From the NCBI RefSeq assembly GCF_963678975.1, contig NC_089275.1, positions 33,615,116 to 33,679,115 on the forward strand: DNA of 64,000 bases, in the 5' to 3' direction. Below are positions 1 to 64,000 of the stretch, piece by piece. Position numbers and translations under genes: made by a program. Origin of the DNA: Dysidea avara. Lineage: Eukaryota; Porifera; Demospongiae; Dictyoceratida; Dysideidae. The notes under the pieces are model-generated. The model was not told the origin of the DNA. It saw nothing but the letters and a program-made list of their open reading frames with translations, and did not search any database. How positions within the stretch are numbered: the first letter of the stretch is position 1; every line of letters begins with the position of its first letter.

Positions 1-168
1 CAAATGATGTTTGTTGATATTACATACATATAATATATATATATACATGTATATGCGAATGTGTAGCAGTGCTAAAAAGTGGTCAGAAATTAAGCAGTCT
101 TACTTTAAAGTATGGAAACATTGTAAAGCCATGCTTTAACAGTCTCCAGCTCTTGACTGTGATTTTAC

Positions 169-985
169 TTATACAACAAAAATTTGTTTGTTGGCTGGAT
201 GACGGTTGACTGTTACTTCTAGCACTGAACTAGGCGTACCAGTTATAATACTTTCCAACGATGCAGTGGTGCTGCTGTATTCACTTAGTTGCGCAGCGAT
301 TGCTGATTGCATGTATAGCAGATAGTATTGTTCTTTGTCACAGTCATCTTGTGGATAGGCGTTTAGTTGTAATTCACCTGCATAAAATTACAATGCACAC
401 TATCATCATAATTACTATATGTTACATACGTACCTTGAACTAGAGACTGTATTTGTTGCTTAAAAAGTTCTAATTCAATTTCTTCAAAGGATGTGCTGGA
501 TTGTGCTCTGATGGTATTAAGTTGTCCTTCCAGCATCAACAGCTTACTATTAGCCTATACACAGCACACCTATATGCACCATGATCCTTCACAAACACAA
601 ACTAAACATAATGGTTATGCTAAAAAGTACTACACATATATATTATACCAATAAACTATTTCAGTTAGGAAATATATATATAGCAGCAATGATTGAGAAC
701 CTTTTTTAATCGTAGCACCAATGCCATTGGCAAAGACTTGATCTTTCGTGAATTCCAAAAGACTGCAGCTTCTGTTAGAAACTCTTCTCTTCCTAAAGGT
801 TATCAATTGCCAATACAGTTACATATACTTGTAAACTATACTGTGTTTGTGTGATGTATGATGTGTGTGTGTATGATGCACATGTATGCTTACACCGATG
901 TAGTGTTGTGAAGTGTCCAGACAAGGTTCTAATAGGTGAATCATTATATTCACAGTCAAGTAACAGAGATAATGGTGGACTCACA

Positions 986-1066
<81 letters not shown>

Positions 1067-4000
1067 CACACAATACACACACAAAAAAAGCCAGCAGCAG
1101 CCATGTGAAAGAGACAGCTATCGCCATCAAGTGAACTAGCACTGGGATTCCTGCATATGCACCACTCAGACACTTGAGCCTTGTGCAGACAAATCCACCT
1201 GGGGCAGGGCTAGTAACCTGCAAGACTGTCCAGGTCTAATGGAGAGAAGTCACGGAATCCAAGGTTCCACAACGACCTCAACACCGCCAAGTGAGACAAG
1301 GCATTTGCTTCCCTGGGTGGGCTGCTTCCCAAGGTCTCCAGGTCCCAAATATACAACTGGGTAGATTGAGCAATGTGAGTATAAAATTTCTTACTCAAGT
1401 AAACAACAACACCAAATTGGACTGACTGGGCATTGAACCTGGAACTTTACAATTACCAGGCTGATGCTCTAGCCACTTGGCTCTGCTGCCTCGCACTCAC
1501 GTGCACGCACACACACACAATAGCACATACGGTAAGCCAACATGTACTTGGTCAATGGTCAGGCCCCATCTGGACAAGTAGCTAAACAACAATTCCATGT
1601 CTTCCCCTGATCCAGCAGCAGATCCATCTTTCCATCGTCCTCCCCATAGTATCTAAATACACATTAACATCCCTCATTTACATTTTACACTCAGCTTACA
1701 CTGCAATGCCAAGTGTGAGCCTTGGCATGCATTGCTGGAAGGCATGGTATCATTTGCAGAGCATTGGAGCAAGGATAGTTGAGTTTTGCACACCATGGCC
1801 AATACTGGCACACAACATCATGAAAAAAACAATTAACTTTTTTGGGTACACAGTCATGTACATGAAGAAAATGGGTGTATCCAAATCTGTAAAATAAAAA
1901 ATACACACATGCATTAAGTCTATGCAATGTGGGAAATATAACTTACAGTTCACCCCGAAACATGTTAACTGCCGTTTGAGCAATAACATGGCGGCAACCA
2001 CCAACAATTAGACCAGTTTCATCCAAGTTTTTCATAGTTTTGGATGATTCTTTAGCTGCTTTAAACCGGCTAGTTCCACAGGTACCAGAAACTTGATTCT
2101 ACAAAACACAGAAAAGGAAAATGCAGCATGCTTATGCATACAAACATTAAATAAAGTATCAACTCACATTGTCCCCTTGGTATCCAATAGCCTTCAGATG
2201 TTCGTCAACTTCGTCATTCTTCGCAATGAACATGTCTCCATAATAAGAACTTCTAATGCCCCTATACAAAACAGTTCACATAATCTACAACTTAAACAGT
2301 ATATTCAGGTTATAACATTATTATATGTTAAGGTAAAACATAAATCTGCTGAAATGGAAATATAAGAAAACTACACAAACCTAGGAACTTTACTAAATCT
2401 GTAAAGTTTCCTATTGCCATCCACATGAATAGAATGTTGACTGCCATAGAAAGCAGGACAGTCAAACAGTGGTTGTCTGCTCAACCGTAGCAACTCCATT
2501 TGGCAGTATTTATATTCTTCAAAGGATTTTACAAATGATGACTGATTGATAGTTGAAACCTAAAGTAGGTACAATTAATAAACTACTATGGAGCCCATAT
2601 AGAGAAAGCAAATAATTTACCCTGCCATTGCGAGCTGATATCTCTTCTAAGGAATGAACGAATCCACTGATAGAAGTTCCTGGGACAAACTTATGTAAGA
2701 CATCATATAGTTCCAAAAGACGACTAGAAAACAAGTAGTTGGATGTTCGACGGACACTGCTTGGCCAAAATCCAATGTTAAGGACATCAGAGACTGCAGT
2801 ACCATATTTGAAACTGCGCTTTGCACAGACTGCATTACAATCATCCAAATCATACCTCTCTATATACAATGGAAAATAAACATTGAACTACAGCAGTGCT
2901 GTAACAAATACATGATCCTTGTTATTGGACAAATCAATTTAGTAAGTGTTAGCATTGGTTTCTACCATACATGCAGGTTTCCATGGTGACAGTGGATGAA
3001 ACTTCGATATACAAAAAACACTATAATTATGAGTTTGTGTCAAAGTATTTGTGTTGCAATAACGAGAAGGTACACAGTACTGGTACCTGCCTTACCTCCA
3101 GGACTTTATTGCCCTGGTTATGCCATATTTCAGTCTATGATACTTATATAAGTGATATTATATAATATATATCTACTTTGTACTGAATTGCATAGTACAA
3201 TAGGGATCTAATTCTTGTTCATACTGTGGGAATGTCATTTTCACAGGCTATAATATTCCAAACACACATGTATCACTTTCACACCTCAGATCACAAAGGA
3301 GCTTCCCGGGCTACATTTCATATGTAGCCCAGTTGGCAGGGCGTACAAACGAAATGTAGCCTGGCCACACCGGGCAGCTATTACATAGACACAGATGCCA
3401 AAATTGATTGTGGGGATCAGTTAATACTTATGTAATTAGCATGCATGACTTGGATTTGGCGATGAAACCACTCAGATGGAAGAGTTTTGGTGTCCTTGCT
3501 ATCCTACGAGTTGAAAAAATGTTGGGATAAGGTGAGAGCTAGTGCTATAGCTTATTCATCAAGTGCTTCCACACGTTTTCATATATGGACACACCCCCTG
3601 ATTAAAACATTAAACTCGCATAACCAAAATTCTCCCAAGATACCTCTAGGATTTATCCTTTCACCATAACTAAACGTAGGCAGAACGTACCAGCTGCTGA
3701 TCCATAATCAAATTTTTCATGTATATATAAAGTATCCAGTAGCTGCATTCACATTGGCTTGTGTGATTGATCACCTGGTGCAAGCTATTAGCCTGACAAG
3801 TGTTACGTATTAGTTGTAACACGGGCACTCAGGCTTTGCCTGATATGTATACCCTCATGCCCATGTTACAACTATTACATGTACACTTTTATTTTTTGTA
3901 GTACCAAAGCAATTTTTGTCATGTATATTTAGACACACTATAATATTGCACATTCTAATGTATGTGCACCAATGTTCCTACAACGTTCCCTGCAGCAACT

Positions 4001-7000
4001 GATACAGTGCACCTAAAAGCAACAGTAAATTAAGCTTGCCCTACACATATGTGCAGAACTGTGATTATACTATAGCTCATGCATCATGGATAATACTGAA
4101 CAAAAGTCTTATCAACTAAGCTATAAAACACAGTAGAGTCAGCATTTCAAACCATAGCTAGCATACAAAAATGGTATAATTATGAGCTGACATCAAAGTT
4201 GCGATAAACTACAGAAGGTGTTCTTGTAACAAAAAGGTGCACTAAAAGGTTGCCACAGTTAAAACAATAACAACAACAAAGCAATTTTACTGGTACACAC
4301 ATGTGTTTACTTACGGTTTACACATGATTTACAGAAAGAATTCAAGTGAGATTATTGCTCTACTCAAGTGCCTTCAATGACCCATACTAGCACCTACTGT
4401 GGAAATGCCTTTAGAAACTTTTGTTTATAGATGATGAGCACTTCGTTTGGCACAAAAACCGCTTCGATACATGCAGCAGCTAATGAAAACAGTGCATGAG
4501 TTCAGATAAACAGACAGCTTTTCTCCTTTATATATAGACTAGCACTGATACCTGCTGGAGTGACATCACCATGCATGCTGCTGGAGTGACATCACCATGC
4601 ATGCTATATTGGTGCTGATGTCTGATATTTAATAATTGGTCCACAATACACGTCTTTAGTTAGATAGTCCAAAGCCTTATGCCATCCTGGAGGTATACTC
4701 TGAGCATGTAGTTAAGTTAAAACAGCAGAACTCCAGCTACCTATATGTCTACACCGTAACCACACAGGTGAAAACTGCCAAATAGCTAGTACTTGTCCTA
4801 TCATACAGGTGCATGCATACACTGTTTCAGTATACATGATGTTCAATTTACTGACAATAAGATAATATAACACTGGTATTATAAGTCCTGCCTTGTCGTG
4901 CAGGACTTGTCTTAACCCTAAGTTAAACTTATAAAGGCAAAAGTAAGTTAATAATGGAAACCCAAATATTTAAGCATCAGTACTAACCTTATTAAGTAAA
5001 ATAAAAGGTTGTGAGCAGGGGTATTGTGAAGCAGCCAGAGTGAAAGGTGAAGCAATTGCACACACACTGCTAATAGGTGCAGCTATTGTGAAACAATTCA
5101 GACGTCACCTTTAACGTACATGTCTGAGCCTTATACCATCCTGTAAGTGTACTGTGAGCACGGTATACAGAACTCTAACTAACTACATACATTTATCTAG
5201 GTGAAACTACTTAGCTAGTACACTTGTCTTATCGTTAAGGTACCGTACACACATATCCATTACATAACATGAAAGGAAGCAGTCAAAGTGCAAGTTAGAG
5301 CAATTGCACACACACACACACACTGCTAAGAGGTGTAGCTATCCAGTTCTTTTGTGTGTGATGTTGTTTTGTCTTAAAAAAACATAGATGCAAATAATTA
5401 AATATGCAAAACAGTTGTGTAAGAGTCCTAAGTTCCCCTATGCCAATGCTATGTGTACAAAGTAGATGCACAGAAAATAAGAAGGTGCAGCAAAAAGGTT
5501 TAGTAAATGGAAGAAAATTTTTTTTGACTAAAGCAGGGATCGAACCTGAGTTGGCTATTATCTTGGATTTGGCAGGTTTGTGCGCAAACACTTAAGTTGT
5601 TTGTCTGTGGTTTTGAGAGGAATGTTGCTCAACATCTTCCCTACACCAATGCCTTCAACGAGCTGTAAAGAACGAACAAAAGAGCATATCGATATACGAC
5701 TGTAATTCTCGAATTACCAGATGATGGGCGTTTAATTTCCCTCAAGTTCCATGTCGACACGCATAGTGGATACCGAGTACCTACCACTTATGGTAACCAT
5801 CGGCTAAAGTTCAACTTTTAAAATGTGTGCACAAAAAGGTATAGCATATCGAAAAAAAATTGTATTTCTACCTGGATTCGAACCCATGACCTCCTGAAGG
5901 CAAGTCGGGTGCTCCACCACATGAACAGTTTGTTCTGTGATTTTTGAAGACGTGGCTCAATTTTTCTCTACACCATGGCCTTCTACATGCTGTAGAGACA
6001 AAACAAAAGCACGTGTGTAACAAACTTAAAGTAGTGAAAAGATGAGTGCTTCATGTTGGGCACATGAGGTGTTGATACGGGCAGTCACTGGCGAGTAAGC
6101 GGTGTGACAGATGGACAGTCAGATGGCTTTTCAGCTTTATAAATATAGACATATTTTTTCCTGTAAAATTTTAATAATCATTACCCTAATGTTGATATAA
6201 TCAGTCATACTCAATAAACAGTTGAATTTCATGCTACATGGAGAATATAGTACTGTACCTACTGAGACTAAGCCACCAATTAAATTAATAGCTTGCGCTA
6301 TACACAATTACACATACACTAACTGCAATGGACACTACTATACCTTCACATGTAATTAATATACGTTTCTCTCCACTAACAGGTTCTCTTCTTAAAGTTC
6401 CTGTTCCTCTGCAGCTTGGACACCTCCAAAGTAGTTTCAGTGGCCAGAATCGTCCTGTGTAATCAAAGCAATAACCTAAAGGAACTAGGCATACACAAGT
6501 ACGCATGAATCATGTTGTTAAACTCCTTTTAAATTTCAATGATTCACATGAATTTCTTACTAATAGTTTTTAGTTCAAGAGATTTGTGATCTACTGTAAC
6601 GGTGGGTGCTATATGGATAAAGTGTGTTCCCCTCCATGCCTGTCTATCATGCAGTGGTAGTTCAGAATGCACCCTTTCGTCACAAAAAGTACATAACAGA
6701 GCAGATGGTGCACAATGAGAACATTGGATGAAAGCACTTTGTCCACACAGCACACAATCCTGTATAACATAACAAAAATGGACAAACAACACTTAAGTAC
6801 AACAAGATGCACACATGCACATATTACTACAAACATACGTATATGTATATATGTATATATGCACAGTACATGTATAATGAAAGATGGATGGGCCTCCATT
6901 TCTTTAGTTGGAGACCAAGACGTTAGAAAGAAGAGTACATTTCTATTGATTGTATGTACATTATGGTCTTTTCAAAATTACCTGTACAAAATAGGTAAGT

Positions 7001-8280
7001 CCACATGGCAACATAGTATTGGTATAAGGGATGAAAAAATGTTGAAGCAAATTCTGGAATGATTTGGGCAGAATCTAATTTTTATGATGCTTACATTGGT
7101 ATGCATATGGGGAGCCCTTATTTTAAAATTGGGTGCACCATTTACTACTAACACACACTATATAATTTTGAACATACATACATTAGAATCTGGAAGGTCT
7201 TCGTTAGCCAGAACATTTTCAAAAAGAATATTTCTGGTTCCTTCCCAGCTTTCTTCTCTCTTTTCCATGCGACGGTGTCAAGTTGAAGGCCTGGATTCCG
7301 ATCTAGACACAAGATTCAATTCTTGTGAAATCTGATCACATAGCTGGTTCAATGTTTCAGTGTCTTCATCTACAAAGAAAAACTTGACAATGACAACAGG
7401 TGTAGTTTGGTGCTATGTATACTCAAAAGAATGACCAAATTAAAAATTTTAATTTATACTGATGTTTAGACATTCATTCATTGTAAGCCAAGAAAGGCTT
7501 GCAGTCGTAGCTATCAAGTTATATCTTTAACCTGATGACTATAACATGGAAAGGATATCATATATAAGTCACGGTGACAGTAGTGTTACTATTCACTTGA
7601 CTAAACTAGTCGAATGGAACACTGGATAGAAAAATTTTTGGTTTTACACATATTAAGGTTGAAGTCATGTTAGCTTAAGGCATTCAAGGAAGCCTTGGCC
7701 CATTACTAAGTGCAGTGGATTGAGTGCCTTCAGGATTAAACTACCACACTTTAATATTGCAGCACTGTGATGGTGGTGTTTAACCAATGATAAAATCCAT
7801 GAGCAACTTGTGGGGGATGCCATGCAATTTGAGATATGTGAGCTAACTTGCAACTGCTAGATGGCCTTTTATATTGGAGAACAAATTCATTAGATATACA
7901 CTGTAAATGTGCCACCCTCTATTAGTAGTAAACTAGAGGCTTGCAGTGTTACTAAACATAACACGAGGATCATGAGTGTATCAGTGTTGTAGTGCAGTGC
8001 TGAGATCCTCACAGAACAACCAAGAGCAGTGGGCTAAAGGTTCCATGAAGGCTTTTTAACCTAGTGTGGGTTAATAAGTCTACTCTAGTAGAACAGTCCA
8101 ACACATATCTACCACAAACTGTATGTAGACTGACATGATATACAAACACTGCTGCTGACTATACATACCTTCCATGTCCCATCCCTGCGATATGTCATCA
8201 ACATGAAAATTGTCCTGGTCAGGCCGTTCCTGCACTTGTCCTATCACCTCCTGTTGATGGTGCTGTTGATTTTGCTCCAT
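169..8280 (-). CDS. KDZ-family (Kyakuja-Dileera-Zisupton) transposase gene, 13 exons
   Basis: Exons by splice site and phase: 8280-8169, 7369-7182, 6759-6561, 6475-6344, 2859-2621, 2559-2381, 2261-2168, 2098-1947, 1886-1700, 1652-1531, 792-701, 554-434, 377-169, ending in TAA. Exon 3 carries a zinc-binding cysteine cluster (CVLC, CSHC, CTFC, then two His), as in the CxC domains that precede KDZ transposases; exon 4 has CPSC. Exon 5 has the family's GFWPSS...LLELYDVL block. The three acidic positions expected of the RNase H-like fold are all present: HVDGNRKLYR (exon 6), FFHDVVCQ (exon 9), GEDMELLFSYLSR (exon 10). Exon 8 has LDETGLIVGGCRH. Most phases join cleanly, as in a maintained gene. Oddities: an in-frame TGA at 7280-7278 in exon 2 (a downstream ATG in the same frame could serve as start), and a poor phase fit between exons 10 and 11, where an exon may be missing near a SINE and a CA repeat. 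Either an intact-looking DNA transposon or a domesticated gene; no flanking terminal repeats were found. Confidence 0.85.
986..1065. repeat. (CA)n microsatellite
   Basis: About 80 bp of nearly pure CA dinucleotide in the intron between exons 10 and 11 of the KDZ gene. It creates long spurious His/Thr or Cys/Val reading frames on both strands. Confidence 0.97.
1138..1497 (-). mobile_element. tRNA-derived SINE
   Basis: On the minus strand a tRNA-like head (about 1497-1425) shows an A-box-like AGTGGCTAGAGC and a B box GGTTCAATGCC. The body that follows is shared with the copy at 9300-10005 (common blocks TACTCACATTGCT, CTACCCAG, GAAGCAAATGCC, CTTGGCGGTGTT, TGGACAGTC). The element lies inside an intron of the KDZ gene. 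It is not a functional tRNA gene: the head continues directly into the SINE body. Confidence 0.75.
3812..3873. repeat. short palindromic element
   Basis: AGTTGTAACACGGGCA (3812-3827) is inverted with one mismatch at 3858-3873, around a ~30-bp loop. It looks like a small foldback MITE. Confidence 0.7.
4553..4604. repeat. 26-bp tandem duplication
   Basis: The unit beginning TGCTGGAGTGACATCACCAT occurs twice back to back without visible differences. Confidence 0.85.
4665..5345. repeat. diverged direct repeats, A..B-A'-B'
   Basis: Block A (4665-4820: GCCTTATGCCATCCTG, later AGCTAGTACTTGTC) reappears diverged at 5130-5255. Block B (5030-5095: GAAGCAGCCAGAGTG, GCAATTGCACACACACTGCTA) reappears at 5276-5345. 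This is an old partial tandem duplication of an unclassified repeat. Confidence 0.6.
5515..5710 (-). mobile_element. tRNA-like SINE segment, copy 1
   Basis: The minus strand shows a B-box-like GGTTCGATCCC near 5530-5540 followed by an A-rich end. The upstream part matches copy 2 (5855-6020) through CTACACCA(A/T)GGCCTTC and GTAGAG-type blocks. It is diverged. Confidence 0.5.
5855..6020 (-). mobile_element. tRNA-like SINE segment, copy 2
   Basis: The minus strand shows an A-box-like TGGTGGAGCACC and a perfect B box GGGTTCGAATCC (about 5875-5935), followed by an A/T-rich end. Same family as the segment at 5515-5710. The split from a real tRNA is clear because no 3' acceptor arm follows. Confidence 0.6.
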
Positions 8281-9190
8281 TTCTATTGCAGAATGTAATT
8301 AAATTATGCTCTAGAATCAAGTCTGCATCATGCAATAACTTTGATTTAGAAGTAAACTGATTATAACCATACTACTTAAATCAGCCATAAAAAAATACTG
8401 TATGGAAGTTACAGTACATTTTGGCACTATGATCCTCCCATACAAAGTACAATAGTCTCATTACAGAAGTGTGATACACTTATACATGTATAAGCAACTA
8501 ATAATAGGGTTTAGCTGATTATGAATTATGTACCGTTCAATCACCAGATTATAAAGTGTACAGAGACATGTGGCCAACTATTTAAGACATGTTCAGGTTA
8601 GATGCTCTATACAATACTAATTTTCAAGCTTACGGTACTTTATGATTAGAGTCAGTAAATTTGTTACAATGATTACCGTGTTTAAATAGCCTTTATGGAT
8701 AGCCTACACTAACCTCCATATACCCTATACATAGTGTACCAACACTTAATACAACAGATAAGTCGCAAACAGTCACAAACATGATGCAAATATTAATATG
8801 TATACACACATAGCTGAATTGTTTAAGTCAGAGTTGCTACAATTTTTTCATGGCAAAATCGTAAGCTGGTACAGGTACAGTATGTACAATACATTTCCAA
8901 TTGAAAAATTATTTAAGATGACATGCATTCTATACTGCCTCTTAAGCAGTTTTTCGAGTGTGTGTAGTACAATGATGCTCTAAGAAGTACAATTTCTGAA
9001 AATCAAAATGGCCTAGATTAAACAGTTGTACCAAAGTTTGTCCAATAATTTTGTTGTTGACAGTTCAGGGTCATCTAATAAATGGCATTATAATCTGCAA
9101 CCTGTGACAGATACGCCAGGTCAGATTTGAAAGGTAAAATAAATGCCAATTTCAATGAGCTATATAGCAGAAGGAATTCAGAGAAAAGTT
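8281..9190. other. intergenic, nothing recognised
   Basis: AT-rich DNA upstream of the KDZ start codon. It should contain the promoter, but no motif could be singled out. Short frames here have no supporting features. Confidence 0.5.
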
Positions 9191-9299
9191 AGGTGCAGGC
9201 TGAAAATAGCTTTGATTCTATTCTCTCAATGAACTCTCTCATTGTAATTACATTCCAATGTCTTGATATCCATCAACCCTTGTCACTATCCTATAACAA

Positions 9300-10005
9300 A
9301 GGGAAGCTGGTACCCCACTTTACTCACATTGCTCCAGTCTACCCAGCTGTACAATGGGACCTGGTGTCAACCATAGATAGTACGGAGAATATACTATCTA
9401 TGTGTCAACTTAGTCTCGCGCAGCCAGACCACTATTTCTCCCCACGGCGCTTATCGATTAGAGATTATAAGCGCCTGCTCGAAATAGGGTCTGGTACACT
9501 TCCAATAGGCCAGTTGTGACAGCACCCGGCAGGAATGTAAGGTGTCGATTACGCCGCTCGAAAAGGCGTTAACAAGCACACGCAAGAATTTTCCATTGCA
9601 TGCTGGTTCTTTTTAATTTAAATTTTAAGGGTGCATTATCAACACCTATAAATTCTAATCGAGGTGCTGTCACAACTGGCCTATTGGAAGTGTACCAGAC
9701 CCTATTTCGAGCAGGCGCTTATAATCTCTAATCGATAAGCGTCGTGGGGAGAAATAGTGGTCTGGCTGCGCGAGACTAGTGTCAACTGGGGATGCAGACC
9801 ACCCAGCTGTAAAATCAATGGTTCCCCGTCTTTACTGGGGAAGCAAATGCCAAACTGTCCTTGTCTTGCTTAGCGGTGTTAAGGGCAATGTGCAACTTTG
9901 AATTCCATGACCTCTTTCCTTGAGACTTGGACAGTCCTCCATAGGAGGATTTGTCAGTACTACACTTAAGTGCACAGGTATCTTCACTGGGCAGTGTTAG
10001 ACGGC
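9300..10005 (+). mobile_element. SINE body, split by a MITE at 9411-9778
   Basis: The plus strand carries the same body as the SINE at 1138-1497: TACTCACATTGCT, CTACCCAGCTGTA, GGGACCTGG, GAAGCAAATGCCAAAC, CTTAGCGGTGTT, GACTTGGACAGTC. The two halves flank the MITE. No tRNA-like head is visible upstream, so the copy may be truncated at 5'. Confidence 0.65.
9411..9778. mobile_element. MITE, ~115-bp terminal inverted repeats, 9-bp target duplication
   Basis: The ends are TAGTCTCGCG and CGCGAGACTA. The arms match over about 115 bp, including GGCGCTTATCGATT and TTATAAGCGCCTGCTCGAAA (one or two differences). It is flanked by GTGTCAACT at 9402-9410 and 9779-9787. A 9-bp duplication points to a Mutator- or Merlin-like source. 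There is no coding capacity. The same family is at 20894-21133. Confidence 0.9.
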
Positions 10006-10089
10006 TGCCGTAGGTTTTGCTTGGCATTGTGTGCGTGAGTGTTGCTACTGTACAATTGTACCACTCAATACTATATATATATATATATA

Positions 10090-10875
10090 TATCAAGGTGT
10101 CGTGCGGCCCAAGAAGCCGGCGCGCCACACCGTGAATATATTGACAGGAAGAACGAAAACGTCATTTTCACACCTTTGTATCTCGGTGATCACTTATCTG
10201 ATTGGAACCAAATTTGCTACACAGTTGCCCGCCAGCCAAGGGAGTCTACATTCCAAATTTGAAGGAAATCGCTCCAGCCATTTCCGAGATACGAGCTGCC
10301 AAAGTTTCGTTTTTTTTCTTCTTCTTCGTCTTTTCGCACACTTGCAAAAATTGCTATAACAAGCAAACGCGTACTCCGATCGCCTTGAAATTTGGCACAC
10401 AGAAAGGGAGTCCAAAGGCGAATCCTAGCATTAACTTTGGTACAAATCCGATGAATGGTTCAGGAGTTATGACCGATTATTCGCGTAAAACAAGATCGAT
10501 TTGTTGTCACGCCTACAGGGTAAACCGCTTCATGGAATGAGTTGAAAATTGCTATTTAGATGGAGTAACCATCTTAGGAGTGCCTTTTGGTGGTTTGAAA
10601 GGAATCGAGATAAAGACCACGGAGATATGACACAAAACCCAACCTGTGTCACAATTACGCGATCGATTTTTATGAATAAAAAAAGTATTAGTTTTCACGC
10701 CTACTAGGCAAACCGCTTAGAGCAATGAGCTGAAAATCGGTGTATAGCTGGAATAATCTTCATAGAAAGTCCTTCCAGTAGTACAGAAGAATCGGATTAC
10801 AAACCACTGAGTTATGATTCGAAAGCCAACTCCTTGTAGCATATGCGAGATCGAGATACTCTAATAGAACAGTCA
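10090..10875. repeat. four diverged ~170-bp modules
   Basis: Modules begin near 10185, 10370, 10525 and 10700. Each repeats, in order, a GAAATTTGG- or GAAAATTGG-like block, AGGGAGTC- or AGGAGTGCC-like, GGAATCG- or GAAATCG-like, and a closing GAGTTATGA- or GAGATATGA-like block. Before the first lies a conserved segment (10093-10160) that recurs inverted at 19745-19850. No gene was identified. Confidence 0.6.
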
Positions 10876-10924
10876 TCCTAATAGAGCATTCGGCTAATTT
10901 ATTTACTCCAATATAGAATTTTAT

Positions 10925-13900
10925 TACATCACAAGTTATTCTGTAGGGAGTTCAGCTGCAAACAGTTAATCTTATAGACAGTTCAGCAAGAAGACAGTCA
11001 CCATGTGGAGAGTTAAGCAAATATACCACTATAGAGATTCAGAACATTACAAGTCACACTGAAGAAAGTTCAGCTATAAACAAGTCATGCACTGTGTAGA
11101 GAATTCAGCTACAATTAAGTCACTCTCTAGAGAATTCAGTTACACAGAATTCTGCTACACACAAGTCACTGTGGAGAGAGTTCAGCTACAAACAAATTAC
11201 CCTTTAGAGTGATCAGCTACAAACAAAACACTTTGCAGGGTGTTCAACTGCAACAAATCAATTACCTTTAGAACGATCAGCAATGAACAAATCAACACAA
11301 ATCTACCTGTAGAGAGATCAGCTAGAAACAAATCACCCTGAAGAGAGTTCAGCTACAAACAATCACCCTGTAGAGACATCAGCTAGAAACTAGACGCAAT
11401 GTAAGGAGTTCAGCTACAAGCAATCATCCTGTAGAGAGTTCAGCTAAAACAAATCAACCTGCAGAGAGATCAGCTACAAACAAATCACCTTATAGAGAGT
11501 TCAGCTACAAACAGATTACCTGTAGAGAGATCGGCTACAAACAAATCAACCTGCAGAGAGATCAGCTATATACACACAAATCAACTTGTAGAGAGATCAG
11601 CTACAAACAAATCACCCTGTAGAGAGATCAGCTAGAAACTACACACAATGTAAGGAGTTCAGCTACAAACAAATCACCCTGTAGAGAGATCAGCTACAAA
11701 CTAGACACAAAGTAAGGAGTTCAGCTACAAGCAAATTACCCTGTAGAGAGTTCATCTACAAACAAATCAACCTGTAGAGCAATCAGCTAGAAACAAATCA
11801 CCCTGAAGAGAGGTCAGCTACAAAAAATCACCCTGTAGAGAGATCAGCTAGAAACAAATCACCCTGAAGAGAGGTCAGCTACAAAAAAATCACCCTGTAG
11901 AGAGATCAGCTACAAACAAATTGCCCTGTAGAGAGATCGGCTACAAACAAATCAACCTGCAGAGAGATCAGCTACACACAAATCAACTTGTAGAGAGTTC
12001 AGCTACAAACAAATTACCCTGTAGAGAGATCGGCTACAAACAAATCAGCCTGTAGAGAGTTCAGCTAAAACAAATCAACCTGCAGAGAGATCAACTACAA
12101 ACAAATCACCTTATAGAGAGTTCAGCTACAAACAAATCTCCCTGTAGAGAGATCAGCTAGAAGAAGTTACCTTGTAGAGAGTTCAGCTTCAAACAAATCA
12201 CCCTGTAGAAAGATCAGCTAGAGGAGGTCACCTTGTAGAGAGTTCAGTTACAAAAAAACCACCATGTAGAGAGCTCAGCTACAAACTAGTGACCTTGTAG
12301 AGACATCAGCTAGAAGAAGTTATCTTGTAGAGAGTTCAGCTACAAAGAAACCATTCTTTAAAGAGCTCAGCTGCAAACAAACCACCTGTACAGAATTCAG
12401 CTACAAATAAATCACCCTGTAGAAAGATGAGCTAGAAAAAGTTACCTTGTAGAGAGTTCAGTTACAAAGAAACCACCATGTAGAGAATTCAGCTACAAAC
12501 TAGTGACCCTGTAAAGACATCAGCTAGAAGAAGTTACCTTGAGAGAGTTCAACTACAAAGAAACCATCATGTAGAGAGTTCAGCTACAAACAAATCTACC
12601 TGTAGAGAGATCAGCTAGAAGAAGTTACCTTGTAGAGAGTTCAGCTTCAAACAAATCACCCTGTAGAAAGATCAGCTAGAAGAGGTCACCATGTAGAGAG
12701 TTCAGTTACAAAAAAACCACCATGTAGAGAGCTCAGCTACAAACTAGTGACATTGTAGAGACATCAGCTAGAAGAAGTTACCTTGTAGAGAGTTCAGCTA
12801 CAAAGAAACCATTCTTTAAAGAGCTCAGCTGCAAACAAACCACCTGTACAGAATTCAGCTACAAATAAATCACCCTGTAGAAAGATGAGCTAGAAAAAGT
12901 TACCTTGTAGAGAGTTCAGTTACAAAGAAACCACCATGTAGAGAATTCAGCTACAAACTAGTGACCCTGTAAAGACATCAGCTAGAAGAAGTTACCTTGA
13001 GAGAGTTCAGCTACAAAGAAACCATTATTTAAAGAGCTCAGCTGCAAACAAATCACCTATACAGAATTCAGCTACAAACAAATCACCATGTAGAGAGATC
13101 AGCTAGAAGAAGTTAACTTGTAGAGAGTTCAGCTACAAAGAAACCATCATTTAGAGAGTTCATCTTCAAACAAATCACCTGTAGAGAGTTCAGCTACAAA
13201 CAAATCTCCCTGTAGAGAGATCAGCTAGAAGAAGTTACCTTGTAGATCGTTCAGCTACAAACAAATCACCCTGTAGAGAGATCAGCTAGAAGAAGTTACC
13301 TTGTAGAGAGTTCAGCAACAAAGAAACCACCATGTAGAGAGTTCAGCTGCAAAGAAATCACCCTGTATAAAATTCTGCCACAAACAAATTGCCCTGTAGA
13401 AAGATCAGTTAGAAGAAGTTACCTTGTAGAGAGTTCAGCTACAAAGAAACCATTCTGTAAAGAGCTCAGCTGCAAACAAATCACCTGTACAGAATTCAGC
13501 TACAAACAAATCACCCTGCAGAGAGATCAGCTAGAAGAAGTTAACTTGTAGAGAGTTCAGCTACAAAGAAACCATCATTTTGAAAGTTCAGTTACAAACA
13601 AATCTCCCTGTAGAGAGATCAGCTAGAAGAAGTTACCTTGTAGAGAGTGAAGCTACAAACAAATCACCCTATTGAAAGATCAGCTAGAAGAAGTCACCTT
13701 GTAGAAAGTTCTGTTACAAAGAAACCACCATGTAGAGAGTTCAGCTACAAACTAGCTACCTTGTAGAGACATCAGCTAGAAAAGTTACCTTGTAGAGAGT
13801 TCAGCTAGAAAGAAACCATTCTGTAAAGAGCTCAGCTGCAAACAAATCACCTGTACAGAATTCAGCTATGAACAAATCATCCTGTAGAGAGATCAGCTAG

Positions 13901-14525
13901 AAGAAGTTACCTTGTAGATAGTTCAGCTACAAACAAATCACCCTGTAGAGAGATCAGTTAAAAGAAATTACCTTGTAGAGTGTTCAGCTACAAAGAAACC
14001 ATCATGTAGAGAGTTCAGCTGCAAAGAAATCACCCTGTAGAAAATTCTGCCAGAAACAAATTGCCCTGTAGAAAGATCAGTTAGAAGAAGTTACCTTTTA
14101 GAAAGTTCAGCTACTAAGAAACCACCTGTACAGAATTCAGCTACAAACAAATCACCTGTAGAGAGTTCAGCTACAAACAAATCTCCCTGTAGAGAGATCA
14201 GCTAGAAGAAGTTACTTTGTAGATAGTTCAGCTACAAACAAATCACCCTGTAGAAAGATCAGTTAGAAGAAGTTACTTTGTAGAGAGTTTAGCTACAAAG
14301 AAACCATTCTGTAAAGAGCTCAGCTGCAAACGAATCACCTGTAAAGAATTCAGCTACAAACAAATCACCCTGTAGAGAGATCAGCTAGAAGAAGTTACCT
14401 TGTAGATAGTTCAGCTACAAAAAAATCTCCCTGTAGAGAGATCAGCTAGAAGAAATTACCTTGTAGAGAGTTCAGCTACAAAGAAACTATCATGTAGAGA
14501 GTTCAGCTGCAAAGAAATCACCACT
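10925..14525. repeat. 3.6-kb minisatellite with higher-order structure
   Basis: About 110 copies of a ~30-33-bp unit built on TTCAGCTACAAACAAATC plus ACCCTGTAGAGAGA, with variant units (AGCTAGAAGAAGTTACCTTG; AGCTACAAAGAAACCACC). From about 12.1 kb the variants alternate in a fixed order. A block beginning near 12133 is repeated from near 12592, almost base for base, giving a ~460-bp higher-order unit. It encodes nothing. Confidence 0.95.
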
Positions 14526-14640
14526 GTCCAAATTTCAAGGCAATAGCTCTTTCCAATCTGAAGTTATCAATTGTCAAAGTTGGCAAATTGGATGTGTGTG
14601 GAAGACCCCTTTTCGCAAATCCGATCACATATATAATTTG
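14526..14640. mobile_element. right-end remnant of the TGTGACCGG MITE family
   Basis: The segment ends in TTCGCAAATCCGATCACATA, the same terminal sequence as the MITEs at 39137-39392 and 45442-45699. A matching left end was not found on the near side of the minisatellite. Confidence 0.5.
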
Positions 14641-14776
14641 TACATTTACTGATAAAATAATTAAAGTACATCTACTTCATCTTTTCGTCTTCCTGTAGTA
14701 AAGGAAAAAAACATAAGTTAAAAAAGTCCCAAAGCTGGCCATAGGCCGGCTTTGGGGTATACAAATACAAAAAGAA

Positions 14777-15102
14777 ATGAAATCTAATCCAAAACAGCCA
14801 AGCTGTAAAAAAAGTGTGCGGCCCTCAGAAAGGCTATGGTGAAAAAAGATGTGAAATCCAAGGTGGCGGCCAAGAAATGGCTGTGATGGTAGGTTAATGG
14901 TAAAAATTTTAATAACGACAATTCAGGTGAATTTTTGTGCCGCTTCACAAAATTTACCTGAATTGTCATTATTAAAATTTTTACCATTAACCTACCATCA
15001 CAGCCATTTCTTGGCCGCCACCTTGGATTTCACATCTTTTTTCACCATAGCCTTTCTGAGGGCCGCACACTTTTTTTACAGCTTGGCTGTTTTGGATTAG
15101 AT
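14777..15102. mobile_element. long palindromic foldback element
   Basis: Two ~160-bp arms, nearly identical and inverted, meet at a short loop near 14940. The outer ends are ATCTAATCCAAAACAGCC and its complement. The arms include GGCGGCCAAGAAATGGCTGT. A diverged single arm of the same family lies at 46480-46600. Confidence 0.85.
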
Positions 15103-15859
15103 ATATATACTATTGATGACATGTAGGTGGACATTGACAGCTGCATAATGCGAGATCTTTTACAGTGTGGCAACGAGGGGTCCGCCACGATTCGGAATCA
15201 CGTCGAAGACCTCAGGAATCACTGGAATCAATCAAGGAATCATGGAATTATGGGAATCTGAAGCAGAATCAACTTTGTAATTAGAAATATTTTGAAATAA
15301 ATGTTATGAAAATTATATCGTAAATTACCGTTTAACACAGTATAACACACTCATAAGCTAAAGAAGCTAACTCTCACTTGTTTTGCACCTGGTTTTACAC
15401 TTTGTGTATACGCCTACGTGTATTACAGTGAGTGTTCCTGTGCGTTTCTATAGCGAGGTTTAAGTCTTCGCGAGTGAATGCGAGCCGTCGCAGAAGCAGC
15501 TAACTACAGCCACTATATCTAGCTAATTCATTCTCCGTCGGCTGGCTATTGGATCGAGGTTTCCCGGATTCCAGAACATCCTGTAATCTAACAATTTTCA
15601 ATAACAGCTCCTACAAGTTCTCAGTGGGGCCCGGATCCGGTGTTCCCAACGAGATTTATACTAACCCTTAGCTAACTAGCTTGTTAATGAGTTGCAATAC
15701 ATTCTTACTATAATTATTGCAGAACTCATATGGGTGAGTATATTACAATAAAAATGTAAAATCATGAGGCTACAAATATAAGCTATAAAAATAAATTACA
15801 ATGTAATATGTTTCAGAAGTTCCTTAAAAGTATATTGCACAATTTATATCACTAGGTAG

Positions 15860-16860
15860 AGTGTTCCACAATCAAATTGAAGCAGGAAAGAAACTGTATC
15901 TATAAGAATCAATAGCTGTGTCTGGCTGTATAAATTTAAGTTCACTACTTCTGGTATACCTTGATCTATGAGCTATATAATCAGGAAGTGATACATCCGC
16001 AATGCTATGAATAATTTTATGGAACAACTGAAGCCTTAAATGTTTGAAATGAGTTTCAATGGTACTCGAGTTAAGATGTGATAACATGTTTGATACACTG
16101 CTGGTTTGATATTAATCATTCATTAACTTCAACTCCCTTTAACTGTTAATTTCCCCCCCCCTTTTAAGTAATCTTAGACTAGTGAGTAAACTTTGTAGCT
16201 AATCACTCTACAATTTAGCTTCCGGCCACTGACACAGGATGTCAGTGGACCATCAGTGTGCTGCCATATGCCCCAATTCTCTATCATACCAGCATCTGCA
16301 ACTTGTATGTATGTAGGTATATGTACACTGTAAAGTTAATTATTATTATTATTATTATATTATTATTACAAAGCGAGCTGCACATCTTTGCACAGACTCA
16401 AGTTTGTTTTTTGACCGTCTGCTGTAAGGAGCCCATGCTGCAGCTGCATATTCCATTGTGGGCTTGACATAAGTAAGAAACAGGTCGATTCTTTGATTTT
16501 ACAGGAGCAGTTTGCAAAATTTCTCCTCACAAAACTTAATACAGACTTTTCCTTTTTGCACACATTGTCCACATGTTGGTTAAAAGATAATTTTGAATCA
16601 ATTGAGACTCCCAGGTACTTGGCACACTGAACCACAGTAAGTTGTTCTCCATGAAGGTGGTAACTGGAGTATATAGGGTTTCGTTTAAGAGTTATAGATA
16701 CAACCACGCATTTGTCAACATTGAAAGACATTTTCCACTTTTTCTCCCATAGCTCCAATATCTGTAAATCATCTTGCAAATCTTTAACATCTGTTAAACT
16801 ATCAATTCTCCTATATAGAATGCAGTCATCAGCGTATAAGCGACAAATAGAACTTAATTC
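15860..16860 (-). mobile_element. LINE ORF2 3' fragment, interrupted
   Basis: The minus-strand frames 16779-16366 (KWKMSFNVDKC, then CAKYLGVSIDSKLSFNQHVD) and 16087-15872 (ending IDSYRYSFFPASI) match the C-terminal part of non-LTR reverse transcriptases of the CR1/jockey type. They are separated by the inserted segment at about 16200-16375. Upstream parts are missing or shuffled, so this is a dead copy. Confidence 0.75.
16205..16375 (+). mobile_element. 3' tail of a retroposon with CAGGA-loop hairpin
   Basis: The stem CCACTGACA / TGTCAGTGG (16226-16234 with 16240-16248) closes a CAGGA loop, followed by ACCATCAG and, about 80 bp on, an (ATT)n tail. It has the same layout as the tails at 26351 and 40178. 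It is inserted in opposite orientation into the LINE fragment. Confidence 0.65.
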
Positions 16861-16864
16861 GTTA

Positions 16865-16874
16865 GTGATATCGA

Positions 16875-16905
<31 letters not shown>

Positions 16906-16975
16906 TGATTTTTAAATTAGCCTCAAGTCAGTCGGCAATGCTGTTCTTCCCTGACTGAGGAGGAAACACAAAAAT
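16865..16975 (-). repeat. LINE 3' end with (ATTG)n tail
   Basis: Read on the minus strand, CCTCAGTC...GACTGACTTGAGG forms a stem, followed by a TCAATCAATCAATC tail at about 16915-16875. It looks like the 3' terminus of the LINE whose reverse transcriptase fragment follows at 17148-17400. Confidence 0.5.
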
Positions 16976-17147
16976 AGCATACATATACACATATAAATTA
17001 CAACGGCACACACACAAAGACTGAACAAAAAATTACAACACACACATAGCACATACAAAACAATTAAGCAAACAATTTACAAACATAAAAATCATCAACA
17101 AATTTTACACAAATAAGAAAATAAATCGTCCTGAAAAGTTGGAGATG

Positions 17148-17400
17148 TTAACGTGTCGTTAGGAACTGCATTCCACCAGTGGGCAGCTTGAGATCTAAAA
17201 TGCTTTTGAGTAAAAGAAACTTTACATCTTGGTGGCTGTGCAAATAGCTGTGTAGTACGAGTAGCATATTGATATCATTTATGTATGTAAAAAATAGCAG
17301 AGGCCCTAGTACAGAACCTTGTGGGACACCACTCAAAACATCACAGGGGTGGAAGTGCAACCACCACACACAACACTCTGTGTACATCCAGTCAGGAAAG
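17148..17400 (-). mobile_element. LINE reverse transcriptase fragment
   Basis: The minus strand encodes SGVPQGSVLGPLLF followed by TYINDI, the conserved reverse transcriptase block of non-LTR elements. The fragment is short and not continuous with a full domain. Confidence 0.8.
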
Positions 17401-18284
17401 ATGTTATTATTTTATTATTTATCTAATTTGCCAAAATGACAGGGTGGCACCAAAAGGCATAGCCTGTACAAGGGTGCTTCCCTAAACACATACATTACAA
17501 AAATAACACTACAAGGACAAAGAATAACAACACAAGTACACTACAAAGAAAAGAAACAATAGTTACAATAAGCAAAACACACACAGAGACTTAAAAAGCT
17601 ACATACAAAAAAGATGATAAATGGAGCGATGAAAATAATTTACAGATTTAATAATGAGTGTATCAAATGATACAGTGTTCCACAAAAATACAGTATTCAC
17701 AAAAAAAAAGAATAACGGTGACTGTTGATAGAAGATAGTAAAGGTACAATAGACAGTTCATGGGCTCTGGTGTAGGAAGTATTACAGCGATAGTAATCAT
17801 GAAAGCTAAGGGATGTTCTGTTGTTGAGGATATCATACAGTGTTGACACAGACAGATAGTTACGACGATCAGTGAGACTAGGCCAGCGCAGTGAATTAAG
17901 ACAATCATCAGATGACTTACTCCATTTCCTGGAAATAGGATCCCATTGGCTCCCACATGCCCACCTAGCAGCACGACATTGTATAGACTCTAGGCCAGAT
18001 ATATCACGAGCAGTATGTGGCCTCCACACTTGACAAGCATACTCAAGCAGTGGTCTAACTAAACATTTGTAAGCTACAGATTTTGCAGCTGTGCTAGCTC
18101 CCCATAAACTGTGACGAAGATGGTTTAGTGATCTCCTGGCCTTGGCAGAAACAACTTTACAATGATGAGACCAAGATAAGGTAGATTGAATGTGAACTCT
18201 AAGATATTTAACAATAGAATTCCATGAGATGGTGATGCTGTTGATGTTATACATTAGGGTGTGATCCAGTTTAAGGTCTTTCAT
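17401..18284 (-). mobile_element. LINE ORF2 C-terminal fragment with 3' UTR
   Basis: The 195-codon frame 18284-17697 contains VKYLRVHIQSTLSWSHHC, RPLLEYACQVWRPH and IQCRAARWA, standard C-terminal blocks of CR1/jockey-like ORF2. DNA from 17696 to about 17401 looks like its 3' UTR, with a hairpin (AGGGTGGCACC region) near the end. The 5' part is absent. Confidence 0.8.
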
Positions 18285-18810
18285 CAGGGTTAGCTAGTGT
18301 TGTGATGGTATCCACTGACACTTTTGCCAGACGCAGAAATATAGAGCTGCCTGCCCAGTAATGATAAATAAAAATAGGCTATTGCCAGCGAATTTCTAGC
18401 GGCTCGAGTCCATGCCAGGTGGAACTTAACATGACTTCAATACTCACCAGTAGGTTCAGCAGAGGTAGCTAAAGTGATACACTGTGATAGTCACTATTCT
18501 GGCTCGCCTATAGTACAGAATCCATTCTAGGGAATCGTGGAATCAACTTGGAATTACAGAATCAGTCTTGGAATCAGCCGGAATTATTAGAATCATATGG
18601 AATTATAGGAATCCCTTTTAGAATTAGACGGAATAAAGGAATCGTGAGGAATCGCTGGCAGAATCAGAGGAATCAGAGGATTCAACGTTCGGAATCTAGG
18701 AATCAACTGGAATTACGCGGTGATTCCGAATCACGTCGATCATAATCCTGAGTGGCGGACCCCTCGTGTGGCAAGGATTGACATCCAGTGCCTAGAGTAC
18801 TATGTAGTAC

Positions 18811-19058
18811 CTGCAGCTGGTCTTTGGAGGCTTTTTCTTCCTGGAGCCTTGACTTGGGGTTCCTGTAAGTTTTAAACGTTTACCAGCCTGATCGTGTCTG
18901 TAATTTGCTTCTTTTGGAGGGGGATGTCGGCGTTTACTAGTACTAGATTTCTTCTCCATAACTTTAAGATCCGCTTCAAGTTGATCTTCTATATCGGATA
19001 GGCGTAAAGAATCGTCTGAATCAAAGCCTAAGGAAGTATAATGGCGACTACTAGCCAT
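18811..19058 (-). CDS. first exon of an unidentified gene
   Basis: The ATG at 19058 opens an 82-codon frame ending at a good donor (CTGCAG before GTACTACAT, exon end 18811). The product starts MASSRHYTSLGFDSDDSLRL, then an acidic SDIEDQLEADLK stretch, then a Lys/Arg/Pro-rich tail (KRRHPPPKE, KKKPPKTS), like a nuclear protein. Codon composition is balanced and GC is higher than in the surroundings. The downstream exon was not found; the hAT-like element begins 45 bp beyond the donor and may sit in the first intron. Family unknown. Confidence 0.5.
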
Positions 19059-19187
19059 GATGCCCCTTCCCTAGCGTCACCGGTAGTGCACGGAGGGTCT
19101 TCCCACAGCACTACTTTGTATTACTCCGTATACGTATAATTATGTCGATGATGAATCTTCGACTATTTGTTCAAACTTAAGTTAGCT

Positions 19188-19651
19188 AGGCCCCTATTCG
19201 GTGATTATTAGTTTCTCATCCAGCCTTTCTAATCATTATGATGCGGGCGGGAGGGTATTACCATTATGCCATTATTTTATAATATTAACACACTGATGTA
19301 CAGACCTTGTACAAATTGTCTTTCTTTCTTACTACAAACATTTCCTTCACCAGCTGATTCTACTTTTCGTGATCGCCAACTGTTTTTAGACAGTCAACTG
19401 AAAGCCTGCTTTCCCGGATGAAGTCGATAGAGCACGATTGCAACTGGCACTGTAGCAATTTGCTAAGGAAAACAACAGTTCTCCTGGCGATACATAGCGC
19501 ATTTTAGCGTTCATCAACAAAAATAATTATAACAGTTTGGTATCACGTGTTCTTCTGAGCATGCACAGAGTGAATAATGGCTTACCATGCGGTAGCTTAA
19601 GAAGGATGCGGGCGGTGGATGAGAAACTAATAATCACCAAATAGGGGCCTT
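19188..19651. mobile_element. MITE with ~36-bp terminal inverted repeats
   Basis: The left end AGGCCCCTATTCGGTGATT continues to TAGTTTCTCATCCA and is inverted at 19615-19651 with one or two differences. It has no coding content and no clear target duplication. It lies about 130 bp upstream of the start codon of the CDS at 18811-19058. Confidence 0.85.
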
Positions 19652-19739
19652 ATTTAGTGTATTTGATGGTTTGTTCAAAGTAAGAGCGATACTACGTTGG
19701 TGTGTCAACAGAACTATTAAGGCGCGCCGCTCGTTTCCA

Positions 19740-19855
19740 ATCCCGTACCTGGGGTTAGTATATCTATGCGTTTTGTTTCTTCCTGTAAATATACTCACGG
19801 TGTGGCGCGCCGGCTTTCTTGGCTGCACGACACACTACCGTGTGTCTTGATACTA
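19740..19855 (-). repeat. inverted copy of the segment at 10093-10160
   Basis: The minus strand reads GTGTCGTGC, CCAAGAAAGCCGGCGCGCC, ACACCGTGAGTATAT and ACAGGAAGAA, matching 10093-10160 almost exactly, including the rare GGCGCGCC. The shared frame reads KPARHTV(N/S)I(L/F)TGR in both. Confidence 0.7.
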
Positions 19856-19974
19856 GTAGTAAGTTATTACGGCAGCTGGCACTAGTTTCCAGCTGACCCT
19901 CAGATCTTGTAATTTTTTCACCCTTGATTTTCTCCAATGTTTCTGTATGTGTGTTAACTTGATCTGTAAAGTAT

Positions 19975-20345
19975 TAAAATAAGGCCAATGAAACTTGATT
20001 AGCAGTTTCGCGTCATCGCCCGCTGCATGCTTTTGATACACCCGCATGGAATTTCATTATTGGTATTTCAGATCGAAATACCCTAATAGAACGGTCACTT
20101 TTACTCTAATAGAGCAATCAGCTATACTCTAATGGAAAAATCACTTGTTATAGATTAGTAACGTACCTTAGCTAATTAATGCAAGAGTAATCAGTGTAGA
20201 TCTCACTGTTTTTTTTGGCAGAAATCTTCATGTTTGGATGTGTGTTGTGCTTTTGGAAAAATAATGAATAATAACCGCCCGCCCGCATCAAATTTTCAAA
20301 AATCTGAGCGAGAAACTGGTAATCAAGTTTCATTGGCCTAAACAA
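19975..20345. repeat. inverted repeat flanking CTCTAATAGAG motifs
   Basis: AGGCCAATGAAACTTGATTA at about 19981 is inverted at about 20322-20341. Between the arms are three copies of the dispersed motif (20077-20098, 20102-20120, 20124-20144) and CGCCCGC blocks. It is probably one MITE. Confidence 0.55.
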
Positions 20346-20474
20346 ATAAAGTTTATAACTAGTCAAAGCAGCATGCAGGCTGGAGCAAACCAAATTAGTG
20401 TGATGGGAAATGAACGTCGCACAGTGGAGCTTCAGGCATTGTATAGAACTAGGCATAGATATTAATGACATTCG

Positions 20475-20763
20475 TAGTCTGGCGCCGCCCGCCCCTTCGC
20501 AAAAAAGTAAGGGTCTGGTGAAATAGATACTAAATCATTTCTACCGCCCAGATTCGGCGGTAGCCAATTAATGCGTGCCAATGACGTTCACACATAAATT
20601 TCCTTGGCAATGCAATGTGTTTGTTCGAATTGAATGACAATCAACTGATGTCACAAGCAGTAGACCTAAGTGCGCTGTCTAATTGAATTCCTTTTGAAAT
20701 GATTTGGTATTTGTACTTCTCCAGACCCTTACTTTTTGCGAAGGGGCGGGCGGCGCCAGACTA
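20475..20763. mobile_element. MITE with 41-43-bp nearly perfect terminal inverted repeats
   Basis: The ends are TAGTCTGGCGCCGCCCGCCC and its complement, extending inward to AAGTAAGGGTCTGG. The flanks GACATTCG and GACATTTT resemble a decayed 8-bp target duplication. The terminal TAGTCT resembles that of the 9411-9778 family. Confidence 0.85.
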
Positions 20764-20893
20764 GACATTTTGGATGGTTTAGGAATACGTGATCCCTCCA
20801 TTATCGAGTCCATACATTCAGTTAAAATTCTCTAATAGAACATACACTTTAAGTAAAATATTCTAATAGAACAGTCACTACCTCAGTTCGGAT

Positions 20894-21133
20894 TAATCTC
20901 ACGTGGCCAGACCACTTTTTCTTGGCACGGCGCTTATCGATTGCATTATAAGCGCCTGCTCGAAAAAGCACCGTGGCCAGACCACTTTTTCTCGGCACGG
21001 CGCTTATCGATTGCATTATAAGCGCCTGCTCGAAAAAGGCGCTTTTTCGAGCAGGCGCTTTTTTCGAACAGGCGTTTATAATGCAATCGATAAGCGCCGT
21101 GCCGAGAAAAAATGGTTTGGCCACGCGAGATTA
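20894..21133. mobile_element. MITE, same family as 9411-9778, with a duplicated arm
   Basis: The ends are TAATCTCACGTGGCCAGACC and the complement of the right end, ending CGCGAGATTA. An exact 9-bp target duplication AGTTCGGAT lies at 20885-20893 and 21134-21142. The left arm (GGCCAGACCACTTTTTCT through GCGCCTGCTCGAAAAA) is tandemly doubled, so the element has three arms. Confidence 0.9.
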
Positions 21134-21336
21134 AGTTCGGATAAGCATAACAGAACATTTTTTGGATAATTGATGGCCGGATAATCACCTCTTTACTAGA
21201 TGAGAAACTTTTCAGATTTTAGAATCATCCCCGTTAGCTACCTCGTCACAGTTACTGGTACAAGTAAATTAAACTACGTAGTAGCTAAATTAAATAGCTA
21301 GCTAGCTACTACTTATGAACATTGCAACTGAGTCAT

Positions 21337-22690
21337 TACTGCACCATTAAAAGACTTGATTATTAGTCAGGTAGCACATGCTCATCCCCCAGATACTCGA
21401 TCCATCAAGGCTCAGGTTCACCAACACCGGCGTGAGGCTTCTAAGAAACGGGCTCTTGAGATCAGAAATGGTCTCTCTTCACAACTTCAAAGAGCTATTG
21501 ATCTGAATAGTGAACCTGGAGCCTCTTCTTGGCTTCTGGCTTTACCACTGCAAGACCAGGGTTACCATCTGACAAAGCAGGAGTTCTGGGATGCTCTTCA
21601 CCTGCGTTATGGATGGACTTTACTGAATACTCCTAGCCACTGTGTGTGTGGCTCGCCTTTCACTGCTGATCATGCAATGATCTGTCGACATGGTGGTTTG
21701 ACCTTTGTTCGCCACAATGACCTGTGTGATACAACTGCTGAATTACTTTCAAATGTTTGTACTAATGTTGCAATTGAGCCACCACTTCAATCCCTGAGTG
21801 GCGAAGAACTTACCCCTCGATCAGCTAACTGCCAAGATGATGCCAGGGCTGACATTCATGCACGCGGATTTTGGGGGCGGCGGCAAAGTGCCTTTTTTGA
21901 TGTAAGGGTTTTTCACCCAAACGTACAAAGCTACCGCAATGTTTCGATACCATCTGTGTATAGGCGTCATGAGATGCAGAAGAAGAGGGAGTATGGTGAC
22001 CGTGTCCGCAGAGATGGCAACCTCTTAACAATTTTAGGAGTGAGACCTCAAACACTACTGGCAATGTGGACCAGATTCAAGTGCAGCTCCAGGATTTTTG
22101 GTAGTGAAGACCAAAAAAAAAAAAAAGGTCGTCGCATGTTCTAAGTACAAAAATAAGCACAGGTCTGCCCAATTTTAAGCACAGGGCTAATTACGAAGTA
22201 GATCAGGCGTGAGAAATGCGTGAGAACTAAGCTGAAAGAGTGAGAAACAGAGGGTTAGGCGTGAGATTACTAGCCAAAGAGTGAGACTCACGCCTAATGC
22301 GTGAGAGTTGGCATGTCTGTGTCCGTGAGGTGGAGTTTGCATCTTTTACTCCATTGGTGTTTGCCACAACTGGGGGCATGGGGAAGGAAGCCATCACATT
22401 TTATCGCCGGCTTGCTGAGCTCCTTTCCAAACGTAGTGCTTTATCGTACAGTAGTACTTTGGCGTGGATTCGCTGTACCCTGTCTTTCTCCCTGTTGAGG
22501 TTAGCGACGATGTGCATCCGTGGAAGCCGCTCCATCTCGTTTAGATCACCAGATGCTTCCCCTGAAATGGGCCTAACAAATGGCCCTAGGGACTTTTAGA
22601 TGTCCCGCTTTTCAGTTCTTGTCCAGCACGTTTGCCTCTTGTGCTGGGGGTGGTAGGAAAGGGCATTACATCTAGCCCGGGAAAAAAAAG
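21337..22690 (+). mobile_element. 5'-truncated LINE with restriction-like-endonuclease-type C-terminus, copy 1
   Basis: The frame 21337-22008 carries GASSWLLALPL, a zinc-knuckle-like CVC-x7-HAMIC, GGLTFVRHNDL, then ARADI..FWG....AFFDVRVFHP, the order seen in the C-terminal part of R2/NeSL/HERO-type non-LTR elements (C-x-C-x7-H-x3-C, then an RPD..D-like nuclease). Coding sequence resumes after an inserted MITE as REVEFASFTPLVFATTGGMG to a stop near 22600. The 3' end is CATCTAGCCCGGGAAAAAAA. The reverse transcriptase domain is missing. The exact clade is inferred. Confidence 0.75.
22009..22319. mobile_element. MITE inserted in LINE copy 1
   Basis: The ends CAGAGATGGCAACCTCT and, inverted, CAGACATGCCAACTCTC form imperfect terminal repeats. 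TGTCCG is repeated at 22003-22008 and 22320-22325 (7 bp if the preceding G is counted), and removing the insert restores the LINE frame at VREVE. The right half is rich in GCGTGAGA repeats. Confidence 0.8.
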
Positions 22691-22699
22691 TCGAAACTA

Positions 22700-22785
22700 G
22701 ACTCGAGCAGTCGAGCTTATCGATTGGAGCTTATAAAGCTTATCGATTGGAGCTTATAAAGCTTATCGATTAGAGAATATGCCCT
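22700..22785. repeat. 24-bp tandem repeat, 3 copies
   Basis: The unit GCTTATCGATTGGAGCTTAT plus AAA occurs three times. Its core equals the arm motif of the MITEs at 9411 and 20894 (GCTTATCGATT...TTATAAGC), so it is probably an amplified remnant of that family. Confidence 0.75.
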
Positions 22786-22789
22786 CCAG

Positions 22790-23405
22790 GGTTTCTCGAT
22801 TGTGTGAAATCACTTTGGGGAAAGAACCTGCCACACTGTCACGTGACCATCCTTGTTGATTACCGTACTGTGCCGCACCCCACTCGCTTTTGATAGTATT
22901 TCGTACAAAGGTCACTCGGTCTGTACTAGTTGCACATGAAAACTACCACATGGTCTCGTTATCTGCTGAGATCCCGAGATGATTAGCTTGCTTTCACATG
23001 TCGCCGCCTTACTACAGATCGCTGTCATCAGCCAATCCACTACAAGTTGTCCTCCAAAAGGCAACCACATTGAATTAATCATTATACACCTGTATGTCAG
23101 AAAATTCATAGCAGTACACTTTCCTTGACGTACGTATAGCACCTGTAGCTACTGAACTGTACTATAACAATGACTGAATTGATTAGTATATGCAGTGATG
23201 CCAATATAAATGTATAAATGTATGTAATTAGTCTACTTGTACTTTTTTTACCTGTTGATCAGGTGTAACAGGCTGTTTAGCCTTATAAATTACCTGTAAT
23301 AAATAATAAATAAATAATAATAATAAATTGTGTTCACTATTAGCTACAGCCACAGGGTATATTGTATTAGACCTATGCAGCATGCAGAGTTAAAGCCACT
23401 CCAAT
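22790..23405. other. spacer between the two LINEs; one short retroposon tail
   Basis: Mostly unrecognised. At 23251-23335 a weak CAGGT-loop hairpin (CCTGTTGAT / GTAACAGG), then GCCTTATAAA and an (AATA)n tail, resembles the 3' ends at 40178 and 26351. Confidence 0.45.
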
Positions 23406-25625
23406 TTTTTTCCCGGGCTAGATGGACTGCCCTTGCCGCCACCCCCAGCACTAGCTGTTAAAGTGCTGGACCGCTGGAAAGACCAGCATTCACTCAGGGC
23501 CGCCGGAATCAAGACGACCCTCAGAACAGGCCAGATCGACATGAGATGGTATAGGATGCCGAGACGAAGACCGATGACCCCATAAACACATCACAGCAGT
23601 TCTTATCAAGGAAAAGCACAACCTACATCACAACCAAAACAATTTACTGTAATTGATATTCCATTTTTCCGCTAACAAGGAAGAAAGTTTCCTAAAGACA
23701 GTAGTGGCACTGAGAAGGTCCCATGCCACCAGTAGCTGCAAACACCAATGGTGAAAAGCATGTTCTCTCAACTTCACAGATGCGTTCATCGTAAGCCCGA
23801 CGCTTCTCCTGTTCATGAACCAAGTAGCATCTGGACAATGGGGAACGAATATAGGAGCACGCAAAAGGGTTAAACACCCTAACATCAAAAAATGCACGCT
23901 GCCTATTTCGACCCCAAAAGTCCCTAGCAACAACATCTAGTCGAGCACCATCTTCTCCATTAGCAGTAGCATAATGTAGAGGTTCCTCAGCTAGTGGCTG
24001 GAGAGCAGGCTCAACACAAACATCATTGCACACCTCACTCAGTAACTTTGCTATTAAGTCTCGAATATCATTGTGGCAAATAGATGGAAAACCACCACAC
24101 GGACAGCTAAAGGCATGCTCCACACTAAAGGATTTACCACAAACACAAGTCTGAGGCAAGTTAACAGGCTGCCATCCAAATTGTAAACACAGAGCATCAC
24201 AAAACTCCCCTTTGCTCAAAGCAAACCCATGCCCAGGAATGGGGAGTGTGGTTAGCCAACTTGACGCACCACGCTCAGAAGCAGCATCAAAAACATGTTT
24301 CAAATATAGAGACAAACGATCAGAAAGCAAATCCACCTGAGCAGACAAATCATTGCGATGAGAGACCCTCAGTTCACGCTTGCACTGGTACATCTGCTGA
24401 TAGACATCAAGACTACAAGAAGAACATTGTCTTAATAAATGGTCAATTAGAGGGGCTGCAACACGATTAGAAGAAAGAGACGATAAAAAGTGAACAGTTG
24501 GAATGATGACACCAAGCTCACCATGGCGAGCAGGCAATGAAAGTAGCTTCCATTCAACAGGGCCAAATGCTGATTGACCAGTCACAGCTGGAAGAAAGCA
24601 GAGGCTCAAAACATCATCAAGTGAAAGGAAGAGCTCAGAGGACATAGGCACTGTTCGAGCAATATACGACCAACGATGCAGAAATACATGCATGAAGGCC
24701 ATATATGCTGCCTGAGGCTGGGTGATAGCAATCTCAGAAAGTTTCTCAATTTCACCCACCCATGAAGAAACCCTGTTCTGAACATAGCTATTCAGAAACT
24801 CAACAGTGCCCAAAGCAGAACCAACATGACTCTTGCCAACATCAGTAATAACCACACCTGTTCCACGAAACAAAGTTCTGGCCCTACGAAGATGTTGTGG
24901 TTTCACAATAAGGCATGTCTTGACTGCATTAGGAAAGTAGCCAAAATCAGGTCCCAGACTAATTAAATGATCCCGCCAAGAGCGGAGACACTGCAGCGAG
25001 CCGCCTGCAGATGCATTGTCAGCATACCACATCTATGAGACCTCAATATCAGCAAGTTGCTGGATAAGAGGCACAATACCAAGGGCATACATTGGCATCG
25101 CCAAAGGATCTTGTTCCTTGAGAAAGTATGTAGTCACCATCAATATAAAGTTTGGAGTCCTCTCGATAGGTATTTATCAAAATTTTAGCAAAGGATGGAC
25201 AGAGAACAGAGATGTTTCTAAGAGTAGCCGGACAATTCAAACAATTGAAAGCATTAGTAGCATCCACTTGAAGAACAGCTTCAGCATCGGGAGTCAAAAA
25301 CTACCCTCATGGCATGGATGGCAGCTTCACAACCAGCAGGTTGGCCTGCACACAATTGCAAGGACCAGCCACCTACAATACATCATTTCGAATAATGCCT
25401 TAGAAAGTAATCGCCGACAGGCCTCACCAATTCCAATAGGCCTCACACCTGGATGTTTGTCCAAAGCAATAAGACAGCAAGCAGTAAATGCAGAAAGGCA
25501 GCAAGGGTCAACAAGTGCTGTAGCCAACCTCCTAGCAACAGCAGAGAGAGCAGCACAAAGTGTATCAGAGGCCACTCCAAATAAATTTTCTGTTTTCCAT
25601 CCACCGCCTGCATCTGGTTAACGTC
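23405..25625 (-). mobile_element. LINE with reverse transcriptase and restriction-like-endonuclease-type C-terminus, copy 2
   Basis: Minus strand. From 25620: LDKHPGVRPIGIGEACRRLL and VLQVDATNAFNCLN (reverse transcriptase fingers and palm), IDGDYILSQ, then from 25032 WYADN (the YADD box, here altered), GPDFGYFPNAVKT, GKSHVGSALGT, AITQPQAAYMAF. The C-terminal part has GASSWLTTLPIPGHGF, CVCGKSFSVEHAFSC, ARLDV..DFWG....AFFDVRVFNP. The 3' end shares TGCTGGGGGTGG and ATCTAGCCCGGGAAAAAAA with copy 1. It is 5'-truncated near 25625, and the reverse transcriptase part is broken into more than one frame. Confidence 0.8.
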
Positions 25626-26180
25626 AGCTCTAAATATTCCATTATTCCGTATTCTTTCATTATTTTCCGGTTATTCTTGCATACTGTACAGGCTCATTGT
25701 GCAACTGTGCCAGCTCACGTGTCAGCAGTGCTATCAAGTCGGCACAAATCCACGTTTGTGCTATTTTTGCAACTTAAAAAGAAGTTCAAGCCTAAGCATG
25801 CTTTATGCAGCTTTTTATGGTTGTACCAAGCAAATAATGGCTTGTAAAGTGTTAAAAAGCTGCTAATCTTATAATGGAATAATGGAAATGGACCACTCGC
25901 CCGCATGCAAATATGCCTAAGTCCAAGAGAATATATTTGGAGTGGCCTAAGCATGCACTGCAAATAAAAACACTGCCACACCCTTACAAATTTTCTTAAT
26001 GTTCATGTACATAGCTATAGAGATTTACTGATTCAACAGTTTTGAGCTATTTCAATCCGATCTAATATATTTAGACTATTACCGATACCGATGATGTATC
26101 AAGTATTTGTTACAGGTAGCTCATACAATTTTACTATCTCAAACTTATTATATATGGTGCAGTTATGTTATACTCCATTT
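25626..26180. other. intergenic, nothing recognised
   Basis: AT-rich; no coding or repeat structure could be identified by eye. Confidence 0.4.
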
Positions 26181-26184
26181 GGTT

Positions 26185-26425
26185 CTACTTGGGGTACTTA
26201 GAGATCCTGACCACCTGGTAGACTGCTGTAAGCGTTCGAGCGTAAATCGGATAGCTGCAGGTTCAAGGCTGCCCAGGTCCAGTCATGGATTTTTTCTCCT
26301 TTCTGCAACTTTTCAAAAACACCTTATGTAGCTAAAGTCTTTGAGCAGGCTGTAGGACCAGGTGTCCTACAGACCTTCAGCACTTGTGCTGTAAAGCATT
26401 AATAAAAAATAAATAAATAAATAAG
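26185..26425 (+). mobile_element. tRNA-derived SINE with CAGGT-loop hairpin tail
   Basis: The head (about 26200-26285) has an A-box-like CCTGGTAGACTGC and a B box GGTTCAAGGCTG. The tail has a perfect hairpin TGTAGGAC-CAGGT-GTCCTACA (26351-26371), then GACCTTCAGCA, a second small hairpin, and an (AATAA)n end. The 3' half is probably shared with a LINE, as in other tRNA SINEs. Confidence 0.75.
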
Positions 26426-26429
26426 CTGC

Positions 26430-27497
26430 ATAATGACCAAAGTATTGTTACTAGAGCCATGTATCAGTGCCAATGGTGGTGTGGCCTCAATCATACAGCA
26501 TAGACTATAAGGCATCCACAAATATCATTGATGTAATCTCCTGCAAGACTTGCCTGCCAGTGGAATACTGACTTGTCAGCTGATGTGTTAGTGATGTAGT
26601 GCAGTATTCAAGTGTTTCATTTCATTTAGTGCAGCACTATTCATTGTTTCTTAGAAGGTTGGGTAAGTTCGAGGGTATGTTTCAAGCAAACTTGTACATA
26701 ATCATATGGCTTCTTGTACCATGACCTACAGAAAAGATTGCCTATGGAGAAGAGAAATGATAGAGTAAGTCCAGTATGCTTGAATACATGGAGTTATCAG
26801 AAAGATCAAATCGAATTACTGTTTAAAAATCAGTTGTGCCAATTTTGCTTCAATCGTCCAACTCAGCTGCCAATCTGATACTGGATTGGTAGATCAGTAG
26901 ATCAGTACACCTCTATAGTTTATATAATCATTAAGTATCTAAATCACAAGGGCATACACATGAGACAAAGTTTGGATGGTCCATGTATAATGATAGCCCA
27001 TGCCAGAAGATCAACCACTGGAACCATTTTGGTTCATGGTATTATGAACATTTCAGTTTTTTCTAAAGTACATTTATTGGTTCAATTTGCTTACTAGTGG
27101 ACCTATAATTCTGCCAAATTAACTTCTAAGGCTTCTTTTGTGGTTGGGGGAGCTTTCTAAGATGATGTTTAGGTTTGGAAAAAACATAGTCGATCACTAT
27201 TATGAACCATGGTAGTTGCTAGTAGTAAGACACCACTAAAATACGTATATATGACCTGTTTGGTGCTCATCACTTTCTCAGGAAATCATTTGAATGCATG
27301 CAGAGTTTTGTTGCATATAAACAACTCTAATTGGTATCATTTGTACACAAGATACACATTGTCCTTACCAGAAGATAATCAACTATTATTATTTCCCACA
27401 TAATGTCCCACTGTATAGTAAAGTAATATTGACAATTATAATGACAGTTTTGTTATCTTATAATTTATTCTTTTTTTAATTTGCTTTTATCCATTAG
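26430..27497. other. region upstream of the receptor kinase; signal-peptide exon not identified
   Basis: The first recognised receptor exon starts inside the first ligand-binding domain, so the exon with the start codon and signal peptide should lie here or further upstream. A frame at 27209-27403 with a hydrophobic stretch (MTCLVLITFSG) is possible, but its splice link was not established. Confidence 0.35.
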
Positions 27498-30400
27498 AAT
27501 TTTGTGATGGTCTCCGTGGACTAGAAACTGCAGCTGTTATTGGACAATCAAAAGAACAATTCTTAGAAGCTTTGAGTACTGTGTATTGTGGGTGTAGGAT
27601 GGTTGATGGAAGTGTTAACATTTTAAACAGACAACTGAATGAGACTTATAGTTCTACAGATTTTGAATTTCTATCTAGTGTGGAGGAAATTGGTGACACA
27701 TTAAAAATTCAGAACATCAATGTAACTGATAATATAACACTACCAAATTTACGACTGATTAGAGGACGTAACTTGGCAATATTTTTTGCCTTTCATCCTA
27801 TTGGAAATCCAGCATTGTTAATTGGCAATGTAACAGCACCAGTGTACCTACCAAAACTGACAGAGATCACATTAGGAGATGTGTACATTGTGACTGTTAG
27901 CTCTTGTAATCACAGAGGTGTCCTGTGGGAGGATATTCTTACTGACCCTAACAGTCAATATCAAGACATAGGAAATGATCATTGTCCTAGTAAGTCGAGC
28001 TTGTACATAACAGTGTATGGTGTAATGATATTTTCATTTAGGCAGTACAGACATTATTGCTAGTAACTGTTCATACTGTGAGTACCAATATTGTTGGAGC
28101 TCAGGATTGTGTCAAACTTGTAAGAAGCTCATATCTTTGATATTGTAATTATCCTGTTCTATAGTAACAAAGAATTTTGGCAATTGCTTTGAAGACTGTT
28201 CAACTAGGAGGTGTTACCTGAACATTGCAGGGAGTCCTCAGTGTTGTAGTAGAGAATGTGCAGCTGGTTGTGTGGGACCTAATGATAACCAGTGTACTGT
28301 AAGTAGTGTTGCACAATAGCTCAAAGTTAGTACATACGTAATTCTTACAGGCATGCAAGAATTTCAACAACAATGGTTCTTGTGTTACTGAGTGTCCTCC
28401 AAGAGAAATATACAATTCTGAAACTACGCGAGTTGAGATTAATGATAATTTTCAATTTCATTCTGTTTCACTCTGTGTAAAGACGTGTCCTAGTATGAAA
28501 TGAGAGTGTGATTTGATATAACAGTAATAACAAGAGTTAATAATAGTAGGGAGGGAGAGTGTCTAACACTCAATAGGCCTGTATAAAATGAGCGCGTAGA
28601 GCACCCCGCTTATTATCGTATACCTTTGTAATTTCCTATAGTGTTGATGACCGCAATAAACACGTTATGTCACATTTTGTATGGCCTTGCAAAATCGATA
28701 GTTGGTGAGAAAGCAGTGATGCGAAGGTGGCTAATCCAGTGAGTGATGGGAGAACCAGAGAGAAATCGTTCATAACTTTCATCTGGCGCTTTTTCTTAGG
28801 TTGGGATTCTCCAGGCTGTGTTTCATCGGCGCCGCTTCTTTTCCTTGCCATTGCTTTCGTTTGACACTTCTTGGTTACTTCCGGCTCATCACTCCTTGAC
28901 TGACGCCTCTTCTTGGGCGTTACCTCGGGACATGGCTGAACGGTAGATTCGTGATGCAATTCTACCTGTGCTTCCGAGCGTGCTTCATCTCCGCTTTTCC
29001 TCATTGATCTTCTCTGACGCTTCTTCTTGCTAGGCTGAACTGTTTCTGCTTCAATTTCGGCCAGTACCGAGGGCTGTTCATCACAAATCGACATGTTTGA
29101 TTGCACACGCTACCTCGCACGTTGCTCACGAGACTGATTCGTGAACAGCTAGTAGTATCGATAACTTCCTTCTGCGGCGTGCCTCATTTCACATCTCCCT
29201 TCATGCAATCAACATGTCTGGCCAAGAAGCCAGATTGTCTTACGCGCTCATTTTATACAGGCCTATTGAGCGTTAGACACTCTCCCTCCCTACACTGTTA
29301 AAACAGAGGTGTTCAGTTACACCCTGACAAAGGTGTTTATGGAACACCTACACCTTTAAAAGTGTACATATACACCCAGGAGTGTTATATTACGCCTATA
29401 ATGTTATTGGATTGTAATAGGTGTAGTGAAGCACCTTTGGGGTGTATTAAAGGTGTTATTGTACACTCTATACTGATACATTTGAAATGAATTTCTTTTT
29501 ATGTAGGAATGAGTCTACACACCATACAGTGATGCTATAGGATTATAAGCTCATGCAGTGTTGCTGATTTAGTTAAGTGCAACAGTGAAGCCCAAACAAT
29601 GTTACACTGAGCTCAGCATGCAGACGAACAGATCAGCAATACTATATCCACACTCAATCCATCAACGTACTGTAGCTTGCTAGATTGTACATGTCAATAA
29701 CTGCTTTTACAAGTACTAATAGTGTTTGTACATTCTGTATATTTGATTTTAGTGTGCATGCATTAATAATAATTCAATTCCGTACAATTATAGACATCTA
29801 AAATATAAATAGTACACCGTGCAAAAGGCAGAGGTCACAGATATGAGCATGAATGTACGTGCAGTCGATAAAGTAAATAATTCTGTGTGCCGTACTAATT
29901 TGTCAGCCATACGATTGCAATCCATACGATTGCAATCCATTATATAAGCATGGTAATGTCAGTGTTGATACAAGGCTACACATTAAATGCTACTTCATAA
30001 TCAGATTTTCAATCACTCCAGTCGTCAGCTGGGCATGTAATAATATCATTAATAGACTCCATATCATGTTCAAAATGGAAGGCAATTTTCCTTTGTGATG
30101 CTGGCGGGTAGCCTTGTGGTCATCATCATACACTGTGACGTGATTCAAAATGCCAGTTTGTGAGTTCAATTTATACATCAAGCTCAGCTATCGAGATTTT
30201 TCATACACTTGATTCGACCTTTAAAATTGCAAGCCTAATGGATGTCAACACATGTTCACTAATGAAAGTTGTTTGTGACAAGGCCAATGGACAATTCAAG
30301 CGGATACTGAGCTACACTCCCTGCAGTCCTAGGCCCGTGTGTTGGCACGCATACCTTCCAGAACGTCAAAATATACCAAGAAATAAGTGATGACTTGACG

Positions 30401-33400
30401 ATCCAATTGTTTTCCATTGAATGCCCAGCTTTTGAACGGCAGTGCGCACTATATAGCGTGTACCAGGTGCGAGACCAGGTGCACAATATCAGTAATATGG
30501 CCACCGAAAGAAGTAGTTGAGACGATAACGTGCGAGCAGCTTTCGATAGTAAAGAAATGTACCAAAATTTAACAGCATCGACGGCGGGAACGTGGAAGAC
30601 GATTTGTACCCGGCTGTCAGTGCTTGGGCGCCCAGAGTGGGAAAAGGTGAGTAATAGCCTGGCAACTTTGACGTGAATAATACATGATCTATAGCTGTGA
30701 AGAAAGAACTGGCGACGATTAGAAGTGTTCACTTCTGAACAGCGTAATGAGACTGGTATCTTCAGTAGAACTTTATACATTCTCGTGACAATGTTAGAGG
30801 CCATTTCCACTGGTTTGACAACTTGCAGGGCAGACAGGAGATAGCTCAGATGCCAAGAACATGCATCATTGCACATCCAAAGTCAGAGGCTTACAATGTG
30901 GTGTGCCAGAAGCTGGTTCAAAAGCGGCACCCAGCTAGATCCTGGATGACAATGGACAGTGGACTTGTGTCAGTATGTTGTTCAGTGTAAAACCTTGATA
31001 TACTGGTTTATTTTAGAAATTAAGAATTCAGAGGAGGGTGTAGCAAACAAATTGATCAAAGTATCAGTAATGAACCAACTAAAAAACTTGAGAATGGAGT
31101 CCAATGACAATGGATTGGAAATTTCTGATGGCTGAGTATGAGGACACTATTCAGTCCATGAAGGGTAACTATTAAAAGAGGGTAGCAAAGGAACTGTACA
31201 CTTCGAAGATAAGTGGATTTAACCCTACTGAACGCTTGGCTTTAATAGTGACTGAATGTCCACTTTTGTCAGAGGTCATTGATCAAAATTCCCCTCTTTG
31301 CACTCAAGTACTTGGGTAAGTACCATAATAGTTTGTTATAGTTTGAAAATTATGTTTTCTTTTGGTATATAGATACAAAACAAGTTTAAAGCAACTGTTC
31401 CAATTGACGACAATATAAAGGACTTCATTTTTATCAACTGGCCTATGTGGAGAACAAAATTGATGTCAACATTTTAGTGTAAGACCAGGCCATAATTTAA
31501 GAAACTATTGGGACTTCTTGGTGAATGTAGCTAATGATTTTTGTCCGCCCAGATGGTAAATAACAATTAAGAATACTGAATGTATGTAACAAGGTCTTAT
31601 TTTTCTCAGATGTTACTGATTGTGTACTTGGAAGCTGATTTGTCATCTGTTACATCCAAGATGGTTTGCAAGGATAGTGTTTTACTTAAGAATTTTGAGG
31701 TATGTTTACCTGTAGTGTACATTCACAAAGTTATGTTTGGTTGACATATAAAACCTCTAATAGTTTCACTGCATGAAGCGTTAATTACGTATTAGCATAT
31801 AAATTCACAACTCTAGATAGGCTGTAGTGCTTCTTGGTATCCAAAATCAATAATAGTCCAGTACTACTTACTGTACGGTGGGAGAAATTTTGGCTAATTT
31901 GGCAAAATGATTTTGATTCACCAAAAATGCAATATGACACAACTATTCGCCAATATATTATCCACCAAATTCCTTCTCGAGTAAAATCACCAAAATTTTG
32001 TATTGTGCGGTATACAGCCAAGACTATAGTTCCTTGAAATATGTACCTATTGTCATGCTTGTTATATGTTATATGTGACCGGATTTCACATAACAAGGCT
32101 TCCACACACACAAAATCAAACTTACGTTTTTACCAGAAATGGATTGCTGGCCTAATACACTATCACATTCCACACTGTACTTCCTTCAGGACTGGCAAGT
32201 CTGGTTTCTGTGGCAGCTTTCTTCCGACCCTGTCAAAGCCACGAGTGGGAGAATGGCGCCATTGAATGGCCATGGCTTTGTGATAATGGTGTGTAGTGAG
32301 CTGGGACTTCACAGAGACCTCACCAATAGTGTTCTCGGTCAATTTGGAGTGATTTGAGGGCCATGGAGAGCCCAAACTTGGCCTCTGGATTCCAATCGTC
32401 TTCTTACTCCATTTTATACCCGTATATTAAGACCACCATCCACCCCCACCCTCCCACCCTATTACTATCACCTGTGATATTATTACTCACTCGAGAAAAG
32501 CTGCCCAAAACAGGGCTAATTTTGGGTATCAGAAATGTATACACCCACTCAGTGATAGCTAGTAAATAGATGCATACTTGGTGCAAATTTTGTTTGCACA
32601 GCTGTAGGCACTGGGAAGTTATTACACAATGATTACTTAAAATCGCCATATCTCCTAACGAAGTTTTGTGCGTCGAAGCCGGGTTTTGTCAAATTCAGTC
32701 ACACATGAATACATTATAGCCCATATAAAGTGTAACTTACCAATTGACGCTTGAAAACAGGCCCACACTTTATTACCAACCCATGGAACACAAGGAGTAG
32801 CAAGAGGCAGCCAAACAAGCTAACTGTAGTATTGTTAGATCACGTGATCTCACGTGATGCCTCTCTTAATATTAAATGTGACCGGATTTCACATAACAAG
32901 GCTTCCACACACACAAAATCAAACTTACGTTTTTACCAGAAATGGATTGCTGGCCTAATACACTATCACATTCCACACTGTACTTCCTTCAGGACTGGCA
33001 AGTCTGGTTTCTGTGGCAGCTTTCTTCCGACCCTGTCAAAGCCACGAGTGGGAGATTGGCGCCATTGAATGGCCATGGCTTTGTGATAATGGTGTGTAGT
33101 GAGCTGGGACTTCACAGAGACCTCACCAATAGTGTTCTCGGTCAATTTGGAGTGATTTGAGGGCCATGGAGAGCCCAAACTTGGCCTCTGGATTCCAATC
33201 GTCTTCTTACTCCATTTTATACCCGTATATTAAGACCACCATCCACCCCCACCCTCCCACCCTATTACTATCACCTGTGATATTATTACTCACTCGAGAA
33301 AAGCTGCCCAAAACAGGGCTAATTTTGGGTATCAGAAATGTATACACCCACTCAGTGATAGCTAGTAAATAGATGCATACTTGGTGCAAATTTTGTTTGC

Positions 33401-36400
33401 ACAGCTGTAGGCACTGGGAAGTTATTACACAATGATTACTTAAAATCGCCATATCTCCTAACGAAGTTTTGTGCGTCGAAGCCGGGTTTTGTCAAATTCA
33501 GTCACATATATTTTTATTCTTTCATTTGCAGTGACGTGATGTCGATGTAGACTCTGTGCAGTTTCGAATTGTCAGTCAGAACCATTTCTGGTTATTACCG
33601 GACGCGATCCTGAAGATGAGGGTAGCTGAGTCTTCCATCACTAGTTCCATTCCAGTACTAAGTGTTTAATCTCAAAGATGAGTAGCTGTTGCAACTGGAG
33701 ACTGTTATTCCAATCTGGAGATAATGTGTATAGAACAGTAAACTCTTATGAATTTTAAGTTTATACATTATGTATAGCAGTTTTCAATGCTTGTTCTTTT
33801 AATATCACCCTAATAAAATTGTAACACTACTAAAGACGTTATTGAAACACCTAGGGGTGTTATGTATACCACCTTAAAGTTTATTGGAACACCGTTGGTG
33901 AGTGTTACTGAAACTCCTTTAAGGGTGTACTGGGACACCCTAAGGGGGAGCCTGACAACAATTGTAGATAAAACACCCCAAGGGGTGTTTAATAAAGAAC
34001 CTTTTTTTTAACTGTACTATTATTAACTCTTGGTAATAATATTGGTACTATTTTGTAGGTAATCGCTTTGAGCAAGGAATATTTTGTGTAAGTGAGTGTC
34101 AACCAGGTTTCCAAACAGTGGGACGTGTTTGTGAACCATGTCCAAATGGAGTGTGTGTGTGAGGAAGAGGTTAGTTATCATGTAATAAGGAACATGAAGG
34201 TTTACAAATATTGACCAGAAACTAGCCTCACATCTTGTCATTATTGACATTAGGTACAATCAAGCAGTTAATTTTAGTATGACTTGAAATTCCATTGAAT
34301 TGTTTGAAGGTTATTGACTAACTGACTACCTAATTGCATGCCTTCTGACAAGCATAACTCAATCATGCATGGCTGTATAAAGCTATATGCAGGTTTGATT
34401 TTTTCACTGTTAGACATCGCTTCAGCCCAGCTGGTATGTCATAGTACAATGCTTGCATCATGAACTTACCCTTGTTCTTCTTTTCTTTTTTGTTGATGGC
34501 ACAAGATGTCAATTCATGCTAGCACACCAATGGCTTTGTATTGAGAATATATGCATAAGCTTTGTACCACACCTCCCACAGTAGTAGAAGCAAGCAGATT
34601 AATGTATCATTCTTTGAGTTTGGGTGTGGTAAGGCTGCTTTATATTTCCTTTTTTGAGTGATGGCCAGCAGAAAAAGGGTCTGGTGTAACTCAATAGCCA
34701 TTTACTTCTGACAACTATCCAGTGTTTGGAGATATTGATTGATGACTAAACATATTGACAAGGTGCAAAATTAATGTTCTATGTTTATTACTGCTAGTGT
34801 GAGCTAGAAACCTTAATGCATGATTTACACCTTGTTAATACATCTTTATTCACCATCCTTACCAATCAGCTTGCCCATAGACCATTATTGCAGACGAGTC
34901 TGCATTCATCTGCATTAAAACTCGTCTGAATTAAAAAGCCTATTGAATTCATTAAATAATCTGTTCAACATCTCCAAAAATGGTCAGTATATGGCCATTG
35001 TAGCTAATACACCAGATGCTTTCATCTGCTGACCATTATACTCATAAAAGGAAAAATAACAGTCTGGCCATGCAGGACTAATCCCAACACCTTCCTGCAG
35101 TGGGATAGTGTAATAAACAATAAAACAGCCAAAAACTATGCGGAACGGCTACATAAAAGTTGCTGTGCTACAGGCCTAGCTTTCAGCTATGGCACAGGGT
35201 GCATTGTGGCTAATCTGTTGCTATGTACCACCTTAGTGATGTGGAAGGAATAGCATTTGATTGCCCCTGAAGGATAACTTATAACATGGCAGTAAAGCAC
35301 TATTTATTTTACCATGCATGCTACAAATCATTATCACTATACAAGTTACCAGCCAGGTACTGATTAACCTCAGGTGGTAAGATGTCATAATATGATTTGT
35401 GTAGTTTAAATTAGCTGAATTCATTATATTATTATGCAAATTGTGTATTTGTCTGGTATTCTTTCCTTTCATACACATTCAATTACGTTGCAACAAAATG
35501 TTAACAAACATTGTCAAGTATAAGGCAAATATTGGTATTTTATAAGCTAGTAGGATCAGTATATAGCTACAAAAGGGTGCAGAGGGATTATTTCCTGAAT
35601 TTGCAAATAGTTGTAGATGAAATGCTGGCTGTTATTGCGTTCACTGAGCATTGCTTATGAAATGATATATTGTAGTGTGTAGAGGAGTAGATGGAGAACT
35701 GTTACCTGCTGCAGTTCCGTCATTTTCTGGATGTACTATTGTTAATGGTGACCTCACTTTTAATGTCATAACATATGAGCAGTTCATGTAAGTGACTGAT
35801 ATTAATAGTACAAATAAAATTATAATTATTTTCACAGCTCTCAGAATCTCACAAGCTAAGGAAAACCTTTCTAGTATTGAAGTGATTTTAGGACAACTGG
35901 TCATTGCTAACTGGGGAGAGGAAGTGTTTGACTATCTTCCTAACCTCATGTACATTAGAGGATTTGAGGGGGACACTGCTTTACCAGATAATTATCTTGA
36001 TTCTCTACAGATCAGTGACAACAACCCAACCTCCAGTGCTCTTCTTGCTGTCAGTCTAACACAAATACACTTTCCCAAACTAGTAGAAATATCAGGGTTA
36101 GATATTTGGCTGGTCAACAATCCTACCTTGTGTTATATTGGAGAACTGGAATATTACAAAGCATCACTTAACCAGACAGTTCTATATGATGGTGTTACAG
36201 CACGAAGGGACTACAATGAATGTGGTTAGTTAACTTATTGTTAAATTATATGTTGTTTTTGTGAAGACGTAAATGAGTTTCAGAATTTAACATTATCATA
36301 AACTGTACACACATGCAATATTGTGTTGTGCAATATTGTGTTGTGTAATAAATAATAGACAAGTGTCCATTACTTAGAAACTATAAGAAAAGGGTTTTCA

Positions 36401-39400
36401 CAAATTTGTAACATAGTAGTCATGCCCAAACAGAGGTAAGTCATTTTGCTGTGAGGTGTCACAGGCCTAAGATATGCCTTTCACCAAGAGTTAATAATAG
36501 TGGAGGGGAGAGTGTCTAACGCTCTATAGGGCTGTATAAAATGAGCGCGTTTGAGCTAAAGGGCTTCAGCAATCTTAACAAGCGACGTGTTAACGCATTC
36601 AATTATGGTTACGCGGCCGGCGCAATACTCATTTAGAAAAGAGTGTATCGATAGCAGTTCACGTGAGAAGCGAGTGTTATAAAATGGCGTCTGTTCATGG
36701 TTCTCAGTCGAAGATATCAAATTGTGGCGGTACCCGTGAGAGTGGAAAACAGATTCTAGTGGAAGAAGAAACATCATCTCGATGGGAAGTAGGAAAACCG
36801 TCGTTCGAAGACGCGATGCGGTGTTACCTGGTCTGCCATGTTGGAACCAAATACCACTATCAGCACTTCCCAAATATCGATTCTAGTGTTCATGAACTTG
36901 TGCAGCATCGTTGATGTGACCTGACAAAAGTGACGATTGGTTCTAGTTGTCAAGTGTAGAGAATACGACTAAACACGAGATTATCCGTGGTGAAGCCCTT
37001 TAGCTCCCACGCGCTCATTTTATGCAGCCCTATACAGCGTTAGACACTCTCCCCTCCACTATTATTAACTCTTGCTTTCACCTACCACTGCAGCTGGTGT
37101 ATTACAAACACCATGGGACAGATTAATAGTCCTGATTATCAAGGGGTCCTGATTTTTCTGATCAGTTTATGTATTAAGAGATAGTTTTGGACCTTAACTA
37201 AGTGTCTGAATTATGTAGGTGTCCTCAAGTGTAAATATTAATTAACAGTTTCCAGTGTAAACTTTGTTTTGACATGTGTTAATTGCGGCAGTTGCTGCAG
37301 GAATGTCATGTCACAACCAGTGTAATGAGACATATCGGTGTTGGGGTCCAGCTGATACTGACTGTGTAGTGTGTAAAGTTTACCTGTACAGGAATGGAGC
37401 TGAACGTATCTGTGTTGACTCCTGTGAGTCTACTAAACTACAATTCCTAGCCCTGTAAGTGAGCACCTTGTAAAAGCTGTACATATTAAATCATATTTTG
37501 CTTTGTATAAGATTCCTGTATGCTGACATGCAACTCTACAATGACATGTGAAGTGTGTCATGAAGAGTGTAATGATTCTTGTTCTGGTCCAGTAAGTTCA
37601 TTACACAATAACGTTTCATTAGCTTGTGTCATACGTATATTACAGGCACCTAGTGACTGTTTTGGTCGATGTAAGAATTTTGCTCTTCCCACTGCCAACA
37701 ACACTATCACTTGTGTTTCACAGTGTCCATTAGGTACTTATCTTAATGACACTAACTTCTGTCTCCCTTGTAATAGTGTGTGTGTGTACCACAAACTGGG
37801 TGTACTGGTCCTAGTGATCGTTTAGAAGATGGTGGATGTAATCGTTGTTATCATGTGTTGAGAAATGAGACTAGGTCAAGTTAGATGTCTTCCTGATGAT
37901 GGTTGTATTGACAGAACATTTCTGAATCTTCCATTTGATCCTGTTGAACCATTTCCATTCCCAACACAATTTTGTGATCCTTGTCATGAACACTGTCAAT
38001 CTTGTAGTGGACCTGAGGCCCATCAATGTTCACAATGTGTGTTTGCATCAAGAGAAGACAGTCAAGGTCGCTCCATTTGTGTTGGTAGTTGTGAAGATGG
38101 AGAATATGTCAGTGCCAAACGTTGTCTATTATGTCATGAAGAGTGTGATGGATGTATTGGTGGGAGTCAACAAGAATGTATTGCTTGTAAGAATGTTAAG
38201 AACTTTTTGAGTGAGGATGACACATTTAAGTGTTTACCTTCAGGAAGATGTCCCAGTAACAAATATGAGAATATGGTTAATTCAACATGTGATCAATGTC
38301 ATCCTTATTGTGCAGAATGTGTTGGTCCAGAGTCCACCAATTGCACATCATGTAATGATCCTCCAGGATATACCATCATTCCACCAGAGGGTGATGATCT
38401 AGGACTGTTTGGTTGTTGTGGTCCTGATTTTATGGCAGTGGAAGAAGATCAATTGTGTGTCACCATTGACCATGACAACACAACAGCAGTTAGTTCAGCA
38501 TCGTAAGCGAAGAAGTGTTAGTTGTACTGTTAAATGCTACACTTGCTATTATTAGGAGTACTACTCCAGTTAGTGCAGTAGTAGGAGGTGTACTAGGTGG
38601 AGTACTGCTGATCATTATTATCATAGTGGTTATCATGTTTAGTACTCGAGCATTGTACAAGCCTTCAGCCAAGTACACCTTTAAAGCAGTAAGACTTCCC
38701 CAATTTTAACAATTACTCTGTAACAATTGGTAAATACACAGGTAGCTGAAAATCCAATATATGTCAAGTCTCCATTTGCTAGCATGAAAATGGAAGAGGT
38801 TTGTATGAAATGTTTAGTGACCACACTCCACTTAGTCCCACTGAATAATTTAGTTGTTACAGCCTCCAAAAGTTCTTCCCAATCAATCCCACCTCGTTGT
38901 GATACCAGCGACTGCCCTAGAGTTGGAGAAGGAACTTGGAAATGGAGCATTTGGAACTGTTTATAAGGTTCTGCAACTAAATGCACTGAGTGTAGTTGCA
39001 TGGACACAAAATGTTTTGTAGGGATTTTGGCAACATGAGGGAGATACTCACAAGTATACTGTAGCTATTAAAGTAATGAAGGAAGGAACATCTGCTCAAT
39101 CCCAAAATGAACTACTCCAGGTTAATGTGTACAACATATGTGACCGGATTTGCGAAAAGGTACCTTTTCCACACATTTTACATGCCAGCAAACAAAATGA
39201 TGTAACACTTGATTCCTTATACTGATTAACTTGCTTTTAGTTTCACAATACAGCCAGATACTTTATCTGCACTCATGGAAAATTTCAAGCAATTACATAA
39301 AATGATCAAAAAGTTATGGAGTTTCAAAGTTCAAAAAAAGGGTCACATTTTGTGTGTGAAAAAGGTACCTTTTCGCAAATCCGGTCACATATGATGTTTA

Positions 39401-41426
39401 TAATGTTACAAGTATTGAACTGTTGTAGGAAGGAATCACTATGGCCTCTGTTAGTAATGAATATGTTGTGCGATTGTTTTGTGTGTGTCTTTTGGAACAA
39501 GAATGATGCTTGTGTCTGAGTATGTGCCATTTGGATCACTACATGATCATTTGAAAAAGTACGAGTCACAGTTTACAGCAAGGACACTACTGATATTTGC
39601 AGCTCAAATTGCTGTGGTACAGACATTATAGAGTGCTATGTAGAGGACAAATTATGTGGTGTTGTAGGGTATGAAATATCTGGAGAGCATAAGGATGGTA
39701 CATCGTGATTTAGCAGCCAGAAATGTGTTAGGTAAGAACACATGTGATGAAGTCTACCCACAAGGTTAAACAAGTTTATTTTTAGTTCAAGGACCAGAAC
39801 ATGTCAAGATTACTGATTTCGGTCTCACACGGATTCTTAATGTTGGAGAAACAACTTATAAATCAGCAGGTGGTATGTTACCATTCAGATGGCTAGCTCC
39901 TGAATCTCTTGGACATGGACTGTTCACACACAAATCTGATGTTTGGGCATATGGTGAGCTTGTTTGGCTTTATGACTGATCACAGATGTTTGAGTTGTCT
40001 CATAGGAGTGACAGTATGGGAGACACAAATATCATTATCTCTGTCTGTGTGGTAACTGTGTCAGCAATCATCTTGTCATGAACTTTGATCTCTTGTAGTT
40101 ACATACTAATTAATTTATAATTAAATAAATAAGTAACTTACTGTAGTTAAGTAATTAATTTTTGTAACATACTCAGGCCACTAGCACAGGTTGCTAGTGG
40201 ACCCTCAGCATGGACTAATATTGTTTTCATGAATGTATAACCACTGTATCTGTATGTAGTTGTACCCATGCTGAAAAGCCTTATAAATAAATAAATAAAA
40301 TAAATACTGACATTTGGGTCTTTACCATATCCATCTTTACAACCCTTTGAATTACTTTATGCTCTACAAAGTGGGAAAAGACTAGAGCAACCACAAATCT
40401 GTATCCTTGATCTCTACACTGTACTTGTGAAGTGTTAGTCAAATGTTGAACATTTTATTTATGCAACATTTGAGTACTGTTTTGTAGGTTGGTTAAATAA
40501 TCCTGATGCTCGACCATCATTTGCAGACCTAGACGTCATCATGCACAATTTTATCCTTTAAGATATATACTAACAATTGTAAGTGTACAACATAAGATGT
40601 GCACAACAGTACTAGTCATTTATACACACACTCTTACCAGGTTGATGGTGCATTGGACAACTATGATGAACTTCCAAACACGAAACTGGAACGATGTAAA
40701 AGTCACTATGAGAGGAAATCAAGTACAATAACTGAGGATAAGGTAAGTTTTTCTTGGCTGTAACCTACTCAGGGGTGGTGGAGAAGGGGGCTGTAACCCC
40801 TGTGAAAAAATTATGGGGGGCTTATCCCATTAAAATTATCAATAGTTGTCTAGCTCAATAGCATTACTAATTCAAGATACCCTAATAGAGCAGTCAAGAT
40901 CAAGATACTCTAATAGATAAGTTGCAGTATCCTTAGAGGAGTAGTATATCAAGCTACGTATGTAGTTGTAAATGGGGAGATATAGTTGGTAGAGGGAAAC
41001 AATTAATTGCCAGCAGGTTGTGACCTTTTTTTGGTCTTCGACTTATAGCTAGGCCATGGCATCACCAAGACCCCCTAGCCCCCCTTAAATAAAGGTGTCT
41101 TGAACCTATTCATTAATCATGCTATGCTCTACACCACTAGAATAACTATGTCATCATAACCAATGAAGTAGCTATGGATGCTGGAGACCAGACCATTAAC
41201 AGCACAACGAGTACATGTGGCTATGATCATCTAGTGATAGATAATGGTGAACCAATCGTATAGTACCATAGTTGTTACTCAACCTCTCATCACAGAACTC
41301 ACTAATAACACAGAAGATGAAGGATATCAGTATAGCCCTAATCATGGGGAGGAAGATGACGTTGAATCTGACACAGATAAGCTTAAAACAAGTGTCCTAT
41401 TGACTTCTAAACATGATGAAACATAA
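27498..41426 (+). CDS. EGFR/ErbB-type receptor tyrosine kinase, ~21 exons, with several frame lesions
   Basis: Order: receptor L domain 1 (27498-27989), furin-like cysteine-rich region (28042-28119, 28165-28298, 28351-28492, 34059-34169), L domain 2 (35676-35787, 35845-36224), second long furin-like region (37292-37454, 37512-37591, 37646-38502), transmembrane helix (38556-38688, [15 protein letters not shown]), juxtamembrane with NPIY (38742-38798), kinase (38863-40578), tyrosine-bearing tail (40641-40742, 41141-41426). Kinase motifs: [52 protein letters not shown]-Cys-L-Cys-TM-kinase is the ErbB layout. Lesions: TGA at 34160-34162; two frame shifts in exon 37646-38502 (one in a GT run near 37775, one near 37875); one near 39500 before [11 protein letters not shown]; a retroposon tail inside the kinase exon between VTVWE (~40021) and TFGSLPYP (40313); TAA at 40559; a shift near 41260. 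Pseudogene, or a real gene with consensus errors. The 5' exon is missing. Confidence 0.85.
28636..29106 (-). CDS. gene-like ORF carried inside TIR element A
   Basis: A 156-codon frame, with ATGs at 29106 and 29094, starts [18 protein letters not shown]. It has four spaced basic KKKRQ-type clusters ([26 protein letters not shown]) between acidic stretches, then a hydrophobic end ([16 protein letters not shown]). GC is clearly higher than in the surroundings. It fills the space between the terminal repeats. It may be a captured first exon with its leader or an element-encoded DNA-binding protein; no family was recognised. Confidence 0.4.
   Translation of the reverse strand: MQSNMSICDEQPSVLAEIEAETVQPSKKKRQRRSMRKSGDEARSEAQVELHHESTVQPCPEVTPKKRRQSRSDEPEVTKKCQTKAMARKRSGADETQPGESQPKKKRQMKVMNDFSLVLPSLTGLATFASLLSHQLSILQGHTKCDITCLLRSSTL
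32074..32706. mobile_element. TGTGACCGG element, long form, copy 1
   Basis: It starts TGTGACCGGATTTCAC and ends in the inverted CAAATTCAGTCACA. It is nested in the CACTA-like element. It is nearly identical to 32877-33507, with one substitution seen (GAGAATGG against GAGATTGG). No protein of known type is encoded. Confidence 0.8.
32877..33507. mobile_element. TGTGACCGG element, long form, copy 2
   Basis: Second copy, offset by 803 bp from the first in the same orientation, with a 170-bp spacer that contains the palindrome GATCACGTGATC. Either a local tandem duplication or two recent insertions; the near identity makes it young. Confidence 0.8.
34170..35675. other. 1.5-kb intron of the receptor kinase, nothing recognised
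   Basis: AT-rich; no repeat with recognisable ends and no coding signal. Confidence 0.45.
36485..37074. mobile_element. TIR element B, 7-bp target duplication
   Basis: The ends are CAAGAGTTAATAATAGTGG and the complement; CTTTCAC flanks at 36478-36484 and 37075-37081. The inverted arms are about 100 bp (including GTATAAAATGAGCGCG and GAGCTAAAGGGCTTCA). It shares the outer ~70 bp of its arms with element A, but its interior is unrelated. It sits in the next large intron of the same receptor gene. Confidence 0.9.
36684..36914 (+). CDS. gene-like ORF carried inside TIR element B
   Basis: The frame starts [17 protein letters not shown] at 36684, just after a leader-like stretch, and runs 76 codons to a stop at 36914. 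Composition is balanced ([20 protein letters not shown]) and GC is higher than outside. It has no similarity to the ORF of element A. Family unknown; it may be captured host sequence. Confidence 0.35.
   Translation: MASVHGSQSKISNCGGTRESGKQILVEEETSSRWEVGKPSFEDAMRCYLVCHVGTKYHYQHFPNIDSSVHELVQHR
39137..39392. mobile_element. TGTGACCGG MITE in a kinase intron
   Basis: The ends TGTGACCGGATTTGCG and AAAAGGTACCTTTTC are inverted at the right, flanked by ATA/TAT. About 255 bp. It lies between receptor exons 39022-39120 and 39430-39616. A copy in the opposite orientation lies at 45442-45699. Confidence 0.9.
40170..40310 (+). mobile_element. retroposon 3' tail interrupting the receptor kinase exon
   Basis: The hairpin CCACTAGCA-CAGGT-TGCTAGTGG (40178-40200), ACCCTCAGCA, then about 70 bp on GCCTTATAAA and an (AATAA)n tail. 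Kinase coding stops being readable at VTVWE (~40021) and resumes at TFGSLPYP (40313), just after this tail. Confidence 0.7.
40770..41100. mobile_element. hAT-like MITE in the receptor's 3' intron
   Basis: The interior (40871-41055: two CTAATAGAG motifs, AGTTGTAAAT, CAGCAGGTTGTGACCTTTTT, CTTCGACTTATAGC) is clearly homologous to 60091-60260. The ends are poorly preserved but G-rich and C-rich in the same places (GGGGTGG..., ...CCCCCTT). Confidence 0.6.
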
Positions 41427-42615
41427 TCATTATGTGAATTTGTTTGTATTTTTTTACTGCTACATAGTACGTACTGTATATACATCAAGGTGATTGGAAT
41501 TCCCTTCTATCACAGCTGATTATTAGGTTACATGTATAATATGACACCTATAGCTGATATTAGCTGCTGGATTCTCCAACTCACCATGGCCATTTCAGAT
41601 AGCACATGCAGTTCTGTGTGGTCTGGTCAAAATTTTGCGAAAATCATGACATAGTGGACCAAAGTACCAAACTTGGAACAGTGACTCCTTAGGATGTATA
41701 AAGTGATTTCAGAAGGGGTACCACCATAAACTCACTCTGCACCACAACTAAGTTTGACAATCCACTAAATTAAATCCCATCACATTTACAATATTCAACA
41801 GATTGCAAAGGTGAATAGTTTATATTTGTGAGTGAGTAGTCCATGACACCCCATAAAAGTTTCATTGAAATATTATGACTCTGTATAAAGATACAGTCTT
41901 AAACCAAAACATGTAAGTTTAGTGAAAATTAAAATCACTAAAATTTAAACACAGTCATTCATAAAGATTTTTCACAATATTAGCGTATTACTTACAAAAG
42001 CAATCTCCAAGTTTCCACTACACTGGCTAAGTACTGTACACAAAACACCTGTTTACTGAGTACTTTACCTCCTGGGGTTGCAAACAGGCTCAATTTTATA
42101 GCCAGAATTAACAGACTGGTTACCGCTCGGAGAATGGTAACAGGAAAAATCTTTAACTTTGGTCTTTGCCAGTTAATCTGTTTTATGCTGTCTTTATTTC
42201 TATATGTGTATCTATTTATGTACAGTAGCTAATCATAGTTAGCTAGCTATCAATAAATGAATACATGCATAATTATTTTATTTTTTTACTGTTTTTTACT
42301 ATTTTAATGCTTTAGTACAGGCAAGGCCTGCATTAAAGGTTGTGGGCAACATGTACCCACAGCCTACAGTCACATGAACTTACAAATATTAAAGTTTTAT
42401 AGTTATGTTTGTACTTCGTAGTCAAGACAGTTGGTCAGGATGTGGGATGGTCATTGCAGGAGAGGAAGTCTGGCTGGATGTTACAGTACTTTGTTCATTA
42501 CATATGATCCACTATACTTATCTATTAGCAAGTCTTCTTTGCTATGTAGCTTGCTACATTGAGAAAACGTAATTCTGTAGATTTAACGGTTGTTATAATT
42601 CTACTCAAATTTGAG
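41427..42615. other. intergenic region after the receptor kinase, nothing recognised
   Basis: No coding, tRNA or repeat structure identified, apart from short AT-rich runs. A polyadenylation signal for the receptor could not be told apart from background AATAAA-like words. Confidence 0.4.
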
Positions 42616-42616
42616 A

Positions 42617-44130
42617 TCATTCAAAAATTTGTATATATATATATATATACTGTGTAGCAGTGCTTGAAATAGTGTCAAAACATTGTGCTGTCAAAATGTC
42701 TGGACAGTCATCAATGACCAGGGTCTTCCAAACTAGGTAGTAAGTCTTGTAAACAATGGACCTTGTCAAAAAGAGAATCAGCAAAATCGTCAAAGGACTT
42801 GGGACTGCCGAAAATAGGGGATCCCAACAACTCAATACCATCCGAAATTGTAGTGGATGGCCTACCTCCTTCAGAAATGTTGGAAAGGATGGATCTCCAC
42901 TTGGCCAAAAAACTTCACAGAGTCCAAAGGATGGCCCTAGCCTTGTGTTGCTAAGAGGTCCAATAAATCTACTACAGCAGACCGTGACCCCACAAAAGTT
43001 CCATCATCTATTGAAAAGAAATGTCACAAGGAACTTCAATAGACTCCATCAAATCTAGCAAAACCAGGGAGAACACTAAGGGGTCTAGAGGATATCCTTG
43101 TTGTACACCTCTGCTGCATCGAAAAGTCAGGGGACCCAACTGCAGATTATAAGGATGCTGATAACACCCAGGTGGAGCTTCACTTCTGCGTCAGTGTCTG
43201 AGTTGTTGTAAAATTGTTCATATCCTTCGCACAGTGCCTCCACATTTGCTGAGCCACCTTTGAGATTTTGACAACCAACTTCATTCTAGCCTTTCTCGTG
43301 TTGTTCACCATTCACTTTCAGATCTCACTTGGCAACAAGCTACTCTTCCTATGAGATTGGGTGGATTGGGCATTCGTCAGACCTCTGACATGGTTTATTA
43401 TGCAGCTTACCTTGGTAGCTGTTCAGATTTCAAGGACTTAGTTTGTCAATTATTGGGCATCTAGAGAGATAGCGATTTCATGTTGGTGGGAGAAGCTATA
43501 GCACAGCAAAATTTGATTGGTCTACTTCCAGCTTCTCCCCTGCTTCACAAATATATTATCTACAGTTACATCTTGATAAGCATTTTTACTCTGAAGCTTT
43601 GCTTAAACAGAGTATACTTGATAGGGCTCATTTACTAGCTTTATCAAATTCCTCTGGTTTGCAATTGGCTTGTGCTTGCCCTCAACTTGGGTTAACAATT
43701 CCACCTATTGAGTTGTTGTTGCTCTCCGGCTTTGGCTGGGTATTCCAGTTTTCTCTGATGCAGATTCACCATTGTGTGTTTGTGGACAAATGGTTGATCA
43801 TTTTAGAGATCACCTGATAGGAAGTGGACATGGTCCACTTCGCATACTGAGATGACATAATGCTTTGTGTGACATTATTTATTACGCACTATTGGAGGAT
43901 AATTCAGATGTCCAGAAGGAACAGAAGGTGTCTAGGGAATCTGCAGCTAGACCTGGTGATATTTTTCATCCGGATTTTTAGAATGGTCATCCAACCTACT
44001 TTGATGTTTCTGTTTGAAGTGCCATGTCATGTCTTTGGGAGCAATGATAGTATTAGAAGATACTGTCTCTATATCAAATCATTGAAAAATGTCATTTTCT
44101 TGGTTGGGGGCTCTGACTCCTGATCACCAC
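42617..44130. mobile_element. LINE with internal inversion
   Basis: The minus strand of 43130-42617 encodes reverse transcriptase blocks GVQQGYPLDPLVFSLVLLDL and GIELLGSPIFGSPKSFDDF. The plus strand of 43290-44100 encodes what should follow: LSDLTWQQATLPMRLGGLGI, AYLGSC, CVCGQMVDHF, RHNALCDI-like, then GDIFHPDF...TYFDVSV, the restriction-like-endonuclease end (RPD..D type). So the 5' part is inverted relative to the 3' part, with a junction near 43250. Reading frames are broken in both parts. Confidence 0.7.
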
Positions 44131-44159
44131 TTATGATCAAAGATTCAATTAATTCTATG

Positions 44160-44335
44160 ATCTTATTTTGGTAAAAGTATTTGAAGTAATTGTAAATATT
44201 TTAAAGTATTTAACTACAAATACAAATATTTTAAGTTTCTAAACTACAAATACAATTACACAAATACAATTACTCATAATTTGTATTTAATTGCAATTAA
44301 ATATAAATACTCATGTATTTAACGCCAAGTCTGGT
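44160..44335. repeat. AAATACAA-rich low-complexity block
   Basis: Repeated AAATACAAATA, TTTGTATTTAATTG and related words, ending at AGTATTTAACGCC. This pattern is familiar from ends of hAT-like elements, but no complete element could be drawn. Confidence 0.45.
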
Positions 44336-45334
44336 TGTTGACAGGCATTATCCCACTATACAAATTTCTTGAAGTCGACAATCACAACCCAGGTGTCAGA
44401 TTTGTTTAAATGAAAAAAGATGAAGCATTTAACTCTTATATTAGCCCATGACATGATGAGTTATAGTGATGAGTTATAGTTTTGAGCAATGCACCTATCA
44501 ATGTCATGCCCTAGATACGTAAAGAACAGTGGGGATTCATAAACATTACACGGCAAGTTTCCCAACCCCTGGGGACAACTTTGTGCTGCAAACTACAAAT
44601 CCCATACAATTAACATACCTAAGGGAATCACTAAGCACATGCTTATTCTTGTTGCAAATGCTCCTACCCTTTGGACAAATGCTACCCGACCTGGTACATA
44701 GTTGCGGAGCGTAACTTTAATAGGCGCATATGTAATTGTAGTTCATTAACAATGCCAATACATACAAGTAGACTTTCTAAATCAGAGCCAGTCCTGAGCA
44801 ACCACATACACATCATTCCACCACATACAAGCCTATACATCTTAGACTACTGCCATTAGAGCTATTCCATTTTTTCTTGTGGAGTACAATAACAATAATA
44901 ACAAGATACTGTAGCACAATAACAATACAGTGATACACAAGAAACTATATTTAAGCTGTGATCATACAGTATGGTATGATCAAAGCTTATATTAAATAGT
45001 AGCTACAATGTAGGCAGGTGAGGCAGTTGCCTCACCAAATATATTGGTGACTGAAGTCACTGAACTGAGAGCTACATTGGACCTTTTAGATGCATTGAAA
45101 GCTTGCATTAACAAAGTTTGTACACTTATTGTACATAGTAAGAGTTCATACAGGTGCAGTTCTAGGGGGATAGCTAATACTAAGATTTACTTTTCAGAAA
45201 CTGGTCAAGCAAGATCGATAAACTCTAATAGAGCAGTTCCCCTAATAGAGTACTCACCCTAATACAACAGTCAAGCAAATTTTAATTTATACAATAGTTT
45301 TGATAAAATTTAACAATTTAAATTGCTCCTAGCT

Positions 45335-45967
45335 TTTCCAGGGGGAGGGGGGGGGGGGGGGGGGGGCATAACCTTACACTGTGCAAAAAGTGGGATATAA
45401 TATGGTATTTCCAGTGGCTTATTGAATACAAATAAGCCTTAATATGTGACCGGATTTGCGAAAAGGTACCTTTTTCACACACAAAATTTGACCCATTTTT
45501 TGGACTTCAAAGCTTCATAACTTTTTGATCATAGCATATAATTGCTTGAAATTTTCAATGAATGTAGCCACAGTATCTGGCTACATTTTGATACTAAGAG
45601 CAAGTTAATTGGTATAAGGAGTCAAGTGTTACATTATTTTGTTTGCTGGTATGTCAAATGTGTGGAAAAGGTACCTTTTCGCAAATCCGGTCACATATAA
45701 ATCCTGTATTATACTCATTTTATACTTTAGTATAATCCATACTATACTATTGCATATATGGTTTCAGTTTATTTATCACATTACCTCAAATAGCTTATAT
45801 CTAGTATAATGCCCACACTATACCATCTCATATATGGTTTCAGTATATTTAACACATTAACTGAAGTCTCACATGAGATTGTTAATATAATACAGGTTAT
45901 ACCAAGCTTTTTTGCATACAATAAGCCACTGGAAATACCATCTTATATCCCTCTTTTTTCACAGTGT
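45335..45967. mobile_element. MITE with ~57-bp TIRs, carrying a nested TGTGACCGG MITE
   Basis: The left arm 45371-45430 (CTTACACTGTGCAAAAAGTG, GGTATTTCCAGTGGCTTATT) is inverted at 45905-45967. A poly-G run of about 25 bases (45341-45366) stands at the left edge, where the right edge has only ACCCCCTGG. The inner insert is 45442-45699. Confidence 0.75.
45442..45699. mobile_element. TGTGACCGG MITE, nested
   Basis: Same ends and length as 39137-39392 but inserted in the opposite orientation: TGTGACCGGATTTGCG on the left and its complement on the right, flanked by TA/ATA. Confidence 0.9.
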
Positions 45968-46099
45968 TACCCCCTGGATTGACATGTTATCAGTGCTTAT
46001 AATTACATATACTAAGCGCATGCTGATTGTACTTACACACTAGAGTGTATGCATCATTCATAAAGCATTGCAAGGTCTACCTCACCTATTTAAATTTCT

Positions 46100-46610
46100 A
46101 GTTACGCCCCTGGTAAAACCGAGTTATTCCAGCTATACTTGAAAATTGGTGTGTACATAGACTGATCGTTGTAGCAGTACCTTTTGATAGTTTGAATACC
46201 AATAGAGTTACAACATGGTATAGTATATATTATAATAATAATAATATATTGCTTTACAGAATTGCGGCACAGCTACACATACAGAAAAACTTTGGCTTGC
46301 AAGGGACATACAATTCTGAGGGTCTACCAGGCACCAGCTCTGATAGCCTATGTAGTTAACTATCTAATTACTATAATTAACTTACAAATAACTATAATTG
46401 CTTGGTGCAGGAGTCTTGGAGCATCAAGAACAAGGGCACAAGTAATTTACAGCCATTATTAAATTTATTAGCCTTAACATCATTACAGCTATTTCTTGGC
46501 CACCACCTTTGATTTTCACTACTTTTTTAACCCAGGATTTTTAAGGCTGCACCATTTTTTCACAGTTTGGCTGTTTCTGTTTTTGTGTGGGTTAGCATTA
46601 CTGATTGCTC
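46100..46610. repeat. remnants of two repeat families
   Basis: 46110-46225 matches the last ~170-bp module at 10700-10815 (AAAACCGAGTTAT, CAGCTATACTTGAAAATTGG). 46480-46600 is a diverged single arm of the palindrome at 14777-15102 (GCTATTTCTTGGCCACCACC, CACAGTTTGGCTGTTT). Confidence 0.55.
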
Positions 46611-47029
46611 TTGCTGACTTTGAGATCTATCTTCTTTGCAACAGGAGCTTACAAGGATAAGCTCTTTTCACAGATAATTATTAACTTGATGCTTTGAACA
46701 TCTATTATGCTCAAAATGATCTTAATATTTTTTAAATACAAGTACTGTGGAGTTGTATATATATATAACAAGACTGATATACTCTAATAGAACAATCATC
46801 AAATACCGTAGAATGACTGACTGCTCTATCAGGGTATTTTGATGTTATCATCTATACTCTCACATAAGTGCGAGTTATCTCATCAAACAAGCTGTCCCAC
46901 TGACTGTATATCCTTTGAAATTTTTTTTAATAAACATTTTGATTGTTGAAGTCCTTGATTCAATATACAGTGTAAGTGCAATAATTTAGCTAGTGAAGCA
47001 ATATCAAAGACTATACATTTATTTGTACA

Positions 47030-50000
47030 CTATGTTTTCATGTCTAGTATCATCTTTACAGCATCGTCATAGTGTTGTTCCTTGTAGTTTCGATCCAGAG
47101 TAAACCACAGAGCCACAGCACATCTCTTGCCACTGGTCACTGCCGTAACACCATGTATATTCTCCTTGCCGGCTGAAAATCCAACCAGTCGACCATACTT
47201 TGGACTGACGTATGTCTAACATGGTAAACCACTAACATAATATGTGAAGCATCAATTGGAATTATACCTGAGGTGAGAGATCCTTTGTGCCATGGGAAAA
47301 GAAAAACTTTCCTCCAACAAAATCATCGTTTAGATACAAAATGGCACTAAATGATGAGAGAGGTAGTAAATTACTACTAGTAGCACCATATTGTTAACCT
47401 GTGGTCTCTCCATGTGTAGGCTGGAGAAATTTTGTTACATTCACCAGTTGCAGTGTCCAGTATGCAATTATCAGAATGAGCCGGATGACTAAGGTCATTT
47501 CGGAATTCCTGCTGGCCATCTGAGTAGCAAAAATGTTTTACATTGATTCACAACATTCACAGAACTTGTTAATTTCTATAATTTTAACCAAGGGGATTGA
47601 TAATGCAGTGAAACTGCACTTAGTGGCCATCACCTATTGTATTAGAGCCATTTTGTGATAGTGACCAAGTAGGTCACAAACATAGCTAAGGTGTATTTCA
47701 ACAGGATCACCTCTTTATAATGACCATGTCAAGCAGGTTCCAAACATAGCTAAGGTGTACTTCATGACCTCATTAATAAGGCCTCATTTCATTACTGAGC
47801 CCTACATCCTACCAACAGTGTCTAAGTAAAAAGAATATTTTTAATCTAGTGATTTTCAGTACAGTACTAAGAACCAAATAGTAAAGTGGCATAAAAATCC
47901 CTCAGGAGCACCAATATAGAACTGAAATGCTTGAACATCTGAAGCTGTGTGAGAAAGCACTTCAAAATTGGTATATATGTAAAACAACCCAAACACTCTA
48001 ATAGAGCAGTCACTTTGGTATACTAACAATTGGAGCTCTGACGAGGTACCAATGTAATCAAGTGCCCGCAATTCAATTATCACACATATTTAGCCTTCGT
48101 AATATTATCGCATGGGTAATGTTTATCAATAATTATCACAATTATCATCTAATTTGTCTCTGTTCTGGGTTTCACATTTGATACAGTTCCTGTATACTAT
48201 CACTAACCATGTCAATTTGTTAACTTATTAACAAGAAAGTTTTGTTTGTAAAATAATTCTAAGTGAAAACAAGTACTCATATTGACATTACAGACTTTCC
48301 AAACTGTGTAGTGATGCAATAATCGCATTAAAAGCTTATGCAATAATCGCATGTCACAAATTAAAAATATCGCCCAACCCTAATGTAAAACCACAGGCAT
48401 TAACCACTGTGTATTTAGTTTAACAGCTAAAGACACAATCAAATAATTCACAAGAGAAGTTACCATCAATGGCTGTTCTGCACACCAGGTGGGTGAAGGA
48501 GAAATACAATGTGTTAAGTTTAAAGTGTTGCTCAACCAGTGCTCTTGACATCTCAGATGAGTTAAGATACAGCTCAGCAGCGTTTAGTACTGACTTGTTG
48601 GCAGACACTGCCTGTATACAACACATTAACAACAAATACTATAATACAATGATCAGCGACATGGTGAAACCACTCTTAACAAACTCTCTGAATTAACCTT
48701 CTCACCAATGAATTTGTAGAGGCTCAAATCTACTGCTTGTAACTTACAAATCATAGAAATAATCTAATAGAACCCTATATCAAGTTACGTGCAGTAGAAC
48801 AAAATCTCACAACTTCACAGTGTAGTACTATTTACAATAAACATTGCCAACTTGTTGAGAATTGAAGCCAATTATCCCCAAGTCTGGTTTTCAGACATGT
48901 GAGCAAGTGCGCATGCTCATATACCCATGACACCACTAATTCAGGATGTACAGCTACACACCACCATGACCTATATAATATCTTTCCGTACTGTTTCTCT
49001 TCACTGGTAATGCCATTATCACTTCGAAGAATCATCTACAATGCTTACTAGCAACCATCAAAAATAGCCACTTTTCCTACAATAGCGCATAACAATGGCG
49101 GATCCAGGATGGGGCAAATGCCCCCCTCGTGGAAGACCCAGGAAGAACCAGCCATAATTACTAAACTTCATTATGTGAGGCCAAGATAAGTTTAGCTATA
49201 TAACTCATGAAAATATGCACATTTTACTAGCATTTATTACAATTTCACCTGAAACTGAAGTAAAGCAATGTCAAAACTAACTGTTAAATTGTTATCCTGC
49301 ACCTTCGTGCGTACTAAGCGCCTCTAAAATTAATTAGCGTGTTGCTGTTGCATCTTCAAAGGCCAAAGTGACAAAAAAAATCATCAGTAAGACACTACTA
49401 AGAGGTGATTATTTGCTGCTTCAAAAATGCAGCAATAGCAAGATAATCTGGATCTTCCCAACCACCTACAGCTTAGCCTGTTTGTGCCCCTCCCCTTGCT
49501 GGCTCCTGGATCCGCCCCTGCATAAGGGACTGGTTATCCCTGTTTCCGTTCACTTAAGGGTCTGACTGCTACAGGATAAGTGCAGGGGTACAAAAATGTA
49601 CTACAGAAGTAAAAGATCACTTAGAAAGTGATGCTATGGACGTTTATAATCAATTCTGCCATATGGTGGTTATGGAAGGAATTCCCGACAAAAAGACAAG
49701 GATATTGGTCCCAGTTACATACAACATTGCCTCTGAAAGAAAGAAAAACGTTTGGATTGCAAAATGAATCACATATTCTTGATTTCAGTGTCTGATACAG
49801 AGAGGTTCCACTGCATCACACACAGTAACATGACATCACCATCAAGTTGCTAACCTGTGCTGCACCAATTGCTGTCAGACCAATAAATTTCTCATGTGAA
49901 GTATGAGGACTTTTTTTGCTATATCCATCACCTTCAGTACCCAACTACAGTATTAATGGCATAACATTACAACTGGTAAAACAGCCCCACTACGCACCTT

Positions 50001-52808
50001 GGCTAAATCAATCAGCACCTGACACTGATCATCTGTGAGAACATTGTCAAACACAACGCGATTCGGTCCTAATAATTCTTCATCAGTCTGTGTAACCGTG
50101 GGCTGTGTAACAATAGGCTGTGTAACCGTAGGCTGTGTAACTATAGGCTCAGGACTGGCCTTGCCCACAGGGTGATTTAAGAAATCTTGTTGTAACTAAT
50201 ACCAATAAAACAAGATTAAATTGTCACTAAAATCAATGTCTGTCTTACCAAGACAGCATTATCCTCCTCCTTGTCACTGCCATGTTCATCTTTACCAGAA
50301 ACTTCATAGAATAGTTCCAGAAGAGCATGATCATCCTCTAGCTGCTGTATCACATGAGCATCAGCCTAAAAGAAGCCACACCCATCACATTAGCAAGGCT
50401 TTATAGGAGCCACACCTCTCTGAGAGTCCAGCTGGATTCTGGAGCTTGCCTTTTAAAAAATTCTTCGCCGTCAATCACAATAGAGTTATTGGGGCTGACC
50501 CTCTTGAGAGCAGCAAAGGTAGACACTGCTTCAGTTAGCCTCCCAACTAGAAAGGTACATGTACAAATAATGTTGATATACAATCAAGCACATGGTATAC
50601 TACAGCTACTAACTTTTGAAATAGCAGTATTGTAGATATTCGAAGTAGCTGGTTAGAATATATTCTCATCTGTGTTGACACGGAAAGAATCCAACTTGTT
50701 TACACACTTTGTACAACACTTCAGTGTTGACATAAACAATTCAGTCAACAAGCTATAATATTCTGTCTCGACTAACTCATCCGAGCTACTGACAGCCTCA
50801 CAAGTGATGTAACACTCATCTAATTTTGTGTAAAAGTCTCTCAGGCTTAGTTCAAATTTATCCACTGCTTCAGACCACTTCTGTTCATCATAAAAGCTCA
50901 TCCCATCCACATACAGGTCCTTGTAAGGCAGTGTCTCCAGTTTAACAAAGGAATTCTTATCCAGCCCAAGTGACTCATAGTAACGTAAATTTTCATCAAC
51001 CCTCTCATCCTCCGGGTTGAAGTACTGGTAAGTCACAAACCATCTACAAGCTTCTTCTAATTTACCAACCTGTAAAAAGAATACAACTAACTAAGCTTGA
51101 CGAAGAATAAATATTTGCAAGATTTCTAAGTAATTTGCATGGCTGCCACAACCAAAGCAAAACAAACTTTGAGGAGGAGGGGTGAGGAGAAAGTTAATAA
51201 ATTCATTAGCAGTTAAGGACAACATCACAAAATCTGTGACATCTATCTCCAGAAGTAACAATCCCATAATGTTATAATGCAGTTAGTCATGGACAACAGA
51301 TGGTGTGAACTTTTGAACTCTAAGTTATTTTAGTAACACAAAATGTTTTATTTCAAGGTACAGTTGTAACTTAGTTCCTAACTCTTGAGACATAAGTAAG
51401 CTCTTCTCTCAGACTGCTTTTTTTTTCCCACAGAAAATAGGAGTCAGGGCATGAGACTATACCTATTGCTATCAAGTATTACATAGTGCACAGTAAACAC
51501 TTCTTAATCATACCCTACCACATCCTGTAGACAGAAAAGGCCAAGTGGCATGGCCACTCTAGCCCTGGTAACCACAGCCAAAGTCCTAGCAGCTGGAACT
51601 TGATCTGTCAGCCTAAAGTACATTTATATAGTGCTGGTGATAATGACATCCTAAAGCCCTGGTAATCACAAATGGCTGGCTGCTTAAGCCACCACTGAAA
51701 TTAGCTACCAGTCATTTATATCCTTAACTATGGGATGTGACATTGTAACAACAACTGAACAGCTAATATATAATAACGAAGGAAATTTAATTAACTTTGT
51801 GGTCATAAGGTGAGAACAATATGCAACAATGGTTGACCAGATGCAGTTTCTATAATAAGGCCCACACTGTTTACTAACACCATCAACACAGCTGCACACC
51901 ATCTTGGTTATCACTTAACACACTAGGTGAGAAGTAATATCAACATGAGATGAGGACTACTGATCATATTTACACATTGTTCTTCCAGCACCTAAAGAAT
52001 TGTAATAGACTAATGCTACCTCCCCTACCTGGACAACAGCAGAGAAAAGATAGGGATTTAACTATTTCATAAGCAAATACTCCACCTATGGGGACATGAC
52101 AAGTAGTTACTTTGGGAAACAGGTTATTTTTGAAGACCTGTAAGGTCATAAAATATTTGAAGTCAAATTACAGGGTGGTTTAAGGTCAAATCGAATCAAA
52201 CCCCTACCATTCCCAGCTTAATATTAATAGATGCATACAAATGGGATGTATTAGCTATACCTCTGAAGCATAAGTCTTGAAAATATTCAGCAACTTTTAC
52301 TATGGCTTCATAGCTTCATGTTAACAAAAGAGTTAATGATAAGTCTCCATTATAATAACCCTTGCTGTTATAGTTATAATATATTAGCTGCAAACCTTAT
52401 ACAAGCTGAATTGCAGGTAGTCAAGGGGTAGGCGGATGTCAACGTGTGCACCACGTCACTAGCCACGCCTTTCCATGATGCCTTGCGGCACTTCTTGACA
52501 CAGTGGGACACGTGCACCAGCTGAAGTTGCAGCTTAGCTAAGTCGTCATTACCACCTTTATCTGGGTCAACTGACATCTTAGACTCTCTACACTGCCGTA
52601 CACAGCTATACAACTCGTCCCGGCTAGCATTGTACTGGTATATGGCTCGTCTTATCAGGTGCGCTGCTTCCGACCAGCGCTTACCGCCATAAGCATTAAG
52701 TCCTTCCTTGTGTAACTGGTCGAACCTCTTGTGAGTAGTACTGAACGCTTGTCTACTGCTAGCGACCACGAAAAACAGCAGCAAACATTTGCCAACTACC
52801 ATTGTCAC
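47030..52808 (-). CDS. prolyl 3-hydroxylase / leprecan family, 10 exons
   Basis: Hydroxylates proline at the 3 position in collagen inside the endoplasmic reticulum. Exons: 52808-52396, 51069-50614, 50546-50416, 50365-50249, 50195-49998, 49944-49855, 48611-48464, 47519-47399, 47346-47268, 47215-47030; phases agree. The start (MTMVVGKCLLLFFVVASSRQ) is a signal peptide. Exons 1-3 give the TPR-like half with paired Cys (CVRQC, CVKKC, CYITC, CCTKC). The dioxygenase half has VVFDNVLTDDQC, GDGYSKKSPHTSHEKF, LYFSFTHLVCRTA, iron-binding HSD in LSHPAHSDNC, distal His in ENIHGV, and Arg in GKRCAVALWF, so the active site looks complete. Unlike vertebrate P3H1 it ends DMKT, with no KDEL-like signal. Exon 5 has a short TQP-VTQP repeat. 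Two one-base frame breaks: near 52440 before LPLDYLQFSLYK and near 50660 before SYFEYLQYCYFK; both restore perfectly to the family sequence. Confidence 0.92.
48015..48390. repeat. MITE end with GGGTTGGGCGATA signature
   Basis: On the minus strand 48385-48310 reads TTAGGGTTGGGCGATATTTT followed by ATGCGATTATTGCAT-type repeats, a terminal signature common in animal DNA transposons. The opposite end was not delimited. It lies in an intron of the prolyl 3-hydroxylase. Confidence 0.45.
49092..49527. mobile_element. hAT-like MITE in a prolyl 3-hydroxylase intron
   Basis: TGGCGGATCCAGGA at the left, inverted as TCCTGGATCCGCCCC at the right. The direct repeat GCATAA lies next to both ends. Ends of this form (CAGGGGCGGATCCAGG) are typical of a widespread animal hAT group. 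Related elements: 40770-41100 and 60020-60317. Confidence 0.7.
51070..52395. other. 1.3-kb first intron of the prolyl 3-hydroxylase
   Basis: AT-rich; no element with recognisable ends and no conserved frame were seen. Confidence 0.45.
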
Positions 52809-53039
52809 AAATCTCTTCGTTAATATTAGCTTTTAAGCTCCAGGATGCGCGTTATAACATAAAATTGCTAAGCGCTGAAAAAAATTCAATAAATTATTAC
52901 ATACACGCTTCTAATTAGAAGCGCGCTAAAATTTAACTATTTACGAATATAAATAGTCACAATGAGCCCCTGTCCCATATCTGGCAGCTGATGTTACCAT
53001 TATAAGATCATCCAGTGAAATTGTCCAAAATGTCTTGAG

Positions 53040-56000
53040 TCACACAACAGTCCCTTGGGAGTTTCCTCTTGACTCACCACTCTTTGTAAGCTGTACTGTG
53101 ATGGTTTGACCATCTTCAGTGCTGGAATCATTGTGTGCATTGGTGTGCACGTCACCATCACCATGTCTGGCACCCTTTATGTCACTGTTCGTAGTCCCTT
53201 GGGTGAGGCTGTCAGTCATAGCTGAATGAAGACTTGATGGATCATCTATTGAACTTGATGCTGATAACTGATGATCTACAGGTGATGTTAAACAATATCT
53301 ATTAGAGCCATCCTCAGCAATCAATGCAATACAATACATAATTTATATAGATTATACATATAATTACAAAATTTGTATATATTTCGTGAAGTGCTTCAAA
53401 TTACACAGCTCACAAAGGTAATTATATTCTTGTGAACTTTCTAAATTTACCATATACAGGGAGAGGTTTCGATAGATAAAACTTTCATGGTTTTATAAGA
53501 GTTTTTTTTTGCGGGACCACTAGAGTATTACAATACGTGTGCGTTCCTGCAACATTAACCAATATCATAAAATAAAATGACTATGATGATCATATATGTG
53601 ACCCGGTCTGCGAAAAGGGCTCTTATAGCCTTTCCAATTGCATATATATGGTAACCCATAACTTGACTGGTGAATATGGTACAAGCCTACAATTTGGTCA
53701 CTCAACAACCCTAACCTGGCAGTAGCTGTGGGTGTAATTACATGGTGATAGCTTTAGTAGATTAGGAGTTATGATTAGCCAAACATGGATAATTGGAAAG
53801 GCTATAAGAGCCCTTTTCGCAGACCGGGTCACATATAGTGATTTTATTTGTTCTTTCCTAATGCATTCAAATGTACTCAAATGCACTGCAACTGTTTCCT
53901 GAGACAATATAATATTATGCTGTATATCTGTATAGATATCACCAACAAAGAGCAAGATTATTTCAACGATGAATAATATGCGTAGCACTGCCTAAAGTGG
54001 CTTAGCTCTTCACCAGGTGCCACCACACCGCAAAAGAATACCATATAGCCTAAATATTTCGAGGGGGGAACATTTTCGCTGATTTCATGGTTTTGGGGGG
54101 CTATCAGCAAAAATTTTAGCCTTGAAATATTTAGACCTCTATATAGTCTAAAACATTTTGGGAGTGCTTGAAAATCCACGAAAATTTTTATTTTTAGCAA
54201 TATTTTCCTCTCGAAATCTATATGGTAAGTTTGATCCCCCCCACCACAAAAGTTTCATCCATTGAAACTTCCACCCCTATACGGTATGACATACATACAT
54301 ACATATGTGGAACACATAAAACACACTAAATACAGCTTACATTGATTGGGATGTGTATGATTGAACCGTTCCTGAACTAGTTTCACTCTACCAGCAGTAA
54401 TGTTTAGATGGCATTCCACTTGGCTGGACACTTTCTTTATCTTTAAACTCTTATCAGGAAAAACTTTAAACTTCCACGATGGAGGATACTCGTAATTCTC
54501 AGATTGACTACTGGGCAAGATCTGCAATGCACTGACCTGTAAAGGCATTATAAAACAACACGAAAATTCTGGACAATCAATTAACCTTATGCTCTTTCTC
54601 GGGTATCAACCATCCGTGACCCTTTGTGATGCGATATGACATCTCAATGTGATCATGTGACAGTATGAAGAAGCCATCAGCATCAGGTGGTGATTTCCTT
54701 TCCTCTGTTAGTATCTGTAACAATTAACATGTCTGTAACACCACCAACTTTGCATTGCTTGATACAGGATGTTACATTGTAAATGTTTATATTTACAATG
54801 TACACATGCGTGCACACACACACACCTTTCTAGTTGTCGGTAGATCAATGGCACAGAACACATTAGCAGTTATACAGCCACTGGAGTCCACAGGCTCACT
54901 CAGTATCACACGATATATACATCTGATTGCAGGAGGTTTAGTATGGGACAAGGACTTTTTATTTAGAGTAAGAAATTTACCCAAAACAGTCACAGCAAAT
55001 ATCTGCACCTTGTTTATCACTGTCGTAATGACACAATTGTATAAATCAGTTCTGTACTCCTGTTGTGGCAGTGGAACAGGGATTTCCCCAGCTGTGCTAA
55101 CAGTAAACACCTGGATTTCATTGGATGCTTGTTTATCAGTAGCAGTTTTCAATGCCCGTGCATGGGGAATTATGACCTTTACTTTCAGCGGGTTGTCCCG
55201 GTCACATTTTATCATGACAAGAGCCGATACAAGGAAATGGTTAGCAGCTAATTGGTCTACCACTAAACCATGGAGGCCGCACAGCAGCTCAAGCATTCTA
55301 CTAGTATCAGTGGGACGATGGACACCCAAATAGCTTTGGCGTTCATTTGGGTTAAGTTCATCTATCTTGAAAGGTTGCACAGTGACACTGTGGTACTTAT
55401 GAAGAAGTGATCTCTTTATTAGTAAACCACTAGTGGGGTTTCCTATGGGAATAATGCCTAAAAGATATACAAGAGATAAACATCTTTAAAACAAATAAAA
55501 TTTTACCATCTGTGATAGGAGTAACTTTGGAGTCCATGCGAACAAAGTCCGGGTTTCCTGACATACTCAAATGATTTGGCATTGCTGCCAACAGCTGTAA
55601 GATAAGATCACGTAAAATCATGTGAGCACAGAGGACATGTACCATTAAAGGTTCAGGGCTCATCTCACGATAACAAGCTGATCTGTTTTGCTTTTTTACT
55701 TGCTAAAATGACACATACTAACACCTATTTCTATGAAGTGTATTACGCACCTGTGTTGCTGCTAAAGGAAATTTCAGAGTCACACCAGCAGCTGAAGCAA
55801 CAGCAGAACTATCAGAAGTCTAAACAAAACAAAACCATCTCAACATTGCACTCTTTGTGTATGCAAAGTACATGCTAACCTCTGTGACTCCAATATTTTC
55901 ATCCATAATTACCTGCAACGGTTTCAGGTCACTTTTAACTTCATGGTAGTGAGATTGCTGTGTGGCAACTTGTAGAATGGTATGGCCACCCTATATAATT

Positions 56001-56375
56001 TTTTAAAACTGTGTAAACATCTAATAAACCATAAACCAAATTATATATTCACACTTATTAGTGGTAATCAACTTGTTTATCTCAGAGAAAAGGTCGCTAT
56101 AACTTATCAAAACATGTGGAGTCAAAATCACCATGTATCTTTGTCATAGAGTTAGCTATTTGGTTCAAAACAACTTTGTCATTGTCCAGCTGTGAAAGTT
56201 TCTCCAGCAATTGCTTCACTATCTGGTGGTCACCAATCATGGCAAAATGTAGCAGGGTGTTTTTGCAGCTGTCACGAAAAGCTTCCTCTAGATTTTGTGC
56301 CTCGCAGTGTTTTTCAAAGTGTTGCGGTGTTGCAGTGTTGCGGTGTTGCAGTGTTGCGGTATTGCAGTGTTGCAT
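53040..56375 (-). CDS. ankyrin-repeat gene with a ZU5-like region, ~8 exons
   Basis: Exons: 56375-56104 (or further), 55990-55880, 55819-55751, 55702-55507, 55457-54825, 54714-54586, 54536-54341, 53275-53040. Exons 1-2 carry ankyrin units (NTLLHFAMIGDHQIVKQLLE; GGHTILQVATQQSHYHEV). The long exon 5 has IIPIGNPTSGLLIKRSLL and later PLKVKVIIPHARAL, resembling ZU5 domains, which bind partners in scaffold and death-pathway proteins. Exon 7 has WKFKVFPDKSLKIKKVSSQV. The last exon is Ser/Thr/Asp-rich and ends GTVV. The start lies within a minisatellite that codes for HCNTATLQ-type repeats; no better upstream ATG was found. The join of exon 1 to exon 2 needs a one-base shift (frame KLITTNK continues past an apparent stop). 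The domain name is tentative; the gene itself is well supported by splice phases. Confidence 0.7.
53598..53834. mobile_element. TGTGACC MITE, second subfamily
   Basis: The ends TGTGACCCGGTCTGCGAAAA and the inverted copy run on into GGGCTCTTATAGCCTTTCCA, giving arms of about 45 bp. It lies in the last intron of the ankyrin/ZU5-like gene. Confidence 0.9.
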
Positions 56376-56462
56376 TGGTGCGGTGTTGCAGTGTTGTGGT
56401 GTTGCAGTGTTGTGGTGTTGCAGTGTTGTGGTGTTGCAGTTGTGTGTTGTTGCGATGTTGCG
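56318..56462. repeat. minisatellite overlapping the start of a coding exon
   Basis: About ten units of a ~14-15-bp word GTTGCAGTGTTGTG / GTTGCGGTGTTGCA. Read on the minus strand in the ankyrin gene's frame it gives H-C-N-T-A-T-L/P-Q repeats at the very N-terminus. Confidence 0.9.
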
Positions 56463-56663
56463 TTGCTATTGATGTGGTAATTTCTAGTATTATAATGCTG
56501 GTGCTAGTTCTCTTTGATGCTGTTCCAGTTCCATTCAGGTCTGGCTTTTATAACTCTCTCCTTGTAGCCATGTTATAAACATCTGTAAACTTGTTACAAC
56601 TGATTTGTAACACTGGTAGCAGCCCTTTGATTTCAAGCACATGTACTAAATGTAATAATAATA

Positions 56664-56915
56664 TGTGACCAGGCCCGCATGCAAAAATAAGACATGTGGG
56701 CACAAACTATACCATGTCACTTAACTGTGGAACTCAGTATTGGAACAACATGTTGTCGTACTGTGACTTACATCACAAGGCAAATTAAATATGCAATAAA
56801 AAGTAAATATATTAGTTCATAATTATTGTGCATTAAAAGTTATGAGTCAAAAAATTTCATAAAAGTAGACAAATTTCATGTGACCGTATGCCCTATTTTC
56901 AGAGGCCCGGTCACA
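56664..56915. mobile_element. TGTGACC MITE, third subfamily
   Basis: It starts TGTGACCAGGCCCGCATGC and ends, inverted, AGAGGCCCGGTCACA. The arms are short and less regular than in the other subfamilies. It lies just upstream of the ankyrin/ZU5-like gene. Confidence 0.75.
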
Positions 56916-57059
56916 TATATAGGTGTTTATGTACAGGAATTAACTAAAGTTGTGAGTTGAGGTAATTGGAGAGCAAGTTCACTGGACAGACAGTAAGTCA
57001 AAGCAATGATATGTACAATTATTGAATATTTTTGGGTACTCTGCCCTTGAATGATTGTT

Positions 57060-57200
57060 ACAAATTCAGAGTTGGGGTAGTTACGTACTTCATAAAAGGA
57101 ACTAGTTACTAGTTACTCTTTTCCTATGTAACTTAACTACAGTTACAGTTACTTTTCAAAAGGTAACTAATACTTCTGTTACTAGTTACTTTTATATGCT
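57060..57200. repeat. GTAACTAGTTAC-rich element end
   Basis: Repeated GTAACTAGTTACTTTT, ACAGTTACAGTTACTTTTCA and similar words beginning at GGGTAGTTACGTAC. Such runs are typical of ends of some hAT-like elements; the other end was not found. Confidence 0.5.
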
Positions 57201-57621
57201 TGTTTAGCACCTTTTAAACACCGTTTTGTGATTAGTGTGCTCAGATATGCCTTAGTACAATGGAAGAAAACATGTGCACATTCTTTAAAGTAATAATTCT
57301 GTAGTCATTTTACTACTTCAACTATTGTTCTCTTTGTTACTCAGGCAAAATTATGAAGAATAATACACAGAATGTGTCTACTTAACTTGGCCATAACATT
57401 TATGGCGCAAAAATTAAAGCATATTCTTATTTCATTGTCAGTAACTATATGGAGTTTAAATACCTTTAGACAAAGTTAATGTTGAAGTCGACAGCTGCCA
57501 CCAGGACGTGAGGCAATATTTGGAGTAATAGAGCATCAATAAGAACACTAGCATATGCGCAGTAACACGTGACAACAGTCAGTTGTATTTTGAGCGGCGA
57601 TCAAGTGCAAGGCGTCAAGTC

Positions 57622-58055
57622 ATGCCCCCAAAGCCAAAGGAGAAGAATGGTCCGAAGAAGAAGGGAAGCGCGAACAAGAGCACCGCTGGAAGAAGGAAGA
57701 TGGCGACTCCGCCAAATAATTCACCAACACAAGAAGATTCATCCGCCACCACTACGACCGGCAGAAAGAGACAACAAGCCAACAGTACGGGAGGCTCTCG
57801 GGCGAAGCAACCAAAGACACGCCCCTTGACAACTGCTGATATCCCAGATATTGTCTCAGCGGTAGTACAAGCTCTCCCGCCACGAACACAAACTGACCCA
57901 GTGAGATCTAGCCGACGGAAAAGAAGCAACCCAGCCGAGATGATCCAACCCACCCAGACTGAGCAGACGTCACGCCGCCGTAGAACTGGAACCCCCCGCA
58001 AGCCCGGAACCCCAAGACAGCACCGACGAGGAGGATATAGAAAACGAAGACTTCG
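57622..58055 (+). CDS. GC-rich basic exon of unknown identity
   Basis: The ATG at 57622 opens MPPKPKEKNGPKKKGSANKS, a Lys/Arg/Pro-rich region, then a likely folded patch LTTADIPDIVSAVVQALPPR, more basic sequence, and an acidic end (PEPQDSTDEEDIENEDF) before a good donor GTAAGC at 58056. The acidic end is in a different frame from the basic part; a one-base shift near 57975 is needed. GC is far above the flanks. It may be the first exon of a mobile element's gene or of a nuclear host protein. No downstream exon was recognised. Confidence 0.45.
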
Positions 58056-58244
58056 GTAAGCAACAGTATAAGCTGTACTTTGCATAATCAGTCACTGCAT
58101 ATGCTACTTTCAAATGAAGAGCACTATGCCCTAGCTTTTGCAGCATGTAATCAAAAAAATTATTTATTTTTTAATAACCCCCCCGCACTGGTGTTCTTAT
58201 TAATGCTCACCCCCTTGTAAGGCTGCATCATCACAGCAAAAAAT

Positions 58245-58770
58245 ACCACATTTCCGGCAGTTATATCGGTACAGGAAATGTCAAGGAAATTTTCTGTTTG
58301 AATTTCTGACACATTTCCTGTACTTGTACATATCACATTTCCAAGTGATTTCCAGTTTTGCAGGAAATGCCACTTTCAAAAATGTCAAGGAATATTTTGT
58401 TCATATTTCTGGCACATTTCCTGCTCTAATACATGCCACCTTTCCAGGCAATTTCCACTCATGCAGGAAATGTCACATTTCCTGGTACTGGAAATGTCAA
58501 GGAAATTTTTTAGTTTACATTTCTGACACATTTCCTGTACTTCTATACATATCACTCTTCCATCTAATTTCCAGTTGTGCAGGAAATCCCACAACCATAT
58601 TTTGTCAAGGAGTTCTTTGTTCACATTTCTGGAACATTTCCTGTACTAGTACATACCACCTGTCCAGGTGATTTCCAGTTATGCAGAAATTTCAAGGTAA
58701 TTTGTTTACATTTCTGGTGCATTTTCTGTATTAGTACTTATCACCTGTTATGGTAGTTTGCAGTTAGGCA
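58245..58770. repeat. ~115-bp tandem array, about 4-5 copies
   Basis: Each unit has CACATTTCCTGTACT, TACATA(T/C)CAC, GATTTCCAGTT, GCAGGAAATGCCAC and ATGTCAAGGAA in order. The copies are diverged. It starts about 190 bp after the exon at 57622-58055. Confidence 0.85.
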
Positions 58771-58799
58771 TGTAATATAAGTTTGACACGTGCCACTTT

Positions 58800-60010
58800 T
58801 ACTGTCATTGATTTGAAGTTACTATGGAATTTTAAATTGATATGGTTACACTTCAGCTCAAATTACTGTAGAATTTTGCAAAAATTTTATTTTCAGTTTG
58901 TACTATGCAGTTTAACTGGTAGCTAAAGGTAGAATTATTACATGAATATATCTGCATCCACTGAAAATTCTATCGCACACTTCACAGTTTTTGTTGTCTT
59001 GCAGAATATAGAAATTAACCCATGCACCAAACTTTAATCTCGTGATCAATATACCTATATATGTAATAACAAATTGTTACAGCTCAAAAAATGCTACATG
59101 CTGTTTGATATAATAGGTTTGCCACAATTTGTAAGTGCTAGTAATGGTTAAACAAACAAATGGGTGGCTTTCCAGACACTCTCTATTGAGCCCCATTGGT
59201 AACCATGGCACAAAACAGAAAACAAGCAACCTTTACATAATTACATCACTTTGTATTATGAATTACACAGGATCACCATAAAATTAAATAATATTATAGG
59301 CTGTTATGTGTCATCTCACAATAAGCAAAAAATCATTTTATCGATGAGCTGGAACAATTTTCTATACACAGCGAACTGGGAAACTCATCTCCCATACATT
59401 TTCTACAGTACCTGTTGGAACTTCAGCACACACCTTTCTACTCTTACCAGAGGAGTACCACTATAACCAGGTCAACACATAATTATGTATACGAAACCAG
59501 TGAAGCTACCATCCAGTAGCCACTACTGCTACTGGATCATAGCAGTAGTGGCTAGGATCCATTGTGCCACTACAACTACAATAAAATTTCTGGGATAAAT
59601 TTATAAAATTCTCACCAGCATACGTATATGTAGCTAACTCAACTCAGATATTTTACTATCAGCAGCCACAAACTATAGGGTGGTCCATTGAGAGACTATT
59701 GACAATGAGTCAATGAAGGGGACTGAACACCATTAGGAGCTATATTGGCTACAAGAAGTATATGTCTATTTAAGGTAGTATTCCCACACACTTTATCATA
59801 GAAAAACGACTCTACATAATGTATGAGTTTGACACCACATCAAATGGGGTCGACATTGTGATGTGTGCTTTTGCTTTACATCTGATACATAATTACTTAC
59901 ATAGAATGCACTTAAAAGATTTTGGTGTAGCTATTTGTCAATTTCCAGTTTGGCTCAGTGGGAATTGCACATGCTGTGTAGCCAAAGCTGATCATACATG
60001 CAAAATTCTG
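58800..60010. other. non-coding stretch, one perfect inverted repeat
   Basis: Nothing recognised apart from TAGCCACTACTGCTA (59517-59531) perfectly inverted at 59540-59554 with an 8-bp spacer. Confidence 0.5.
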
Positions 60011-60019
60011 TATCGAATT

Positions 60020-60317
60020 CAGGGGCAGATCCAGGGGGGGTTCAAAGGATTCCATGGAACCCCCCTTTTGAAAGAAGAGCCTCTCTTACTCGAGATACTC
60101 TAATAGAGAAGTCACAGTAGTCTATTGAGGAGCAGTGTAGCAAGCTATATGTATACAGTTATAAATAAGGAAATGTAGTTGGTGAGGGCATCTATGGTGA
60201 GGGGCAGCTATTGTCAGCAGGTAATGACCTTTTTTTTTTTGATCTTCAACTTACAGCTACACTGAAGTTGCAATTTAAAGTGGAACCTCCCCTTTTAAAA
60301 GTCTGGATCCTCCCCTG
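60020..60317. mobile_element. hAT-like MITE with CAGGGG ends
   Basis: It starts CAGGGGCAGATCCAGG and ends CTGGATCCTCCCCTG. It contains a CTCTAATAGAG motif at 60096-60115. Its interior is homologous to 40871-41055. No clean 8-bp target duplication was seen. Confidence 0.7.
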
Positions 60318-61086
60318 TAATTATATAATCAACTCCTTCATGTATTACAGTAGCTACTACGTGTTTCAGCATGTGTCGGGCACTGAGCCAGATTGCCAGT
60401 TGCTCACAGCACTAATCACCCATGGGCACTGAAACCATCTATGCCTCTGGATCCAGATTGCACTACTTGTCCTGAACAATTAAATTGATCAAATCTGATA
60501 AGTGTGAACCAAAGTGTAACCAAACAAGACTACCAAGCAGGGCTGGCTCTGGCAAAATAGGGGCGGGTGGGCCACCACAGTTGAGGGCATAGCAATTGTA
60601 GCATATTTTCAAGGGGGTCTGGGGGCAGGCCCCCCCTCCACCAGGAAAATTTTTTAAATCATCACTCAAGCCTGAGATGCAGCAATCTGAAAGCATTTTT
60701 AACGTAATTTAGTTGGGTGCTGACAGTTGCATGCTGCTCAACAGAATCTTTGAAGTAAGTCTGAGTGTACTGAAGGGCTGAAATAATATCAAGTAGCAAA
60801 CTCTTGTACGTGCAATTGTATGGCTTCTTGTACGTTAGTCTGTGCACTAGAGTTTAAAACCATAGATTATAGCCCTCTATATAATCTATGGTATAGCTAC
60901 GTATAATATTTAGCTAGCTGTACATAATATGAGGGAAAATACTCTCTTTCTCTTCTAGAGTAAAAGGTTGGGTGGGTCGCAAAGAGCAAGAATTTTAACC
61001 GATCAATTTTAACCTAAGCGCGCAACTTAATAGTTTTTTTCTGACAAAAGTTGAGGCGTTTGTTATGCTGCGCGGGAACATTAAAA

Positions 61087-61170
61087 ATGGCGACGTTGGC
61101 AGGTGCTGGCAGAAAGTTGGAGAGAATCGAAGCGTTCTTCTGTGACATAGAGAAAGAGAAGACTCTGCAA
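61087..61170 (+). CDS. short first exon of an unidentified gene
   Basis: The ATG at 61087 in an AAAATGGCG context gives 28 codons, MATLAGAGRKLERIEAFFCD to KTLQ, ending at a strong donor GTAAGTAG. The upstream 100 bp is GC-richer (TGCGCGGGAACATT). A downstream exon-like stretch at 61271-61377 (PYGYVKRNGIIATASNVRK) has a good donor but does not join in phase. Family unknown. Confidence 0.35.
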
Positions 61171-62224
61171 GTAAGTAGTGAAATAAAAGAATGCCAGTGA
61201 AGCGGCCGTCTTGACTCGAGGGGTTCTGGACTCAAGTCACTACTCGCACATCACCCGCCTACCTTAACAGCTATAATTCCATATGGGTATGTGAAAAGGA
61301 ATGGTATTATTGCCACTGCTTCTAATGTGAGGAAACAAACAAGCTCTTCTTACTACAACTCGGTGCAGGAAAACAAGGTAGGCATCATTTAGAGTCGCCT
61401 AGTCCAGTACACAAATATTTATTATATCCAGGTTATCAAAATCGCACTCATCAATAGAGTAGTATGTCTGGAGATAAATATAGTGTTACTCATCAGCAGA
61501 ATGTATCACCAGATATATTAAGAGAATGGTAGCTTTGCCAAGATGGTGAACATCATTAAGACTATAGCACCTGTTGAAAAAGTCCATCGGACCTCCGGAT
61601 GCCAACCAACAATTGAGTTTGAGCTGTTACTGAATGTCGTTGATGTGTCACCTGGTCTGTAGGTGAGGTTCTCTTTTGTGATTACAAGTCTTGTTTGTAA
61701 TTATGTATTTGTTAGTAGTATGTGTTTATTCTGTGGTGTATCATTAAACAAGGCCACAAACAGACATCCTGTTTAAAATATGTGTAACCTTATATCCTAC
61801 ATTGCTCATATCTTGCCTACAGTAATTGTGCTAAGTAGTACCTTGAGTAGTATGTATGCATTCCCAGGTGCATTTGGATTGAACCTAATACCACACAGTA
61901 CTTTACCATTATTTGTAACTTGACTTTAGAAAGCGGATCCAAATTATACACCAGGGGAATTGAACGACCACCTCTAGTGGGTAGCTACACTATCAAACTA
62001 TCCGGCGATTTTGATGCTCAAAACTGGTTTCTTGAGGTTATGTTTTCTGGGTGCCCTGTCAGGCTCTAGTCACATTTTCTGGCTTTGACACGAGGACCTC
62101 GCTTCATGAGAATCAGTGGTGGATAGCCTTCAACAGCCAGCCAAAGATTTTGGTATTGATTCTGCTGTATTTCAGCCACTTAAGGAGCTAGTTTTCAAGA
62201 ATAGCTGCCAACCTGCTACTAATA

Positions 62225-62865
62225 GGCCTAATGTATTTTGTGGAGTGGACTCACACTAAGTTAGAAACAGCTTCTTAACAATTATCCAGGAATTTCCTAG
62301 TTCTTGTACCACTGTAGACTCTAACGTCAAGCTAAAACTACTGAAGCTGCTCTTCCTACGGCACAAATATCGCATGTGCACTAATTTATTAGAATATTTA
62401 CAAGACGTTATAATAGTGCATAAATAGTTAGATATAGGCTACACATAGCCTTTTCTACACAGTCTATATAGTGACAACATATTTTTATATGTAAACTAGC
62501 TTAGCGGGCAGCATTAAGCGGATAGCGCAATACTAACAACATCGCTAAGTATTTACTTCTGGTCATTCACAGTAGCCTTCCACTAGTACTAAGCAGTAAA
62601 GCAACAAAGGAATTAATCCTACGCAACTACAATAGCCTCCACCACTGCTAGTATGCACAAGTACACATGTTTTGTAAACATTCTATTAAATTAGTGCATT
62701 CGCGAACTCTGTAACTTTGTAGGAAGAGCAGCTTCAACAGTTTTAGCTTGATAATGGTGTTTCCAGTGGTACAGGAGCTAGATAATGCCTGGATAACTGT
62801 TAAGAAGCTGTTTAGTTCAGTGCATGAGTCCAGTCTGCGAGTCCAGTCTGCGAAATACATTAGGT
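62225..62865. repeat. inverted duplication of an exon-like segment
   Basis: The plus strand 62227-62430 and the minus strand 62862-62650 carry the same ~190-bp sequence at about 85% identity by eye. Both translate as NSFLT(I/V)IQ, SSCTT, KLKLLKLLFL, CTNL(L/I)E(Y/C)LQ. The arms are separated by about 240 bp that includes CACTA-like words and no known gene. Confidence 0.65.
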
Positions 62866-63479
62866 CCTACTATTAATGTGTTTTCTATGCATAGTATTAA
62901 TGTATTCAGTTTTTCATATTTGTTGGCCCTGACCACAAACATTTTTCGTATGGTTACACTGGATCTGTTTTCAGTAATCTTGCATTGTTCAACTTTCTTA
63001 AATGTCCAAGAAAAATAGTTATATTGTAGTGTAGGTTGTATTTTTTTGTTAATGTGTATTATACCGTGCATTCATTTACATTATACAATTTGCAGAAACT
63101 TCAGTAAAGTGGAGCAGCTGTAATATGCCGAACTTAAGGGCAAGGTGGAAATAGCTATCAATCAAGAAGATATTAAGTGACATCGATACACCAAGAGAGC
63201 AGAGAGACATCTAGCAAGGAGTGACACGATGAGCTAATGAAAGTTAAAACTCAAGCTTAAGGAGTAAACATGCTGATATGATGATAAAGATGGTAGTCAA
63301 TTAAACAGGTTCAGCCCAGGTGATCACACTTTGTCCCAAGCAAAAGAAATTTCGTGATGGGTCACAAAATCTGATATATGGTACTGTACTATGTGACTAA
63401 CTTGTAGCTATACTATACCCTTGTAACTGTGTACATGTATATAATGTAATACCATGTAGATATTATTGTTTACAGTTTT

Positions 63480-63925
63480 TACCACATGTATAAGTTTCAT
63501 TGATACTGTACAAGAAATGTATTCGAAATTTCATTAATACTGTATAGAAGAAATCTGTTGGAAATGTCATAGATATTGTATAAGGGAAATCTGTAGGAAA
63601 TTTCATAGATATTGTATAGGGGAAATCTATAGGAAATTTCATAGATATTGTATAGAGGAAATCTACAGGAAATTTCATAGATATTGTATAGAGGAAATGT
63701 ATTGGAAATTTCATAAATACCTTATAGAAGAAATCTGTAGGAAATTTCATATGTCCAGTGCAGGAAATCTGCAGGAAATTGTGCCCTATCATGTAGTAGG
63801 AAATGTACAGGAAATTTGCAAATTTCCTGTACATTTCCATCTCCCGGATATGTGCTGGAAATGTCACCTGTCCTGTAAATTTCCTGCACATATCCTGCTA
63901 CAGGAAATGCCACATTTTTTCCTGT
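63480..63925. repeat. ~37-bp tandem array ending in a palindrome
   Basis: Seven or so units of GGAAATTTCATAGATATTGT plus ATAGAGGAAATCT, then a segment of back-to-back AGGAAATG/CATTTCCT words (63770-63915) with the palindrome GGAAATTTGCAAATTTCC at about 63811-63828. Confidence 0.85.
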
Positions 63926-64000
63926 GCATGCTGAATCACTGCCATGTAGCTAATGTGCACATTTGTTCTGTGTCTTGCCTGCAGCACCTGATGACCTCCC

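Follow-up and report, generated by a model that had tools for sequence, protein, structure and literature searches.

Short inverted-repeat elements of the sponge Dysidea avara as probable deletion derivatives of a two-gene P-superfamily transposon

P transposition is known mainly from Drosophila, with further work on THAP9 in zebrafish and human, and a THAP domain and a 17-nt stagger, the latter regarded as unusual, are treated as features of the P superfamily. The Drosophila P element has a single gene, in contrast to the two genes of the sponge relatives described below. In plants, Pack-TIR elements are non-autonomous and have a gene-like interior. As of 2006, a THAP domain was attributed to the P proteins then described, and the P-MITEs of Anopheles gambiae are short non-autonomous copies whose ends are common to P masters (PMC1562414). 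Galileo of Drosophila is assigned to the P superfamily by its transposase and has many non-autonomous copies (PMC2775673, PMC4168063), and the D(2)H motif belongs to this transposase (PMC4168063). The scars of Drosophila P consist of the target duplication, end remnants and filler, with 17-nt tails (PMC2895639). RAG-like transposons (RAG1L/RAG2L) hold two convergent genes between terminal repeats (PMC7204232).

Here, a window of 64,000 nt of D. avara DNA was analyzed (GCF_963678975.1, NC_089275.1 positions 33,615,116-33,679,115, forward strand), in which a first-pass annotation had described two elements, A (28531-34032) and B. The sponge elements resemble Galileo in their 7-bp duplications, with GTANTAC/GTATTAC in Galileo and NTANTAN in the sponge (PMC2775673, PMC4168063). 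They differ from Galileo, whose ends are long and internally repetitive and whose transposase includes a THAP domain, in that their ends measure ~67-74 bp, no THAP domain was found and a second gene lies convergent to the first. With Drosophila P they share an RNase H-type transposase (Pfam TNP-like) and the design of the scars, although the 8-bp duplication and 17-nt tails of P compare with 7 bp and an inferred ~25 nt in the sponge. The A. gambiae P-MITEs are described as having 8-bp duplications and a centre unrelated to P; the interior of A is instead derived from a master element. Pack-TIR elements are alike in non-autonomy and a gene-like interior and unlike in that A's interior is the transposon's own. 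RAG1L/RAG2L likewise form a convergent gene pair, but with a different transposase superfamily and 5-bp duplications, and no kinship is claimed. In titles and abstract openings, outside Repbase and most subscription papers, no description of a two-gene P lineage or of a 25-nt cut was found.

Terminal repeats and structure of elements A and B

The annotated coordinates and shared terminal inverted repeats of A and B proved real, the ends being 91% identical over 67 bp, and the exact 7-bp duplications reported for both elements were present (Table 1). The 12-base end matched the window four times, every time exactly, twice in A and twice in B (chance mean 0.74 with one mismatch tolerated). Across the 550.8-Mb genome, a 17-base seed had 804 occurrences (415 + 389) and its reversed-pattern control had 0. 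As had been noted, the interiors did not match, similarity being found only at the ends (hits of at least 60 bp). They had also been called GC-rich, which holds only mildly (45% for B and 46.5% for L012, a relative of A; 34-47% per kb in the window). The duplication length had been considered unusual among animal superfamilies; 7 bp is already found in the P superfamily, in Galileo (PMC2775673).

Table 1. Features of elements A and B, in window coordinates
Feature	Position	Strand	Basis
A, left 7-bp target duplication (GTAATAA)	28524..28530	.	identical copy at 34033-34039
A core, main part, 763 bp	28531..29293	-	99.5% identity to L012 positions 1-763; both ends of L009 aligned
A, 152-codon frame	28639..29094	-	~109 residues of second-gene N-terminus, then ~43 residues antisense through the other end (by-eye count against L009)
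Unrelated 4.7-kb insertion in the right terminal repeat of A	29294..34015	.	junctions against uninterrupted L012
A, right terminal repeat, final 15 bp	34018..34032	-	comparison with uninterrupted copy L012
A, right 7-bp target duplication	34033..34039	.	pairs exactly with 28524-28530
B, left 7-bp target duplication (CTTTCAC)	36478..36484	.	exact duplicate at 37075-37081
Element B, 590 bp	36485..37074	+	98.6% identity to L019; two ends align to L010
B, 76-codon frame	36684..36911	+	ATG at element position 200, near the apparent start of L010's second gene
B, right 7-bp target duplication	37075..37081	.	pairs exactly with 36478-36484

Element A had been annotated as a single 5.5-kb element. Comparison with L012, a 778-bp uninterrupted copy, and L009, a 4934-bp relative, led us to reject this unit; A is instead a core of ~778 bp with a foreign insertion of ~4.72 kb. 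The insertion has the ends ACTGTTAAAA.../...TTTTAACTG(T) and is flanked by a duplication of 2-3 bp that can be read as AC, TA or TAC; in the comparison with L012 its boundary is ambiguous, with the right end at 34014 or 34015. The 763-bp main part aligned end to end to L009, and all 778 bases of L012, which is nearly identical to A, were covered by three ~5-kb relatives (L009, L010 and L011). Judged by these alignments, the A core arose by internal deletion from a P-superfamily element with two genes. Its 152-codon frame had no Pfam match and, as the alignment with L009 reads, clearly corresponds to the beginning of the second gene of the transposon itself, fused to the opposite end by the internal deletion.

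Positions 1-232 and 315-590 of B aligned to the two ends of L010 with 74-76% identity, and 508 of its 590 bases were covered by the three long relatives, with 82 bp (233-314) having no counterpart in them. By alignment, B derives through internal deletion from a two-gene element resembling L010. Its frame probably represents the beginning of the second gene, which deletion has brought up against the opposite end; the correspondence with L010 was judged from position rather than from aligned proteins. These 82 bp, and the identity of only ~75% between B and its long relative L010, count against our preferred explanation.

Long relatives and their transposase

The three ~5-kb relatives contained a TNP-like RNase H exon and a second gene in convergent orientation. 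PF21787 (TNP-like RNase H, N-terminal), a model that we take to represent P/THAP9-type transposase, was detected in all three (E 7.9e-10, 3.6e-09 and 4.3e-09), above the curated cut-off in each case. Pfam recognized only the N-terminal RNase H half of the transposase. No THAP domain was found by Pfam at E <= 1 in the scanned pieces of L009-L011, and the elements were therefore filed as a variant P lineage; if the assumed ATG is correct, the leader of L011 is ~170 bp, which is hardly enough to accommodate a THAP exon upstream. In the later transposase exons Pfam recognized no domain credibly, neither a GTP-binding nor a C-terminal RNase H domain, and the RNase H exon, alone or as a three-sequence profile, matched no solved structure. 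By eye, FDEV and CDxxxxN motifs, a later ESLF exon and CPTH at the place expected for D(2)H were recognized. The CPTH reading weighs against the preferred explanation, as do the lack of a structure match, of a THAP domain and of a credible hit in the later exons.

Exact 7-bp duplications flanked 16 of the 18 elements fetched, the exceptions being L009 and L022. Stops were present within the second-gene match of L009 and L010; with these stops and the inexact duplications of L009 and L022, no element is demonstrably autonomous. The consensus NTANTAN was derived from 40 exact duplications (16 elements and 24 scars), with T2 and A6 in 77 of 80 when both strands were counted. Scar loci L040, L043, L044, L050, L056 and L057 (duplicated flanks) were left out, as was L041, a miss with five mismatches and a poorly delimited end. 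PF21787, a target duplication in the range of 7-8 bp and the long stagger suggested by the scars are P-superfamily features seen here, and the THAP domain is one that was not found. Two features exceed what an ordinary MITE family shows: the convergent second gene, with low dN/dS in one pair, which makes this a P lineage of two genes in which no THAP domain was detected, and the palindromes described next.

Palindromic scars and the proposed excision mechanism

A pattern for tiny palindromes of one end type had 238 genome matches of 24-54 bp and 0 in the control, and a related-end pattern had 579 scar-like matches. Palindromes with CAAGAGTYCATA ends were 25-53 bp long among the 50 sites listed (pattern limit 54). 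Exact 7-bp duplications were present at 36 of the 50 palindrome loci checked, namely 28/40 in a first set and 8/10 in a further set (L079-L088) mostly chosen for long retention; cross-site control pairs showed them in 26/1560. In the first set, 36/40 had the duplication within one mismatch, and of the 12 loci without an exact duplication, 4 had at least three mismatches. There were 98 distinct junctions among 140 sites listed, with fillers and retained ends of every length from 12 to 25. These sites came from the listed pattern matches (three exceed the limit of the 238-match pattern, and a few places were matched twice), and their references included two assumed end variants and lacked that of L010; other end types were counted short. 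By their composition, the palindromes look like Drosophila P excision scars. The most repeated scar was also considered as a product of recurrent repair, a reading rejected since the four copies compared sit in a dispersed repeat.

The retained ends were further assigned in 61 junctions chosen by eye (AGGGAGGG/GGAGGGG/AGAGAGG-like), 60 of which were assignable. With the end types of A, B and L010 as reference, 15 retained ends were at 24-25 nt and one junction, C12:10139665, was longer, with 27-33 nt retained, which counts against the proposed cut. The GGGGAGGG-like ends reached up to 25 among the 140 sites, but counted short among the 61 junctions. Retained lengths accumulate up to 24-25 nt, which predicts a staggered cut of ~25 nt rather than 17; we infer it from the scars, for the end types with a reference. 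The limit of retention could be set either by distance from the end, at 25 nt, or by the position of the GAGAGTGTC block.

The best explanation, which we hold with high confidence, is that the A core and B descend by internal deletion from a cut-and-paste transposon of the P superfamily and are non-autonomous. An intron-split transposase gene would read inward from one end and the second gene inward from the other. The transposase, with or without the second-gene product, would recognize the ~67-bp terminal repeats and cut the element out, and insertion would occur at NTANTAN with a 7-bp stagger. The excision cut of the non-transferred strand would lie ~25 nt inside each end, leaving at most 25 nt of each end behind, and error-prone end joining would then produce the small palindromic scars. 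Deletion derivatives retain their terminal repeats together with the beginnings of the genes, which adjoin the ends. The chances appear about even that this is a distinct animal P-superfamily lineage which lost or never had THAP, requires a second convergent protein, cuts with a ~25-nt stagger and has left hundreds of scars recording the cut and end joining. If so, the THAP domain and the 17-nt stagger would both be variable within the superfamily, and the determinants of the stagger could be put to a concrete test. The scar-like sites (238 and 579 for the two patterns) could provide a natural record of how germline breaks are repaired in a non-model animal.

Alternative readings of the interiors, the second gene and the palindromes

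The annotation had rightly described a non-autonomous family, A core and B being shortened copies without transposase, and had proposed that, like Pack-TIR elements, its ends take up the 5' ends of different host genes. The unrelated interiors of A and B, both with ATG frames, favour this, as do size classes of 696/729, 618 and 299 bp whose interiors are not accounted for by the three long relatives. However, the family's own long elements explain A and most of B, and captured host genes are unnecessary since the A core and 508 bases of B align to them. The interior of B had 52 genomic matches, 23 of which (B included) spanned at least 417 of 421 bases and 29 of which were partial with mostly recurrent breakpoints, a repeat-like pattern in line with the outcome that the annotation had set against capture; likewise, 21 of 37 matches to the interior of the 696-bp class spanned at least 440 of 481 bases. 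The interior of A and most of that of B match the family's own long elements rather than host genes; A and B have their ends and the length of their duplications in common with relatives that encode transposase, and themselves lack it, as MITEs do. We therefore consider capture highly improbable, rejecting it for A and finding it not supported for B, although a host source may lie among the partial interior matches and capture may have occurred in the other size classes. Under internal deletion, the gene starts that adjoin the ends are kept, which gives the interiors the appearance of a promoter, a leader and an ATG frame, and for annotation this means that gene-like MITE interiors can be a transposon's own gene starts. 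It is unlikely that the second gene stands outside the transposon machinery, whether as an unrelated passenger or as a neighbouring element. It has no credible known domain in Pfam, and for 19 of its 108 matches the listed transposase exons included no convergent one within 5 kb, which would suit a passenger; yet at least 89 of the 108, a lower bound from 150 of 153 transposase matches, were convergent with a transposase exon 1.1-3.7 kb away, with amino-acid identities as low as 34%. Both genes were also kept within 72-74-bp terminal repeats in two more divergent families, where three of four copies had 7-bp duplications, and the dN/dS of the second gene resembled that of the transposase (0.12-0.18 for both, L011/L009 pair only).

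That the palindromes are ultra-short transposed elements, a micro-MITE family, seems very unlikely. Both ends are present, with 7-bp duplications at most loci checked, and a single junction type recurs many times across the genome, as such a family would predict. Against this stand the many distinct junctions with their graded retention and fillers, and a nearly empty 55-85 bp size range (only 12 matches); in the four copies compared, moreover, the top-repeated junction is part of a larger dispersed repeat, the two having spread together. In favour of excision, one dispersed repeat had five copies with 7-mer, scar and 7-mer (with a base change in some) and six scarless copies, one with an intact single 7-mer; the other five, in which it was altered, truncated or absent, count against this reading.

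Elements A and B and their long relatives

Coordinates of features around elements A and B, and the three long relatives elsewhere in the genome
Feature	Position	Length	Details
Element A	28531-29293 + 34018-34032		
Element B	36485-37074	590 bp	
First Receptor L domain, surrounding gene	27464-28060		Pfam, E 4.4e-14
Second Receptor L piece, surrounding gene	35792-36226		Pfam, E 4.3e-11
Growth-factor-receptor IV match, surrounding gene	37862-38503		Pfam, below own cut-off
Insertion in A	29294-34015	4.7 kb	ends ACTGTTAAAA/TTTTAACTG
Paired copies within the insertion	~32066-32705 and ~32869-33510	~640 bp each	start TATATGTGACCGGATTTCACATAACAAGG; extents by eye
L009		4934 bp	frame sets on both strands, each pointing inward
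L010		5103 bp	frame sets on both strands, each pointing inward
L011		4857 bp	frame sets on both strands, each pointing inward

The shared inverted-repeat ends and exact 7-bp duplications of A and B, described in the first-pass annotation, were confirmed by sequence checks in the window. A had also been taken for one element spanning 28531-34032; comparison with its uninterrupted copy L012, whose terminal sequence is CCCTCCCTACTATTATTAACTCTTG, showed that 4.7 kb with different ends was placed within CCCTCCCTACTATTATTAACTCTTG, indicating that a second transposon inserted into A, itself an element of 778 bp. The 763 bp at its start were 99.3-99.5% identical to the 778-bp copies L028 and L012 elsewhere in the genome. 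A sits between the two Receptor L pieces of a gene that looks like a receptor of the EGFR/insulin-receptor type, and B between the second of these and the growth-factor-receptor IV match. The insertion carries several GGTGTT/ACACC-like repeats close to its ends, had no Pfam match in the two frames tested, and contains two near-identical element copies (99% over a 300-nt core) spaced 803 bp apart.

Positions 1-239 and 238-763 of A aligned to L009 4934-4697 and 540-16, respectively, and all 778 bases of L012 were covered by L009-L011; A is thus an L009-like element without its middle. Both ends of L010 aligned to B (74-76% identity), and the three relatives covered 508 of its 590 bases. The 152-codon frame of A comprises ~109 residues of the N-terminus of the second gene, the plus-strand gene of the long elements, followed by antisense of the opposite end. 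This frame is open in A, L012, and L028, and the matching frame has 96 codons in copy L020 and 71 in copy L021, so we make no claim of a maintained short protein. A, B, and L009-L011 have 10 ends between them, eight of which contain GTATAAAATG, a candidate promoter.

The 17-base end occurred 415 + 389 times in the genome and not once in the reversed control. Pairing adjacent plus and minus rows among 100 listed end matches gave 30 elements with both ends exact. Of these, 8 measure 39-48 bp, 4 measure 299 bp, 15 fall within 550-780 bp, and the 3 longest span 4.86-5.10 kb. The 7-bp duplication length held when tabulated over copies, being exact in 16 of 18 fetched elements (exceptions, L009 and L022). 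Sixteen elements and 24 scars supplied 40 exact duplications, and these, read on both strands, have the consensus NTANTAN. The second base is T, and the sixth accordingly A, in 77 of the 80 readings. The P-superfamily element Galileo has 7-bp duplications, which read GTAGTAC for the D. buzzatii element and GTATTAC for that of D. willistoni (PMC2775673, PMC4168063).

Transposase and second gene of the long elements

The minus-strand frames of L011, L010, and L009 matched PF21787, "TNP-like, RNase H N-terminal domain" (E-values 7.9e-10, 3.6e-09, and 4.3e-09), a model that we take to represent P-element/THAP9 transposases. The RNase H match in L009 contains two stops, and the second-gene matches in L009 and L010 also contain stops; autonomy is claimed for none of the three. 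The whole genome held at least 151 PF21787 matches, the best scoring 94 bits compared with 37-40 bits for L009-L011, suggesting that other P-type lineages coexist in it.

The second gene is open over 391 codons on the plus strand of L011, and no Pfam family matched it credibly; FliT, which had the lowest E-value (4e-4 in L010), stayed below its cut-off. A protein search returned 108 matches, 89 of which had a convergent transposase RNase H exon within 5 kb (1083-3697 bp, median 1565); this is a lower bound because 150 of 153 exon matches were used. The second-gene match was stop-free in 59 of these 89 pairs. Among the other 19, one lay 8.2 kb from an exon, and 18 had none among the 150 used. 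Between L011 and L009, dN/dS was 0.18 and 0.12 in the two parts of the second gene (dS near saturation in the first, 1.67), and 0.12 in the RNase H exon and 0.18 in the first exon of the transposase; comparisons involving L010 were saturated. Two further families (L089/L090 and L091/L092; 5.0-5.3 kb, 72-74-bp terminal repeats starting CAAGAGT) encode second proteins 36-38% identical and have 7-bp duplications in three of four copies. The second gene very probably belongs to the transposon.

Probable excision scars and retained end length

Scars, tiny palindromes of two end remnants between 7-bp duplications, were taken as excision footprints. The pattern of both 12-base ends with 0-30 bases between them had 238 genome matches (control, 0), compared with only 12 at 31-61 bases, several of which had filler or end copies inside. 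Among 40 scar loci fetched with flanks, the duplication was exact in 28 and within one mismatch in 36; when the left flank of one site was set against the right flank of another, 26 of 1560 pairs were identical. With six loci left out for duplicated flanks and one miss for its undelimited end, 24 of 33 are exact; of ten extra loci, most of them picked because they retain long ends, 8 are exact.

One dispersed repeat carried 7-mer, scar, and 7-mer in five copies, some with one base altered. Six copies were scarless: L070 had one plain ATGTTAC, and in L069, L071-L073, and L078 the 7-mer was changed, truncated, or absent. One identical scar recurred in several copies of a dispersed repeat of >1.4 kb (L033, L040, L044, L050, and others), indicating that an old scar was amplified together with its host repeat.

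Retained length was tallied for 196 ends, from 98 distinct junctions among 140 listed scar sites, against four end variants, two of them observed and two assumed, with the end of L010 left out and ends of other types scored too short. It ranged from 12, the floor of the pattern, to 25; no end reached 26, and lengths of 23, 24, and 25 were seen in 15, 5, and 11 ends, respectively. When the three end types seen in A, B, and L010 served as references, 60 of 61 picked junctions could be assigned; 15 ends fell at 24-25, and two exceeded 25 (27 and 33), both from the junction at C12:10139665. The scar at C7:9301253 is exactly 25 + 25. The pattern admits longer remnants on either side; thus, the ~25-nt limit was not made by the search.

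Proposed cut inside the element end

PMC2895639 describes 3' tails of 17 nt that the P transposase of Drosophila leaves in donor DNA. A site repaired afterwards has, in order, the 8-bp duplication, at most ~17 nt of end, microhomology or templated filler, the second end, and the duplication again (PMC2895639). The 17-nt stagger is termed unusually long in PMC7776569 and atypical in PMC10983969. The scars here are organised alike, except that the duplication has 7 bp in place of 8 and the limit lies near 25 nt instead of 17. The simplest mechanism would be a P-type transposase that cuts ~25 nt inside the element end, a position suggested by the scar statistics.

Several results run against this reading. 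No THAP domain was found at E ≤ 1 in the scanned pieces of L009-L011, no later transposase domains were recognisable with Pfam, and a solved-structure search with the RNase H exon gave no match. Galileo has a D(2)H motif (PMC4168063) where, by eye, CPTH stands here. In addition, there is the single long-retention junction, and 12 of the 40 scar loci lack an exact duplication. In the titles, abstract starts, and passages of the open-licence literature, we recognised neither a two-gene P lineage nor a 25-nt cut.

At C6:1867341-1867400, a 60-bp foldback palindrome has the same 12-base ends and an unrelated stem, unlike a joined scar. Related end types with CAAGAGTYCATA ends gave 579 more scar-like matches (control, 0), which are candidates by pattern.
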